Shown here: positions 1-64,000 of the stretch, piece by piece | How positions within the stretch are numbered: the stretch's first letter is position 1 | Layout: each line of letters starts with the position of its first letter | NCBI RefSeq assembly: GCF_001282785.1 | Contig: NZ_CVUA01000001.1 | Location: 1,364,001 to 1,428,000, forward strand | DNA from: Halolamina sediminis | GTDB lineage: Archaea > Halobacteriota > Halobacteria > Halobacteriales > Haloferacaceae | DNA: 64,000 nt | Reading direction: 5' to 3' | Notes under the pieces: generated by a model | What the model was told of the DNA's origin: nothing | What the model saw: the letters and a program-made list of their open reading frames with translations, nothing else | Databases searched by the model: none | Position numbers and translations under genes: made by a program

Positions 1-328
1 CGAGTCGGCGTCGACGCTCTTCGAACTCATCCTCAGAGATCTCTCCACGAGCGTACCGGGCCCGGAGCGTCGTCAGTGCAGTATCCGTCTGGCTTCGTCC
101 AGTCGCCGGCGTACGCTCCCGTGCGTAAATTCCGTAGCCGAGGGTGAGAACCACAGTTAGCAAGACGAGCGGCCAGAGGAGTGGCCACCAGCCGAAGCCG
201 CTCATTCCCCCGCCCATACTTCCGGAGTGGCCACCGCCGTGCTGTGCGGTGGCGACCCCAGCGGTTGCGATCAACCCGACGAGGCCACCGGTAGTACGAA
301 CGATGGCGGTTCTGTACGTGGGGCTCAC
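1..328 (-). CDS. SHOCT-domain small membrane protein (3' end cut by window edge)
   Basis: Translating the reverse strand from a GTG at 328 gives an N-terminal hydrophobic stretch, a Gly/His/Ser-rich linker, a second strongly hydrophobic segment (WWPLLWPLVLLTVVLTLGY), and then a typical short C-terminal (SHOCT) domain reading LRARYARGEISEDEFEERR. The stop lies beyond base 1. The GTG overlaps the stop of the thioredoxin reductase gene (GTGA, 325-328), so it is the last known gene of the trx-trxB operon and probably translationally coupled. SHOCT domains are usually oligomerisation or membrane-associated modules; the specific role here is unknown. Confidence 0.75.
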   Translation of the reverse strand, partial: MSPTYRTAIVRTTGGLVGLIATAGVATAQHGGGHSGSMGGGMSGFGWWPLLWPLVLLTVVLTLGYGIYARERTPATGRSQTDTALTTLRARYARGEISEDEFEERRRRL

Positions 329-1371
329 GGGGCAGGTTGTTCCTGACTGGCCGTCGTGGTCGCCGTCGATCCGTCTGAACTCCGGAGTGTCTCGAGGAAC
401 TCCTCAGCGTCGAGGGCAGCCATGCTCCCGGTCCCGGCGGACGTGATCGCCTGCCGATAGCGCGGGTCGGCGACGTCACCAGCAGCGAACACCCCATCGA
501 CAGTCGTCCGGGCCGTAGGTCGGCCGGCGTCGTCGGGTTCAGTGAAGACGTAGCCGTTCTCGTCCCGCTCGATCCCAGTGTCGTCGAGGAACCGTGTGTT
601 CGGCGTGTGCCCGACCGCGTAGAACACGCCGCCGATATCGACGGTCTCGCGTTCGACGTCGATCCCGGATTTGGCCTTCTCTCTCGGATATCCCTCGGGA
701 TGTGAGACGAGTGTGGCGCCGGTAACGCCCTCCGCTTGCGAGCCGTGGATGGTTTCGAGTTCCGCGTTCCAGCGGAACTGGACGTCGTCGTGGTCGCGGG
801 CGCGGCTGGCCATGATCTCGGACGCACGCAGTTCCTCGCGGCGGTGAACGACCGTCACGGAGTCGGCAAACTTCGCGAGGAACAACGCTTCCTCCATCGC
901 GCTGTCGCCACCACCGACGACGAGAACGTCGTCGCCGCGGTGAAAGGCACCGTCACAGGTCGCACACGTCGACAGTCCGTGGCCCATCAGCTCGTCCTCG
1001 TTCTCGGCGCCGACCCAGCGCGCGCTCGCGCCGGTCGCGACGATCAGCGACCGCGTGTATATCGTGTCGTCGGTCGACAACGACAGCTCCAACGGCTGCT
1101 CATCCAAGACTACGTCCTCGATGCGGCCGTGTTGGAACTCCGCGCCGAACTGCTCGGCCTGCTCCTTCCCGCGCTGGACGAGGTCCATCCCGCCGACGCC
1201 GTCGGGGAAGCCGAGGTAGTTCTCGACGTCCGTCGTCAGCGTGAGCTGGCCGCCCGGCTCGTCGCCCTCGAGGACGAGGGGTTCGAGATCGCCACGCCCG
1301 GCGTACACAGCCGCGGAGAGGCCCGCGACGCCCGACCCGGCGATGACGAGGTCGTGGATATCCCGAGTCAT
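325..1371 (-). CDS. trxB: Thioredoxin reductase (NAD(P)H, FAD)
   Basis: A 348-residue flavoprotein that should reduce the thioredoxin encoded immediately upstream. An N-terminal FAD dinucleotide-binding motif (AGSGVAGLSAA, about residues 11-21) is followed by the redox-active CATC pair (Cys136, Cys139) and a second nucleotide-binding motif (VGGGDSAMEE) in the NAD(P)H domain. The C-terminal GDV motif (FAAGDVADPRYRQ) completes the FAD site. Its ATG at 1371 abuts the thioredoxin stop at 1372 with no gap, and its stop overlaps the next gene, so this is a compact operon. The C-terminal 20 residues are a low-complexity tail. The family assignment is secure. Confidence 0.95.
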   Translation of the reverse strand: MTRDIHDLVIAGSGVAGLSAAVYAGRGDLEPLVLEGDEPGGQLTLTTDVENYLGFPDGVGGMDLVQRGKEQAEQFGAEFQHGRIEDVVLDEQPLELSLSTDDTIYTRSLIVATGASARWVGAENEDELMGHGLSTCATCDGAFHRGDDVLVVGGGDSAMEEALFLAKFADSVTVVHRREELRASEIMASRARDHDDVQFRWNAELETIHGSQAEGVTGATLVSHPEGYPREKAKSGIDVERETVDIGGVFYAVGHTPNTRFLDDTGIERDENGYVFTEPDDAGRPTARTTVDGVFAAGDVADPRYRQAITSAGTGSMAALDAEEFLETLRSSDGSTATTTASQEQPAP

Positions 1372-1731
1372 CTACTCGGTGTGGCTCTCGATGAGCGTTC
1401 GAAGTTGGTCTTCACCCTGGAGACCGACAACTTCCTCGACCTGTTCGCCGTCAGCGAACAGAATCAGCGTGGGAATGCCCTGGACGCCGTAGGCGTTCGC
1501 AAGCGACTGGTTGGCGTCGACGTCGACTTTCGCGACGGTCGCGTCGGTCTCGGCAGCCAGCGTCTCGACGGTCGGTTCGAGCATCTGGCACGGCCCACAC
1601 CAATCGGCGTAGAAGTCCGTGAGGACGACATCGTTCTCTGCGACGATGTCGTCGAGCTCGGACTGCCCGTCGACGTAGAGCGGTTCGTTCGTGCTCGCGT
1701 TGCCAGCGTCGGATGCAGTATCAGTTGCCAT
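1372..1731 (-). CDS. trxA: Thioredoxin, WCGPC active site
   Basis: A 119-residue classical thioredoxin with FYADWCGPCQ (Cys45, Cys48) and the cis-Pro motif GIPTL, preceded by a roughly 18-residue Thr/Ser/Asp-rich extension. I chose the ATG at 1731 because a TATA-like CTTAATTAG lies at 1754-1762, about 27 nt upstream, as expected for a leaderless haloarchaeal transcript; an in-frame GTG at 1740 is the alternative. It leads the trx-trxB-SHOCT operon. The shared sulfur-island motif (1778-1797) lies directly upstream of the TATA box, suggesting sulfur- or thiol-responsive control. Confidence 0.93.
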   Translation of the reverse strand: MATDTASDAGNASTNEPLYVDGQSELDDIVAENDVVLTDFYADWCGPCQMLEPTVETLAAETDATVAKVDVDANQSLANAYGVQGIPTLILFADGEQVEEVVGLQGEDQLRTLIESHTE

Positions 1732-1753
1732 CACCAGCACGTACGCACCAGCG

Positions 1754-1762
1754 CTAATTAAG
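1754..1762 (-). promoter_or_regulatory. TATA box of the trxA-trxB operon
   Basis: Reads CTTAATTAG on the minus strand, centred about 27 nt upstream of the ATG at 1731. This is the expected archaeal TATA position for a leaderless message. Confidence 0.55.
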
Positions 1763-1777
1763 AGTTTTGGAGAATAG

Positions 1778-1797
1778 GCACAATACTACCCAATACG
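1778..1797 (-). promoter_or_regulatory. Sulfur-island motif site 1 (upstream of trxA)
   Basis: The plus strand carries GCACAATACTACC followed by a second half-like CCAATACG. It sits about 15 nt upstream of the TATA box of the thioredoxin operon. It contains the YACAATAC core that recurs at several other promoters between 1 and 19.3 kb. Confidence 0.5.
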
Positions 1798-1885
1798 AAC
1801 TCCGGCGAGAAATGTCGTTCGTGACTCGATAGTACGTGAGATCTATCGAGAGGAGTAACGCAACTCGGGAGAGGGAAGGAGAAAG

Positions 1886-2290
1886 TTAGCTTTCGGCGGC
1901 CGGCGCCGCAGTCTCGGACTGTTCGTACTTGGTCTCGAACTCCTGGATGAGCTGCCCCATCTTCGCGTACCAGTCGTTGAGCAGGCGCTGCATGTCGTCG
2001 GCGATCTTGGCGGGGTCCGTCGGCGAGTAGACGTGGTAGTAACCACCCTGATCGTAGTTGATCTGGTCCTTCTCGATGAAACCGGTCTGTAGCAGCCGCT
2101 GGACGGCACGGTAGGCGGTCGAGCGTTCGCGATCGACTGCTTCGGCGATCTCGTCGACGGTCAGCGGTTCGTCGGACTGGACGAGCGCTTGGAAGCACTC
2201 CTTGTCGAGCTCTTTCAGGCCGTGGAAGCACTCTAGCAGTCCCTCACACTCCATGTCCCGCCGGAGTTGTTCAGACATCGAATCTGGCAT
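1886..2290 (-). CDS. Winged-helix (TrmB/MarR-like) regulator with three N-terminal cysteines
   Basis: A 134-residue regulator. Residues about 35-85 form a winged helix (EPLTVDEIAEAVDRERSTAYRAVQRL in outline) followed by the wing and a C-terminal helical region likely to dimerise. Cysteines at about 15, 21 and 32 precede the HTH. I chose the ATG at 2290 because a GGTGAT Shine-Dalgarno-like sequence lies just upstream; an in-frame GTG at 2299 is possible. It sits between the thioredoxin operon and the TauE/SafE operon, inside the set of genes sharing a common upstream motif. That makes it the best candidate for their regulator and possibly a thiol or sulfane-sulfur sensor. The role is inferred; the HTH fold is clear. 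Confidence 0.8.
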   Translation of the reverse strand: MPDSMSEQLRRDMECEGLLECFHGLKELDKECFQALVQSDEPLTVDEIAEAVDRERSTAYRAVQRLLQTGFIEKDQINYDQGGYYHVYSPTDPAKIADDMQRLLNDWYAKMGQLIQEFETKYEQSETAAPAAES

Positions 2291-2329
2291 TGTTATCACC
2301 TTCTCGTAGGCACTATGACGTTAAAAGAC

Positions 2330-2348
2330 TTGTGTACGAATTGCACAA
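2330..2348 (-). promoter_or_regulatory. Inverted repeat upstream of the sulfur-island regulator
   Basis: TTGTG-nine bases-CACAA forms a perfect 5-bp inverted repeat about 40-58 nt upstream of the regulator's ATG (2290). It resembles half-sites of the island motif and could be an autoregulatory operator. Short inverted repeats also arise by chance. Confidence 0.3.
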
Positions 2349-2398
2349 ATCCACGCGTAACCGTCCGGAACCTGCGTGTGACGCCGCGAACGCAGGCG

Positions 2399-3442
2399 TC
2401 AGTCGGCCGCGCTCGCCGTGGGAGTTTCTTCTTCCGAGCGAAGCGCCCGGATCGAACTCACGACGACGGCGCCGGCGACGAGCGTTGCGGCGCCGAGGAT
2501 CACGACCAGCGAGACGGTCTGGAGCACGGGGATGTCCATGAACGTCCCGACCTTCCGCAGGGCGACGGCGATCGCCCCCAGCAGGAGCATCACGCCGAAG
2601 TACACCTTGATCTCGTCCTCGTCGACGAGGCTGGTCGCCGCGGCGCCGATACGGGCGCCGCCGGCGCTCCCCGCGAGCAGCGGGACGACGATCGAGAGGT
2701 TCACCGCTCCGTCCATCGCGTAGAGGAAGCTGCCGATCCCACCAGAGAACACGATCTCGAACAGGTCGGTCCCGACCGCGATCGGAACGGGGACGCCGAT
2801 CAGGTAGAACAGCGCGGGCATGCGGATGAAGCCGCCGCCGACGCCGAGGAACCCGGAGAGCAGCCCCGTCACGAACGCGACGAGCAGGATCATCCACAGC
2901 GAGACCTGGATCCCGCCACGGAGCTTCATCATCGGCGGGATACGGTAGGACTGGATCTTCTTCGCGATATCCGGAATGTCGTCCGCGTTGATCTCGCCGT
3001 CAGCCTCGTCGTGGTCGGGGCTGAGGCCACCGCCGTCGCCGCCTCTGACCGCAGTGTAGGTGATGAACGCGCCGATCCCGCCCAGCAGCAGGACGTAGAT
3101 GACGCTCACGACCGTGTCAGCTTGGCCGATCGACTGAAGGTAGTGAAGGCCGATCTTCCCCACCTCGATCCCCCCGGTCGTGCCCGCGATCATCAGTACC
3201 CCGAGCTTGTAGTCGACCTGCCCGAGGTCACGGTGTTTCAGTGTCGCGATCACGGAGGTAGCGAACACGAACGCCAGTCCGGACGCGACTGCCACGTCAG
3301 TCTCGTACCCCATCACCATCAGCGCCGGCGTGACCAGGAACGAACCCCCCATTCCGAAGAACCCGAACAGGAGGCCGATCAGCACGCCGAAACCGGCGAA
3401 CAGGGCGAGTAACGCCACCGAGACGCCCATTATCTCCATCAT
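2399..3442 (-). CDS. TauE/SafE-family membrane permease (sulfite/sulfonate/thiosulfate-type exporter)
   Basis: A 347-residue integral membrane protein with two repeats of the TauE/SafE (DUF81) domain. The first carries GFFGMGGSFLVTPALMVMG near residues 27-45, and the second carries GFLGVGGGFIRMPAL after a central hydrophilic loop rich in Asp and Gly (about 125-165). About eight membrane segments are expected. Family members move sulfite, sulfoacetate or other small organosulfur anions. The ATG at 3442 overlaps the stop of the 49-residue membrane protein gene (TAATG), so the two are translated as a unit. A second ATG follows immediately. Substrate is inferred only from family and neighbours. 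Confidence 0.88.
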   Translation of the reverse strand: MMEIMGVSVALLALFAGFGVLIGLLFGFFGMGGSFLVTPALMVMGYETDVAVASGLAFVFATSVIATLKHRDLGQVDYKLGVLMIAGTTGGIEVGKIGLHYLQSIGQADTVVSVIYVLLLGGIGAFITYTAVRGGDGGGLSPDHDEADGEINADDIPDIAKKIQSYRIPPMMKLRGGIQVSLWMILLVAFVTGLLSGFLGVGGGFIRMPALFYLIGVPVPIAVGTDLFEIVFSGGIGSFLYAMDGAVNLSIVVPLLAGSAGGARIGAAATSLVDEDEIKVYFGVMLLLGAIAVALRKVGTFMDIPVLQTVSLVVILGAATLVAGAVVVSSIRALRSEEETPTASAAD

Positions 3443-3591
3443 TAGTTACCACCGATCGCGTCGATGATCGTCGGGCCCACCAGCTGCTCCACCAGGCCGT
3501 AACCGACGTACAGGATGATTGCTTCGAGCAGTACGACACCGATGACGAGCAGGGCGCCGCTGATGCCCGTGGCACCCTCAAGCCCGAACAT
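3442..3591 (-). CDS. 49-residue single-span membrane protein coupled to TauE/SafE permease
   Basis: The reverse strand encodes a 49-residue protein beginning MFGLEGATGISGALL, with one transmembrane helix (about residues 12-32) and a short amphipathic C-terminus ending GPTIIDAIGGN. A GAGGTGA Shine-Dalgarno sequence lies about 7 nt before the ATG at 3591. The stop overlaps the TauE/SafE ATG (TAATG), strong evidence that it is a real gene in that operon. I believe it belongs to a small uncharacterised haloarchaeal family found with such permeases, perhaps DUF7512, recalled rather than checked. It may be a subunit or stabiliser of the permease. Confidence 0.72.
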   Translation of the reverse strand: MFGLEGATGISGALLVIGVVLLEAIILYVGYGLVEQLVGPTIIDAIGGN

Positions 3592-3606
3592 CGGCGGTCA
3601 CCTCGT

Positions 3607-3620
3607 ACAGTATTGTGTTT
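3607..3620 (-). promoter_or_regulatory. Sulfur-island motif site 2 (upstream of small membrane protein/TauE operon)
   Basis: ACAGTATTGTGTTT on the plus strand (minus: AAACACAATACTGT) carries the shared CACAATAC core, 16-29 nt upstream of the ATG at 3591. It is close enough to the start to overlap the transcript's 5' end. Confidence 0.45.
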
Positions 3621-3679
3621 TTCATGGGATTCTGCTCGGTCGAGCCTACTCCGTTGTGGCATTTAACGGTTGTGGGATG

Positions 3680-3694
3680 GTAATACAATATTAC
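3680..3694. promoter_or_regulatory. Sulfur-island motif site 3, perfect GTAATA-CAA-TATTAC palindrome
   Basis: GTAATACAATATTAC is a 6-bp perfect inverted repeat around CAA and contains the TACAATAT version of the island core. It lies about 90 nt upstream of the TauE operon start and is a good operator candidate. Confidence 0.5.
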
Positions 3695-4084
3695 TGCAAT
3701 GGATGCGACGGCTAACGGATTCGGATATACGCATACGTTTTCCAAATATACGGTTCGCGGCGCCGGCGCCGAACGGGGGGCCGAAGCAGGGGCGTGAGGC
3801 TCGCGCGCGCCGGGAGAGTACCCGAGATATGTCGGCCGGGGAACGGATGCACTGGAGGCGCTAACGAGGCACATGCGCGCGGTCTACGCGCCGGACCTGC
3901 CGGCGGCGACCTCCGACCTGACAGGGAACACCTCCGGAAGGCGGAGAACAAACTGCTCACGAACGCAGGGCAGTTCCTGCGGCTGGTCATCGCGATGTCG
4001 ACGGCCGACCCGTTGGGCGTCGAGAAAACCCGGGGAGCCGAACAGCCTGCCGACTGACGTTGTTCCGATAGCGAGTGGCCGGGG
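3695..4084. other. Gene-poor gap between TauE operon promoter and fhs; degenerate coding-like trace
   Basis: No intact gene was found. On the plus strand, about 3860-4057, two adjacent frames look weakly protein-like: one reads MRAVYAPDLPAATSDLTG, then shifts to EHLRKAENKLLTNAGQFLRLV and continues to a TGA at 4057. This could be a frameshifted remnant of an unidentified gene or chance. The rest contains the end of the convergent fhs transcript and the regulatory DNA of the TauE operon. Confidence 0.3.
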
Positions 4085-5767
4085 CTAGAACAGCCCGTGG
4101 ATGGAGCCCTCCGCGTCGACGTCGATGTCGGCGGCAGCGGGGTCGGCCGGCAGTCCCGGCATCGTCAACACGTCTCCAGTCAGTGCCACCACGAACCCGG
4201 CTCCGGCTGACGGGTACAGTTCACGAACGGTGAGCGTCCAATCTTCGGGGACGCCCCGCTTTTCGGGGTCGTCAGACAGTGAACTGGGCGTCTTGGAGAT
4301 ACAGACCGGGGTGTCGTCGAGTCCGAGCGATTCGATACGCGCGATGTCATCACGGGCCCCCGACGTGAACTCGACATCGGCCGCGCCGTAAACCTGCGTC
4401 GCGACTGCCCGGATCTTCTCCGGAAGCGGCGTATCGAGGTCGTACGTCCGCTGGAGGTCACCCTGCCCCGCCTCGATCTGCTCTTTCACTCGTCGAGCGA
4501 GGTCAGTGCCGCCCTCACCACCGTCCGCGTGGACCGTCGAAACCGACACAGGCACCCCCCGTTGCTCACAATGATCCACGATTTCGCCGATCTCCGCACT
4601 CGTGTCGTCGGGGAACCGATTGACCGCGACGACGACCGGCAGCCCCATCGATCGGAGTACGTCGACGTGGTGATCGAGATTCGCGAACCCCGCGCGAACT
4701 CCGTCCAGCGAGTCTTCGTCGGCCCCGTCCCCCCCGTGTTTCCGTAAGGCATCGACGGTTGCCACGACGACGGTCGCGTCCGGTTCGATCCCTTCTCTCG
4801 AGACGATATTTACGAACTTTTCGGCGCCGAGGTCAGCGCCGAATCCCGCCTCAGTGACGACGTAGTCGGCGAGTCGAAGCCCCAGTTGGTCCGCCAAGAT
4901 GGAGTTCGTCCCGGTGGCGATGTTGGCGAAGGGGCCACCGTGGACGAACGCGGGTGTTCCTTCGATCGTCTGGACGAGGTTCGGCCGCAACGCGTCCTTC
5001 AGCAGAGCCGTGACCGATCCGGCGGCCTCGAGATCGTCGACCGTGACCGGCGTCCCCTCGGTGTCGTAGGCGACGATGATGCGGCTGACTCGCTCACGGA
5101 GGTCCGCTACGTCCGTCGCCAAGCAGAGCACCGCCATCAACTCGGAGGCGGCAGTGATGGAGAACCCATCCGCTCTGGGTGGGCCGCTCGCTGGGCCACC
5201 GAGACCGACGACCGTCTCTCGGAGCGCGCGGTCGTTGACGTCGAGCACGCGCGGCCAGACGACCCGGTCGGGGTCGATATCGAGCTCGTTGTCGTGGTGT
5301 CGGTGGGCGTCGAGCATCGCCGAGACGAGGTTGTGCGCCGACGTCACGGCGTGGATGTCTCCCGTGAAGTGAAGGTTGATCCCCTCCATGGGGAGGACCT
5401 GACTGTACCCCCCGCCCGCGGCACCGCCCTTGATACCGAAGACGGGTCCGAGCGAGGGCTCGCGTATCGCAACGACGCTCGTCTCGCCGAGTTGGCCGAA
5501 CGCCTGCCCGAGGCCGACCGTCGTGACGGTCTTCCCCGCACCACGCCTCGTCGGCGTCATCGCCGTCACGAGAACGAGGTCCCCCTGCGCTGGCTGGTCC
5601 AGCTCCCGGTGGACGGCGTCCCACGTCAGTTTCGCTACTTCGTCCCCTCGGTGTTCGAGGTCGCCCTCGTTCAGTCCCATCTCCGCACCGACCGACTCGA
5701 TCGGCCGTCGCTCGACGTTTCGAGCGATGTCGGCGTCCGTGGGGAGGCTCTCCTGTTGTGAATCCAT
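4085..5767 (-). CDS. fhs: Formate-tetrahydrofolate ligase
   Basis: A 560-residue cytosolic enzyme that makes 10-formyl-tetrahydrofolate from formate, THF and ATP. The P-loop-like TPTRRGAGKTVTTVGLGQ (about residue 70) and following EPSLGPVFGIKGGAAGGGYSQ are hallmark Fhs motifs, as is the later GGPFANIATGTNS. Length matches the family (about 555). I chose the ATG at 5767, which gives the usual N-terminus; the same frame stays open upstream but only overlaps the neighbour. A TATA-like GGTTTTAG lies about 33 nt upstream. It has no island motif, so it probably supplies one-carbon units independently of the sulfur regulon. Confidence 0.94.
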   Translation of the reverse strand: MDSQQESLPTDADIARNVERRPIESVGAEMGLNEGDLEHRGDEVAKLTWDAVHRELDQPAQGDLVLVTAMTPTRRGAGKTVTTVGLGQAFGQLGETSVVAIREPSLGPVFGIKGGAAGGGYSQVLPMEGINLHFTGDIHAVTSAHNLVSAMLDAHRHHDNELDIDPDRVVWPRVLDVNDRALRETVVGLGGPASGPPRADGFSITAASELMAVLCLATDVADLRERVSRIIVAYDTEGTPVTVDDLEAAGSVTALLKDALRPNLVQTIEGTPAFVHGGPFANIATGTNSILADQLGLRLADYVVTEAGFGADLGAEKFVNIVSREGIEPDATVVVATVDALRKHGGDGADEDSLDGVRAGFANLDHHVDVLRSMGLPVVVAVNRFPDDTSAEIGEIVDHCEQRGVPVSVSTVHADGGEGGTDLARRVKEQIEAGQGDLQRTYDLDTPLPEKIRAVATQVYGAADVEFTSGARDDIARIESLGLDDTPVCISKTPSSLSDDPEKRGVPEDWTLTVRELYPSAGAGFVVALTGDVLTMPGLPADPAAADIDVDAEGSIHGLF

Positions 5768-5829
5768 GGCTCTCCCCGACAGTAGCGTCCGGCGGGTGCT
5801 AAAACCGTGAGTCGATTCCCAGACCGTGG

Positions 5830-7005
5830 CTACAACAGGAGGAACGCGGCGCCGTAGGCGAGCACGAACGAGAGGACGAACGATCCCGCCCACGCCCCCA
5901 CCGTCAGGAGGATCTTCCGTGCGTCGACGGCCTCGCGCCCCCCGACCGCAGCGCCGCTCCCGATGATGGCGCTGACCACGATCTCGTTGAACGAGACCGG
6001 GACGCCCAGCAACACTGCCAGCTGTGCGATCAGGAACGACGGCACGAGCGCCGAGATGGAGCGCCGCGGCCCGAGCGACGAGTAGTCCTGCGCCAGCGAC
6101 TTGATCATTCGCGGCGCGCCCGTCCACGAGCCGACGAGCATCCCGAGGCCGCCGCCGACGAGCACGGCGAACGTCGAGACCATCCCGAACTCGTCGAGCA
6201 GCGGCAGCAGTGGCCCGACGGCAAGTCCGACCTGACTCCCGCCCGCGGAGAACGCGACGAGCGATCCGAGCGCGAGCAGGACGCGCCGCAGGCCACCGCG
6301 TTCGTCACGACGGATGTCCCACCAGACGACGGCCGCGACGGCCAGCGCCGCGACGCCCGTAACCCCGACCGCCGACGCGAGCCCGTCGACTGCCAGCACC
6401 TGCTGGCCGAGACTGCGGAGAGTTCCGGACCTGCCCCCCTCACCGAGGAAGCTGAACTGGACGTTCACGAGGACGGCCCCGACGAGACCGGTGAGGGCCG
6501 GTATACTGTACCGTTCGGGGACGTCGGGACGGGGAAGGAGGCTCGCGATGGTGAACGCGATGCCGCCGCCGACGAACGGCGTCAGTACCCAGACGGCGGC
6601 GATCTGTCGGTACTTCGGCCAGACCGGCGAGCCCCCGAGCGCGAGGCCGACGCCGATGACCGCGCCGGTCACGGTGAACGCGGTCGCGATCGGGTACCCC
6701 GTCCGGATGCCGATCGCCATCAGCCCTGCGCCCAACACGAGCACCAGGATGACGCCCGCGACGGGCAGACTGATGCCGCCAACGAGGCCGCTGCCGATTG
6801 CTTCAGAGACGTTCCCCCCTTGCGTGACTGCGCCGGCGAACCCGAAGATGCCCACGAAAAACGCGGCCCGCATCGTTCCGATCGCGTTCGCGCCGACGGC
6901 AGGGGCAAACGGCGTGGCACCGCTCGAGCCGGCGCCGATGACCCACGCCATGAACAGGCTGGCGAGCGCTGCACCGGCGAAGAGGGCGAAGAGAGCGGGG
7001 TCCAT
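5830..7005 (-). CDS. PiT-family inorganic anion permease
   Basis: A 391-residue polytopic membrane protein of the PiT family, which includes phosphate permeases and CysP-type sulfate permeases. The duplicated signature GANAIGT (about residues 36-42) and the later SLGPRRSISALVPSF plus GVPVSFNEIVVSAIIGSG regions match the two PD001131-type repeats. About ten to twelve membrane segments are expected. I chose the ATG at 7005, 8 nt after the stop of the preceding gene. It is the last gene of the operon that starts with persulfide dioxygenase and the split YeeE transporter, so an inorganic sulfur anion (sulfate or thiosulfate) is a likely substrate, though phosphate cannot be excluded. Confidence 0.88.
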   Translation of the reverse strand: MDPALFALFAGAALASLFMAWVIGAGSSGATPFAPAVGANAIGTMRAAFFVGIFGFAGAVTQGGNVSEAIGSGLVGGISLPVAGVILVLVLGAGLMAIGIRTGYPIATAFTVTGAVIGVGLALGGSPVWPKYRQIAAVWVLTPFVGGGIAFTIASLLPRPDVPERYSIPALTGLVGAVLVNVQFSFLGEGGRSGTLRSLGQQVLAVDGLASAVGVTGVAALAVAAVVWWDIRRDERGGLRRVLLALGSLVAFSAGGSQVGLAVGPLLPLLDEFGMVSTFAVLVGGGLGMLVGSWTGAPRMIKSLAQDYSSLGPRRSISALVPSFLIAQLAVLLGVPVSFNEIVVSAIIGSGAAVGGREAVDARKILLTVGAWAGSFVLSFVLAYGAAFLLL

Positions 7006-7012
7006 CTGTGTG

Positions 7013-7471
7013 CTAATCCGCGCCGGTCGCGGTGGTGTCACGCGCCTGGCTGCGGCTCCGCCAGTAGCCCTGCGCGTACGCGCCGAGGAACATTCCGGCC
7101 AGCGCCCAGAGGATCGTGACGTTGCCGATGCCGAGGCTCGCGTACGCGGCGCCCGGGCAGATGCCGGAGAGCCCCCAGCCGACGCCGAAGACGGCGCCGC
7201 CGATCAGAACGTTCCGGTCGAACGGCTTCAGGCGCCGCTCGTAGGGGTCGCCCGTGAGGGGCGCGGCATCTCGGATCCGTGGCAGCAGCGCGAACGCGAT
7301 CCCGGAGACGATGGCGGCCCCGAACATCACGAACGGGAGGCCGAGGTCGTCGAACTGGAGGAAGTTCAGCACGACCTCCGGCCGCGCCATGTGGCTGAAG
7401 CCGAGCCCGAACCCGAAGACGATGCCGCCGATGAAGATCAGTGGCTTGAACAGCGGATGTCGGTCGCTCAT
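7013..7471 (-). CDS. YeeE/YedE-family transporter, second half (DUF6691-type)
   Basis: A 152-residue membrane protein with about four helices and the conserved GWGLSGICPGAA motif (Cys in the middle of the protein), typical of YeeE/YedE thiosulfate channels in which conserved cysteines relay the sulfur anion. The ATG at 7471 overlaps the stop of the other half (ATGA). Together the two proteins equal one full-length bacterial YeeE/TsuA, as in split PmpA/PmpB systems. Thiosulfate uptake is the expected function by family and context. Confidence 0.88.
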   Translation of the reverse strand: MSDRHPLFKPLIFIGGIVFGFGLGFSHMARPEVVLNFLQFDDLGLPFVMFGAAIVSGIAFALLPRIRDAAPLTGDPYERRLKPFDRNVLIGGAVFGVGWGLSGICPGAAYASLGIGNVTILWALAGMFLGAYAQGYWRSRSQARDTTATGAD

Positions 7472-8025
7472 GGGCTCACCCCCATCGCGGCGACGACCTG
7501 TGCCGTCCCGATCGCCACGGTCAGGAACGTCACGACGCCGACTAGCGACGTCTTCGACGCCGAGCCGACGCCACAGACGCCGTGCCCGGACGTACAGCCC
7601 TTCCCGATCCGGGTCCCGATACCGACCAGGATACCACCGCCAAACAGCCGCCACGGCTGGACGTCGGTTGTCCAGAGGGTCACACCGGCGACTTCGTACA
7701 GCTGCCCGGTCGTCCCGGGTTCGTACAGCGGGCTCGTGACCAGCCCGGACTGGAACGTCGCCGCGAACGCCAGCCCGCCGAGGATGATCCCGGCCGTGAA
7801 TACGACCCGCCAGTCACGCGAGCCGACGTACTGCTGGAACCGTGACTGGTCGGAGACGTACGACAGTGTCGACTCCAGGAACGTGCTCGCCCCGGCCGGG
7901 ATCCCCGTCCCGACGTAGATCAGGACGGTCCCGAGACCGACGAGCAGTCCGCCGACGGCGTACCGGCTGATCCCGTTGGGGAACAGGTCGGCGACCGTCT
8001 GGAGCAGTACTGGATCAGCTACCAT
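7468..8025 (-). CDS. YeeE/YedE-family transporter, first half
   Basis: A 185-residue membrane protein with the family hallmark GIGTRIGKGCTSGHGVCG (two cysteines) near residue 145-160. It starts with an ATG at 8025, only 8 nt after the persulfide dioxygenase stop, and overlaps the second YeeE half by 4 nt. Its partner carries the complementary cysteine motif. Split YeeE proteins are thought to form a single thiosulfate-conducting unit; here they are co-transcribed with a sulfur oxidase and a PiT permease. Confidence 0.9.
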   Translation of the reverse strand: MVADPVLLQTVADLFPNGISRYAVGGLLVGLGTVLIYVGTGIPAGASTFLESTLSYVSDQSRFQQYVGSRDWRVVFTAGIILGGLAFAATFQSGLVTSPLYEPGTTGQLYEVAGVTLWTTDVQPWRLFGGGILVGIGTRIGKGCTSGHGVCGVGSASKTSLVGVVTFLTVAIGTAQVVAAMGVSP

Positions 8026-8033
8026 CGGCGTCG

Positions 8034-9227
8034 TTAGTCACCCGCGAGGGAGTCTTGGCTGGCTGCGCAGTTGTTCGGGCCGAGCTCCAGCGTGAACGCC
8101 TCCTCGTCGTCGACGACGTTCTGCCCGAGGTTCGTCGCGATGATGTCCTCGTAGTTGGCCGGCCGCGGCGGCATATCCGAGAGGATGAGGTCGACGAAGT
8201 CGTCCTCGTCCATCGTGAGTGCGTCCATCTCCTCGACGAGTTCGCCGATGGGCGCGGTGTAGGTGCCGTCGGCGGCGGGCTCGGCGGCGTCGCTGAAGTG
8301 GGCGCCGCCGATCAGCGTATCGTCGGGCAGCGTCAGTACGCGCTCCTGCAGCGATTCATAGAGCATGCGCGCGGCGTCCGGTGCGCCGTCGTCGCCCTCT
8401 TCGAGGTCGGGGCGGGCAACGCTCTCGATGAACAGGCCGTCGCCGGTCGCGAGCAGGCTTCCGTCGACGAGGTAGGAGGTCATCCCGGTCGTGTGGCCGG
8501 GCGTGTAGACAGCTTCGATGGTGGCCTCGCCGACCTCGAAGGTGTCGCCGTCCGCGGCCGTGGTCAGATCGTCCCCGTAGGTGACGCCGCGGTCGACAGC
8601 TGCCTCGGGGATGACGCCCTCGACGCCCTCGGCGTCGAGATCGCGCACGCCCGAGATGTGGTCGGCGTGGATGTGGGTGTCCAGCGCGTGCTGCAGGTCG
8701 ACGCCGAGGTCGTCAGCGTCGTCGAGGTAGCGGTCGGTGAACGCCCGCAGCGGGTCGATGATCGCTGCCTCCCCGTCGTCGTAGAGGAGGTAGCCGAGAC
8801 AGCCCGAGGAGGGCCGCTGGTACTGCAGCAGCGTACCGGCGCCGTCGTAGCGCTCGACCTCGACGGCCTCGTAGATGCTCGCCCAGCCGTTCATGCCGTC
8901 CTCGAGGTGGTTGACGTCGTAGCCGAGCTCCGCGAGCGTGCCCGCGACGAACTCGCTGGCGCCGCCCTTCGCACACAGGACGGTCACCTCCCGGTCGTCG
9001 GGGATCTGCTCGAGGACGTCCTCGTCGACCTCGTCCTCGAGGAACTCGAAGTACGGAATGTTGATCGACGTGACGTTCTCGCCGTCGATCCGCCACTCCT
9101 CGTAGTCTGATTGCATACGCGCGTCGAGGAGCGTGACGTCCTCGCCGGCGTCGATACGGTCCTTGAGCGTTTCCGGGTTGACGGTTTCCACGTCGGCGTC
9201 CGGAGTTGGGAAGTCGTCGGCGTCCAT
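8034..9227 (-). CDS. Rhodanese-persulfide dioxygenase fusion (ETHE1-like MBL fold)
   Basis: A 397-residue two-domain enzyme. Residues about 12-125 are a rhodanese domain with active-site loop CAKGGAS (Cys85). Residues about 130-350 are an ETHE1/Blh-type metallo-beta-lactamase domain with THIHADH (His185, His187, Asp189, His190), TPGHTTG (His245), TGDGLF (Asp263) and GGAH (His310) as iron ligands. ETHE1-type enzymes oxidise glutathione or other low-molecular-weight persulfides to sulfite; haloarchaea use other thiols, so the natural persulfide is uncertain. The rhodanese domain is N-terminal, whereas many bacterial fusions have it C-terminal. First gene of a four-gene operon and preceded by a clear motif site. 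Confidence 0.92.
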   Translation of the reverse strand: MDADDFPTPDADVETVNPETLKDRIDAGEDVTLLDARMQSDYEEWRIDGENVTSINIPYFEFLEDEVDEDVLEQIPDDREVTVLCAKGGASEFVAGTLAELGYDVNHLEDGMNGWASIYEAVEVERYDGAGTLLQYQRPSSGCLGYLLYDDGEAAIIDPLRAFTDRYLDDADDLGVDLQHALDTHIHADHISGVRDLDAEGVEGVIPEAAVDRGVTYGDDLTTAADGDTFEVGEATIEAVYTPGHTTGMTSYLVDGSLLATGDGLFIESVARPDLEEGDDGAPDAARMLYESLQERVLTLPDDTLIGGAHFSDAAEPAADGTYTAPIGELVEEMDALTMDEDDFVDLILSDMPPRPANYEDIIATNLGQNVVDDEEAFTLELGPNNCAASQDSLAGD

Positions 9228-9274
9228 GTTGTGCAGTCGTTCATACCGGGTGGACGTACAAAAACATTTGCATA

Positions 9275-9300
9275 GTAGTTCCCCAACTACACAATACTAC
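9275..9300 (-). promoter_or_regulatory. Sulfur-island motif site 4 plus palindrome (persulfide dioxygenase operon)
   Basis: GTAGTT-CCCC-AACTAC (9275-9290) is a perfect 6-bp inverted repeat, immediately followed by ACAATACTAC, so the plus strand contains CTACACAATACTAC, the best example of the island motif. In the gene's direction the order is GTATTGTG, about 12 nt, then a TATA-like ACTATGC. That places the motif just upstream of the basal promoter. Confidence 0.55.
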
Positions 9301-9430
9301 CTCGGGGCGGAGACCAGTCTTTTCCGGTTAAAACCTGTTTCAAAGGTCTATAAGCACACTAATCGGCTGTCTCCCTATAGTTGGTTCGTTGGAGTATTTC
9401 CAAGAACCGACAATCTTTTACTCCGGTAGG

Positions 9431-9446
9431 GGATATTGTGCGATAG
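9431..9446 (+). promoter_or_regulatory. Sulfur-island motif site 5 (TusA-DsrE operon)
   Basis: GGATATTGTGCGATAG carries the TATTGTG core. A weak TATA-like CAATACAG follows after about 10 nt, and the tusA ATG (9474) lies 23 nt beyond it, matching the spacing at sites 1, 4 and 6. Confidence 0.45.
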
Positions 9447-9473
9447 CTCCAATACAGACGGAGCAGATAACCA

Positions 9474-9719
9474 ATGAGTGCTGAATTCGACATTACGGAG
9501 ACGCTCGACGTGAAAGGCGCATCGTGTCCCATGCCAGTGGTGAAGACGAAGACGGCCATCGACGACCTCTCCGAGGGTGAAGTCCTCGAAGTGCTGGCGA
9601 CCGATTCGGGGAGCATGAGCGACATCGACGGCTGGGCGTCCGGTACCGAAGGCGTGGAGCTCGTCGAGCAGGAGGAAGCCGACGACGTGTACAAGCACTA
9701 CGTCCGCAAGACGGAGTAA
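9474..9719 (+). CDS. TusA-family sulfur carrier protein
   Basis: An 81-residue TusA/SirA-type protein with the signature CPMPVVK (Cys18), which carries persulfide sulfur, followed by the LEVLATD strand. The gene is divergent from the persulfide dioxygenase operon and 2 nt upstream of the DsrE-like gene, so the pair form one operon. Such TusA proteins pass sulfane sulfur between rhodaneses, DsrE proteins and oxidases; this one likely serves reduced-sulfur metabolism rather than tRNA thiolation, by context. Confidence 0.93.
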   Translation: MSAEFDITETLDVKGASCPMPVVKTKTAIDDLSEGEVLEVLATDSGSMSDIDGWASGTEGVELVEQEEADDVYKHYVRKTE

Positions 9720-9721
9720 CG

Positions 9722-10291
9722 ATGAGCACGGACACACCCGACGCGTCGGCCGACGACGCCCCCTCGCGTGCGGAACTGGCCGCCCGCGTGGACGAACTGG
9801 AGAATGCGCTCGCCGAAGCCACCGACGACGACGGGAAGAAGATGAGCATCATCGCGACGAAGGGGACGCTGGATATGGCGTACCCGCCGCTCATCCTCGC
9901 CAGCACCGCGGCCGCGTTCGGCTACGACGTGACCGTCTTCCACACGTTCTGGGGGCTGGAGATCCTCCATGAGGAGCGCTCGAAGGAGCTCAAGCTGAGC
10001 TCCGTTGGCAACCCCAACATGCCCGTTCCGAACGCCGTCGCCGCGCTCCCCGGCATGGACCGTGTAACGACGAAGATGATGGAGAAGAAGATCGCTGACA
10101 ACGACACCGCCACCATCGAGGAGCTCCTCGAGACGAGCCTCGATATGGGCGTGGAGTTCCAGGCCTGTCAGATGACCATCGACCTGATGGACTACGACGA
10201 GGACGACTTCTACGACGGCGTCACCACGGGCGTCGGCGCGGCGACCGCCCTCGAAGACATGGCCGATGCCGACATCCAGCTCCTCGTCTGA
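9722..10291 (+). CDS. DsrE/DsrF/DrsH-like sulfur-trafficking protein
   Basis: A 189-residue protein. The first 38 residues are an acidic, helical extension, followed by a DsrE-like alpha/beta fold (MSIIATKGTLDMAYPPLILA, then FGYDVTVFHTFWG). The conserved cysteine is in FQACQMTIDLM (Cys149), the position that binds persulfide in this family. It lies 2 nt after the tusA stop. The DrsH/DsrE2-type members work with TusA and rhodanese in thiosulfate and persulfide transfer. Family assignment is confident, exact partner inferred. Confidence 0.9.
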   Translation: MSTDTPDASADDAPSRAELAARVDELENALAEATDDDGKKMSIIATKGTLDMAYPPLILASTAAAFGYDVTVFHTFWGLEILHEERSKELKLSSVGNPNMPVPNAVAALPGMDRVTTKMMEKKIADNDTATIEELLETSLDMGVEFQACQMTIDLMDYDEDDFYDGVTTGVGAATALEDMADADIQLLV

Positions 10292-10357
10292 ACCCGACAA
10301 CCGAACTCGATTCCTTTCTCGGATCGTCGCGCTGTACAGCGGAGGACGATGCTCCCG

Positions 10358-11476
10358 TCAGGTCCACTCCGGTTCCAGCGCGTCTAACAGCTTCTCGACC
10401 TCCCTATCACTGTTGACCGCGTGGACCGACACGCGGATCGCGTCCGGCGTCGGCAGGGCCCGAACGACGATCCCCTCCGACGCGAGTCGGTCGACCGTCG
10501 CTTCGGGGTCGTCCACGTCGATGCTTACGAGTCCTGACTCGGGATCCTGCGGACTGAGAAGCCGGTCGTCGGGGACGCCGTCGGCCAGCTTGCCGGCCAG
10601 CTCCTGAATCCGGTCGGCGATACGCTCGACGCCGACCTCGTCGATCGCCTCGATGGCCTCGGCCAGGGCGACGTGCGGTGCCGGGTTCGACGATCCGACT
10701 TCGAACCGTCGAGCGCCGGCCGCGAACTCGAAGGGATCCGCAGTCGGCGTTTCGACGCTCCGGTAGCCAACCGTGGTGGGCGCGAGAGAGTCGGCGACTC
10801 GGCGGTCGACGTAGAGGAAGCCACCGCCCCACAGTCCCAGCAGCCACTTGTGGCCTGCCGCCGCGACCGCGTCCGCACCCCACTCCTCGACGTCCATCGG
10901 GAGCTGTCCCGGCACTTGGACTGCGTCGACGAGCGTGAACGCGCCGGCTTCGTGGGCGATGTCGGCGAGCTCAGCGACGGGTAACCGGGTGCCGTGGGTC
11001 CACGTCACGGCGCTGAAACAGGCCAACTTCGCGCCGTCGACGGCCTCGGCGAAGGCGTCGAGATCGACGCGACCGTTCTCGGTTTCGACCACGCGAACCT
11101 CGACGCCCTTCTGTTTCAGGCGTTGCCACGGGAGCGTCCCGGCCGGGTGCTCGAGATCGGTCCGAACGACGATATCACCGGATTCCCAGTCGATCGCGTT
11201 CGCGACGGCGTTGATGCCCGCGGTCGTGCTCTCGGTGAGCGCGATCTCGTCGTCGGCGGCGCCGACGAAGTTGGCGACGCGCGCCCGCACACGATCGTAC
11301 GTGTCGAACGCCACCTCGTAGGGATCGTTTCGACTACTCGTCTCGTACTCGTGTGACCGCACGAACTCGTCTGCGGCCTCGACGACGTACCGTGGACTCG
11401 GCCCGTGGGCGCCGAAGTTCAGATAGACGTCCTCGTGCAGGGCGGGCGTGTCGGCGCGGAGTTCTGTTGGGGTCAT
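10358..11476 (-). CDS. Class V aminotransferase (cysteine-desulfurase superfamily) without the desulfurase cysteine loop
   Basis: A 372-residue PLP enzyme. The PLP lysine is in AGHKWLLG (Lys210) and the ring-stacking/aspartate motif is LVDAVQ (Asp184). The region where SufS/IscS-type desulfurases have their catalytic cysteine has only Ser and Asp (LLSPQDPESGLVSI). It is therefore closer to isopenicillin-N epimerase or selenocysteine-lyase-like members. It starts 7 nt downstream of a thioredoxin gene and is clearly co-transcribed with it from a motif-bearing promoter. Its substrate is unknown; a sulfur-containing amino acid is plausible from context. Confidence 0.85.
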   Translation of the reverse strand: MTPTELRADTPALHEDVYLNFGAHGPSPRYVVEAADEFVRSHEYETSSRNDPYEVAFDTYDRVRARVANFVGAADDEIALTESTTAGINAVANAIDWESGDIVVRTDLEHPAGTLPWQRLKQKGVEVRVVETENGRVDLDAFAEAVDGAKLACFSAVTWTHGTRLPVAELADIAHEAGAFTLVDAVQVPGQLPMDVEEWGADAVAAAGHKWLLGLWGGGFLYVDRRVADSLAPTTVGYRSVETPTADPFEFAAGARRFEVGSSNPAPHVALAEAIEAIDEVGVERIADRIQELAGKLADGVPDDRLLSPQDPESGLVSIDVDDPEATVDRLASEGIVVRALPTPDAIRVSVHAVNSDREVEKLLDALEPEWT

Positions 11477-11482
11477 CTCGTG

Positions 11483-11821
11483 TTAGTCGCGGTACTGCGC
11501 GATCAGGTCGCGGAGCGTCTCTTCGGTCTGGCCGCCGCGAAGCTGTTTCACCGGCTGCCCGTCGACGAACAGCACGAACGTCGGGGTGCTCTGGGCGCCG
11601 AACTCGATCGCCGTCTCGAGGTTCGATTCGATGTCGATCGTCAGGATCGTCGCGTCGGTATCCGCGGCGAGCGCTTCGAGAGCCGGTTTCATTCGCTTAC
11701 AGGTGCCACACCACCCCGTGTTGAACTCGGCGAGCGCGACCTGGCTGCCTCCCACGACCGTGTCGAGGTCGTCGTCACCGAGCGAAACCACGCTGTCCGT
11801 CGCCGCTGTCTGTAGTACCAT
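11483..11821 (-). CDS. Thioredoxin-family protein, WCGTC active site
   Basis: A 112-residue thioredoxin fold with FNTGWCGTCKRM (Cys38, Cys41) and the cis-Pro motif STPTFVLF. The WCGTC variant differs from the WCGPC of the other thioredoxins in the island, which usually changes redox potential and partner choice. A TATA-like CTATTACC lies about 25-30 nt upstream of the ATG (11821), with motif site 6 just above it. It heads an operon with the class V aminotransferase and might reduce or desulfurate its product. Confidence 0.9.
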   Translation of the reverse strand: MVLQTAATDSVVSLGDDDLDTVVGGSQVALAEFNTGWCGTCKRMKPALEALAADTDATILTIDIESNLETAIEFGAQSTPTFVLFVDGQPVKQLRGGQTEETLRDLIAQYRD

Positions 11822-11860
11822 CTACCGGGCCCTACGTACCGGATGGGTAATAGTCTTGCC

Positions 11861-11879
11861 CAAAATACACAATACAACT
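11861..11879 (-). promoter_or_regulatory. Sulfur-island motif site 6 (thioredoxin/aminotransferase operon)
   Basis: CAAAATACACAATACAACT on the plus strand includes CACAATAC and an additional AATAC half upstream. It is placed about 12 nt upstream of the TATA-like CTATTACC of the thioredoxin promoter. Confidence 0.5.
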
Positions 11880-11943
11880 CTCTCCCCCGTCTATCCGTTC
11901 GTCGGCAACGAGCAAAGCCGTGACGTGAACCGGGGGCTACCCG

Positions 11944-12570
11944 TCAGTGTGAGTCCCCAGCGGTACGGTCACGGCCGATCGCGCCTGCAAGCGCAAGCAG
12001 GTAGCCCAGTCCGTACTGGACATCCGGATCACGCAGTCCACGAAGCAAGCCGACAGCTCCGACCTGCTCGGGAGGTTCCCGTTCGGCTTCACCCACACTT
12101 TCGAGGAGCGTTTCGATGCCGTCACGGGTGTCGTCGTCGGACGCCGACTGTGCGACCTCCCCCAATGAGGCGCCGGTACCGGCTAGCGAGGTGACCATTT
12201 CGTCGTCGAGCGCCGCGGTCGCCAGCGACCCGACCTCCGCGAGCTCGGCCAGTTCGTCGAGCGTCCCGCTCTGCTGGAGTGTGAGCACCGTGTCGAGTGC
12301 CTCCCGTAGCTCGTCGCCGTTCTCCCCGACCGTCTCGGCCAGCGCCACGGTCTCGTCGGTCGCTAGCCCGTCGGCGGACTCCGCGAGCGTGGACCCCGTG
12401 GCCGAGAGCTCGCGGACCATCTCGTCCGAGAGTGCGTTCTCGCCCAGCGAGAGCACGTCCAGCAGTTCGTTGACGGCGTCGAGATGTTCCACGAACTCGG
12501 CGACCGCCTCGGGGTTCTGCTCGATCGCCGATTCGAGGTCGGCCGGCTCGGATACCTGTTCTTCGGACAT
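11944..12570 (-). CDS. DUF1641-domain protein
   Basis: A 208-residue very acidic, helical protein with a C-terminal DUF1641-like segment (VGLLRGLRDPDVQYGLGYLLALAGAIG). DUF1641 proteins typically accompany sulfide:quinone reductase-like flavoproteins or formate dehydrogenases and may help membrane association. I chose the ATG at 12570, 2 nt after the upstream flavoprotein's stop. It is third in the TusA-flavoprotein-DUF1641 operon. Biochemical function unknown. Confidence 0.82.
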   Translation of the reverse strand: MSEEQVSEPADLESAIEQNPEAVAEFVEHLDAVNELLDVLSLGENALSDEMVRELSATGSTLAESADGLATDETVALAETVGENGDELREALDTVLTLQQSGTLDELAELAEVGSLATAALDDEMVTSLAGTGASLGEVAQSASDDDTRDGIETLLESVGEAEREPPEQVGAVGLLRGLRDPDVQYGLGYLLALAGAIGRDRTAGDSH

Positions 12571-12572
12571 GA

Positions 12573-13718
12573 TCAGAGCAGCCCTCGCGCGGTGAGCCAG
12601 TAGGACTCGTTGTACGCCAGCTTCGACCAGTGGAGTTTCTCTGAAGGCGGCGCGGGCGACGGCGGGTTCTCGTAGTCGAACTCGACGAACGAGGCCGCGT
12701 CCATCCCCGTCTCGATGAAACACAGCGTCTTCCCGTCGTAGGTCGCGGTCGCCGGGCGGCCCCGAATCTCGCTGGCGAGGCGCTGGCCGACGACCCCGGC
12801 TTGGTAGTGGGCGACGCTGCCCGCGTTCGGGACCCCGGTGTCGGCGGTATCGCCGAGCGCGTAGACGTTCTCGGCGGCCTCGGCCTCCAGCGTGTGCTTG
12901 TCGACGTCGACCCAGCCGTCGTCGCCGAGTCCCGCCTCCTCGATCAGGTCGACACCGGCGTGGGGCGGAATCGTCACGAGGAGGTCGTAATCGAGTTCGC
13001 TCCCCTCCATCGACGTGATGGTCTCCCCCTCCGGGTCGACCGACTCGGCGTTGAAGAACGTCTCCACCTGGATGTCTCGGTCGTCCATGATGGGACGGGC
13101 CCACTCGGCGATATGGGGGTTGCCGTGGACGCGCTGGATCGGGTACGTGTAGGTTATGTCGACGTCCTCCCGGAGGCCACGCTCCCGGAACCAGTCGTCG
13201 GCCATGAAGACGAACTCCAAGGGCGCTGCCGGACACATGTGTGGTGTCCCGATGACGCTCAACACGAGTTCGCCCTCCGTGAACTCGAGCAGTTCGTCGC
13301 GCAGGTCGGTCGCGCCCGACTCGCTGTAGTAGTCGTGACCGCCCTCGGGCAGGCCAGGGATCCGGTCGGGCTCCAGCGTCGATCCAGTCGCCAACACGAG
13401 GTGGTCGTAGTCGACTGACGAGCCGTTCCCGTCGAACTGCAGCTGCTGGGACTCGGTGTCGATGTCGCTCACGCGGTCGATCCGGAGGTCGACGGCGTCG
13501 TCGACGAGGGTTTCGAGGGCACGCCGCCCGTCGCCGGGCTCCCGCTGCCCGAACGGCACGTACAGCCAGACCGGTTTGTAAACGTGGTCGGGGCCGTCGT
13601 TGACCAGCGTGACGTGGACGTCGCCGGCGTCGAGTTCGGGTTCGAGCCGGTCGGCGAGGTCGTTCGCGAGGACGGTGCCGCCGGTCCCGGCACCGACGAT
13701 GACGACGTGCTCGGTCAC
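12573..13718 (-). CDS. Sulfide:quinone reductase-like FAD oxidoreductase
   Basis: A 381-residue flavoprotein with an N-terminal FAD motif (VVIVGAGTGGTVLANDL), the ATG motif HLVLATGS and a late FAD-binding YALGDTADTG. Cysteines in GTPHMCPAAP (Cys162) and KTLCFIETG (Cys333) correspond to the two core redox cysteines of sulfide:quinone reductases. I see no equivalent of the third N-terminal cysteine of classical type I enzymes. It overlaps the upstream TusA gene by 4 nt (ATGA). The likely reaction is oxidation of sulfide to a sulfane-sulfur product that is handed to TusA, with electrons going to menaquinone. The reaction is inferred from family and context. Confidence 0.87.
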   Translation of the reverse strand: MTEHVVIVGAGTGGTVLANDLADRLEPELDAGDVHVTLVNDGPDHVYKPVWLYVPFGQREPGDGRRALETLVDDAVDLRIDRVSDIDTESQQLQFDGNGSSVDYDHLVLATGSTLEPDRIPGLPEGGHDYYSESGATDLRDELLEFTEGELVLSVIGTPHMCPAAPLEFVFMADDWFRERGLREDVDITYTYPIQRVHGNPHIAEWARPIMDDRDIQVETFFNAESVDPEGETITSMEGSELDYDLLVTIPPHAGVDLIEEAGLGDDGWVDVDKHTLEAEAAENVYALGDTADTGVPNAGSVAHYQAGVVGQRLASEIRGRPATATYDGKTLCFIETGMDAASFVEFDYENPPSPAPPSEKLHWSKLAYNESYWLTARGLL

Positions 13719-13951
13719 GCTTTCTCCACGTAGAACGCGTTGTGGTCGTCGCGCTCCTCGACCGCGAGTAGTTCGTTGCCCGCTTCCTCAGCCCACTCGG
13801 GTACGTCGGTGAGCGACTGGTCGTTGTCGCTCAACAGCCGGATCACGTCCCCCGATTCGGCGCTCCGGATCCCCCCGATGAGGTCCATGAGCGGGCCGGG
13901 GCATGCTGCGCCTCTGGCGTCGACGGTGTCGTCGGGTTCGATGTCAGTCAT
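13715..13951 (-). CDS. TusA-family sulfur carrier protein (second copy)
   Basis: A 78-residue TusA-type protein with CPGPLMDL (Cys17) and the strand DVIRLLSDN. It differs from the copy at 9474 in its active-site flank (CPGP instead of CPMP) and is co-encoded with the sulfide:quinone reductase-like protein, so it is probably the sulfur acceptor of that enzyme. Starts with ATG at 13951 and is first gene in its operon. Confidence 0.92.
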   Translation of the reverse strand: MTDIEPDDTVDARGAACPGPLMDLIGGIRSAESGDVIRLLSDNDQSLTDVPEWAEEAGNELLAVEERDDHNAFYVEKA

Positions 13952-13984
13952 GGCTCTCTCACAGGTGGCAGTTGGAGCCGCCCC

Positions 13985-14000
13985 CTATTGTATTGTGCGT
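13985..14000 (-). promoter_or_regulatory. Sulfur-island motif site 7 (TusA/SQR-like operon)
   Basis: CTATTGTATTGTGCGT on the plus strand (minus: GCACAATACAATAG) contains the CACAATAC core, 34-49 nt upstream of the ATG at 13951. Confidence 0.5.
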
Positions 14001-14007
14001 GAATTCC

Positions 14008-14022
14008 AAGATTGTGGGAAAC
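14008..14022 (-). promoter_or_regulatory. Sulfur-island motif site 8, degenerate (CCCACAATCTT)
   Basis: AAGATTGTGGGAAAC on the plus strand gives GTTTCCCACAAT on the minus strand. The 12-mer GTTTCCCACAAT is found again upstream of the thioredoxin at 18765 (19211-19222), so it may be a variant site of the same regulator. Confidence 0.35.
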
Positions 14023-14070
14023 AACCGGTTCGGTCCCGGGTGTTCCCCCGGAATCGGAGAATTGAGGTGT

Positions 14071-14664
14071 TTACCGGTCGAATACGAGCGCGTAGTGGTA
14101 CGGCGGCAGCTCGACCCGCCGGTCGAGCTCGAACCCCGTGACGGGAACCACGGCAGCTTCAGTCTCCGTCGGCGTCATTCGGAGTTCCGTCGGGGGGCCC
14201 CGGGGTTCGTTCCCGACAGTCGTCGCCTCACGCGGGCGCTCGTGCCAGTTGACCACTACCAGGCTCCCCCTGGGTTCGATCATCCGGTAGGCCTGCTCGA
14301 CCAACCCTGACTGATCGTCGACGCCGTGGAACGTGTTTGCTACGACGAGCGTGGTGACTGGCTCGGGGAGGAGACGAGTCAGCTTCCGGGCGTCGCCGTG
14401 GACCGGGACGACGTTCTCGATGTCCTGCTGATCAGCGAGGGCGTCGAGGTCGTCGAGTAGTGCCTGATCCAAGTCGATGGCATAGACCGGCTCAGGTTCG
14501 ACAATGCGGGCGGCTGGAAGCGCGAAGTAGCCGCTCCCACAGCCGACTTCGGCCACCGACCCGTCGGGTTCGAGGCCGAGTTTCCGGAGTGTCGCGCCGG
14601 GGGTCGGCCAGAGCTTGCTCCACCAGTCCCAGTCGGGTTGGCCGGTGTTCTCGAACCGGTCCAT
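14071..14664 (-). CDS. Class I SAM-dependent methyltransferase
   Basis: A 197-residue Rossmann-fold methyltransferase with motif I EVGCGSGYFALPAA (about residues 39-52), acidic motif II (YAIDLDQ) and a motif IV-like VVANTFHGV. The gene starts 2 nt after the small membrane protein at 14667-14891 and shares its operon. The N-terminal Trp-rich patch (QPDWDWWSKLWPTPG) is unusual. It could methylate a toxic thiol, metalloid or small anion, as methyltransferases in detoxification islands often do. The substrate cannot be read from sequence. Confidence 0.85.
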   Translation of the reverse strand: MDRFENTGQPDWDWWSKLWPTPGATLRKLGLEPDGSVAEVGCGSGYFALPAARIVEPEPVYAIDLDQALLDDLDALADQQDIENVVPVHGDARKLTRLLPEPVTTLVVANTFHGVDDQSGLVEQAYRMIEPRGSLVVVNWHERPREATTVGNEPRGPPTELRMTPTETEAAVVPVTGFELDRRVELPPYHYALVFDR

Positions 14665-14666
14665 CC

Positions 14667-14891
14667 CTACCGGGAGTCCGACGTGTCGATCCCCAGCAGG
14701 CGGTACAGGAGACAGACTCGGCCGACTCCCGTACCGAGCAGAACCAGCCCCAGCAGCGTTAGGACTGCGCCGACCGTCGTCCCGAGTTCGAGCTGCCCAC
14801 CGAGCGTCGCCAGTCCGACGACGCCCACGCCCAACCCAACAACGATGCGAGCTCGCCTGTCCGTTGCGCCAATATTGCTTTCCATACCCAT
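14667..14891 (-). CDS. Small membrane protein, YgaP/DUF2892-type
   Basis: A 74-residue protein with an N-terminal ESNIGATDRRARIVVG motif followed by two hydrophobic helices and a C-terminal CLLYRLLGIDTS, the pattern of the DUF2892 membrane domain that elsewhere is fused to rhodanese (YgaP). Two ATGs are possible (14891 and 14885); a CTTAGGTAAC TATA-like element about 25 nt upstream favours the first with a leaderless message. The partner methyltransferase follows immediately. The rhodanese-associated domain supports membership of the sulfur island. Confidence 0.82.
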   Translation of the reverse strand: MGMESNIGATDRRARIVVGLGVGVVGLATLGGQLELGTTVGAVLTLLGLVLLGTGVGRVCLLYRLLGIDTSDSR

Positions 14892-14983
14892 GACTACACC
14901 ATACAGTTACCTAAGTCTTTCTCGGCGACCATTCGCTGTTGGTCCACCGACCGATCCGGCACGACTACGGCGCTTGGAGACCG

Positions 14984-22553: not shown

Positions 22554-23605
22554 ACTCGCTACTCGTTACCTCGACGGACGAAGGCACCGGGAAGACCGCC
22601 GTCACGCTCGCGCTCGCGCGCCTCGCCGCGGACCGCGGCGCAGCGGTCGGCTACATGAAACCGAAGGGGACCCGTCTCCAGAGCAACGTCGGGAAGACGA
22701 TCGACGCCGACCCGATGCTCGCCCGGGAGCTGCTGGATCTGGACGCCGAGATGCACGAGATGGAGCCTGTCGTCTACTCCCCGACGTTCATCTCCGGCGC
22801 GATCCGCGGCGAGGAGGACGTCCCGGCGCTCCGTGACCGCGTGCAGGACGCGTACGCGGGGCTCGCCGAGGGGAAAGACGTGATGGTCGTCGAGGGCGCC
22901 GGCGACCCCGATACGGGGGCGACCGTCGACCTCACGGACGCCGACATCGCGGCGCTGCTCGACGCCCGCGCGGTGCTGGTCGCCCGCTATGAGGAACCGG
23001 GCGACGTCGACCGCATCCTCACGGCGGCCAACGGTCTCGGCGACCGCTGCCTCGGCATCGTGTTCAACGCCGTCTCCAGCGCCGCGTACGACGAGGTGGA
23101 AACCGACGTAGTTCCGTTCCTCGAATCGCGCGGCATCCCCGTGCTGGGTGTCCTGCCCTGGGAACGCTCGATGGCCGGCGTCTCGGTGGCAGACCTCACG
23201 AACGAACTCGGCGCGGAGTCGCTCACCGACGCGGACACGAGTGCTCTCGTCGAGCGCGTGCTCGTCGGGGCGATGAGCGGGGAGAGCGCGCTCAGCCACT
23301 TCCGGCGCACGAAGGACGCCGCCGTCATCACCGGGGGCGACCGGGCGGACGTCCAAGCCGCGGCGCTGGACGCCCCCGGCGTCAACTGTCTCGTGCTCAC
23401 GGGGGGCCACCGGCCGTCCGGCGCGATACTCGGCGAGGCCGAAGAGCAGGGGATGCCGGTGTTGACCGTCCAGACGGACACGATCACGACGATCGAGCGG
23501 ATCGAGTCCCTGATCCACGGCGGCCGCGTGCGGGACGAAGCGACCGTCGAGCGGATGCAGGAGCTGCTCCACGCCCACGCCGACGTGGACGCCCTGCTCG
23601 ACTGA
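22550..23605 (+). CDS. Phosphotransacetylase-family protein, AAA (BioD-like) + DRTGG domain
   Basis: A 351-residue protein. An N-terminal dethiobiotin-synthetase-like P-loop domain (TSTDEGTGKTAVTLALARL) spans about residues 1-210, and a DRTGG domain follows (AVITGGDRADVQAAALD, LVLTGGHRPSG). This is the N-terminal part of Pta without the catalytic phosphotransacetylase domain. ATGA overlap with the ADP-forming synthetase suggests a regulatory subunit or sensor of acetyl-CoA metabolism. The function of stand-alone versions is not established. Confidence 0.88.
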   Translation: MNSLLVTSTDEGTGKTAVTLALARLAADRGAAVGYMKPKGTRLQSNVGKTIDADPMLARELLDLDAEMHEMEPVVYSPTFISGAIRGEEDVPALRDRVQDAYAGLAEGKDVMVVEGAGDPDTGATVDLTDADIAALLDARAVLVARYEEPGDVDRILTAANGLGDRCLGIVFNAVSSAAYDEVETDVVPFLESRGIPVLGVLPWERSMAGVSVADLTNELGAESLTDADTSALVERVLVGAMSGESALSHFRRTKDAAVITGGDRADVQAAALDAPGVNCLVLTGGHRPSGAILGEAEEQGMPVLTVQTDTITTIERIESLIHGGRVRDEATVERMQELLHAHADVDALLD

Positions 23606-23648
23606 AGAAGAGACGCCGATCCCCGCTCGAAACGCCCGTCGCCGCCAA

Positions 23649-23882
23649 TCAGTTCACGTACGCGCCGACGCCCTCGACGATCGCGTCTGCGTCGTACTCG
23701 TCCTCGTCGATGTCGAAGATCCCGTCGCCGTCGACACGAACTTCGAACACGCCGCCGTCGCCGGTGACCAGCGACACGCGGTCGACTTGCAGCCCGTACT
23801 CTTCGAGGATCGCCGCTTGCAGATCCTGTGCTCGATCGCGGTGTCCACACGGGACGCAGTACTCGATTTCGACGCTCGTCAT
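23649..23882 (-). CDS. Rdx/SelW-like thioredoxin-fold protein (CxxC)
   Basis: A 77-residue protein beginning MTSVEIEYCVPCGHRDRA, with the CxxC (Cys9, Cys12) of the Rdx (SelW/SelT/SelH) family and the following QAAILEEYG helix. It uses cysteine rather than selenocysteine. I chose the ATG at 23882; a longer in-frame start at 23924 adds residues without conservation. Such proteins are small redox factors of uncertain substrate. Confidence 0.85.
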   Translation of the reverse strand: MTSVEIEYCVPCGHRDRAQDLQAAILEEYGLQVDRVSLVTGDGGVFEVRVDGDGIFDIDEDEYDADAIVEGVGAYVN

Positions 23883-23933
23883 AGCGTTTCCCAGTACGGA
23901 CCGTTCAGTGGTAAACTTACGCACCCCGGAAAC

Positions 23934-25140
23934 TCATCGCGTGTGCCGGAGGCAGGCGGCCGACTGGCGCTCGTTCGTCGATCCCAGCGCCGGATCGTCG
24001 CGCTCACACGGCGTCGCGAACCCCCCGAGCCGATCGAGCGCACGCTCCCGATCGCCGCCGAGCACGTCCTCGATCGCGCCGTCGAGGAGCGTCTCGGCGT
24101 CGTCGTCCGTGAGCGTCTCGGGAATCTCGTACGCCTCGCGGAGCGCCGTTGCGGTGTCGTGGCGTGCCGTGTCGATATCGTCCTCCCGGAGCGCGAGCCG
24201 GAAGTCGAGCACCGTTCGGTACTCGCCGTCGGCGAACTCGTACTCCTCGGGCGGTATCACCTGCGGGCAGCGCGGATGGAAGGAACAGCCCGACGGCGGG
24301 TCGATCGGGTCGGGCACGTCGCCGCGAAGTTCGACTGTCCCGCCGCGGTTCCGCGGGTCCGTGTCCGGGATCGCGGCGAGCAGCCCCTCGGTGTAGGGGT
24401 GCTGGGGGTTCTCGAACAGCGCCTCCGTCGGCCCGATCTCGACGATCTCGCCGAGGTACATCACCGCGACGCGGTCACAGATCTGGCGAACCACGTCCAG
24501 ATCGTGGCTGATCAGGAGGATCCCCAGACCGAGCTCGTCCCGGAGGTCCGCGAGCAGCGAGAGGATGTCCGCTTGGATGCTCACGTCGAGCGCGCTGACG
24601 GGCTCGTCGGCGACCAGCAGGTCCGGGTCGAGCACGAGCGCGCGGGCCAGCGCGATGCGCTGTTTCTGCCCGCCGGAGAACTCGTGGGGGTAGCGGTCGG
24701 CGTCGTCGGCCGAGAGTCCGATCCGTTCGAGCACGTCGGCGACGATCTCCCACTGACGCTGCTCGTCGCGCAGGCCGTGGGTCGCGAGCGGGTCGGCGAT
24801 CGACTCGCCGACGGTCGCCTGCGGGTCGAACGCGGAGTCGGGGTCCTGAAACACGACCTGTGCGTTCCGGCGGAACGCTTTGCGCTCGCTCCGGGACTGG
24901 TCGGCCACCGTCGCCCCCTGGAACCGGACCTCCCCGCCCGTCGGCTCTTCGAGGTGGAGCAGGGTCGTCGCCGCGGTGGACTTCCCGCAGCCGGACTCGC
25001 CGACGAGCCCGACTACTTCGCCGGCCTCGACGTCGAAGGAGATCCCGTCGACGGCCTTCACGTGGTCGGTGACCCGCCGCAGCAGGCCGCTCCGGACCGG
25101 GTAGTGTTTCTCCAGATCACGCACCGAGAGGAGGGGTTCG

Positions 25141-25148
<8 letters not shown>
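23934..25148 (-). CDS. Dipeptide/oligopeptide-type ABC transporter ATPase (DppF-like)
   Basis: A 404-residue ATPase with Walker A GESGCGKST, signature FSGGQKQRIALARAL, Walker B LLVADEPVSALD and the oligopeptide-transporter C-terminal domain that coordinates an Fe-S cluster (SGCSFHPRCPQ and a later Cys). An extra acidic C-terminal tail of about 90 residues follows. It overlaps its partner ATPase by 8 nt (ATGACTGA). It energises import of a peptide or oligosaccharide with the permeases nearby. Confidence 0.9.
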
Positions 25149-26144
<996 letters not shown>

Positions 26145-26148
<4 letters not shown>

Positions 26149-27359
26149 GAGCTCCCCCCCTGCCGCGTGTCGAGCGCGTCGCGGAGGCTGTCCCCGGAGA
26201 CGTTGAACGCGGCGACGGCGAACGCCAGCAGCGCGACCGCGAACGTCGTCACCCACCATTTCTGGTGCCACGGCATCACCTCGGGCTGTAGCCCGACACG
26301 GATCACTCGGCCGAGCGACTGTGAGGCGATCCGGCTGAGGCTGAGGTACGCGAGCGCGACCTGTGCGAGGACGAGCAGCGGCACCCGACGGCTGAGTTCG
26401 GTGACGATCGTCCCTCTGGCGTTCGGGACGATGCGGTCCCGCAGGATCCGTAGGTCGCTCGCGCCCGTCGCCCGCGCCGCCCGGACGTAGCCCGCGGACC
26501 GCTGCTGGAGGGCGTCGCTCCTGACGACGCGTGCGACGCCACCCCAGTTGAGCAGCCCGAACACGCCGACAAAGGCGAACAGGCCGCCGTCGGTGACGCC
26601 GGAGTACTCCCCGAGGAAGAACGTCGCGAGCAGGATGTAGACGACGATCGCCGGCACCGTCTGCTGGATGTCGACGTAGCGCATCAACGCGTCGTCGACC
26701 CAGCCGCCGTAGTAGCCCGCGAGCGCGCCGACGACCGTGCCGACGACGCCGATGAGCACGACCGTCGGGAGGCTAACCTGCAGCGCGACACGGATCCCGT
26801 AGACGAGCAGTTCGAGGACGTTCTCGCCGTAGCGGTTCGTCCCCAACGGGTAGCGCCAGGTCCCGTGACAGTAGCCGTCGGTCACCTGCCCGACGCAGTT
26901 GTAGTAGTGGACGTCGCCGACGAAGACGCTGGTGTACACCGGCGGCTGGAGGCGATACTTGAGCTTGGGGTAGCCAGTGTCGAAGAACAGCCCCGGCCCG
27001 AGCAGCCCGATCGCCGTGAGTACGCCGAGAGCGAGGATCGCGGCCAGCCCGATCGGGTGCGAGCGGAGGCGGCCGAGCAGCCGCCGGGTCCGGGGTGGGT
27101 CGGCCGCCAGCGGGAACAGCCCGTAGCGCGCGAAGAACACGCTGGCGACGAGCAGGAGCCAGTCCGCACGCGTCACGTCCCAGTTCAGGGCCGCGACCAG
27201 CTCGTCGGGCGCGACGATCGCGTCGTACGCGTACAGCGCGCCGAGCAGCAGGAAGGCGGCGATCAGCCCGAGCGTCCGCTTCCGGACCGTGATTCCACGG
27301 TCGCGTACGTCCCAATTCACCTCGGTGAACGCTGCCGACTCGAAGTCCTTGGAGGGCAT
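26145..27359 (-). CDS. ABC transporter permease (DppC/OppC-like)
   Basis: A 404-residue permease. It has an N-terminal cytoplasmic/OppC_N segment, six to seven membrane helices and the EAA-type loop AARATGASDLRILRDRIVPN typical of DppC. An unusually long extracytoplasmic loop with two cysteines (YYNCVGQVTDGYCHGTW) precedes the BPD domain. First gene of the minus-strand half of the transporter. Its promoter is back-to-back with that of DppB copy 1. Confidence 0.88.
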
Positions 27360-27391
27360 CGCTGTTCGCGGTTCTGGAAACCATCAGGAAA

Positions 27392-27400
27392 CTTTATAAG
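27392..27400. promoter_or_regulatory. Shared bidirectional TATA element (dppC / dppB copy 1)
   Basis: CTTTATAAG reads as TATA in both directions. It is 22-23 nt upstream of the plus-strand leader-ORF ATG (27415) and about 35-40 nt upstream of the dppC ATG on the minus strand (27359). One AT-rich element could drive both halves of the transporter. Confidence 0.45.
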
Positions 27401-27414
27401 ATTTTATGTTGGTG

Positions 27415-27465
27415 ATGGAACTGATGTCCGCGGTCGATCGTCCCGTGGTCGGGTGGTCCCCGTGA
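27415..27465 (+). CDS. Short leader ORF upstream of dppB copy 1 (16 codons)
   Basis: Encodes MELMSAVDRPVVGWSP and stops in a TGA that overlaps the permease GTG start (GTGA). The corresponding position of the second permease copy has an ORF of exactly the same length with the same C-terminal eight residues (RPVVGWSP). It lies 22 nt behind the TATA box. It could be a leaderless mini-cistron that delivers ribosomes to the coupled permease start. It could equally be an accidental frame conserved because the region is duplicated. Confidence 0.35.
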   Translation: MELMSAVDRPVVGWSP

Positions 27466-28403
27466 GCTTCGTCAGCTACCTCCTCCGTCGGTTCGCGTTC
27501 GCCGTGTTCTCGGTGTACGCGGCAGCGACGGTGATGTTCGGGTTCACCGTCCTCCAGATACGGCTGCTCTTCCGCCAACAGCTCGCGTTCATGCAATGGG
27601 GGGGTTCGGACACCACCGAACAGGAGATCGAACGGTTCCGGGAGTCGTACATCGCCCAGCGTAGGCTGGACCAGCCGCTGTCCGAGCGCTACCTCGACTG
27701 GCTGGTCGACCTCACGACGTTGGAGTGGGGCCAGTCGATCGCGTACGACCAGCCGGTCGCGGCCGTGCTCGGCGGGCGCGTCGTGACCACCCTGGAGTAC
27801 GTGGTGCCGGGGGTCGTGATCGCCGTCGTCCTCGGGGTCCCGCTGGGGGTGCTGGCGGCGTTCGCGAAGAACGAAACCGTCGACTGGAGCACCCGGCTGA
27901 GCACGTACGCGCTACTCGGCGTCCCCGTGTTTATGCTGATCACGTACCTCCTCGCCGGCGTCTCCCAGGTAGGCGGCGGCAGGCTGCCCATCCATCCGCA
28001 GGTGATCGCTGCCGTCGCCGTCGCGGCGAGCCTACTCGCCGGGCAGCTTCGGTTCAGCCGGGCGGCCGTGCTCGACCAGACGGGTCGGGAGTTCGTGAAG
28101 ATGCTCCGAGCGAAAGGCGTCCCTCGGGCCAGAGTGGTCCGGCACGTACTCCGGAACGCGGCGCTGCCGATCGTCTCGCTGTCGCTCAGCGAACTGCTCG
28201 CGGTGCTCGTGTTAAACATCTACGTGATCGAAGAGATCCTGCCGATCGACGGGCTGGCACGGGCGAGCCTGGTCGCGGTCGATCAGGGCGACATGTCCCT
28301 GATCACCTGGTCGACGCTGGTGATCGTGTTCCTCGGGATCGCTGGCAGTTTCCTGCAGGACGTGCTGTACGGCTGCCTCGATCCACAGGTCTCCGTCGAG
28401 TGA
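27462..28403 (+). CDS. ABC transporter permease (DppB/OppB-like), copy 1
   Basis: A 313-residue permease with about six helices and the EAA loop VKMLRAKGVPRARVVRHVLRN. I chose the GTG at 27462, which overlaps the stop of the short leader ORF; an in-frame GTG three codons earlier is possible. Divergent from dppC and the ATPases. Very similar to the next gene, with a nearly identical C-terminal 80 residues. A full transporter needs one DppB and one DppC or a pair of DppB proteins. Confidence 0.9.
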   Translation: MSFVSYLLRRFAFAVFSVYAAATVMFGFTVLQIRLLFRQQLAFMQWGGSDTTEQEIERFRESYIAQRRLDQPLSERYLDWLVDLTTLEWGQSIAYDQPVAAVLGGRVVTTLEYVVPGVVIAVVLGVPLGVLAAFAKNETVDWSTRLSTYALLGVPVFMLITYLLAGVSQVGGGRLPIHPQVIAAVAVAASLLAGQLRFSRAAVLDQTGREFVKMLRAKGVPRARVVRHVLRNAALPIVSLSLSELLAVLVLNIYVIEEILPIDGLARASLVAVDQGDMSLITWSTLVIVFLGIAGSFLQDVLYGCLDPQVSVE

Positions 28404-28492
28404 ACATTCCGTGGCGACGTCGTCCCGGGCCACCGGAGCGGCGACGATCCGGACTCGTCGGGGCTCCCCTTCGCTCCGGAAGTCACAGGAAA

Positions 28493-28501
28493 GTTTATAC
28501 G
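28493..28501 (+). promoter_or_regulatory. TATA box of dppB copy 2
   Basis: GTTTATACG, 22 nt before the second leader-ORF ATG. The spacing is identical to copy 1, and the flanks (CAGGAAA before, CTTTCTG after) also match copy 1 (CAGGAAA, TTTTATG), so the promoter was duplicated with the gene. Confidence 0.45.
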
Positions 28502-28515
28502 ACTTTCTGCTGCAG

Positions 28516-28566
28516 ATGATGCCGATGACCTCGGACGAACGACCCGTGGTCGGGTGGTCCCCGTGA
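28516..28566 (+). CDS. Short leader ORF upstream of dppB copy 2 (16 codons)
   Basis: Encodes MMPMTSDERPVVGWSP and ends in a TGA overlapping the GTG start of the permease. Same length as the leader of copy 1. Methionines 1 and 4 and RPVVGWSP are conserved, with a synonymous Arg codon change (CGT/CGA) and an Asp-to-Glu change between the copies. Confidence 0.35.
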   Translation: MMPMTSDERPVVGWSP

Positions 28567-29513
28567 GCTACGTCAGCTACCTCCTCCGTCGGTTCGCGTT
28601 TGCCGTGTTCTCGGTGTACGCCGCCGCGTCCGTGATGTTCGGGTTCACGGTGCTTCAGGCGCGACTGATCCTCCAGAAGCAGCTGGCGCTCATGCGGTAC
28701 AACGGCGCACAGGACTGGCAGATCGAGCAGTTCCGGAAGGAGTTTCTCGCCCGGCGCGGGCTGGATCGACCGCTCTACGAACACTACGCCGACTGGTTCG
28801 TCGACCTCACGACGCTGGAGTGGGGGCAGTCGATCGCGTACGACCAGTCGGTCGCGGCCGTGCTCGACGGGCGCGTGGTGACCACACTGGAGTACGTCGT
28901 CCCCGGCGTCGTCGTCGCCGTGGCGCTCGGGGTACCGCTGGGCGTGCTGGCGGCGTTCGAGAAGGAGGGCGCCGTCGACTGGACCGCCCGGTTGAGCACG
29001 TACGCGCTGCTCGGCATCCCCGTGTTCATGGTGATTACGTACCTCCTCGCGGTCGTCTCGCCAGTCCGGGCCGGCCCGACCGCCGGCGCCGGACCGTACG
29101 TCCACCCGCAGGTGATCGCCGCCGGCGCGGTCGCGGCGAGCCTGCTGGCCGGGCAGCTCCGGTTCAGCCGCTCGGCGGTACTCGACCAGACGGGCCGGGA
29201 GTTCGTGAAGATGCTGCGGGCGAAAGGCATCTCCCGGCTCACGCTGGTCAAGCACGTGCTCCGGAACGCGGCGCTGCCGATCGTCTCGCTGTCGCTCAGC
29301 GAACTGCTCGCGGTGCTCGTGTTGAACATCTACGTGATCGAAGAGATCCTGCCGATCGACGGGCTGGCACGGGCGAGCCTGGTCGCGGTCGATCAGGGCG
29401 ACATGTCCCTGATCACCTGGTCGACGTTGGTGATCGTCTTCCTCGGGATCGGCGGGAGCTTCCTGCAGGACGTGGTGTACGGCTACCTCGATCCACAGGT
29501 CTCCGTCGAGTGA
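28563..29513 (+). CDS. ABC transporter permease (DppB/OppB-like), copy 2
   Basis: A 316-residue paralogue of the preceding gene with the EAA loop VKMLRAKGISRLTLVKHVLRN. Copies are most different in the first periplasmic loop (residues about 35-60) and around residues 175-195. They are almost identical from LRNAALPIV to the last residue. The tandem arrangement, similar promoters and homogenised 3' ends indicate a recent duplication with continuing gene conversion. Divergence in the loops suggests the two form a heterodimer or confer different substrate preference. Confidence 0.9.
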   Translation: MSYVSYLLRRFAFAVFSVYAAASVMFGFTVLQARLILQKQLALMRYNGAQDWQIEQFRKEFLARRGLDRPLYEHYADWFVDLTTLEWGQSIAYDQSVAAVLDGRVVTTLEYVVPGVVVAVALGVPLGVLAAFEKEGAVDWTARLSTYALLGIPVFMVITYLLAVVSPVRAGPTAGAGPYVHPQVIAAGAVAASLLAGQLRFSRSAVLDQTGREFVKMLRAKGISRLTLVKHVLRNAALPIVSLSLSELLAVLVLNIYVIEEILPIDGLARASLVAVDQGDMSLITWSTLVIVFLGIGGSFLQDVVYGYLDPQVSVE

Positions 29514-29550
29514 AAAACGAAAGTGGTGACGCGCGCGCCGCTTCCCCCTG

Positions 29551-30006
29551 TCAGTCCTGCTGGTACTCCTTCTCGAAGCCGCGGAACTCGGTGCGGTGGG
29601 CCTCCTCGTCGGCGAGGATCGTGACCGCGAGGTCCTCCGTCACCGGGTCGTCCGCGGCCTCAGCGGCGTCGATGAGCGCGCGGTAGGTGTCGATGGCGCC
29701 CTCCTCGGCGTCGAGCACCCCCCGGATCACCGAGAGCACGTCGGTAGAGTCCTCCGGCGGCTGGAGGGAGTCCTGCCGGGCGACGAACTCCGCCGAGCTC
29801 GGCGGCCGGGCGTCGAGCTGTTTGAGGCGGTTGCCCAACTGCTCGGCGTGGGTCAGCTCCTCCTGGATGTCCGTCTTGAGGCTCTCCTTGATCTCCTCGG
29901 CACGGACGCCGTCGAGCACGATGGCGTTGGTCTGGTAGTTCATCACCGTCTCCATCTCGTCGCCGTACGCCTTGCGCAGCAGGTCGATGACTTTCTCGGA
30001 GCTCAT
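29551..30006 (-). CDS. Ferritin-like diiron protein
   Basis: A 151-residue four-helix-bundle protein of the ferritin-like superfamily. Possible iron ligands are seen in the first helix pair (DEMETVMNYQ, then EELTHAEQL: Glu-x2-His) and the second (LDAEEGAIDTYR, then ADEEAHRTEF: Glu-x2-His), matching the duplicated Glu/ExxH pattern. It is probably a bacterioferritin- or Dps-like iron storage or oxidative-stress protein without a visible haem motif. A single gene convergent with dppB copy 2. Confidence 0.85.
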   Translation of the reverse strand: MSSEKVIDLLRKAYGDEMETVMNYQTNAIVLDGVRAEEIKESLKTDIQEELTHAEQLGNRLKQLDARPPSSAEFVARQDSLQPPEDSTDVLSVIRGVLDAEEGAIDTYRALIDAAEAADDPVTEDLAVTILADEEAHRTEFRGFEKEYQQD

Positions 30007-30070
30007 GCACTCTGATTTGTACCTAACGGACGATATATCCGTCGGCGATTCCCGGAAACCGCCGTCGCCG

Positions 30071-31243
30071 CTACTCGTAGGTGTGGACCTGTCCGGTCGT
30101 GTTCTCCTCGATGTACTCCCAGTCGTAGTCGACGCCGAGTCCGGGGCCCTCGGGGACGGAGACGGTCCCGCCCTCGACGGCCTCCATCATGTCGGAGTAA
30201 CCCCCCTCGTACACCGGCGGCTGGGTGTTCTGACAGTCCGGGTGGACCAGCGCCATCTCGTAGTAGTTGGAGTTACGGCAGGCGGCAATGCAGTGGCGCT
30301 GTGCCGGCCCGGGCGCGTGGAACTCGATGTCGAGCCCGAACGCCTCCGCGACGCGGGCGACCTTGATTGCGCCCGTGATTCCGGCATCGTACTCGGGGTC
30401 CGCGCGGAGGAAGTCCGTCGCGTCGTTGGCGGCGAAGTCGGACTTGAGTTCGAGCCCGCGGACGTGCTCGGTCTGGAGGATCGGCGTATCCAGCTTCTGG
30501 GAGAGCTTCCGGTGGGCGTGCTGGGAGATGCCGCCGTCGCGGAACGGGTCCTCGTACCAGAAGAAGCCCTGCTCGTCGCAGGCCTTCCCGAGTTCGAGCG
30601 CGTCGGCGAACGTCTCCAGCTCGCAGGCGGGGTCGTGCATCAGGTCCATCTCGTCGCCGACGGCCTCGCCGACCGCGTGGACCGCTTCGACCTCCCGATC
30701 GAGATCGCGGGAGGAGTCGCCGCCGCCCCAGCCGTGGATCTTGAAGCCGCCAAAGCCCTGATCGCGACACTCCTCGGCGAAGTCGGCGAACGCCTCCGGC
30801 GAGTCGAGCCCGCCGGCGTCGTCGCCGTGGTACGTCGACGCGTAGGCGGGGATCTCGGTGCGGTAAGTGCCCAGCAGTTCGTGGATCGGCGCGTCGTAGT
30901 ACTTGCCCGCGAAGTCCCACAGCGCGATGTCGATCGGGCCCATCCCCATCCGGTCGTACTTCCGGAGCGCCCGTTTGATCTCCGACCAGTGTTTCTCGCG
31001 TTCGAGGGGGTTCTTCCCGATCAGGTACTTCGCGATGATGTTGTACTGTGCGGCCGCCGGGGAGTTTCCCCCGACGTACTCGCCGGTGATCCCCTCGTCG
31101 GTGTGGATCTTCACGCCGAACAGCTTGCGGTAGGTCGTCTCGCCCGGCTCGTAGACGAGGTTGAAGCCGTGCTCGTCGGTCCCCACGTCCTCCAATGGGT
31201 ACTCGAACTCCCGGCTCTCGATCTTCGTGATCGTGGGTGCCAT
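30071..31243 (-). CDS. xacD: Enolase-superfamily (MR/MLE) sugar-acid dehydratase, pentonate type
   Basis: A 390-residue mandelate racemase/muconate lactonising enzyme-family protein with the catalytic KIHGWG motif (KxH), metal ligands in LMHDPAC, WYEDPF and QTEHV, and a basic-side His in EFHAPGPAQRH. It should dehydrate D-xylonate (or L-arabinonate) to 2-keto-3-deoxypentonate, as for the Haloferax XacD-type enzyme. Sits in a cluster with xylose dehydrogenase, semialdehyde dehydrogenase and FAH-fold dehydratase, which makes the pentonate assignment strong. ATG at 31243. Confidence 0.88.
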   Translation of the reverse strand: MAPTITKIESREFEYPLEDVGTDEHGFNLVYEPGETTYRKLFGVKIHTDEGITGEYVGGNSPAAAQYNIIAKYLIGKNPLEREKHWSEIKRALRKYDRMGMGPIDIALWDFAGKYYDAPIHELLGTYRTEIPAYASTYHGDDAGGLDSPEAFADFAEECRDQGFGGFKIHGWGGGDSSRDLDREVEAVHAVGEAVGDEMDLMHDPACELETFADALELGKACDEQGFFWYEDPFRDGGISQHAHRKLSQKLDTPILQTEHVRGLELKSDFAANDATDFLRADPEYDAGITGAIKVARVAEAFGLDIEFHAPGPAQRHCIAACRNSNYYEMALVHPDCQNTQPPVYEGGYSDMMEAVEGGTVSVPEGPGLGVDYDWEYIEENTTGQVHTYE

Positions 31244-31269
31244 GCCCGCCTACTGCGCGGCCACCGCGT

Positions 31270-31274
31270 AAAAA
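31270..31274 (-). terminator. Oligo-T terminator-like tract after the MBL hydrolase
   Basis: On the minus strand a GGGGGG run is followed by ATTTTT, 28-32 nt past the stop at 31302. Archaeal termination commonly uses short T runs; weak evidence. Confidence 0.3.
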
Positions 31275-31301
31275 TCCCCCCAAGGCGGATTCGGCGGCGG
31301 G

Positions 31302-32168
31302 CTACCCGTCCAGCGCCCCCATCCGCCGGATCCCCGGCTCGTCGAGCCGGAACGAGCAGCCGACGTGGGGCACTTCCAGCACTCGCGGGTAGGGGAACGA
31401 GGCGGCGTGTTCGTGGAGCACTTTTGGATCGGCACCGACGCCCTGCCACATGTCGTGGTGGGTCGGGAGCAGCCGGTCGAGTTCGAGTTGGTTCGCGGCC
31501 TCGATCACCTGATTTTCGTCCATGTACCACCGCGTTCGCTCCCCGCGGCCGAGATCGTGCTTGTAGATCTCCCCGACGGAACCGAACGCCAGCGCGCCGA
31601 CGGAGACGTCGAACTCCGCGGCGATCTCGGGGAACGCGTCGGGTGCGGGCCGGCTGTCGCCGGCGTGGACGAACGTCCCCGACTCGTGTTCGACGACGTA
31701 GCTCACGGGCTCGATCGCGTCGGGATCGTTCGCCCCGCGGACGTGGACGGTGAAGTCGCCGACGTCGAACGTCTCGCCCGCGGCGATCACGTTTCGACGA
31801 TCCTCCGGAGCGTCGAGGTCGGCGTCGTAGTCCGGCGACTCGTAGGACGCCGCGGGCGCGTAGAGGTCGGCGCCGAGGTCGTTCACCAGTGGGCCGTACG
31901 ACGGCGGGTGCATGTGGTCGATGTGTTCGTGGCTGACGAGGACGGCGTCGCAGTCAGTGGCGTCGGTGGGGTCGATCGGGACGGGAATCATGCGGACGAT
32001 GTTCGGCGGGTCGCCGTCGCCGAAGTACGGGTCGACGTAGATCGTCGTCGACGCCGAGCGCAGCACGAACCCGTTACAGCCGAGGTACCAGCCGACGACG
32101 CCGTCGCCGGGATCGGCCGCCTCGACCTCCTCGCGTACGAACCAGTCGCCCCACGTCGAGTGAACCAT
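31302..32168 (-). CDS. Metallo-beta-lactamase-fold hydrolase (UlaG-like), candidate pentonolactonase
   Basis: A 288-residue MBL-fold protein with metal motif SHEHIDHMH (His-x-His-x-Asp-His), the aspartate site FVHAGDSR and a C-terminal His in LPTHHDMW. UlaG-type members open lactones or related rings. It is encoded between the dehydratase and the sugar dehydrogenase of the pentose pathway, where a lactonase is needed to open the aldonolactone. The assignment is by position; direct substrate evidence is absent. Confidence 0.78.
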   Translation of the reverse strand: MVHSTWGDWFVREEVEAADPGDGVVGWYLGCNGFVLRSASTTIYVDPYFGDGDPPNIVRMIPVPIDPTDATDCDAVLVSHEHIDHMHPPSYGPLVNDLGADLYAPAASYESPDYDADLDAPEDRRNVIAAGETFDVGDFTVHVRGANDPDAIEPVSYVVEHESGTFVHAGDSRPAPDAFPEIAAEFDVSVGALAFGSVGEIYKHDLGRGERTRWYMDENQVIEAANQLELDRLLPTHHDMWQGVGADPKVLHEHAASFPYPRVLEVPHVGCSFRLDEPGIRRMGALDG

Positions 32169-32248
32169 GGCCGCGTGGTTCGGCGGGGGAGGGCAAAGCG
32201 TTGGCGCCGCAGGGGAACAGCCAACTGACCTGCGGTCGCCGACGCGAC

Positions 32249-33328
32249 TCAGAGCTCCACAGTTTCGCCCGTCTCGCTGGCCTCGTACACCGCCTTGATC
32301 GCCCGAATATCGGCCAGCCCGTGCTCGCCGTCCGGGTGAGGGTCCTCGCCGGTCAGCACGCAGTGCGAGAAGTACTCGAACTCCTCCTCCATCTGGTCGG
32401 CCTGCTCGAACGCGACGTCGAAGCTGGTGTCGCCGCGCTCGATCGTGAGCGCGCGGTCGTCCCAGGGGTAGAACGCCGGCTCGATCCGGACCCGCCCCTC
32501 GGTGCCCAGCACCTCGATGTGGCTCGCCATGTGGGCGTTCTGGCTGGCGGTACAGACCGCGAACGTGTGGCCCGGGAAGTCGAGTTGGAACGCGGCGTGC
32601 TCGTCCGGCACGTCGTCGAACTCGGGGGTCACGGACGCGACGGTGCCGCGAACGCGCTCGGGGTCGGCGCCGAGCAGGTATCGCGCGGTGTTCAGCGGGT
32701 AGAGCCCGATGTCCATCACCGCACAGCCGCCGGAGAGCTCGCCGTCCAGCCGCCACTGGTCGGGGTCGGGGACGAGATCGAGGATCGGCTCGGTCATGTT
32801 CCCGTTGACGAAGATCGGTTCGCCGATGAGGCCGTCGTCGACGAACTCCTTCGCCCGCCGGACTGCGGGCTCGGTCTGCATCCGGTAGGCGATCATCAGC
32901 GTCGCGTCGTTCTCCTCGACGACCTCGACCATCCGTTCAGCGCGCTCGATCGTCGCCTCCATCGGCTTCTCACAGAGGATCGCCTTGTGGAGTTCGGCGG
33001 CCGTCTCGACGAAGGGCAGGTGAAGGGCGTTCGGTGTCACGACGTACACCGCGTCGTAGGCGTCGCTCGCTTCCCCGTCGTGGAACGCGTCGTAGCTGAT
33101 CGCGTGCTCGACGGTCTCGACGTCGGCCGCCACGTCGGCGGCCTTCTCTGGGTCGCCGCTGACGAGGACGGTCGTCTCACACAGTTCGGCGTTCGCGACC
33201 GCGGGCATCGCCTGCTCGCGGGTCCACCAGCCGACGCCGACCATCGCGAAGCGAACGGGGTCGTCGGTCGCCTCCAGTTCCTGCCAATCCCGCCGGTCGA
33301 ACGACTCGGCGAGCGTCTCGATATCCAT
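32249..33328 (-). CDS. gfo6: Gfo/Idh/MocA oxidoreductase, D-xylose 1-dehydrogenase type
   Basis: A 359-residue NAD(P)-dependent sugar dehydrogenase. The Rossmann motif is in RFAMVGVGWWTREQAMPA and the catalytic CEKPM (Lys) is near residue 128; YPLNTARYLLGADP is also conserved. The N-terminal region FDRRDWQELEATDDPVRFAM closely resembles the haloarchaeal Gfo6 xylose dehydrogenase as I remember it. Oxidises D-xylose to xylonolactone at the head of the oxidative pathway. ATG at 33328, with the T-tract terminator of the preceding gene just upstream. Confidence 0.88.
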   Translation of the reverse strand: MDIETLAESFDRRDWQELEATDDPVRFAMVGVGWWTREQAMPAVANAELCETTVLVSGDPEKAADVAADVETVEHAISYDAFHDGEASDAYDAVYVVTPNALHLPFVETAAELHKAILCEKPMEATIERAERMVEVVEENDATLMIAYRMQTEPAVRRAKEFVDDGLIGEPIFVNGNMTEPILDLVPDPDQWRLDGELSGGCAVMDIGLYPLNTARYLLGADPERVRGTVASVTPEFDDVPDEHAAFQLDFPGHTFAVCTASQNAHMASHIEVLGTEGRVRIEPAFYPWDDRALTIERGDTSFDVAFEQADQMEEEFEYFSHCVLTGEDPHPDGEHGLADIRAIKAVYEASETGETVEL

Positions 33329-33351
33329 GGACGCCAGTCTCGCCGGGAACG

Positions 33352-33360
33352 AAAAAAAAA
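33352..33360 (-). terminator. T9 terminator tract downstream of aldehyde dehydrogenase gene
   Basis: A run of nine A on the plus strand (T9 on the transcribed strand) 38-46 nt beyond the stop at 33398. It is the longest homopolymer noticed in the window and probably ends the aldehyde dehydrogenase transcript before gfo6. Confidence 0.5.
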
Positions 33361-33397
33361 GCCGTTGTGACAGCGAAAGCTGCAGGAGGCCGCGGGT

Positions 33398-34834
33398 TCA
33401 GTAGCTGTCGTACACCGTCTTCGAGATGGTGTAGAAGTCGAGCCCGGCCTCGCCCTGCTCGCGGAACGTCTCGCTGGAGGAGGCCTTCATCCCGCCGAAG
33501 GGGACGTGGAGTTCGACGCCGGTCGTCTGCTGATTGACTTTCACCACGCCGGCATCGATGTCGTCGACGAAGCTGTTGGCCTCGGTGTGATCGTTCGTGA
33601 CGATGCCCGCCGAGAGCCCGTACTCCACGTCGTTGGCGGCCGCGAGCGCTTCGTCGTAGCCGCTCACGGGGATCACCGACAGCACCGGCCCGAAGATCTC
33701 CTCCTGGGCGAGTCGGCTGTCGTTGTCGACGTCGGCGAACACCGTCGGCTCGACGAAGTACCCCTTGCGGTCGAGCGCGTCGCCGCCGGTCTCGAGGCTC
33801 GCACCTTCCTCCTGCCCGACCTCGACGTACTCGAGCGTGCTTTCGAGCTCGTCCATGCTGACCTGCGGGCCCATGTCGCCGCCTTCGAGCCCGTTGCCGG
33901 GCTTGATCCCCTCGGCCTGCTCGACGATCGCGTCGACGAACTCGTCGTACACGTCCTCGTAGACGATCGCCCGCGAGCAGGCGGTACAGGCCTGTCCCGT
34001 CACGCCGAAGGCGCCCCAAGAGACGATCTTGGCGGCCTTCTCCACGTCAGCCGAGTCCGAGACGACGGTGGGGTTTTTCCCGCCCATCTCCAATTGGACG
34101 CGCTTGCCGTCCTCGGTCGCGGTGTCGTAGACAATGTCGCCAACTGCGGCGCTGCCGGTGAATGAGACGGCGTCGACGGCCTCGTGGCCGGCGACCACGT
34201 CGCCGACCTCGCTGCCGGGCCCGGTGACGACGTTGAGCGCGCCGTCGGGGAGGCCGGCCTCGTCGAGCGCCGCGGCGATCTCGTGGGTCGGGCCGGGCGC
34301 GAGCGTCGCGGGCTTGATCACCGCTGTCGTGCCGGCCGCCAGCGCGGGCGCGATCTTCCACGCCGGGATCGCGATCGGGTAGTTCCACGGCGTGATCAGG
34401 CCGGCGACGCCGACCGGCTCCTGTTTGGTTCGAAGCACCGTGTCGCCGCCGCTGGCGCTTTTCACCTCGCCGCCGATGTCGCGGGCCTTCGAGCCGTAGT
34501 AGTCGAAGATGTCGATGGCGCGCTGGACCTCGCCGCCGGCCTCGGCCTCGGTCTTCCCCTCCTCGCGGACCAGCAGTTCGGTCAGTTCATCCTTCTTGTC
34601 GGCCAGAATCCCGCTCGCCCGCGAGAGGATCCGTCCCCGTTTCGGGGCGGGCGTGTTGCTCCACTCGTCGGTTGCCGCGGCTGCGGCCTCGACCGCGCGT
34701 TCGGCGTCCGCCGCGCTGGACTTGGGGTAGGTGCCGACGACCTCGTCCGGGTTGGCGGGGTCGTGTGTATCGAACGTGTCGCCGCTCTCGGCGTCGATCC
34801 ACTCGCCGTCGATGAGATTCGATCTGCTCGCCAT
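33398..34834 (-). CDS. xacF: Aldehyde dehydrogenase, 2-oxoglutarate semialdehyde type
   Basis: A 478-residue NAD(P)-dependent aldehyde dehydrogenase. The cofactor motif is FTGSAAVGD, the general base Glu is in LEMGGKNP and the catalytic Cys is in TGQACTACSR. Family length is typical. In the pentose pathway it oxidises 2-oxoglutarate semialdehyde to 2-oxoglutarate, the last step. Transcribed divergently from the FAH-family dehydratase gene. Substrate assigned from cluster context. Confidence 0.87.
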   Translation of the reverse strand: MASRSNLIDGEWIDAESGDTFDTHDPANPDEVVGTYPKSSAADAERAVEAAAAATDEWSNTPAPKRGRILSRASGILADKKDELTELLVREEGKTEAEAGGEVQRAIDIFDYYGSKARDIGGEVKSASGGDTVLRTKQEPVGVAGLITPWNYPIAIPAWKIAPALAAGTTAVIKPATLAPGPTHEIAAALDEAGLPDGALNVVTGPGSEVGDVVAGHEAVDAVSFTGSAAVGDIVYDTATEDGKRVQLEMGGKNPTVVSDSADVEKAAKIVSWGAFGVTGQACTACSRAIVYEDVYDEFVDAIVEQAEGIKPGNGLEGGDMGPQVSMDELESTLEYVEVGQEEGASLETGGDALDRKGYFVEPTVFADVDNDSRLAQEEIFGPVLSVIPVSGYDEALAAANDVEYGLSAGIVTNDHTEANSFVDDIDAGVVKVNQQTTGVELHVPFGGMKASSSETFREQGEAGLDFYTISKTVYDSY

Positions 34835-34922
34835 ACCCGTCCGTTGTAGCGGTCGGCGGATAACCCTTTACGCTGCGGCCCACCCCCGGAGATTTATGCC
34901 CCCCACGCGCCGCAGTCCCCGC

Positions 34923-35786
34923 ATGCGCTACTACCGCCACGAGCGCGACGGCGATGCCCACCTCCTCGCCGTCGCCGACGGCGAGGCTCGGGATCTGACG
35001 GCGATCAAACCCCGGCTGGGATCGTTCCGCGATCTCGCCGCGGCCGGAGACGTCGCGAACAGCGGCGTCGACGCGCTGGCCGCCGAGCTGTTCGCCGAGG
35101 CGCCTGTCGTCGAGTTCTCCGTCGTCGAGCTCGAACGCCCCGTCGCGCCCGGGGAGGTGTGGGCCGCCGGCGTCACCTACGAGATCAGCGAGCAGGCCCG
35201 CGAAGAGGAGAGCGGGATGGCCGACGTGTACCTCGACGTGTACGACGCCGAGCGCCCCGAGATCTTCTTCAAGGCCACGCCGAGCCGGACGGTCGGCCCC
35301 GGCGGCGCCATCGGCGTCCGCGGCGACTCCGACTGGAACGTCCCCGAGCCCGAACTGGGGCTCGTACTGTACGATGGCGAGATCGTCGGCTACACCGTCG
35401 GCAACGACGTGAGCAGCCGCGAGATCGAGGGGGCGAACCCACTCTACCTCCCGCAGGCGAAAGTGTACGACCGCTGCTGTTCGATCGGCCCCTGTGTCGT
35501 GGGCGCCGACAGCGTCCCGGATCCCCACGACCTCGGGATGTCGATGCGCATCGAGCGCGACGGCGAGACCGTCTACGACGACGCCACCTCGACCGCGGAG
35601 ATGGCCCGGAGCTGCGAGGAGCTCGCCGACTGCTGGCGGGCCCACAACGCGGTGCCGGAGCTGGGCGTGCTGCTCACCGGCACTTCGCTCGTCCCCGAGG
35701 ACGAGTTCACCCTCAGTCCCGGCGACACGGTCCGCATCGACATCGAGGGGATCGGGGAGCTCGTGAACCCCGTCATCGAGGTCTGA
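34923..35786 (+). CDS. xacE: FAH-family 2-keto-3-deoxypentonate dehydratase
   Basis: A 287-residue fumarylacetoacetate-hydrolase-fold protein with metal and active-site motifs GVTYEISEQAREEE, EPELGLVLYDGEIVGYT and GNDVSSREIEG. It matches the XacE-type enzyme that converts 2-keto-3-deoxyxylonate to 2-oxoglutarate semialdehyde. ATG at 34923 with TATA-like GATTTATGC about 30 nt upstream; the 88-nt gap to xacF probably holds promoters for both directions. Confidence 0.88.
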   Translation: MRYYRHERDGDAHLLAVADGEARDLTAIKPRLGSFRDLAAAGDVANSGVDALAAELFAEAPVVEFSVVELERPVAPGEVWAAGVTYEISEQAREEESGMADVYLDVYDAERPEIFFKATPSRTVGPGGAIGVRGDSDWNVPEPELGLVLYDGEIVGYTVGNDVSSREIEGANPLYLPQAKVYDRCCSIGPCVVGADSVPDPHDLGMSMRIERDGETVYDDATSTAEMARSCEELADCWRAHNAVPELGVLLTGTSLVPEDEFTLSPGDTVRIDIEGIGELVNPVIEV

Positions 35787-36034
35787 GCGTCGTGCTGGTG
35801 GGCGATTTCGACGAGGTCAGGAACGGAACTCGGCCACGGACGCGGACCGCCCCGTGTCACGCTCCGTGACTGGTCCGTCGGGTCCGCCAGTAGAGCGACT
35901 CCGGCCGTGGCCTCAGCCGATCGTCGGCGCTTCCGGCGGGATAGTTCACGGGGCGACGGAGTTCGTCACGCCGTGAGCCATCGTCAACGCGCTTATACTC
36001 CTCCGGTTCCCGCTTGGTGTCGTTCGGTTTCCAC

Positions 36035-37432
36035 ATGACGACGATCCTCGACACCGCGCGGCGGCGGGCGACGCTACTCGACTACCTGCGGGACGGCCCC
36101 CTGGACAAGCGTGATCTGCTTGATCGCGTCGCCGCATCCCGTTCGACGATCGACCGCGCGACCGAGGAGCTGCTCGACCGCGGGCTGGTGCGGGCGGTCG
36201 ACGGCGGGTACGAGGCCACGCTCGCGGGCGTGTTGGCGCTCGAACAGTCCCGGGCGTACGAGCGCGACGCCAACGCCATCGCGGCAGCCGCGCCGGCGCT
36301 GACGCCGCTGTGGAAGGAGTCCGAGGTCGACGTGACGTTCCTCCGGAACGCCGACGTCTCGCTGGCGGCCGACGACGACGTGGTCCGGCTCCTCGCGGAG
36401 CTCGGCTCGGCGATCCGCAACGCCGACGAGGTCCGAGGCGTGTTCCCCCAGATCGCTCGGCCGGAGCAGTTGGAGACGCTGTACACGCGGGCCAACGTCG
36501 ACGCCAATCTCGACCTCGTGTTCTCGGAGTCGCTGTTCGACACGCTGGCGTCGACGTTCCCGGGCTGGCTCCGCGGGGTCGTGCTCGCGGGGGCCGGCCG
36601 CGTCGCCGTCGGCCCGGTGCCGGAGTACGGACTCGTGGTCTGCCGCGCCGGCGACGACCGCGAGGCGTTCCTGCTCACGTACGACGACGGCCGGCTCCAC
36701 GGCGTGCTCCGGAACCACGGGGATGGGGCAGCGTGGGCCGACGAGCGGGTCGACACGCTCCGCGACGGCGCGACCGACCGGTCGGCGCGCATCCGGGCGC
36801 TCGACGCGGACCTGGGGTTCACGGGCGTCGGTGACGTGACGCCGCCGTTCGGCGGGGTGTCGGCGATCGCTGAAGGGGGTGTCGAGGAGCGGACCGAGGG
36901 CCTCCTCGCCGGTGGCTACGCCGTCGACGGCGGGAAGCTCCGAACCCCCGCCTTCGGTGCCGAGGGGGCGTGTACGGTGTCGTTCTGGATACAGCCGAAC
37001 GACCCCGACGGCGGCTGGCAGATACTCCTCAAGTGGGACTACGTCGCGATCGCGCTCCGGCGCGGGGAGCTCCACGGAATGGTGTACGATCCCGACCGCG
37101 AGGAGAGCCGCGCGTACACCGCGGTCCCTGTCGACAGGCTCGACACGGGGCGCTGGCAGCACGTCGCCTACACCTACGACGAGTCCCGCGCCCGGCTGTA
37201 CCTCGACGGTGAGCTCGTCGACGAGACCGAGGACGACTATCCGCTCCACATCGCCGAGATCGGAGCAGCGCTGGGGTACCACTACCGCGACAGGGACACC
37301 GGCGTCCACGAGCCGACGTACGACGGCCGACTGTACGACGCACGGCTCTACGACGTCACGCTCTCGCCCGAGGAGATCGAGGGCCTCGTAACCACGACGG
37401 GGCCGACTGCCGCCGCGTGGGACGCCGAGTGA
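36035..37432 (+). CDS. HTH regulator fused to a LamG/concanavalin-A-like lectin domain
   Basis: A 465-residue protein. Residues about 5-60 are a winged HTH (LLDYLRDGPLDKRDLLDRVAA, then SRSTIDRATEELLDRGLV). Residues about 75-255 resemble the sensor-like C-terminal region common in haloarchaeal regulators of this type. Residues about 290-455 form a LamG-like jelly roll (TVSFWIQPNDPDGGWQILLKW, WQHVAYTYDESRARLYLDGE, YDGRLYDARLYDVTLSPEEI). Lectin modules normally lie outside cells; on a DNA-binding protein with no signal peptide or membrane segment this must be cytoplasmic. It lies beside the pentose genes and may sense a sugar. Confidence 0.82.
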   Translation: MTTILDTARRRATLLDYLRDGPLDKRDLLDRVAASRSTIDRATEELLDRGLVRAVDGGYEATLAGVLALEQSRAYERDANAIAAAAPALTPLWKESEVDVTFLRNADVSLAADDDVVRLLAELGSAIRNADEVRGVFPQIARPEQLETLYTRANVDANLDLVFSESLFDTLASTFPGWLRGVVLAGAGRVAVGPVPEYGLVVCRAGDDREAFLLTYDDGRLHGVLRNHGDGAAWADERVDTLRDGATDRSARIRALDADLGFTGVGDVTPPFGGVSAIAEGGVEERTEGLLAGGYAVDGGKLRTPAFGAEGACTVSFWIQPNDPDGGWQILLKWDYVAIALRRGELHGMVYDPDREESRAYTAVPVDRLDTGRWQHVAYTYDESRARLYLDGELVDETEDDYPLHIAEIGAALGYHYRDRDTGVHEPTYDGRLYDARLYDVTLSPEEIEGLVTTTGPTAAAWDAE

Positions 37433-37435
37433 GGG

Positions 37436-38269
37436 CTATCCGCCAAGGAACCGCTGGGCACGCCTCGCGACGGCCGTTCGCAACGCCGACTCGTCGATCG
37501 CTCTTTCGCCGCCGAACAGGCGGCCGTGCTCCTCGCGATAGACGTCCTCCAGTAGTCGATCGCGAAGCGCGTCGACGGTCGGTGCCTGCCCGCGCTCACG
37601 GAGCCGCGTCGCGACGCGCTCGAACCGGCGATCCGTGGCCACCGCGGCCGCCAGCGAGTCGGCGTTCTCGGACTCTATCGGATTCTCGGGCGGTGTGGGA
37701 ATTTCGGAATTTTTGAGCAGTGCACGGCCGTCACGCTTGTCACAAATTAGGACGCCAGCAGCGGAGCCGTCGTACCACGCCGAGGCCGGGATCCGGTAGC
37801 TATCGGGGTCGAAGTCGCGGCTGTGGCGTTCGCGTTCGACCGCGTTGGAGGGATCGAGCCCGAGTCGGTCGAAGATGGCTTCGGCGTCGTCCGGCGGGCG
37901 GAACGCGTCGGCGTCGGCGTCGAACACGTCGATGCCGAGAAACGGCGGCAGCCGCCCCCAGTCGTAGTCGATCCGCTCGCGGTGGGTCGCCCAGCCGACG
38001 AAGGTGAGGCTGCTCGCGTCGTCGACGGCGCGCCGGAGCGCCGCGCGGTTCAGCCGCTCCCGGACGTGCCGGACCGCGCGCCGACACTGTCGCGGGATCG
38101 CATCGTCGTCGTGGTAGACGTGCTGCTGGCCGCCGAAACGGATCGCACCCGACGTCCGGAGCTGGAACCGGAGGAGCGACCCCTCGACCGCCTCCAGCAG
38201 CCAGAGGTGGCCCGCGAACTCGGGGGCGGCCTCGTCGCCGACGGTAGGGATGGGCGGGTACTCCTGCAC
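37436..38269 (-). CDS. RNA-ligase-family-like protein with altered nucleotidyl-lysine motif
   Basis: A 277-residue protein of the haloarchaeal RNA-ligase-like family: HLWLLEAVEGSLLRFQLR, GAIRFGG, TFVGWATHRERIDYDW, LPPFLGIDVFDAD, EAIFDRLGLDPSNA and EEHGRLFGG. In covalent nucleotidyltransferases the first motif is KxDG; here the aligned residues read AVEG, so the lysine appears replaced by alanine (residue 27) and the Asp by Glu. I chose the GTG at 38269, giving VQEYPPIP, a common family N-terminus. Activity may be lost or changed. Family call from memory of haloarchaeal homologues. Confidence 0.65.
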   Translation of the reverse strand: MQEYPPIPTVGDEAAPEFAGHLWLLEAVEGSLLRFQLRTSGAIRFGGQQHVYHDDDAIPRQCRRAVRHVRERLNRAALRRAVDDASSLTFVGWATHRERIDYDWGRLPPFLGIDVFDADADAFRPPDDAEAIFDRLGLDPSNAVERERHSRDFDPDSYRIPASAWYDGSAAGVLICDKRDGRALLKNSEIPTPPENPIESENADSLAAAVATDRRFERVATRLRERGQAPTVDALRDRLLEDVYREEHGRLFGGERAIDESALRTAVARRAQRFLGG

Positions 38270-38350
38270 AGGTGGGCTCGGAGGGCCGGCCGGGTATTGG
38301 TTCCGGCGTGGCCCACCACCCTTAATCCGGCCGACACCGAAGCTATCGGC

Positions 38351-39802
38351 ATGATCACGAGCAGGCGCATGGCCGCGGTCGACCGCAACGCCGCGGCGCT
38401 GGGCGTGCCGCTCCGGGCGTTGATGGAGTCCTCGGGCAACGCGGTCGCCCGGCGGGTCCGGGAACTGACGGCCCGGGGCGACTCGGTGACGCTGGTCTGT
38501 GGCCGGGGGAACAACGGCGGCGACGCGCTCGTCGCCGCGCGCTTCCTCGACGACCGCGATGTCGAGGTGAAGTTGCTGGGTCGCCCCGAGAGCATCACGA
38601 CCGAGATCGCCCGAGCGAACTGGGAGGCGCTCGAAGCCGCCGAAATCGATGCCGAGATCGTGACCGACTCCCACGCGTTCGACCTCGACGACCCGGACCT
38701 GCTCGTCGACGCGATGCTCGGGACGGGGATCACGGGCGAGCTCCGGGAGCCGGAAGCCAGCGCGGCCCACGCGATCAACGACAGCGCGGCGCCGGTCCTC
38801 GCGGTGGACGTCCCTTCGGGCGTGGACGCGGACACGGCCGCGACGCCGGTCGGGGTCGTCGAGGCCGAGCACGTCGTCACGTTCCACGACCTGAAGCCGG
38901 GGCTCGCCGAGCACGCCGACGTGACCGTCGCGGACATTGGCATCCCCGCGGCCGCCGAGGAAGTGGTCGGGCCGGGCGACGTGGCGGTGCTCGGCGCGGG
39001 CGGCAGCCGCAAGGGCGACAGCGGCCAGACGTTCGTGATCGGCGGCGGCCCCTACACCGGCGCGCCCGCCCTCGCCGCCGGCGCGTCGCTGTCGGCCGGC
39101 GCGGATCTCGCGTTCGTCGCCTGCCCGGAATCGGTGTTCGCCCCGATCGCGGGCTACTCCGAGGACCTGATCGTCCAGCCCTACGGCGACGACGGTGAGA
39201 ACTCGACCACGGACCACCTCGCACCGGAACACGTCCCGGAACTCGTCGACACGGCAGAGCGCCACGACGACACGGTGATTCTCGGCCCGGGGCTCGGTCG
39301 ACATCCCGAGACCGAGGACGCCGCCCGGCAGTTCCTCGCCGAGTTCTCGGGCACCGCGGTCGTCGACGCCGACGCGCTCCCGCTCGTGCCCGAAGTCGAC
39401 ACCGATGCGGCGCTGGTGCTCACCCCGAACCGCTCCGAACTGGCGGAGCTGGATGGCCCCGAGGCGGACGACCTCGTGGCCCACGCCGACGAGATCCGCG
39501 AGCTCGCGGCCGATCTCGGCCACACGATCCTCGCGAAAGGCGTGGTGGACGTGATCACCGACGGCGAGACGGTGCGGCGCTGTCGGGCCGGCACGCCCGG
39601 GATGACCGTCGGCGGCACCGGCGACACGCTGGCGGGCATCGTCGCCGCGCTGCTCTCCCGCGCCGCGCCGTTCGAGGCGGCCTGCGTCGGCAGTTACGTC
39701 AACGGCCGTGCCGCCGAACTGCTCGATCGAGGCGATGGCCTGCGCGCGACCGAACTCCAAGAGACCATCCCGGCGGCGCTCGAAGGGGGCGACGATGACT
39801 GA
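38351..39802 (+). CDS. nnr: Bifunctional NAD(P)H-hydrate epimerase / ADP-dependent dehydratase
   Basis: A 483-residue repair enzyme for hydrated NAD(P)H. The N-terminal half is the YjeF_N epimerase (CGRGNNGGDALVAARFL and VDVPSGVDADT). The C-terminal half is the ribokinase-like dehydratase (VILGPGLGR, LTPNRSELAEL, GTPGMTVGGTGDTLAGIVAAL). TATA-like CCTTAATCC about 30 nt before the ATG. Its stop overlaps moaC by 8 nt. Confidence 0.94.
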   Translation: MITSRRMAAVDRNAAALGVPLRALMESSGNAVARRVRELTARGDSVTLVCGRGNNGGDALVAARFLDDRDVEVKLLGRPESITTEIARANWEALEAAEIDAEIVTDSHAFDLDDPDLLVDAMLGTGITGELREPEASAAHAINDSAAPVLAVDVPSGVDADTAATPVGVVEAEHVVTFHDLKPGLAEHADVTVADIGIPAAAEEVVGPGDVAVLGAGGSRKGDSGQTFVIGGGPYTGAPALAAGASLSAGADLAFVACPESVFAPIAGYSEDLIVQPYGDDGENSTTDHLAPEHVPELVDTAERHDDTVILGPGLGRHPETEDAARQFLAEFSGTAVVDADALPLVPEVDTDAALVLTPNRSELAELDGPEADDLVAHADEIRELAADLGHTILAKGVVDVITDGETVRRCRAGTPGMTVGGTGDTLAGIVAALLSRAAPFEAACVGSYVNGRAAELLDRGDGLRATELQETIPAALEGGDDD

Positions 39803-40328
39803 GAACGACGACGTGGCCGGCGTCACACCGGACGGCGAACTGACCCACACCACCGACGACGGCGACGTGCAGATGGTCGACGTGGGCGAGAAGCCCGACA
39901 CCGGCCGGCGCGCGGTCACGCGGGGAGAGATCCGGCTCACCGAGTCGACGGTCGACGCCGTCCGCGCCGACGAGATCGGGAAGGGCGACGTGCTCGCGAC
40001 CGCCCGCATCGGCGCGATTCAGGCCGTCAAGCACACGTGGGAGACGATCCCGATGTGCCACCAGATCCCGATCACGAACGTCGACACGGAGTTCTCGGTC
40101 GGCGACGACCGAATCGAACTGGAGGTGGCGGTCGAGACGACCGGGAAGACCGGCTGCGAGATGGAGGCGATCCAGGGCGTGACGACGGGGCTCGGCGTCG
40201 TCTGGGACATGGTGAAAGCCGCCGAGAAGGAGGTCGTCGACGAGGGAGAGTCGGTCGAGGCCAGTGGCTACCCGGGGACGGAGATTTCGGGCGTCGAGGT
40301 CGTGAGCAAGGAGAAGCGGGAGCTCTGA
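39795..40328 (+). CDS. moaC: Cyclic pyranopterin monophosphate synthase
   Basis: A 177-residue MoaC with the catalytic and substrate motifs KHTWETIPMCHQIPITNV, TGKTGCEMEAIQGVT and WDMVKAAEK. It performs the second committed step of molybdenum cofactor synthesis. The ATG at 39795 lies inside the end of nnr (ATGACTGA), indicating coupled translation. Confidence 0.95.
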   Translation: MTENDDVAGVTPDGELTHTTDDGDVQMVDVGEKPDTGRRAVTRGEIRLTESTVDAVRADEIGKGDVLATARIGAIQAVKHTWETIPMCHQIPITNVDTEFSVGDDRIELEVAVETTGKTGCEMEAIQGVTTGLGVVWDMVKAAEKEVVDEGESVEASGYPGTEISGVEVVSKEKREL

Positions 40329-40391
40329 GGACGGTTCGGTTGGTGGTCAGGTGGTTCGTGGTTCGATTGTTGGCTGATAGATCGGTAACAG

Positions 40392-40668
40392 CGTCTCGAT
40401 CGTAGACCACTTGTGACCGCACCGCCCCGCACAGCCCACACGCCTCCCCAGCCGACTCCTTCCCTCACATCCGTTCGGTCAGTCGTCCCTCGCGCTGACA
40501 CGCGGCACAGGGCCGCGTGCGCTTCGCGCCACCGCGGCCGCGGTGCGGTGGCGGTGGACGCCTCGCCGGCGCCAACGTGGCGCCGGCGGGGGGAGGGGTG
40601 GGGACTCGGCGCTGCGCCGGGCCTCGTGCCCGGCGCACTGCGGCCGCAAGTGGTCTAGCGTCGAGATG
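40392..40668. repeat. Inverted-repeat-bounded GC-rich intergenic element
   Basis: The ends are imperfect inverted repeats: GACCACTTGTGACCGCA (40405-40421) matches the complement of TGCGGCCGCAAGTGGTC (40639-40655) at 15 of 17 positions. Similarity continues outward, giving about 24 of 30 over 40392-40421 and 40639-40668. The interior has strong hairpins (GCGGTGCGGTGG region, and GGCGCCAACGTGGCGCC). No protein-coding frame. It could be a dispersed haloarchaeal repeat, a non-autonomous mobile element or a structured RNA; the 450-nt gap contains nothing else. Confidence 0.5.
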
Positions 40669-40778
40669 CCGTCGCTGTCTCAGTGGCCAACGAAGGAGAT
40701 ACTGCCGCGGTCGCTGTCTGCAAGATCGACCACTAACTCACAGAATCGACCGAGAGATCCATAACGGAACTCGAAAAC

Positions 40779-42101
40779 TCAGGCCCCACCAGCCTCGGCG
40801 TCGACCGCGACTGACTCCAACTCCGCTGCCTTCGAGCGCGCCTTCGACACCACTTCCGGTGGCGCCTCGAACTCGATCACGACCTGCTGGTCGCCGTAGG
40901 ACTCCTCCTGAACGTTCCCGTTGTCGTGGATCCACGAGACGACGCTCATCGCCTCGTCGGTCACTGGGAGCAGCAGTCGCTCCTGCTCCCAGTCGGGCAG
41001 CTCGCGCTCGACGCGCTCGCGCAGGCGGTCGACGTTCTCGCCGGTCTTCCCCGAGACGACGATGGGGTTGGGCGCCAGCCCCGAGAGCGCGCGCTCGCGG
41101 CGCTCGATCTCCGGCTCCGAGAGCTTGTCGGCCTTGTTGAACACCGTGACGATCGGCGCCTCGTTGCGGTCCGAGAGCGTGTCGTGGGAGGTCACCAGCT
41201 TCTGACGCATCTCCTCGACAGGCTCGGCGGCGTCGACGACTAGCAGCACGAGGTCGGCGTAGTACACCGAGTCCAGCGTCGACTTGAACGACTCCACCAG
41301 CCAGTGGGGGAGGTCCGAGACGAACCCGACCGTGTCGGTCAGCAGCACCTCCCGCGTGCCCGTATCGGCCTTCCGCGTCGTGGTGCCGAGCGTGGTGAAC
41401 AGTCGATCCTCCGACTCCGCGGTGGAGTCGAGGTCCGGGTGCTGTTCCTCGTTCTCGTCGACGTCGAGTTCGCTCGCGAGTCGGCGCAGCAGCGTCGACT
41501 TCCCGGCGTTGGTGTACCCCGCCAGCGCGACGAGGTCGAACCCCTGATCGCGGCGCTGGGCCCGCCGTTTCTCCTCCTTCTCGGCGATCTGGTCGAGCTC
41601 CTCGGAGATCCGGGCGATCTGGTTCTTGATGTCCTGCTCGCGGGACTCGTCGTACTCCCCCAGCCCCATGAACCCCGGTCGCTCGTCGCGTTTGGCGAGG
41701 CTGGCTTTGGCCTCGGCCCGTGGGAGCTCGTAGCGTAGCTCCGCGAGCTCGACCTGTAGCTGGGCCTTCCGCGTCTGGGCGCGCTGGCCGAACAGTTCGA
41801 GGATCAGGGTGAACCGGTCCAGCACGTCGACGCCCTCGGGCAGCTTCCCCCCGACATTGTACGTCTGGAACGGCCCCATCTCGTTGTCGACGACGACAGT
41901 GTCGGCGCCGGTCTCTCGCACGAGCGCAGCGAGCTCGTCGACTTTCCCCTCGCCGAAGTGGTAGGCGGCGTCCTGCGTCCGGCGCTGGGTCAGCTCGCCG
42001 ACGACCTCGTACCCCGCCGAGCGGGTGAGCTCGCTTATCTCTTCGAGGTCCGCCTCGCCTTCGTCGACGCGCTTGGCGACGACCGCGCGATCAGTCGGAA
42101 T
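40779..42101 (-). CDS. hflX: Ribosome-associated GTPase HflX, apparently with an ATT start
   Basis: A 440-residue HflX. The N-terminal domain includes YHFGEGKVDELAALV and VVVDNEMGPFQTYN. A helical linker precedes the G domain, with G1 AGYTNAGKSTLLRR, G3 DTVGFVSDLP and G4 FNKADK. It splits ribosomes. No ATG, GTG or TTG occurs in frame upstream of the conserved N-terminal domain. The first canonical codon (GTG at 41921) would delete about 60 residues including YHFGEGKV. An ATT at 42101 sits 9 nt behind a GAGGTGA Shine-Dalgarno (42111-42117) and gives (M)PTDRAVVAKR. A frameshift or base error is the alternative. Confidence 0.85.
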   Translation of the reverse strand: MPTDRAVVAKRVDEGEADLEEISELTRSAGYEVVGELTQRRTQDAAYHFGEGKVDELAALVRETGADTVVVDNEMGPFQTYNVGGKLPEGVDVLDRFTLILELFGQRAQTRKAQLQVELAELRYELPRAEAKASLAKRDERPGFMGLGEYDESREQDIKNQIARISEELDQIAEKEEKRRAQRRDQGFDLVALAGYTNAGKSTLLRRLASELDVDENEEQHPDLDSTAESEDRLFTTLGTTTRKADTGTREVLLTDTVGFVSDLPHWLVESFKSTLDSVYYADLVLLVVDAAEPVEEMRQKLVTSHDTLSDRNEAPIVTVFNKADKLSEPEIERRERALSGLAPNPIVVSGKTGENVDRLRERVERELPDWEQERLLLPVTDEAMSVVSWIHDNGNVQEESYGDQQVVIEFEAPPEVVSKARSKAAELESVAVDAEAGGA

Positions 42102-42197
42102 GGCTGTCGGTCACCTCGGTTCCGGTCGCGATCGACGGTTCGTTCACGGTCGACGTTCGTGATCCGTGGGCATGAATCCCGCGGTGGATCCGGTCGT

Positions 42198-42545
42198 TCA
42201 CCGGCGCTCGGCGCTGCTGTTCTCGGTCACGAACTCGACGATCGACTCGGTTCCATCGAAGCCGCTAGCCATCCGGCCGACGACTTCGCCGTCCTCGAAC
42301 AGCAGCAGCGTCGGGACGCTCTTGATCCCGTACTCGTCGACGAGATCCAGATCGGTCTGGGGGTTCAGCATCGCGACAGTCGCGTCGGTCGCACGGGCGA
42401 CGTTGCCCACGACGGGCTCGATCGACTGACAGAGCGTACAGCCCTTGGTGTAGAAGTCGACGAGGACCACGTCGTGTTCGGCGACCAGTTCGTCGAGTTC
42501 ATCGCCGGTGTCGAGTCGGTGCGGTTTCTCGAACGTTTCGCTCAT
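42198..42545 (-). CDS. Thioredoxin-family protein with CTLC active site
   Basis: A 115-residue thioredoxin fold. The active site is FYTKGCTLCQS (CxxC with Thr-Leu, no preceding Trp), and the cis-Pro motif is SVPTLLLF. I chose the ATG at 42545 (MSETFEKPHRL). The atypical CTLC suggests a specialised oxidoreductase. It lies 84 nt upstream of hflX on the same strand and has no island motif. Confidence 0.87.
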   Translation of the reverse strand: MSETFEKPHRLDTGDELDELVAEHDVVLVDFYTKGCTLCQSIEPVVGNVARATDATVAMLNPQTDLDLVDEYGIKSVPTLLLFEDGEVVGRMASGFDGTESIVEFVTENSSAERR

Positions 42546-42683
42546 ACCGGAGAGAGGCGCTGGAGGGGGATATGTCCCGCGCCCGCGGCGACGCGGACTC
42601 GACGCCGCCACCGCCATCGACGCCTTCCCACCGCGCGTGCCGCCGCCCGGAGCTATTTACCTCGTCCGGCCCGGTATTCCACT

Positions 42684-42995
42684 ATGAGCGAGGCACACGC
42701 CGACACGCTGCTCCCGAGCGAGCGGATGCGCGAACAGGCCCTCGACGGCGACGTGACACAGATCCACCGCGGGCAGGCCTACGCCGAGGAAGGGGATCGC
42801 TTCGAGATCGACGGCACGACGTTCGAGATCGTCGACGTGACCGACCGGACGCTCGGCGACATGACTGACGAGGACGCCCGCGCCGAGGGCGCCCGTGATC
42901 TGGAACAGTACAAGGAGATGCTTCGGCGCTCCCACGACGAGTTCGAGTGGGACGACGACAGCGAGATCGTCCGGCACCGGTTCGAGCGAGTCTGA
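42684..42995 (+). CDS. ASCH/PUA-like domain small protein
   Basis: A 103-residue protein conserved in haloarchaea: MSEAHADTLLPSERMREQAL, QIHRGQAYAEEGDRFEIDG and GTTFEIVDVTDRTLGDMTDEDARAEG. The fold resembles ASCH domains, which bind RNA or nucleotides. Divergent from the thioredoxin-like gene at 42198. No specific function known. Confidence 0.78.
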   Translation: MSEAHADTLLPSERMREQALDGDVTQIHRGQAYAEEGDRFEIDGTTFEIVDVTDRTLGDMTDEDARAEGARDLEQYKEMLRRSHDEFEWDDDSEIVRHRFERV

Positions 42996-43004
42996 ATTTC
43001 CGAC

Positions 43005-43826
43005 TCAGAGTTCGCTCCGCTGGAACCGGACGAAGCCGAGTAGTACCGGGAGCCCGAGCCACGCGAGCAGCGCCGTCAGCGCCCCCGCCGTCGAGACGAA
43101 CGGTTCGGTCCCGACGACGGCCGCCGGCGGCGCCGTTCCGACGCCGAGTTCGGCCGCGAGGAGGTAGTTCAGGCTCGTTCCCGGTTCGACGAACTGCGCG
43201 AACTCGACCCAGGTCGGCTGCGCCATCGGCGGTTGGAACCGGAACAGCACGATCACTACGGCGTCAACCAGCGACCCCCAGAGCATCGCCAGCAGCACGT
43301 ACGTCCCGAACGCGGCGCCGATCACGCGGCGCGGACTCGCCAACCCCGTCGAGAGGCCGACCGCGACCCCGAGGAAGGCGAGCGTGTACAGCAGCGTCGC
43401 CAGCAGCACGAGCAGGTACTCGCCGGCCGCGAAGTCGCCGTAGCTGAGGAACAGGTAGCCGCCGGCGGCCACGCCCGCGACAGCGAGCGCGCCCGTCAGC
43501 GCCACCGCGCGGGCGAGGAGTTTCCCGGCTACCAGATCGCGCCGGGAGTTCGGCAGCGAGAGCGCCAGCGCGGCGGTGCCCGACTCCCGGGCGGCGACGA
43601 CCGCACGGTAGCCCAGCACCAGCCCGACGAGCGGGAACAGCGGGACGGCGACCGACACGAACACGTCGAGGTACGCCGAGAACGGCGCTTCGGGCGACCC
43701 GGCAAGCCGCGGGACGGCGTAGCCCAACCCCGCAAATAGCGCGAGCAATCCGGCGGTCAGCACCCACACTCCCCGCGCCGCGAACGCGCCCCGGAGGTCG
43801 TTCCGAGCGACCGAGCGCCAACTCAT
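43005..43826 (-). CDS. ABC-2/NosY-type exporter permease
   Basis: A 273-residue protein with about six membrane helices, starting MSWRSVARNDLRGAFAARG and including ESGTAALALSLPNSRRDLVAGKLLAR, the ABC-2 type coupling region. ATG at 43826; a GTG two codons earlier is possible. It is a paralogue of the neighbouring permease and probably forms a heterodimer with it. Confidence 0.87.
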   Translation of the reverse strand: MSWRSVARNDLRGAFAARGVWVLTAGLLALFAGLGYAVPRLAGSPEAPFSAYLDVFVSVAVPLFPLVGLVLGYRAVVAARESGTAALALSLPNSRRDLVAGKLLARAVALTGALAVAGVAAGGYLFLSYGDFAAGEYLLVLLATLLYTLAFLGVAVGLSTGLASPRRVIGAAFGTYVLLAMLWGSLVDAVVIVLFRFQPPMAQPTWVEFAQFVEPGTSLNYLLAAELGVGTAPPAAVVGTEPFVSTAGALTALLAWLGLPVLLGFVRFQRSEL

Positions 43827-43866
43827 CGGCACCCCTCCGTGTCGTCGACAGTCTGACTGCTCCGGA

Positions 43867-44688
43867 TCATAGGTCGGTGGAACGGAACCGCAGGTAGCCG
43901 AGCGCCGCGGGGCCGAGCGCCCAGATGACGAGCAGGCCGGCCGCGACCCACTCGCCGAGATACCACGGCGCGTCCGGACCGAGATACGGCCCCTGCTCGA
44001 CGCCCGCGAAGAAGCCGTTCACGAGCCGGCGGTACAGCATTCCTGGCTCCGCGCCGTAGAGGAACAGCGCCCAGTCCGGCATCGTCCCGTTCGCGAGGCC
44101 GAGGGAGTCGAGCGCGGCGGTGAACACCCCCCGGAGCTGCGACCAGACCGCGACGAACAGGACGAACACGCCGAACGCGGCGCTGCTGGCGACGGCCGTC
44201 GACGTGGTCGCCGTCGAGATGGCCAGCCCGATTCCGACGAAGGCGGCGCCGTACAGCAGCGTCCCGAGCAGGTAGGCGGCGACGGTGCCGACTTCGAGGC
44301 TGCCGAACGGGTAGTTCGTCAGCGCGGCTCCGCCGAGGACGCCGACGGCAACGGCGGCGCCGAGCGCCGCCCACCGTGCGAGGAACTTCCCGATCACCAC
44401 GTCCAGCCGGTCGTACGGCAGCGAGAGCAGCAGCGCCAGCTCCCCCGAGGCGCGCTCGCCGACGATCGTTCGATGCCCGAGCAGCAGGCCGACCAGTGCC
44501 ACGACCAGCGCGGCCGCACCGACCACGAACGACGCGAAGTCGGCGCTCGTCGGCGTCTCCGGGCCGAGCATCGGGACCGCGTAGCCGCCGGCGACGAACA
44601 GGAACGCGACTGTCCCGAGCAGCCAGCGCGTCCGTCGGGCGCCCCATACGTCCCGGAGCTCCTTCCGGGCGACGACGGTCCAACTCAC
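43867..44688 (-). CDS. ABC-2/NosY-type exporter permease (second)
   Basis: A 273-residue, six-helix permease beginning VSWTVVARKELRDVWGARR, with ERASGELALLLSLPYDRLD at the coupling helix. The GTG at 44688 overlaps the ATPase stop (GTGA). Same length and motif order as the gene at 43005, indicating an ancient tandem duplication. Confidence 0.87.
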   Translation of the reverse strand: MSWTVVARKELRDVWGARRTRWLLGTVAFLFVAGGYAVPMLGPETPTSADFASFVVGAAALVVALVGLLLGHRTIVGERASGELALLLSLPYDRLDVVIGKFLARWAALGAAVAVGVLGGAALTNYPFGSLEVGTVAAYLLGTLLYGAAFVGIGLAISTATTSTAVASSAAFGVFVLFVAVWSQLRGVFTAALDSLGLANGTMPDWALFLYGAEPGMLYRRLVNGFFAGVEQGPYLGPDAPWYLGEWVAAGLLVIWALGPAALGYLRFRSTDL

Positions 44689-45596
44689 TGCCCCCCCTCC
44701 GCGGTGTACTCGACGAACAGGTCCTCGAGCGACGGCTCCTCCGTCGAGAAGTCGAGCACGTCGACGCCGGCGCCGTCGAGCGCGACCAGCACGTCCATCT
44801 TCACGTCGTCGGGGCAGGTGACCGCGAACGCCTCGTCCTCGATCCACGCCGTGTCGACGCCCTCGACCGCCTCGATCGTGTCGAGGTAGCTCTCGCTCGG
44901 GTCGTCGACGGTGATGCGGAGCTTCGTGCCGCCGGCGGCGGACTCACGCAGCGCGTCGATCGTGTCGACCGCCTGAAGCCGCCCCTCGTGCATGATGCCG
45001 ACGCGGTCACAGACCGCCTCGATCTGCTCGAGGATGTGGCTGGAGAAGAAGACGGTCGCGCCGCGCTCGTTCTCCTCGTGGATGATCTCGCGCATCCGCC
45101 GGGCGCCGCCGGGGTCGAGCCCCGACGTGGGCTCGTCGAGGATGAGCAGGTCGGGATCCCCGACCAGCGCCATCCCGAGCACGAGCCGTTGGGCCATCCC
45201 TTTCGAGTACCCCCCGGCCTTTCGGTCGGCAGCGTCGCGGATACCGACGCGCTCGGCGACGGCCATTGGTTCGATCTCGACCCCCTTCGACTCAGCTGCG
45301 AACTGGAGGTGCTGGCGGCCGGTCAGCCGGTCGTACACGTCGTACCCCTCCGGGAGTACGCCCATCCGTTCCCGGACGGCAACGCTCTGGTCGCGGGCAT
45401 CCATCCCGAACACTTCGACGCTGCCCTCAGTGGGGCGCGCGAAGTCGAGCAGCATGTTGATCACGGTCGACTTCCCGGCGCCGTTGTGGCCCAGGAAGCC
45501 GAATATCTCGCCGTCCTCGACGGTGAGGTCGACCCTGTCGACCGCCGTCACGTCGCCGTACCGCTTGGAGAGCTGGTGTGTTTCGATAGCGGGCAT
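44685..45596 (-). CDS. ABC exporter ATPase
   Basis: A 303-residue ATPase with Walker A GHNGAGKST, signature YSKGMAQRLVLGMAL, Walker B LLILDEPTSGLD and a C-terminal accessory domain (about 215-303). With the two six-helix permeases it forms an ABC-2 exporter of the NosDFY/Ccm general type. TATA-like GTTTTATCAC about 37 nt upstream of the ATG. Substrate not readable. Confidence 0.9.
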   Translation of the reverse strand: MPAIETHQLSKRYGDVTAVDRVDLTVEDGEIFGFLGHNGAGKSTVINMLLDFARPTEGSVEVFGMDARDQSVAVRERMGVLPEGYDVYDRLTGRQHLQFAAESKGVEIEPMAVAERVGIRDAADRKAGGYSKGMAQRLVLGMALVGDPDLLILDEPTSGLDPGGARRMREIIHEENERGATVFFSSHILEQIEAVCDRVGIMHEGRLQAVDTIDALRESAAGGTKLRITVDDPSESYLDTIEAVEGVDTAWIEDEAFAVTCPDDVKMDVLVALDGAGVDVLDFSTEEPSLEDLFVEYTAEGGQ

Positions 45597-45734
45597 CGGT
45601 TCTCGGGAAGCCCGTTCGGTCGAGTAGTGATAAAACTGATCGTAGTACCGGCCTATCAGCGTCTCCGACGACTCCGGACAGGGGCGGTTGCACGGATACG
45701 AGCGTTTATTTATCCAGGTTCCGTGCCCCATGAC

Positions 45735-46877
45735 GTGCCCCGAGACCCCCACGAACGGGCGATATCGCCCGTCATCGGCGCCGTCCTGCTGTTCGCGGTG
45801 GTGATCATGCTCACGGCGACCGCGGGCGTGATGGTGCTGGGGTTCAGCGACTCGTTGCGGGCGCCGCCGCCGTTCGCGGCGACCGACGAGGAGGTCGAGG
45901 TCGAGGTCCAGGGGAACGAGACCCGGCACACGCTGGATGTCGTCCACCGCGGTGGCGACCCGGTCGAGGCGGCCGCGCTGACGACGCGGATCGCCGTCGG
46001 CGACCGGGCGATCAGCCTCCCAGCGACCGAGAGCGACGACGGCGCACTGGCCGACGGCGAGTGGAGCGTCGGGGAGCGGCTCACGCTCGGGCTGAACGAG
46101 TCGCTGCTCTGTGCCGGCGACGCCGAAGAGGCGTCGGTGGCGCTCTCCTACCGCGACGACGGCGCCAGCTACGAGCTCTCCTCACAGACGGTGCCGATCG
46201 AGCGCGGCCAGTTCGTCATCGACGGCGCGGAGGTCCGTGCCACCGCGCCGTACACGGCGAACGTGAAGTTCGTCGGCACGGGGTGGTCCTCGGAGACCGC
46301 CGACGCGCCGGTCAACGTCACCGTGAGCGTCGGCGGCACCGTCGAGAACGCGTGGCGGATGGTGGAGGACAGCGACTCGGTCGTCGGCGCGACCGGCGTC
46401 TCCCGGCAGGAGCCCGGTACGGACCTCGAAGTGACCGCGGCGGGGCGGAAGCCGGAGTACGACTGCGTCTGGGGGAACTTCGGCTGTACGCAGGTGGGCT
46501 GGCAGTGGACCCGCGTCAGCAGCACGGACAACACCGAGAACGTCCGCGTCTACCGCGACGGCGACGACGCCCCCGAGTTCGGCGGTGCCGACGGCCAGCA
46601 GTCTGCCGCGGCGTACGTCGAGCCCTACCTCGAGGACGGCGAGATCAGCCTCGACGACAATCAGGCGATCTACCTGTTCGACTTCAACGAGGACTCCCAC
46701 GACTACCAGGACGCGGTCGTGCTGGTCTCCTTCTTCACACAGGCGGAGCGCAGCGGGATCTACGAGTCCCGCGGCGAGGACGTGGTGATCTGCCCGCCCG
46801 AGACGAAGTCGGCGAGCCCGAACGGCAACGACGGTAATGACGGGAACGGGGGCAATGGCGGCAACGGCAACGACTGA
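45735..46877 (+). CDS. Type IV pilin-like surface protein with Asn/Gly/Asp-rich tail
   Basis: A 380-residue protein beginning VPRDPHERAISPVIGAV. The basic prepeptide is followed by AISPVIGAVLLFAVVIMLTATAG, the archaeal prepilin cleavage and hydrophobic N-domain signature. The rest is an extracellular beta-rich domain with four cysteines, two of them in CVWGNFGC, ending in a repetitive NGNDGNDGNGGNGG tail. Two GTGs (45723, 45735) are possible; the TATA box at about 45703-45712 favours the second, leaderless. It is divergent from the ABC exporter. Role likely adhesion or cell-surface assembly. Confidence 0.8.
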   Translation: MPRDPHERAISPVIGAVLLFAVVIMLTATAGVMVLGFSDSLRAPPPFAATDEEVEVEVQGNETRHTLDVVHRGGDPVEAAALTTRIAVGDRAISLPATESDDGALADGEWSVGERLTLGLNESLLCAGDAEEASVALSYRDDGASYELSSQTVPIERGQFVIDGAEVRATAPYTANVKFVGTGWSSETADAPVNVTVSVGGTVENAWRMVEDSDSVVGATGVSRQEPGTDLEVTAAGRKPEYDCVWGNFGCTQVGWQWTRVSSTDNTENVRVYRDGDDAPEFGGADGQQSAAAYVEPYLEDGEISLDDNQAIYLFDFNEDSHDYQDAVVLVSFFTQAERSGIYESRGEDVVICPPETKSASPNGNDGNDGNGGNGGNGND

Positions 46878-46915
46878 TCCTCCCAATTAGCGACAGACGT
46901 TCGGCTAGCGACGAC

Positions 46916-46955
46916 CTATCTGAACAGTCGTTCAGACCGAAACAGCTATCTGAAC
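46916..46955 (+). promoter_or_regulatory. Operator region of ars operon: direct repeats and palindrome
   Basis: CTATCTGAAC occurs at 46916-46925 and again at 46946-46955, exactly 30 bp apart (about three helical turns). The first is part of the perfect palindrome CTGAAC-AGTC-GTTCAG (46920-46935). The second copy overlaps the presumed TATA region 20-30 nt before arsR. This is the expected layout for an ArsR repressor operator. Confidence 0.5.
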
Positions 46956-46975
46956 TGCTCCTCAATCAGCGCCCG

Positions 46976-47356
46976 ATGAGCCAATCGCGTCTTCGCCGCC
47001 GAATCGAGGACGAGGTCGGCGAGTGCTGTGACGCCGACGTACGGCAGCGACTCGCCGAACTCGACGAGCTGGCCGACTCGACGGCCGAGAACGACGGCGC
47101 TCGCGACGCCTTCGCCGCGCTCGGGAACGAGACTCGCCACCGGCTGACCCGCATCCTCTCGGCGGCCGACGGCGAGCTCTGTGTCTGTGAGCTGGAGCCC
47201 GTCGTCGACGTGAGCGAGAGCGGGGTGAGCCACGCGCTCGCCGACCTCGTGGACGCCGGGCTCGCGACCCGGCGGAAGGAGGGGAACTGGCGCTACTACG
47301 ACAGCACCGCGCTCGCCGAGGACCTGCTCGCAGTCGCCGACGGAGGGTCGGCGTGA
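46976..47356 (+). CDS. arsR: ArsR-family metalloregulator
   Basis: A 126-residue ArsR/SmtB protein. The winged HTH spans residues about 43-105 (FAALGNETRHRLTRIL, VSESGVSHALADLVDAGL). The metalloid-binding ELCVCEL (Cys-x-Cys) lies in alpha3, and an extra CC pair occurs at residues 17-18 in the N-terminal extension. Autoregulation of the arsR-acr3-arsC operon is expected. Its stop overlaps the Acr3 GTG (GTGA). Confidence 0.92.
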   Translation: MSQSRLRRRIEDEVGECCDADVRQRLAELDELADSTAENDGARDAFAALGNETRHRLTRILSAADGELCVCELEPVVDVSESGVSHALADLVDAGLATRRKEGNWRYYDSTALAEDLLAVADGGSA

Positions 47357-48405
47357 GTGACTCGCTGAGCGTTCTGGACCGTTATCTCACGGTCTGGATC
47401 GGGCTGGCGATGGTGCTAGGCATCGCAGTCGGTCGGTTCGCGCCGGGCGTCGTGGAGACGCTGAACGCGGTGACGTGGCACGGTACCAGCCTCCCCATCG
47501 CGCTCGGGCTGTTCGTGATGATCTTCCCGATCATGGCCGAGATCGACTACGGGCGCGTGCCCAAGGTGACGCGGACCGCCCGGAAGGAGATCGCGCTCAC
47601 GCTCGCGTTCAACTGGCTGATCGCGCCGTTCGTCATGTACGGGCTCGCGACCTTCTTTCTCGGCGGCCGGCCCGAGTTCGTCACGGGGCTGATCCTCGTC
47701 GGGATCGCGCCCTGTATCGCGATGGTGCTCGTCTGGAACGAGCTCGCGGCGGGCAATCAGGAGCTCTGTGCGGTCTGTGTCGGCGTCAACAGCCTGCTCC
47801 AGATCGCGCTGTTCGTCCCCTACGCCTTCCTGTTCCTGACGCTGCTGCGCGGCACCGCGGTCGACGTGTCGATGTCGCTGATCGCGCAGATGGTGTTCGT
47901 GTTCCTCGGCCTGCCGCTGCTACTGGGCTACCTGACTCAGAAAGCGGCGTTCCGCACGATCGGCCGCGAAGCGTACTACGACCGGCTGATCCCGCGGATC
48001 AGCCCGTTCGGCCTGCTCGGCCTGCTCTTTACCGTGGTGGTGATGTTCGCGCTGAAGGGCGACTACATCGTCGCCAACCCCGGCGAGATCGTCCTGATCG
48101 CGATCCCGCTGCTGGTCTTCTTCACCGGGCTCTGGGCGCTAGCCTACGGCGCCAGCGCAGTGCTGGGGTTCTCCTACACGGAGAGCGTCAGCGTGGCGTT
48201 CACCGCCTCCTCGAACAACTTCGAGCTCGCGATCGCGGTCGCCGTCGCGGTGTTCGGCGTCGGCAGCAACGTCGCGCTCGCGACCGTCGTCGGGCCGCTG
48301 ATCGAGGTGCCGGTGATGCTCGCGCTGGTTCGGGTGGCGTTGGCGACGAAAGACCGGCTGTTCCCCGACAGCGTCGGTGTGAGCAGCCCGATCACTGGGG
48401 ACTGA
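47353..48405 (+). CDS. acr3: Arsenite efflux transporter, ACR3 family
   Basis: A 350-residue, ten-helix transporter with the ACR3 motif LVGIAPCIAMVLVWNELA (conserved Cys in TM4) and SYTESVSVAFTASSNNFELAIA. It exports arsenite using membrane potential. GTG start overlaps arsR. Length and motifs are typical. Confidence 0.93.
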   Translation: MSDSLSVLDRYLTVWIGLAMVLGIAVGRFAPGVVETLNAVTWHGTSLPIALGLFVMIFPIMAEIDYGRVPKVTRTARKEIALTLAFNWLIAPFVMYGLATFFLGGRPEFVTGLILVGIAPCIAMVLVWNELAAGNQELCAVCVGVNSLLQIALFVPYAFLFLTLLRGTAVDVSMSLIAQMVFVFLGLPLLLGYLTQKAAFRTIGREAYYDRLIPRISPFGLLGLLFTVVVMFALKGDYIVANPGEIVLIAIPLLVFFTGLWALAYGASAVLGFSYTESVSVAFTASSNNFELAIAVAVAVFGVGSNVALATVVGPLIEVPVMLALVRVALATKDRLFPDSVGVSSPITGD

Positions 48406-48407
48406 CC

Positions 48408-48854
48408 GTGTCCGAACCCACCGAGGGGCAGGACAACGCCCCCACGACAGTCGCGTTCGTCTGCGTCCAGAACGCCGGGCGCTCGCAGATGGCGTACGCG
48501 TTCGCTCGGCGCGAACTGGCGCGCCGCGGCCTCGACGACCGGCTCGACCTGCTGACCGGCGGGACACGACCCGCCGAGCACGTCCACCCCGAAGTCGTCG
48601 ACGCGATGGCCGCGGTCGAGATCGATCTCTCGGACCGGACCCCCCGCGAGGTCACCGTCGACGAGCTCCGGGCGAGCGACTACGTGATCACGATGGGCTG
48701 TTCGGCGGCGGACGTCTGCCCCGCCGGCTGGGGCGGCGAGAGCCGTGACTGGGGACTCGACGATCCGGACGGGCAGTCACCGGCCGAGGTGGCGGCGATC
48801 CGTGACGAGATCGAGCACCGCGTCGCCGCGCTGTTCGACGAACTCGCCGAGTAG
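48408..48854 (+). CDS. arsC: Arsenate reductase, low-molecular-weight phosphatase type
   Basis: A 148-residue LMW-PTPase fold with the anion-binding loop CVQNAGRS (Cys19, Arg25) and second cysteines in MGCSAADVCP for the reduction cascade, as in thioredoxin-coupled ArsC. GTG start 2 nt after the acr3 stop. Reduces arsenate for export by Acr3, likely using one of the thioredoxins in this replicon. Confidence 0.92.
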   Translation: MSEPTEGQDNAPTTVAFVCVQNAGRSQMAYAFARRELARRGLDDRLDLLTGGTRPAEHVHPEVVDAMAAVEIDLSDRTPREVTVDELRASDYVITMGCSAADVCPAGWGGESRDWGLDDPDGQSPAEVAAIRDEIEHRVAALFDELAE

Positions 48855-48884
48855 TCGAATCGTCTCGGAAAACGTCCAGACCCC

Positions 48885-50282
48885 TCAGCGGGAGGAAACG
48901 GCTGAAACGGTCAGCCGACACGCGACCGTTACGCCGATCGCGACCAGCGCCCGGCCGCCGAGACCGAGCGTGACGCCGACCAGCGGCGCGACGCTGCTCG
49001 TCAGTGAGAAGAGGACGACCGTGGGCAGCACCCAGCCGACCGTCACGATCCAGGGCTCCGCCAGCGGCGCGAAGCGACCGGCCCCGATCCGGAACTCGGC
49101 CACCGAGTCGGTCGGGAGCAGCCAGCCGGCGACCGCGAGGAAGCCGAGCAGTCCGACCGACAGCAGCAGGTCCGCGAGGGTGCCGGAGACGAACTGGAAC
49201 ACGCCGCTCGACAGCGCCAGCCCGCCGCCCGTCCCCGCAAGCAGGAGCGAGACGAGCAGCGTCGCCCGCCGTCGCGGTACGTCGAACGTGTCGACCAGCG
49301 TCGCGACCGGCACCTCGAGCAGGCTGATCCCGCTGGTCACCGCCGCCAGCAGCACCGTCCCGAAGAACGCCGTTGCGACGATCGGGCCGCCCGGGAGCGA
49401 CCCGAACGCGCCGGCGAGCGCGACGAACAGCGCGCCCGGCCCGCCCCCGCCGGGGTCGACGCCCTGAGAGAACAAAAGCGGGATCACGACCAGCCCCGCG
49501 AGCACGCCGACGAACGTGTTCGATATCGCGATCACGAGCGTGTCACGCGGCAACGACGTGTCGTCGTCGATGTAGGAGGCGTACGTGAGCATCGTCCCGG
49601 CACCGAGCGAGAGCGTGAACAGCGCCTGCCCGGCCGCCGGGCCGAGCACCGACGGGAGGTTCGCCACGAGGTAGCCGGCGTCGAAGCGCAGGTAGTACTC
49701 GTAGCCGGCGGCGGTGCCCGGCTGGGTGGCCGTCCACGCCGCTAACCCGACCAGCAGCACCGCGATCGCGGGCAGCATCACCTTCGAGACGCGCTCGATC
49801 CCGCCGCCCACGCCGAAAAAGACGATGCCGGCGACGATCCCCAGGAAGGCGAGGTGGAACCCCACCGCGGCCGGCCCGAACCCCATGGCGCCGAAGTACT
49901 GCTGTGGCTGTGCGAAGTACGCTCCCGTCGGTGACGCCAGCGTGTACCGGAGGATCCACCCGCCGACCACCGAGTAGAAGGAGAGGATCACCAGCGTCGT
50001 CACGACGTTGAACGCGCCCAGCGCGGTCCCCCACTTGGAGTCGATCAGCGAGCGGAACGCGCCGATCGGCGTCTGCCGGCCCCGCCGACCGAGGACGAAC
50101 TCCGCCAGCAGTCCCGGGACCCCGACGCCGACGACGACGAGGAGATACACCACGAGGAAGGCACTCCCCCCGTTTTCGGCGGTCAGCCACGGGAACCGCC
50201 AGACGTTGCCCAGCCCCGCAGCGCTCCCCACCGACGCGAGGACGAACCCGAGGCTCGATACCCACGTGTCTCGATCGGCCAT
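48885..50282 (-). CDS. Sodium-dependent neurotransmitter-symporter (NSS/SNF) family transporter
   Basis: A 465-residue, about twelve-helix NSS transporter with the first-helix motif LASVGSAAGLGNVWRFPWLTAENGG (Na+ and substrate site), GVPGLLAEFVLGR and SIGAGTMLTY-type FTLSLGAGTMLTYASY. It imports an amino acid or related solute with Na+. ATG at 50282. Confidence 0.92.
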   Translation of the reverse strand: MADRDTWVSSLGFVLASVGSAAGLGNVWRFPWLTAENGGSAFLVVYLLVVVGVGVPGLLAEFVLGRRGRQTPIGAFRSLIDSKWGTALGAFNVVTTLVILSFYSVVGGWILRYTLASPTGAYFAQPQQYFGAMGFGPAAVGFHLAFLGIVAGIVFFGVGGGIERVSKVMLPAIAVLLVGLAAWTATQPGTAAGYEYYLRFDAGYLVANLPSVLGPAAGQALFTLSLGAGTMLTYASYIDDDTSLPRDTLVIAISNTFVGVLAGLVVIPLLFSQGVDPGGGGPGALFVALAGAFGSLPGGPIVATAFFGTVLLAAVTSGISLLEVPVATLVDTFDVPRRRATLLVSLLLAGTGGGLALSSGVFQFVSGTLADLLLSVGLLGFLAVAGWLLPTDSVAEFRIGAGRFAPLAEPWIVTVGWVLPTVVLFSLTSSVAPLVGVTLGLGGRALVAIGVTVACRLTVSAVSSR

Positions 50283-50379
50283 TGATGAGGGGAGATGTAC
50301 AACGGACACCGAAAGCGGTGTTGTTTCCGGCGGGAAACGGCGGTTAGCGCGCCGACACGACGCCCGAGCGCCCGGACGG

Positions 50380-50954
50380 CTACGACTCCGGCACCGGAGC
50401 CAGCCCGAGCGCCCACAGCAGCCGGTCGTTCGCGGTTCGGACCTTCACGGCGACACGGACGTGGCTGTCCAGCCCGCGGAAGCTCCGGGCGTCGCGAAGT
50501 ACGACCCACGGTCGCGAGCCTGTGCGAGCAGCGCGTCAACGTCCACACCGCCGGTGTCCAACAGCAGAAACGGCGCGTCCAACTGCCGAACGTCGAACTG
50601 CCCGGCGATCGCCGCCCCCAGGCGCTCATGCTCGTCGGCGACGCGCTCGCGCGTGGTCGCGACGAACGCCTCGTCGACGAGCAGTTCGGTGACGGCCTCG
50701 CGGCAGCGGTCGGCGAACGCCCGGAGCCGCGCCGGCGGGACCGCTTCCCCGGTGGGGTTGTTCGGCTGGCAGACGACAGCCATCTTGTACGGTGAGGGGT
50801 CCTCGTTGACGATCGCCGCGGCGAGAGGTAATCCGCGTTCCCGCCCTGCAGCGTCACCTCCCGGGCGTACTCCGCGAACGACGGCGCCGGGCTCTCGCCG
50901 GCCGCGCTGATGCCGTCGATCGCCGCGGTCTCGGTCGACCCCAGCGGCCCCGAA
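50380..50954 (-). pseudogene. Decayed threonine-phosphate decarboxylase / CobD-like aminotransferase
   Basis: Reverse-strand fragments in several frames align to one PLP-aminotransferase. The first frame has SPAPSFAEYAREVTLQGG; the next has AAIVNEDPSPYKMAVVCQPN, NPTGEAVPPARLRAF, LLVDEAF joined directly to VATTRERVADEHERL, and DAPFLLLDTGG. A third frame has FRGLDSHVRVAVK to the stop TAG at 50382-50380. Thus at least two frameshifts and an internal deletion of about 100 codons, including the PLP-lysine region, have occurred, and the N-terminus is gone. The fragments match the cobalamin-pathway CobD family best. Confidence 0.75.
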
Positions 50955-52532
50955 TCAGCCGGAGTCGTCCGGTGAGACGGACGACTCAGTTGCGGTCGGT
51001 CCCTCAGGCCGGTTCGACGCTTTCTGTCGCCGGCGGCGACGAAGCGAGTCGTACAGCGCCCCCGCGACGTGTTCGCGGAGTCGCTCGGTCGTCTCGCTGC
51101 TCACGTCGACGGCCGCGGCGTCGTTCCCGACGAGGCTCCGAGTGCCCGCGGTGTCGATCGTCACCGTCCCGAGATGGCGGCGCCGCTGGAACACCGTTTC
51201 CGAGCTCAGCACCGTCTGTACCCGATAGTACGGGACGACTTTCAGCTGGCGGACCCAGAACCCGTTCCGGGTGACGACGTGGTTCTCGCCGACGTAGTAG
51301 CCGCGGGACCGCCACTTCAGGTGGGCGGCGACCGGGACGAGCAGCAGCAGGCCGAGCGGGGCCCACCAGTAGAACGACGCCGAGAGGACACTCTGGATCA
51401 GGTAGAGCAGGCCGGTCAGGAGTAGGACGACGCCCGCGTAGCGCGCCGCGTAGCGCTCGCGAGCCCGCTTGGGCGGGCGCTCGAACGCCATCTCGCCGGC
51501 CGGCTCGATCGAGTTCGCGAGCTCGAACACCCGCGAACGCCGGGCGATGGGCACCGCAGACTGGGAGGTGTCCTGCCCGCCTTCGCCGCCGCTCCCGCCG
51601 GCGGTCTCGATCTCCAGCGAGGCGTAGCCCAGCGCCCGCGCGAGCACGTTCTCCTCGATCGTAAGCGACTGGACCTTCCCGAGCGGGATCGTCCCGCTGT
51701 AGCGCTGGAGCAGGCCCCGCTCGTAGCGGAGCTCTTCGTCGCCCCGGCGGAGCGTGAACCCGTAGTACAGCGTCGCGTTGATGGCGCCGTACACCAGCCC
51801 CAGCGCGAGGATCCCCGCGAGCGTGGCCAGCGGTCCGAGCAGCCTGCTCAGCCCGGACTCGACGCCGAAGAACCACTCCGCACCGACGATCGAACCGATC
51901 GCGGGCATGAACACGGAGCCGACGACGAACAGGATCGAGAGCAGTTGGGCGTCGGCCGATACCAGCGCGAGCACGCCCAGTTCGCGGTCGGCGATCTCGA
52001 ACACCGTCTCGAACCGTTCGGTCTCCTCGGCCGCCGCGTCGCCGTCGCGGCTCAGCCGGCTGATCTCCCCCTGCAGTTGCCCCGCCCGGTCCTCGCCGAC
52101 GAACTGGAGGTGGGCCTCGCTCCCGCTCGCGCCAGCGGTTTCGAGGCGGAGTTCGGCGATCCCCAGCACACGTTGGACCACGTTCTGACTGATGTCGACG
52201 TTCTGGATCCGCCCCAGCGGGATCTCCCGCTCGCGTCTCGCGAACACGCCCGAGCGGATGTCGAACGTATCGGCGGTGAGCTCGTACTCGAAGCGGCGGT
52301 AGTAGGCGATCCCGTAGACGACGACCGTGACCGCGATCCCCCCGGCGAGCGCGAGCGCGACGGTGACGCCGACGGTGCCAGCGACCGCGCCGAACGCCGG
52401 CGGGCCGATGAACAGCACGGCGATCGCGAGTCCGAGCCCGTTCTCGGCGATCCGGTAGGGGACCGACAGCGGGTGGAGGCGGAACACACGTCCCGTGAGC
52501 GGCTCCTCGCCCGTCGTCTCCCCGTCGGTCAT
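50955..52532 (-). CDS. PH-domain membrane protein (YdbT-like, multiple bPH2 domains)
   Basis: A 525-residue protein with several pairs of membrane helices, each followed by a bacterial PH (bPH2) domain of the form [48 protein letters not shown]-like repeats and [20 protein letters not shown]. Three copies are visible. The C-terminus is a disordered Ser/Thr tail. Function unknown, possibly membrane homeostasis. It overlaps the next PH-domain gene by 4 nt. Confidence 0.85.
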
Positions 52533-53179
52533 ACGGCGTCTTCCTCCTCAGACTCGGTGGTGAGCCGTTCGAGACGCTCCTGCAGCGTCGACGCGCGGTC
52601 CGGCGTGAGCCCGGGAATCGTCACGTCCGCGCCGCGGGAGCCCGCGGTGTACACCACCAGCGTCGACAGCCCGAGCACGCGTTCGAGCGGGCTCCGCGTC
52701 GTGTCGATGTGCTGGACGCGGACGTAGGGGACGACGGTTCGAACGCGGGTGAGTACGCCGCGGCTCAGGAACAGCGAGTCCGCGCGGACGACGTACTCCC
52801 ACGAGCGGTAGAGCAGGACCGCTCGGATGACGCCGAACAGTACGAACAGCGTGAACACGGCGACGCCGATCCGGGCAGCGGGCTCGATGCCCGGCGCGAG
52901 CAGTTCGGTCCGGGTGCCGACGACGTAGCCGATCACCCCGAGGACGACGCCGGCCACGAGCGCACCGATCGTCGACCCCACGATCCACTGCAGGCGGACC
53001 GTCGACGCCAGTTCGCGGGGAACGCCGACGATCGAGTCGTCGAGTCCCGCCTCGGCCGCGACGGAGGGTTGGTCGTCCGTATCCGGGTCGGGACCGGAGT
53101 CACCGGAGGACGACGACGGTTCCGTCGTGCTCGCCGACGGGGAGACCTCATCGGTACCGTCACCGGGAGGATCACTCAT
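52529..53179 (-). CDS. PH-domain membrane protein (YdbS-like)
   Basis: A 216-residue protein. A 60-residue acidic, Ser-rich disordered N-terminus is followed by two membrane helices (about 70-130) and a bPH2 domain ([42 protein letters not shown]). Paired YdbS/YdbT genes are the usual arrangement of this family. ATG at 53179. Confidence 0.87.
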
Positions 53180-53287
53180 GCAGGGAAAGTCACACAACGG
53201 CGGCTTAACCGTATCGCCGTCGCGTGAGCACTTCGTGTTGTCGTAACCCAAACGATTATCTCTGCAGGATCGCATCACTCGACAGGT

Positions 53288-54943
53288 ATGTCTGTCGACT
53301 ACGAGACCGCCGTCGAGGGGTTCGAGTGGGGAATCTCGGACGACTACGCGATCACTTCAACTATCGAGGATCACGCTGACTCCTTCGGCGATCGCGTCGC
53401 CGTGACGTTCCTCGACGACGAGGGCGCACGCGAGGAGCGAACTTACGCGGATATCCGGGACGACACGAATCGCTTCGCCAACGCGCTCGCGGAGCTGGGC
53501 GTCGGCGAGGGTGACCGCGTGATGCATCTGTTCCCCCGTCACCCCGACGCCTTCGCGATCCAGCTCGGCGCGCTGAAACGTGGTGCGCTGCTCGTTCCCT
53601 GTTCGGCGATGCTGAAGCCAAAGGACATCGCCTTCCGCGCGAACGACTGCGAGGCGACGACGATCGTCGCCCACGAATCCCTCGTCGACATGGTCGAGCC
53701 GGTGCTCAACGAGACGCCGCTGGAGACGACGATCGCGCTCGACGGCGCTCCCGAGGGCTGGGCGTCGTTCGCCGACCTGATCGACGGCGCGTCGACCGAG
53801 CACGACGGCCCCGAGATCGGCGCCGAGGACCCGATGAGCATCAACTACACCTCGGGGACGACCGGCCAGCCCAAGCCCGTGCTCCACCGCCACCGCTGGC
53901 TTCGGGCGTTCGAGTTGGTCAACGCGCCCTACTGGTGGGGGGTCTCAGCCGACGGGGAGCAGCCGCCGGGTGTCGAGAGCGACGACGTCGATCTCGACGA
54001 CGAGCTGCTGTGGGCGACGACGGGCACCGGCTGGGCGAAGTGGTTCTGGTCGCCGGTCGGCGTCGGGCTCACGACCGGCGCCCGACAGCTCCTCTACCAG
54101 GGGGAGTTCGACGCTGACGAGTTCCTCTCCGTGATGGCCGAGGAGGGAGTGACGCGGCTCTGTGCGGTGCCGACCCAGTACCGGATGTTCACCCAGACCG
54201 ACCTCGACCAGTACGATCTGGACCTCGTCGAGGCGCTGTCGGCGGGCGAGCCGCTGAACCGCGAGCCGATCGAGGCGATACAGGACGCCTACGGTATCAC
54301 GCCGCGGGACGGCTACGGCCAGACCGAGACCGTCGCGCTCGTCTCGAACTACCCGGGAATCGACGTGAAGGAGGGCTCGATGGGCAAACCCACACCGGGC
54401 CTCGGGACGACGATCATCGACACGCAGGACGAAGAAGAGGTCGAGCAGGGCGAGACCGGCGAGATCGCGGTGCCGGTCGACTGCCCGGGCATCTTCGACA
54501 GCTACTACGAGAAGCCCGACCTCGACGCGGAGACGTTCGACGGCGAGTACTACCGCACCGGCGACCTCGCCCGCGAGGACGAAGACGGCTACTTCTTCTT
54601 CGAGGGCCGCGCCGACGACATCATCCTCTCCGCGGGCTACCGCATCGGCCCGTTCGAGGTCGAAGACGCGCTGGTCTCCCACGAGGCTGTCGCCGAGGCC
54701 GCTGCGGTCGCCTCGCCCCACGAGGAGCGCGGGAACGTGGTGAAGGCGTACGTCGTGCTCGCGGATGGGTACGACGGCGACGACGAGCTCACCGAGACAC
54801 TCCAGGCGTACATGAAGGAGGAGACGGCGCCGTACAAGTACCCCCGCCGGATCGAGTACGTCGAGGAGCTTCCGAAGACCGCCTCCGGGAAGACCCGCCG
54901 CATCGAACTCCGCGAGCGCGAACAGCAGCGGTTCGGCCGGTAG
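53288..54943 (+). CDS. AMP-forming acyl-CoA synthetase (medium-chain/benzoate-type)
   Basis: A 551-residue ANL-superfamily ligase with the P-loop [60 protein letters not shown] regions and the catalytic [10 protein letters not shown] lysine near the C-terminus. It activates a carboxylic acid to its CoA thioester. Substrate not readable. Confidence 0.92.
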
Positions 54944-54962
54944 TCGGCGACGCTCCCCCGAC

Positions 54963-56246
54963 TCAGGCGTCGACTGCGTCGCCGACGCGTTCGACAACGG
55001 CCGGCGCAGCGGCGGCGAGGCGGTTCGCGGCCGCGTACTCCGCGTACAGAGAGCGTCCCGGTTCGGAGACGACGCCCGACCGAACGAGTTCGTCGGCGTT
55101 CCGTATCCGGCCGTGGATGGTCTGTCCGAGCCGTCGCGCGAGCAGCACGGGGGAACTGTCGAGGAGCGCCCGGAGCCCGTCGACTGCGGCGGTCCGTTCG
55201 GCAGCGATCGGATCGACCGACTCGGGAACGCCGTACTCGCCGTCGGCGACCGCCGTCTCCGCCGCCGCGAGCGCACGGTCGGCCGCGAGCCCGCCCATCG
55301 CGGCGACGATCGCGCCGGCGGAGCGCCCGTCGTCGTGCTGTTCGACGGCGTTCTCTGTCCCGACCCATCGACTCCGCGTGAGCGCTTCGAGGAGCGTCTC
55401 GGCCGGCGTGTCCGCGATATCGCGGTCGATCTCGCTCCCGACCGCGTCCAACTCGGGCGGCGTCGCGTTCGGTTCCACGTCGCCGACCAGCGTGTCGGCC
55501 ACGCTCGCGAAGCGCGCACCGTGATCGCGGGGGTCGTCGAGCGTCGACACGTACCGCTCGTGGAGACGGCGCGCGTCCGCGGCGTAGGCCCGCCCCCACT
55601 CGACGCCCTGTGCGAGTTCGGCGACGTGGAGGACGGTGTTCTCGTACTCGTAGCGCTCCTTCGCTTGGGTGAGGCGGACGCCCGTCTGTGCCCAGTCGGT
55701 GATCCCGGCGTGTTGGGCGAGTGCGGCAACTGGATCGTCCGGCGGGCCCGCGTAGCGGTAGTCGGCGAGGAACGACGTGGCGTCCCGGTGGTGGCGTTCG
55801 CGGCGGGCGCGCACGTCCGCCGCGGTGAGTTCGTCGTCGAACGCGGCGAGGCCGGCGTGGACGAACATCGCCTCCGAGCGCGGGTGCGTGAGCCCGGCGA
55901 GCGCGTCGGCGCGGCTCTCCCCGTCGTGATCATCCGAGAGCGCGTCCCGCGCAGCGTCGCGTTCCGCGGCGAGTTCGTGCCGGACGGCGCCGTTGGGGAC
56001 CGCAGAGACGTCCGCGCCGTCGAGTAGCGACCGGACGCGCTCGCGAGCGGCCGCGAGGTGTGCTTCGGTCGGCTGGACGGGGATCGTCGCGGGGACCCGC
56101 GGGAGGTCTTCCGGCAGCGCCCGGATCGCGGACTCGTCGTACTCGACGGTCGTCTCCGACGACTGCAGGCCGCTACAGCCTGCGAGCCCGCCAGCGAGCG
56201 CGGTCCCGACGGCCGCGATCGCCGAGCGGCGAGTGAGCCGGCTCAC
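54963..56246 (-). CDS. Twin-arginine lipoprotein of unknown function
   Basis: A 427-residue, largely helical, Ala/Arg/Asp/Glu-rich protein. The N-terminus SRLTRRSAIAAVGTALAGGLAGCSG is a twin-arginine signal with a lipobox (GLAGC). No catalytic motif recognised. GTG start at 56246 overlapping the stop of the preceding lipoprotein gene (GTGA), so the two are co-expressed and may form an extracellular complex. Confidence 0.82.
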   Translation of the reverse strand: MSRLTRRSAIAAVGTALAGGLAGCSGLQSSETTVEYDESAIRALPEDLPRVPATIPVQPTEAHLAAARERVRSLLDGADVSAVPNGAVRHELAAERDAARDALSDDHDGESRADALAGLTHPRSEAMFVHAGLAAFDDELTAADVRARRERHHRDATSFLADYRYAGPPDDPVAALAQHAGITDWAQTGVRLTQAKERYEYENTVLHVAELAQGVEWGRAYAADARRLHERYVSTLDDPRDHGARFASVADTLVGDVEPNATPPELDAVGSEIDRDIADTPAETLLEALTRSRWVGTENAVEQHDDGRSAGAIVAAMGGLAADRALAAAETAVADGEYGVPESVDPIAAERTAAVDGLRALLDSSPVLLARRLGQTIHGRIRNADELVRSGVVSEPGRSLYAEYAAANRLAAAAPAVVERVGDAVDA

Positions 56247-56875
56247 GCCGAATCACTCCCGTTGTAGCGGTCGGGGATCGGGTCACAGCTCCCGCCGCTG
56301 CCCGCGGAGAGGCCGCCGTACTCGTCGCCGCGGAACGGCAGCCGGACGAACGCGGCGGCGTGGTCGAACGCTTCGCGGTCGCAGGCGGTGTGGGCGTCCC
56401 GGATCACCCGACAGAACTGGAGGTTCGGGTCGCCGTCGTCGCCCCTCGTGACGTAGTTGAGCTTCAGCCGGTAGCACTCGCCGATGCGGGTCTGGAAAAC
56501 GAACACCGACTCGCTGTCGTACTCTGTCTCCGCGAGGAGTCGCCGGGCGGCGCCGACGTTCGTCGCGCCCTCGGCGAACTCGAACGCCTCGGCGGCGTCC
56601 TCGCTCTCGACGGTCTGGAGAGTGAGGGGTTCAGCCGTCGATCCGTCGTCGGTGTTCCCGCCCCCGGTGTCCTCCCGGGGGGCGACGATCGGCGGGCGAT
56701 CGCCCGTCGACCGCGTCGTCGTCGCGACGTGATCGGTGACGATCGTGCCGCTCTCGGGCGGGGAGCTGTGGCTCTCGGAGCCGCTACAGCCGGCCAGCGC
56801 CGTCGCGATACCGACCACGCCTGTGAGGAAGCCACGTCTCGCGGTTTCGGAGGCTATCGTGTCGCTGGGGACCAT
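56243..56875 (-). CDS. Twin-arginine lipoprotein, co-expressed with the 427-residue lipoprotein
   Basis: A 210-residue protein with signal ASETARRGFLTGVVGIATALAGCSG (lipobox TALAGC), a Ser/Thr/Asp/Gly-rich linker to about residue 85, then a compact domain with cysteines in ECYRLKLNY, FCRVIRDAHTACDREAF and GGSCDP. No family recognised. Start at ATG 56875; a longer frame upstream overlaps the MFS gene and is not coding. Confidence 0.78.
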   Translation of the reverse strand: MVPSDTIASETARRGFLTGVVGIATALAGCSGSESHSSPPESGTIVTDHVATTTRSTGDRPPIVAPREDTGGGNTDDGSTAEPLTLQTVESEDAAEAFEFAEGATNVGAARRLLAETEYDSESVFVFQTRIGECYRLKLNYVTRGDDGDPNLQFCRVIRDAHTACDREAFDHAAAFVRLPFRGDEYGGLSAGSGGSCDPIPDRYNGSDSA

Positions 56876-56928
56876 CCCGGGTCGACGATGTGGGCAGACC
56901 GCCAAGAAGGCGGTGGTCGGCATGGCCC

Positions 56929-58209
56929 CTACGATTCGTCGGCCACCCTCACGTCGAAGTCCACTGGCTCCGCGCTCGCGACGGTCGGGAGCCCCCGCAG
57001 CCGCGGGCGGACGAGCACGTACGCGGCGGTGAACCCGAACCCGGCGGCGGCCAGCGCCATCGCCGTCCCGTGACCGATCGCGTCGCCGAGCGCGCCCCCG
57101 AGCAGCGAGCCCAGCGGCAGCGTCGCGCCGGAGGCGGTCCCCTTGATTGCGGACACCCGGCCCAGCCGGTCGGCCGCGAACAGCCGTTGGTTCAGCGTCG
57201 ACGTGAGCACGCCGCTGGCCCCGGCCGGGATCCACGCGAGGGCGAACAGGCCGATCGTGAGCGCGGTCGACGGGACGAGCACCGACGCGAGCCACGCACA
57301 GGCGGCCAGCCCGTTGCCGACGATCAGGAACCGGCCGTAGCGGACACGCTCGAACCGCGGGCCGACGACCGAGCCGAGCAGCCGGCCCGTTCCGAGCGCG
57401 CCGAGCAGGAGGCCGTAGACGGCGGGGCCGCCGACGGCGTCGCCGAACGCCGGCAGCACCGCGAGGGTGACCCCCGTCGCGAAGTTCGCGACCGCGGTCG
57501 TGAGCACGAGCTCGACGAACGCCGTCCCGCGGAGGACCTCGACGCCCTCGCGCAGGTCGTCGACGTAGGATCGGACCGCCGCGGCGACCGAGCCGTCGGC
57601 GTCGTCGGGCGAGATGCGCGGGATCCCGATCCGGGCGAACAAAAGCGCCGCGAGCGCGAACGTGACCGCGTCGGCGAGGAACAGCGCGGTCGGGCCGAAC
57701 AGGGCGATCAGCCCGCCGCCGACAGCGTCGAACACCATGTCCAGCCCGAGCGTCACCGTCGTGAGCGCGGCGTTGGCCTGTGGCAGCCGGTCGTCCGCGA
57801 CGATCCGCGGGACTAACGTCGCCTCGATCGGCCCCATCACCAGCGTCGCGAGCATCAGGATCGGCACGACCCCGAGCATCAGGTCGACCCCGAGCCGGCC
57901 CGCGGCCGCCGCCAGCGGGAAGACGAGGACGACGACCCCCTGTACGATCTGGGAGCCGACCAGCAGCGGTTTCACCGGGAAGCGGTCGACGATCGGGCCC
58001 GCAACCGCCTGGAGGAGCCACGGGAGCAGGAGGACGGCGTTCGCGACGCCGACCAGCGTCGTCGAACCGCTGAGCTCGAAGACGAGCCACAGCACCGCGA
58101 CGGTGTAGAGGCTGTCCCCGGCGTTCGTGACGAACTGCCCGGCGACGAACCGCCGGAAGTCCCGGTTGGCACGCAGCGGGTGGTCCCGCCCGATGTTGGG
58201 CAGGATCAC
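56929..58209 (-). CDS. Major facilitator superfamily transporter
   Basis: A 426-residue, about twelve-helix MFS protein with RANRDFRRFVAGQFVTNAGDSLYTVAV at the start and the motif A-like RFPVKPLL. It resembles MFS_3/multidrug or macrolide exporters. GTG start at 58209 overlapping the end of a short basic ORF that is unlikely to be coding. Substrate unknown. Confidence 0.87.
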   Translation of the reverse strand: MILPNIGRDHPLRANRDFRRFVAGQFVTNAGDSLYTVAVLWLVFELSGSTTLVGVANAVLLLPWLLQAVAGPIVDRFPVKPLLVGSQIVQGVVVLVFPLAAAAGRLGVDLMLGVVPILMLATLVMGPIEATLVPRIVADDRLPQANAALTTVTLGLDMVFDAVGGGLIALFGPTALFLADAVTFALAALLFARIGIPRISPDDADGSVAAAVRSYVDDLREGVEVLRGTAFVELVLTTAVANFATGVTLAVLPAFGDAVGGPAVYGLLLGALGTGRLLGSVVGPRFERVRYGRFLIVGNGLAACAWLASVLVPSTALTIGLFALAWIPAGASGVLTSTLNQRLFAADRLGRVSAIKGTASGATLPLGSLLGGALGDAIGHGTAMALAAAGFGFTAAYVLVRPRLRGLPTVASAEPVDFDVRVADES

Positions 58210-58611
58210 CGGCGATCACCCCTGTAGGGACCGCGAAGACTGCGTGGAGGATTCGATTCACGTCCCGGCGGACGCGAGCGATACCACTGCCGGTCGGCGA
58301 GCGATTCGGCGTCGTGTGAGCCCGGGCGGTGTGCCGCGGGCTCGGTGGCGTTCGGCATCTGGCGTGTTCGATCGAAGGAGTGCGGCTACCGTCGCCGGTA
58401 GCGGAGCGAACCCGAGTGCTGCAGCTATCGGGCCCGCCGCGCGGCCGGCGGCGCGGTCGGATCGAACACCGGACGAACCGAGAGCCGGCGGTACATCGAC
58501 GCCTCGATCGCCCCGTCGCCGACGTCGCTAAAAGAGGTAGCGGTTCGCGATCGTTCTCGGAGGGTCAGTCCGGACGGCAGAGACGGTGGCTGCTGGCGGC
58601 GCGTGCTCCCG
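58210..58611. other. Gap without recognised gene
   Basis: About 400 nt between the MFS transporter start and the rhodanese stop. A 50-codon reverse ORF (58206-58358) ends in a GTGA overlap with the MFS start, but its basic composition is unlike haloarchaeal proteins. TATA-like CTCTTTTAGC lies near 58530-58540. No RNA gene, repeat or recognisable protein was seen. Confidence 0.4.
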
Positions 58612-58935
58612 TCAGTTCTCGCCGGTTTCGAGCTCGTACTCCCAGTCCCGGTAGCCGCCGGCCATGCTCCGGACCTCGTCGTCGGCCTCCACGCCCTCGA
58701 AGGAGTCGATCAGCCGGGCGGCCTGAACCGACGACTGCCCGATCGGGCAAGCGACGACCACGTCGTCGCCCCACTCCACGTCGTCGACGCGGGCGGGGAG
58801 CTCGGACATCGGGATGTTGATCGCGCCCGGGATGTGCCCCTGCTCGAACTGGGCGGGCGAGCGGATGTCGATCACCTGCACGCCGTCTTCGCCGAGCTTC
58901 TCCTCGACCGCCTCGGGGGTGATCTCGTCGACCAT
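58612..58935 (-). CDS. Rhodanese-domain protein
   Basis: A 107-residue single-domain rhodanese with VIDIRSPAQFEQGHIPGAINIP and the active-site loop CPIGQSS (Cys63). The ATG at 58935 overlaps the stop of a 62-residue protein gene (TAATG). It transfers sulfane sulfur. It lies close to cysteine synthase and desampylase genes, giving a second small sulfur-related group. Confidence 0.92.
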   Translation of the reverse strand: MVDEITPEAVEEKLGEDGVQVIDIRSPAQFEQGHIPGAINIPMSELPARVDDVEWGDDVVVACPIGQSSVQAARLIDSFEGVEADDEVRSMAGGYRDWEYELETGEN

Positions 58936-59123
58936 TACGCTGTCCGGAGGAAGATGCAGTAGGGCCCGTCGCCGCTGCGCCAGACCTGTGCCTCGGTCCC
59001 GTCCCCGACGAACTTGGGCACGTTCTCGGTGCTCGGGACGTGGTTGGTCTCCTGAACGAGGATGTCACCCCCGTCGATCTCCTCGGGGGAGCCGACGACG
59101 TCCTCCCAGTCTGCGTGGCTCAT
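58935..59123 (-). CDS. Conserved small protein upstream of rhodanese
   Basis: A 62-residue acidic protein beginning MSHADWEDVVGSPEEIDGGD and ending DGPYCIFLRTA, with one cysteine near the C-terminus. Codon use and acidity are haloarchaeal, and the TAATG overlap with rhodanese supports a real gene. The family is not recognised. I chose the ATG at 59123. Confidence 0.72.
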   Translation of the reverse strand: MSHADWEDVVGSPEEIDGGDILVQETNHVPSTENVPKFVGDGTEAQVWRSGDGPYCIFLRTA

Positions 59124-59301
59124 GGTCGAAGCCACGACAGGGTGGGATATACGGGTTTCGCCGCCCGCAGTGTTCTCCCCTGTCTCGGGCGGCCACGATC
59201 ACGGCACGGACTCCGCGACTGCGACACGAGATCGCTCGCCGCGATCGGCCGGTCTCGCTACTGCTTGCGTCAGAGCCTTCACGACGACGGCGTCTACCCC
59301 G

Positions 59302-60324
59302 CCTATGTCCGAGCGTACCGTCGACGAGTCCACGATCGGCGGCACCCCGCTGGTGGAGCTCGCTGTCGACGTGCCGGCGACCGTCTACGGGAAGGTCGAG
59401 TGGTTCAACCTCTACGCCGCCGATTACGGCGGGGGGTCGGTGAAGTCCCGCATCGCCCGGGAGATGCTCGACGGCGCCGAGGCCCGCGGTGAACTCGACG
59501 GTGACCGGACGATCATCGAGCCCTCCAGCGGTAACACCGGCAGCGAGCTCGCCCGCGTCGCGACCGCGCGGGGGTACGACGTGGAGATCGTCGTCCCCGA
59601 CAACGCAAGCGGCGAGAAGGTCGGCGCGATCCGGGACGCCGGGGCGGAGATCCACTTCGTCGACGCCGACCGGGGCTACGACGCGGTGCTCGAGCGCTGC
59701 GAGGCGCTGATCGCCGAGCGACCCGAGCGCTACTACCGGCCGAACCAGTACGAGAACTCCGACAATCCCGGCGCCCACGAGCGGACGACCGCCCCCGAGA
59801 TCGACGACGCGACCGACGGCGAAGTGACCCACTTCGTCGCCGGCGCCGGCACCGGCGGCACCGTCACCGGCACCGGCCGCGGGCTCCACGAACGCGGCGA
59901 CGTGACGGTGGTCGGCTTCGAGCCGGCGGACCCGCTGCACGCGATTGCCGGGCTGAAGTACCTCCGGTCGGGCGACCACTACCACCCCGAGACGTACGAC
60001 GAGTCGGTGCTCGACGACAAGCTGTACGTCGACACCGAGGCCGCCTACGAGCGCGCCCGCGAGCTCCGGGACCGGTTTCAGGAGCGCGAGATCGCGATCC
60101 GGGACACGGGACAGCACGACGAGGAAACGGTCCGCGAGCACCTGCGCGTCGACGGGCAGTTCGTCGTCGGCGTCTCCAGCGGTGCCGGGGTGGAGGCGGT
60201 TCACCGACTCCACGAAGCGGAGGGGCTCGACGCCGACGACGTGGTGGTGATCCCGCTTTGCGATCGCGGCGACAAGTACGCCGACACCCCGCTCTGGGAG
60301 TCGTACCTGGACGGCGATAGCTGA
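59302..60324 (+). CDS. PLP-dependent cysteine synthase family protein
   Basis: A 340-residue fold type II PLP enzyme with GGGSVKSRIA (PLP lysine Lys47), phosphate/substrate loops EPSSGNTGSELA and GAGTGGTVTGTGRGL, and VGVSSGAGVEA. It makes cysteine from O-acetylserine or an analogue plus sulfide, or performs a related beta-replacement. ATG at 59302 (MSERTVDES). It is divergent from the rhodanese pair. Long C-terminal variants in haloarchaea may use O-phosphoserine; this cannot be decided here. Confidence 0.9.
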   Translation, partial: PMSERTVDESTIGGTPLVELAVDVPATVYGKVEWFNLYAADYGGGSVKSRIAREMLDGAEARGELDGDRTIIEPSSGNTGSELARVATARGYDVEIVVPDNASGEKVGAIRDAGAEIHFVDADRGYDAVLERCEALIAERPERYYRPNQYENSDNPGAHERTTAPEIDDATDGEVTHFVAGAGTGGTVTGTGRGLHERGDVTVVGFEPADPLHAIAGLKYLRSGDHYHPETYDESVLDDKLYVDTEAAYERARELRDRFQEREIAIRDTGQHDEETVREHLRVDGQFVVGVSSGAGVEAVHRLHEAEGLDADDVVVIPLCDRGDKYADTPLWESYLDGDS

Positions 60325-60436
60325 CGCAAGAACGGGTCCGTTCTACCGGCCGCCGCGGGCGCGTGTCGTCGGGCGCCGGCCGGCCGAACGTCGCCGGTGG
60401 CGCTGGGGTTTTCTTCCCGCCCGTGGAACCCGGTGT

Positions 60437-60856
60437 GTGATCGAGTTCGCCCGCGAGGCGTACGACGACGTGGTGTACGCCGGCTACGACGGCGCCCCCG
60501 AGGAGGTCTGTGGCGTCCTCGCCGGCGAGTACGGCGAGGAGGAGAGCACCGTCGTCGACGCGTACCCGACGGAGAACGTCGCCGACACGCCCGAGATCCG
60601 GTACTACATCGACCCCGAGGAGCAACTGGCGGTCATCGAGGAGATCGAGGACGCCGGGCTGGAGGTCGTCGGATTCTACCACACCCACCCAGCCGGCCCG
60701 ACCCAGCCCAGCGAGACCGACGCCGACCGGGCGGCGTGGCCGGGCTACTCCTACGCCATCTGTGCGTTCGCCGGCTACCCGTACTTGGGATCGTGGCGGT
60801 GGCAGGGCGAGGAAGCCGGGTTCGAGCAGGAAGTCGTCCGCGTGGTCGACCGCTGA
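60437..60856 (+). CDS. Desampylase, JAMM/MPN+ metalloprotease
   Basis: A 139-residue JAMM protease with Glu22/Glu23 in PEEVCGVLAG and the zinc motif HTHPAGPTQPSETD (His82, His84, Ser92, Asp95). It matches HvJAMM1-type desampylase that removes SAMP ubiquitin-like modifiers and releases SAMPs used also as sulfur carriers. GTG start at 60437, 113 nt after the cysteine synthase stop. Confidence 0.92.
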   Translation: MIEFAREAYDDVVYAGYDGAPEEVCGVLAGEYGEEESTVVDAYPTENVADTPEIRYYIDPEEQLAVIEEIEDAGLEVVGFYHTHPAGPTQPSETDADRAAWPGYSYAICAFAGYPYLGSWRWQGEEAGFEQEVVRVVDR

Positions 60857-60947
60857 ACGGCGTCGAGGGGTCGGCCGGGAGAGCCAGCTCTCACCGTCCG
60901 ATCCCAGGAGGAAACCCATTCTGCCGGGCGATGGCCGTCGACAGTGC

Positions 60948-61301
60948 CTACCACATGGCGTCGACGATCCGATCGTCGGCGTCCCGGTTCGGACGTTCGA
61001 CAGTGACGGAGAACTCGTCGTCGGCGTCGAGAGCGACCGTGACACCCTCCATGTCGCGCTCGTACTTCGTGGTCCGGCCCCCGCCGGGGTTGATCGTCTC
61101 GCACTCCCGGACGAGCGAGGCCTCGGTAAGCAGTTCCAGCTTGCGGTACAGCGTCGATCTGGGGATCCCACAGGCGTCGGCGAGATCGGCTGCCGGCGTG
61201 GGATCGGCGGTCTCACGGAGGATCGTCCGACAGTCCACGTCGTCCAGCGCGTTGAGGACCGTGTTCAGCGACGGCACCTCCTCGGGAGCGGCGAGATCCA
61301 T
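60948..61301 (-). CDS. Winged-helix regulator, haloarchaeal type
   Basis: A 117-residue HTH protein: TVLNALDDVDCRTILRETA, TPAADLADACGIPRSTLYRKL, ELLTEASLVRECE and the C-terminal wing with TTKYERDMEGVTVAL. Two cysteines lie in the HTH. ATG at 61301. It is downstream of halocyanin on the same strand but separated by a T-tract, so is probably its own unit. Confidence 0.87.
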   Translation of the reverse strand: MDLAAPEEVPSLNTVLNALDDVDCRTILRETADPTPAADLADACGIPRSTLYRKLELLTEASLVRECETINPGGGRTTKYERDMEGVTVALDADDEFSVTVERPNRDADDRIVDAMW

Positions 61302-61395
61302 CGTCAGAACTGGGGGGCGGCGACGGAAATACTGCGCGTTCTCGGCACGACACGGTCGGCTCTCCGGGCGGATCGGTTCCGACACACGAACGGCG

Positions 61396-61400
61396 AAAAA
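61396..61400 (-). terminator. Oligo-T tract downstream of halocyanin gene
   Basis: TTTTT on the minus strand 20-24 nt past the halocyanin stop (61420). A likely simple archaeal terminator. Confidence 0.35.
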
Positions 61401-61419
61401 TCGGGAGGAAAGCGCGGCC

Positions 61420-61986
61420 TCAGCCGGAGAACTCGTCGTAGCTGACCGATCCCTGATCGACGATCGTCCCGCTCTCGGGGACGTCGCCGTCCGGCGGCAT
61501 GCTCCCTTCGGCGGGGCCGCCTGCTTCGCCGACGACGATGCGGGCGACCATGCCGAGGCTCTTGTGCGGGATACAGAAGTAGTCGTACGTGCCGGTCGTC
61601 TCGAAGGTGTGTTCGAACGTCGCCCCCTCTTCGCCGAGGATCTCGCTGTTGAACGCGGAGGCACCCTCCGGAATGCGTGTCGTCGACGCCGAGTCGATCG
61701 ACTCGTCGTACGCCGTCGCGGAGTGGCTCCCGCTGGCGTTCTCGAACGTGACAGTCGTGCCGGCCTCGACGAACAGCCCGATCGGGTCGAAGTAGTAGCT
61801 CCCGTCGTCGCTGGTGATCATCTCCACTGTCGTGGTCCCGCCGCCGGAGCCGCCCTCAGTGGACGTCTCCGTCCCGTCGCTCGCGGGCGTGTCCGTCTCG
61901 TCCGACGGCGCGCTACAGCCGGCGAGTCCGGTCAGTCCTGCGGTCGCGGCGAACCCAGCAGCCTTCAGCACCTTTCGGCGTTCCAT
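61420..61986 (-). CDS. Halocyanin-like blue copper lipoprotein
   Basis: A 188-residue protein. The signal ERRKVLKAAGFAATAGLTGLAGC is twin-arginine-like with a lipobox (LAGC), followed by a Thr/Ser/Gly linker and a cupredoxin domain (about 50-160) with copper ligands in NASGSHSATAY (His) and YDYFCIPHKSLGM (Cys, His, Met). It is a membrane-anchored electron carrier. ATG at 61986. Confidence 0.92.
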   Translation of the reverse strand: MERRKVLKAAGFAATAGLTGLAGCSAPSDETDTPASDGTETSTEGGSGGGTTTVEMITSDDGSYYFDPIGLFVEAGTTVTFENASGSHSATAYDESIDSASTTRIPEGASAFNSEILGEEGATFEHTFETTGTYDYFCIPHKSLGMVARIVVGEAGGPAEGSMPPDGDVPESGTIVDQGSVSYDEFSG

Positions 61987-62186
61987 ACCCACGGTTGGTG
62001 CCGGACCCAAAGACCACTTCGGCGGAATCCCGAACAGTGGGAAACCGCGGTCGATTGACCCCCGTCGCGGTCGTAGCTACCGGGGTAGTTCGACCGACGG
62101 CCGTGGCTCGGGGCCCCTCGGCGCGGCGTTCCCCCCGTGGGCGACCCACCAGCGCGTATTTCCCGTGGGGCGCGTTACGGTGTCGT

Positions 62187-62729
62187 ATGGCTGGAGATAG
62201 ACTCACCGTCTCCCTCGACGAGCAGTCGCGGGAGGCCCTCGACGAACTCGTCGAACTGACCGGGGAGGGTCAGAGCGAGACGGTCCGGCGCGCGATCATC
62301 TTCTACGCGGCGAACTTCCAAGTGGCGAACTCCGAGACCGATGTCGATCTGGAACAGTACCACCGGATGCTCTCCGGCGGCGAACACGTGCTCCTCGATA
62401 TCGACTTCCTGCACGGCCTGCTCGACAACGTCGAACTGGAGAACGGCGAGCCCAGCCCGGAGTTCCAGGAGGTGATCGACCGGGTCGCCGAGTTCCACGC
62501 CGACGAGTACCACACTCGCTTCAACAGCCTCGCGGACATCCTCGACTGGCTCTCGTTCTGTGGGTTCCTCACCGCTCGAAAGGCCGACGACGGCACCTAC
62601 CACGTCGTGTTCCCGACCGAGAAGGTGAAGTGGTTCATGACTCGCTTCATCCAGCGGAGCACCGAGAAGCTCGACTTCGAGGTCGAAGTGTCCGAAGGTG
62701 TCTCAAAAGTCCTTATCTCCGAGGTGTAA
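62187..62729 (+). CDS. Ribbon-helix-helix regulator with C-terminal ligand-like domain
   Basis: A 180-residue protein. Residues about 4-45 are a CopG/MetJ-like ribbon-helix-helix (RLTVSLDEQSREALDELVEL, SETVRRAIIFYAA). The remaining 130 residues contain several acidic helices and a strand ending FEVEVSEGVSKVLISEV, unlike minimal RHH repressors. It is probably a DNA-binding sensor. The regulated genes are unknown; the downstream hydantoinase gene is a candidate. Confidence 0.85.
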   Translation: MAGDRLTVSLDEQSREALDELVELTGEGQSETVRRAIIFYAANFQVANSETDVDLEQYHRMLSGGEHVLLDIDFLHGLLDNVELENGEPSPEFQEVIDRVAEFHADEYHTRFNSLADILDWLSFCGFLTARKADDGTYHVVFPTEKVKWFMTRFIQRSTEKLDFEVEVSEGVSKVLISEV

Positions 62730-62806
62730 GTTCACACGGCTGCATACGCCGTACGTGAATCTCTTAATCACCCTTTTCCGGGGCGGATCATTGGTAGAGA
62801 GTATCA

Positions 62807-62890
62807 ATGACGAACGGAACACGAGCCGGCCGTCGGTCGCCGGCAGAGGTGGACGGACGACCGGGTAGCCGGCGGGAGGCGGGATCGTGA
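62807..62890 (+). CDS. Short ORF coupled to hydantoinase gene (27 residues)
   Basis: Encodes a basic 27-residue peptide beginning MTNGTRAGRRSPAEVDGRPG. Its stop overlaps the hyuA GTG (GTGA). A TATA-like CTCTTAATC lies at about 62760-62768, about 40 nt upstream. The peptide is not acidic and has no recognised family, so it may be a leader ORF or accidental. Confidence 0.25.
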   Translation: MTNGTRAGRRSPAEVDGRPGSRREAGS

Positions 62891-64000
62891 CGGCGGCTGT
62901 CGGTGTCGACGTCGGGGGAACGTTCACCGACGTGGTGCTCGTCGCGGACGGCACGCTCACGACGACGAAAGTCCCGTCGACGGCGGACCAGAGCGAGGGC
63001 GTCGTCCGGGGGATCGAGCAGGCCTGCGAGCAGGCCGGGATCGACCCCGCGGCGATCACCGAGTTCTCCCACGCGATGACTGTGTCGACCAACGCCCTCC
63101 TCGAAGGGGACGGCGCCGAGACCGCACTGGTGACGACCGAGGGGTTCCGGGACGTGCTCGAAATCGGCCGGCAGACCCGGCCGGATCTGTACGATCTCGA
63201 CGCGGAGAAACCCACGCCGCTGGTGCAGCGCCGGAACCGGTTCGAAATCCCGGAGCGGACGACGACCGACGGCGTCCGGACGTCGCCCGACGCCGGGGCG
63301 ATCGACGAACTGGTCGAGCGACTCCGGGACCGCGACGTCGAGAGCGTCGTCGTCTCCTTTCTGCACGCCTACGTCGACCCGAGCAACGAGCGGAGTGTCG
63401 CCGAGCGGCTCCGGGAGGAGCTGGACGTCTCGGTGTCGGCGTCCCACGAGGTGCTCAACGAGTTCCGCGAGTACGAGCGCACGTCGACGGCGGCCGTCGA
63501 CGCCTACGTCACGCCCGCGATCGACTCCTACATCGGCCGGCTGGAGGAGCGTGCGGCCGACCTCGGCCTGCCCCAGCCGCGCATCATGCAGTCCAACGGC
63601 GGGATCGCCGAGGCCAGCGAGATCCGACGCCACGCCGTCCAGACCGTGCTCTCCGGCCCTGCGGCGGGCGTGGTCGGCGCCAGCAGCACCGCCTCGACTG
63701 GCGAGGACGAGTTCGAGGGGTTCGTCACGTTCGACATGGGCGGCACGTCGAGCGACGTGAGCCTCGTCCGTGACGGCGGCGTCGAACGCACTACCGACAA
63801 CGAGATCGACGGCTACCCGATCCGGGTGCCCATGGTCGACGTGACCACTGTCGGCGCCGGCGGCGGGAGCATCGCGTGGGTCGACGCCGGCGGCGCGCTG
63901 CGCGTCGGCCCCAGATCCGCGGGCTCGGAGCCCGGCCCAGCCTGCTACGGGCGTGGCGGGACCGAGCCCACGGTGACGGACGCGAACCTCGTGCTCGGCT
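62887..64000 (+). CDS. hyuA: Hydantoinase/oxoprolinase A subunit (3' end cut by window edge)
   Basis: At least 371 residues of the HyuA/OXP1 N-terminal ATPase family: VGVDVGGTFTDVVLV, FSHAMTVSTNALLEGDGAETALVTTEGF (in two parts), LEIGRQTRPDLYDL, MQSNGGI, HAVQTVLSGPAAGVVGA and FVTFDMGGTSSDVSLVR. ATP-dependent amidohydrolase subunit acting on hydantoin-like or 5-oxoproline-like rings, normally with HyuB downstream. GTG start at 62887. The ORF runs off the window. Confidence 0.92.
   Translation, partial: MTAAVGVDVGGTFTDVVLVADGTLTTTKVPSTADQSEGVVRGIEQACEQAGIDPAAITEFSHAMTVSTNALLEGDGAETALVTTEGFRDVLEIGRQTRPDLYDLDAEKPTPLVQRRNRFEIPERTTTDGVRTSPDAGAIDELVERLRDRDVESVVVSFLHAYVDPSNERSVAERLREELDVSVSASHEVLNEFREYERTSTAAVDAYVTPAIDSYIGRLEERAADLGLPQPRIMQSNGGIAEASEIRRHAVQTVLSGPAAGVVGASSTASTGEDEFEGFVTFDMGGTSSDVSLVRDGGVERTTDNEIDGYPIRVPMVDVTTVGAGGGSIAWVDAGGALRVGPRSAGSEPGPACYGRGGTEPTVTDANLVLG

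Follow-up and report, generated by a model that had tools for sequence, protein, structure and literature searches.

FilR1 of Methanosaeta harundinacea, which gave its name to the FilR1_middle Pfam domain, is part of the FilI/FilR two-component system (PMC3991700). TrmB consists of a winged helix-turn-helix (wHTH), an effector part and a C-terminal beta subdomain which contacts the sugar, and the palindromic operators of TrmB, TrmBL1 and Tgr lie near the BRE/TATA elements; for TrmBL1 and Tgr a site upstream of the TATA element goes with activation (PMC4158304). XacR of Haloferax volcanii is of the IclR type and is required for the activation of xacE (PMC10448506). The haloarchaeal global regulator HFX_2341 was also considered as a relative of the protein described here and rejected, since it is Csa3a-like and unrelated (PMC11434293). 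Among the papers searched, none dealt with an HTH-LamG protein in archaea or with HVO_A0261.

Here we describe a regulator of Halolamina sediminis, encoded in a window of 64,000 nucleotides (the whole stretch of DNA analysed) from a genome of 2.84 Mb. It has the wHTH and FilR1_middle domain in common with the haloarchaeal HVO_A0261/FilR1_middle regulators that lack LamG, at 27-35% identity, and unlike those it continues after the FilR1 domain with a LamG domain of 170 residues. Its likeness to the Methanosaeta protein is taken from the domain name, and that to the sugar-responsive TrmB, TrmBL1 and Tgr is an analogy in the way of working, LamG being a different domain family. Unlike in the FilI/FilR system, no kinase gene is seen next to the window regulator. 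The evidence presented below supports a cytosolic LamG regulator that is a variant of the known HVO_A0261/FilR1 family.

Domain architecture and structure

The gene forms one open frame for a protein of 465 aa, and the ATG start of its orthologues is found at the matching position, give or take one codon (Table 1). In Pfam the HVO_A0261_N winged HTH reached 60.1 bits against a curated cut-off of 35, FilR1_middle 48.5 bits against 27, and Laminin_G_3, of the ConA-like lectin/glucanase superfamily, 64.8 bits against 27.6 (E 1.3e-17), the last covering positions 10-150 of the 151 in the profile. Neither a signal peptide nor a membrane helix is apparent: hydropathy in 19-residue windows peaks at 1.08, and it stays below 0 in those windows that begin within the first 40 residues. 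The isoelectric point of 4.5 is usual for a haloarchaeal cytosolic protein. The initial annotation had read the gene as a winged HTH, a middle region and a C-terminal LamG-like domain without signal peptide; with three Pfam domains above cut-off this reading is borne out, and the domain search it proposed gives a sequence-profile match to LamG over nearly the whole profile.

Table 1. Positions in the window of the regulator gene, its domains, its upstream elements and neighbouring pentose genes.
Feature	Position	Strand	Basis
D-xylose 1-dehydrogenase Gfo6	32249..33328	-	NCBIfam NF041392 above cut-off
2,5-dioxovalerate (ketoglutarate semialdehyde) dehydrogenase, KGSADH	33398..34834	-	NCBIfam NF052305 above cut-off
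FAH-family protein (xacE-like)	34923..35786	+	Function assigned from context
Second conserved upstream element TGGTCCGTCGG	35871..35881		Invariant in six Halolamina
Palindrome GCGACGGA-G-TTCGTCAC, putative operator	35953..35969		Conserved in Halolamina
Candidate TATA element (in CTTATA)	35993..35997	+	TTAT invariant in six Halolamina; putative promoter role
wHTH-FilR1_middle-LamG regulator gene	36035..37432	+	Open frame, Pfam, orthologues
HVO_A0261_N winged HTH, residues 7-77	36053..36265	+	Pfam E 1.9e-16
FilR1_middle domain, residues 119-244	36389..36766	+	Pfam E 1.1e-12
Variable linker, residues 246-289	36770..36901	+	42-64% identity
LamG/ConA-like domain, residues 290-456 (Pfam match 303-448)	36902..37402	+	Pfam, alignments, model

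The recognition helix carries the motif ASRSTIDRA, of which R36, T38 and R41 are invariant across 26 homologues. The TrmB HTH (PF01978) scored 16.9 bits against a cut-off of 25.6 (E 0.0057), and Pfam gave no match to the TrmB effector domain or to the IclR effector domain IclR_C. The window protein therefore differs from the IclR-type XacR, as had been supposed at the outset, even if both are linked in discussion to the oxidative pentose genes; the single IclR_C gene of the window genome lies 175 kb from the regulator.

For the last 190 residues AlphaFold2, given a 50-row alignment, produced a 12-strand all-beta model (mean pLDDT 75, pTM 0.78). The full-length AlphaFold model, made with four orthologues, was too poor to serve as a guide to domain arrangement (pLDDT 43) and was set aside. 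By sequence profile the nearest solved chains of the LamG part are an S-layer-domain protein (4qvs), an extracellular arabinanase and thrombospondin-1, while a broader profile reaches neurexins and pentraxins among the solved structures. The family has its own conserved LamG stretches, KWD, ALRR and GYHYxxRDxGVHxP, which in the alignments are kept in the copy from another family (G396) and mostly in that from another genus of the same family (G014).

LamG domains are normally located outside cells. For comparison we used 40 other frames with weaker LamG matches, taken from the order and including one of the window genome. All 40 matched Laminin_G_3, as does the window regulator, and five are GH2 glycosidases; no HTH family occurred among the 25 listed of the 34 families matched by these frames, so that a lone HTH match may have escaped notice. 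Many of them start, as judged by eye, with twin-arginine-, lipoprotein- or Sec-like N-termini, in contrast to the regulator with its HTH and no signal peptide, so that the unusual cytosolic placement of a LamG domain pointed out in the initial annotation stands. Viral sequences gave one weak match to the LamG profile and none to the full protein, and phage records gave none. A match on a Burkholderia plasmid was discarded: the LamG-like protein encoded there is 769 aa long and matches no regulator family in NCBIfam.

Distribution, origin and selection

Full-length orthologues of about 71% identity are encoded by five other Halolamina genomes (G001, G002, G003, G004 and G006), the named relatives with such a 71% identical protein being H. 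rubra, H. pelagica and H. salifodinae; the gene is absent from G005 of the same genus. G396 holds a full-length orthologue of 472 aa in a single frame with 48% identity, and in G014 the HTH-FilR1 and LamG halves lie in different frames; Laminin_G_3 is matched in both copies. A survey of HTH-LamG fusions, also proposed with the initial annotation, thus arrives at strong orthologues in 8 genomes only, namely six Halolamina, G014 and G396, with no further strong LamG orthologue in the sets searched, which overlap and comprise the family (170 genomes), the order (392, a sample), the family of G396 (125) and the phylum (393, a sample). Homologues of the HTH-FilR1 part are common (129 of 147 relatives), and the window genome has one FilR1 protein in total, which is the LamG-bearing regulator. 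The architecture is not due to chance, as the complete fusion stands in a single frame in G396 and in six Halolamina genomes. When a tree was built from the HTH-FilR1 part, the six rows with LamG together formed one side of a branch (support 100/99), which was recovered in 100% of 200 bootstrap trees. Such a single clade fits one fusion followed by loss or transfer, and from the sequences the LamG fusion probably arose once.

The HTH and LamG are the best-conserved parts of the regulator. Between the window protein and its Halolamina orthologues identity amounts to 73-81% in the HTH, 62-72% in the FilR1 domain and 75-78% in LamG, and to 42-64% in the linker. Within LamG, agreement with the window copy is 86-89% at the first codon position, 85-89% at the second and 60-69% at the third. 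Domain identity, this codon-position bias and the retained family-specific stretches together make LamG likely a working part. The HTH-LamG fusion is genuine, rare and maintained by selection.

In the G014 copy (L039, 10442-11910) the frame shifts inside the GC-rich linker. Its HTH frame continues without a stop, which speaks more for an indel, be it real or an artefact of assembly, than for a split by design; the LamG frame is still open and 48% identical.

The upstream region and a candidate operator

The longest invariant runs in the six aligned Halolamina upstream regions are TGGTCCGTCGG and AGTTCGTCAC; when the columns of the alignment were shuffled, an invariant run of at least 10 columns appeared in 0.035% of cases. 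AGTTCGTCAC is half of a 17-bp palindrome (8+1+8) with the Halolamina form GTGRCGAA-N-TTCGTCAC, and TGGTCCGTCGG lies 90-96 bp upstream of the palindrome half-site. The palindrome is present at the regulator promoter in all six LamG-bearing Halolamina, its arms pairing at 8/8 positions in G006, 7/8 in G001, G002 and G004, 6/8 in the window and 5/8 in G003; the locus of G005, which has no regulator, lacks it even when two mismatches are allowed. It is placed about 24 bp upstream of the conserved TTAT of the candidate TATA element, which in turn lies about 40 bp before the start codon.

When whole genomes were scanned with at most two mismatches, each Halolamina genome had 3-9 places. The only perfect place is the regulator promoter of G006, and in G001, G002 and G004 that promoter is the sole place with one mismatch. 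The recurring matches that were read as a possible second conserved target were rejected: those at L248, L249 and L251 fall inside a gene for a small zinc-ribbon-like protein, and that at L252 is likewise coding. The match at L250 is at a promoter, in G002 only.

A conserved palindrome upstream of the TATA element, positioned as in TrmBL1 and Tgr activation, leads us to propose autoregulation, and on the sequence evidence the regulator is probably autoregulated. Another protein may bind the palindrome, since a search upstream of the regulator genes of G396 and G014 did not find it despite their similar recognition helices, and it may thus belong to another regulator. The imperfect site of the window, and the still weaker one of G003, also count against autoregulation. 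The G014 copy is preceded (L039, about 10340-10400) by an inverted repeat that pairs at 11 of 12 positions, CCACGCCGTGAG-CAGTCAC-CTCACCGCGTGG, and that differs from the Halolamina palindrome.

Proposed mechanism and possible role of LamG

The reading we prefer, and to which we would give about an even chance, is that of a cytosolic one-component HVO_A0261/FilR1 regulator which probably gained LamG once, has kept it under selection, senses a ligand or partner and regulates itself. The wHTH would bind DNA as a dimer at palindromes, for instance at the one that precedes its own TATA element; this binding would regulate its own gene, possibly as an activator given the position of the site. LamG, alone or with the FilR1 domain, would bind either a protein partner or a ligand such as a glycan, a sugar or some other molecule, and this would change DNA binding. 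LamG could in this way be the effector-binding part, by analogy with the C-terminal beta subdomain of TrmB, but the protein falls outside the TrmB family by its profile scores and the analogy gives no hint of the ligand.

Many LamG/ConA-like domains are glycan binders. A narrower version, in which LamG was recruited from secreted proteins as a cytosolic sensor of intracellular glycans or glycosylated molecules, is put forward tentatively; candidate signals would be S-layer or lipid glycosylation intermediates and imported oligosaccharides.

The main rival to effector sensing is protein docking. Here LamG would serve for protein-protein contact or oligomerisation and tether the regulator to a partner, with sensing left to the FilR1 domain. 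We regard this as possible, though rather improbable. Protein binding or oligomerisation is frequent among LamG and pentraxin-type domains, the stretches KWD, ALRR and GYHYxxRDxGVHxP suit an interface as well as a binding pocket, and the next gene in G396, 82 bp downstream of the regulator copy on the same strand, encodes a PAS histidine kinase. Against docking, no partner gene is conserved beside the regulator across three genera.

The pentose neighbourhood

As the initial annotation stated, the regulator stands beside oxidative pentose genes: xylose dehydrogenase and 2,5-dioxovalerate dehydrogenase are above their NCBIfam cut-offs, an enolase-superfamily sugar-acid dehydratase is also among the neighbours, and the FAH-family protein is, from its context, likely a 2-keto-3-deoxypentonate dehydratase. 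Control of this cluster by the regulator, as was then supposed, is not supported, and we have dropped the reading as a pentose-cluster regulator on the grounds of linkage, G005 and promoter motifs. We consider a cytosolic sensor of pentose or xylo-oligosaccharides governing the adjacent genes unlikely. Its attraction comes from the glycan binding of many LamG/ConA-like domains, from the extracellular arabinanase among the nearest PDB relatives by profile, and from the position of the regulator on the xacE side of the pentose cluster in 6/6 LamG-bearing Halolamina, directly adjacent in four. However, in G001 and G004 3-4 kb of other genes intervene between regulator and xacE (in both, one for a histidine phosphatase and a large one that matches no Pfam family; in G001 an SdpI-like gene as well), and the regulator copies of G014 and G396 are away from pentose genes, the xylose dehydrogenases being located elsewhere. 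G005 keeps the pentose genes without the regulator (identities of 90% for xacE, 93% for KGSADH, 95% for xylose dehydrogenase and 98% for the dehydratase), in the order moaC, nnr, a short conserved gene, an SdpI-like gene, xacE and the rest of the pentose genes. Moreover, the divergent xacE/KGSADH promoter of Halolamina does not have the palindrome of the regulator promoter, so that the linkage is broken and no shared operator motif is seen. The broken linkage argues against a dedicated pentose regulator, although in some species the protein could still act as such; the pentose genes count at most as a single potential target.

Several observations were made on the genes around. The divergent KGSADH/xacE promoter (34840-34925) has conserved elements of its own in six Halolamina, GTTG, GGT, ATAA and CTTTA, where the true pentose regulator possibly binds. 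In G005 (L253, 4588-5241) the regulator is replaced by an SdpI/DUF1648 membrane protein, which in G001 (L034, 12186-12860) is the divergent neighbour of the regulator. The gene stretch at 37436-38200 (minus strand), without Pfam or NCBIfam match, is conserved beside nnr/moaC in 7/7 Halolamina. An MBL-fold (Lactamase_B_2) protein is encoded at 31302-32234 (minus strand; the listed open reading frame 31302-32756 is probably over-long), and its gene lies between xylose dehydrogenase and the sugar-acid dehydratase in 6 of the 7 Halolamina read, G005 included, with the G001 stretch covered in part. An SMP-30/SGL lactonase was not found in the nine genomes searched, and the MBL-fold protein is a candidate non-orthologous pentonolactonase.

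That the LamG tail is a fusion relic without present role, as the frameshift in the G014 linker and the lack of the gene in G005 might suggest, is highly improbable, given that conservation is higher in LamG than in the FilR1 domain, that codon position 3 varies most, and that the G014 LamG frame remains open at 48% identity.

Implications

A selected LamG-HTH fusion of probably single origin would show that the LamG fold can be used inside the cell, as a sensor or as a docking module. It would also offer a first approach, by way of a ligand, to the large and almost uncharacterised HVO_A0261/FilR1 family, and the conserved palindrome puts the DNA side within direct experimental reach.
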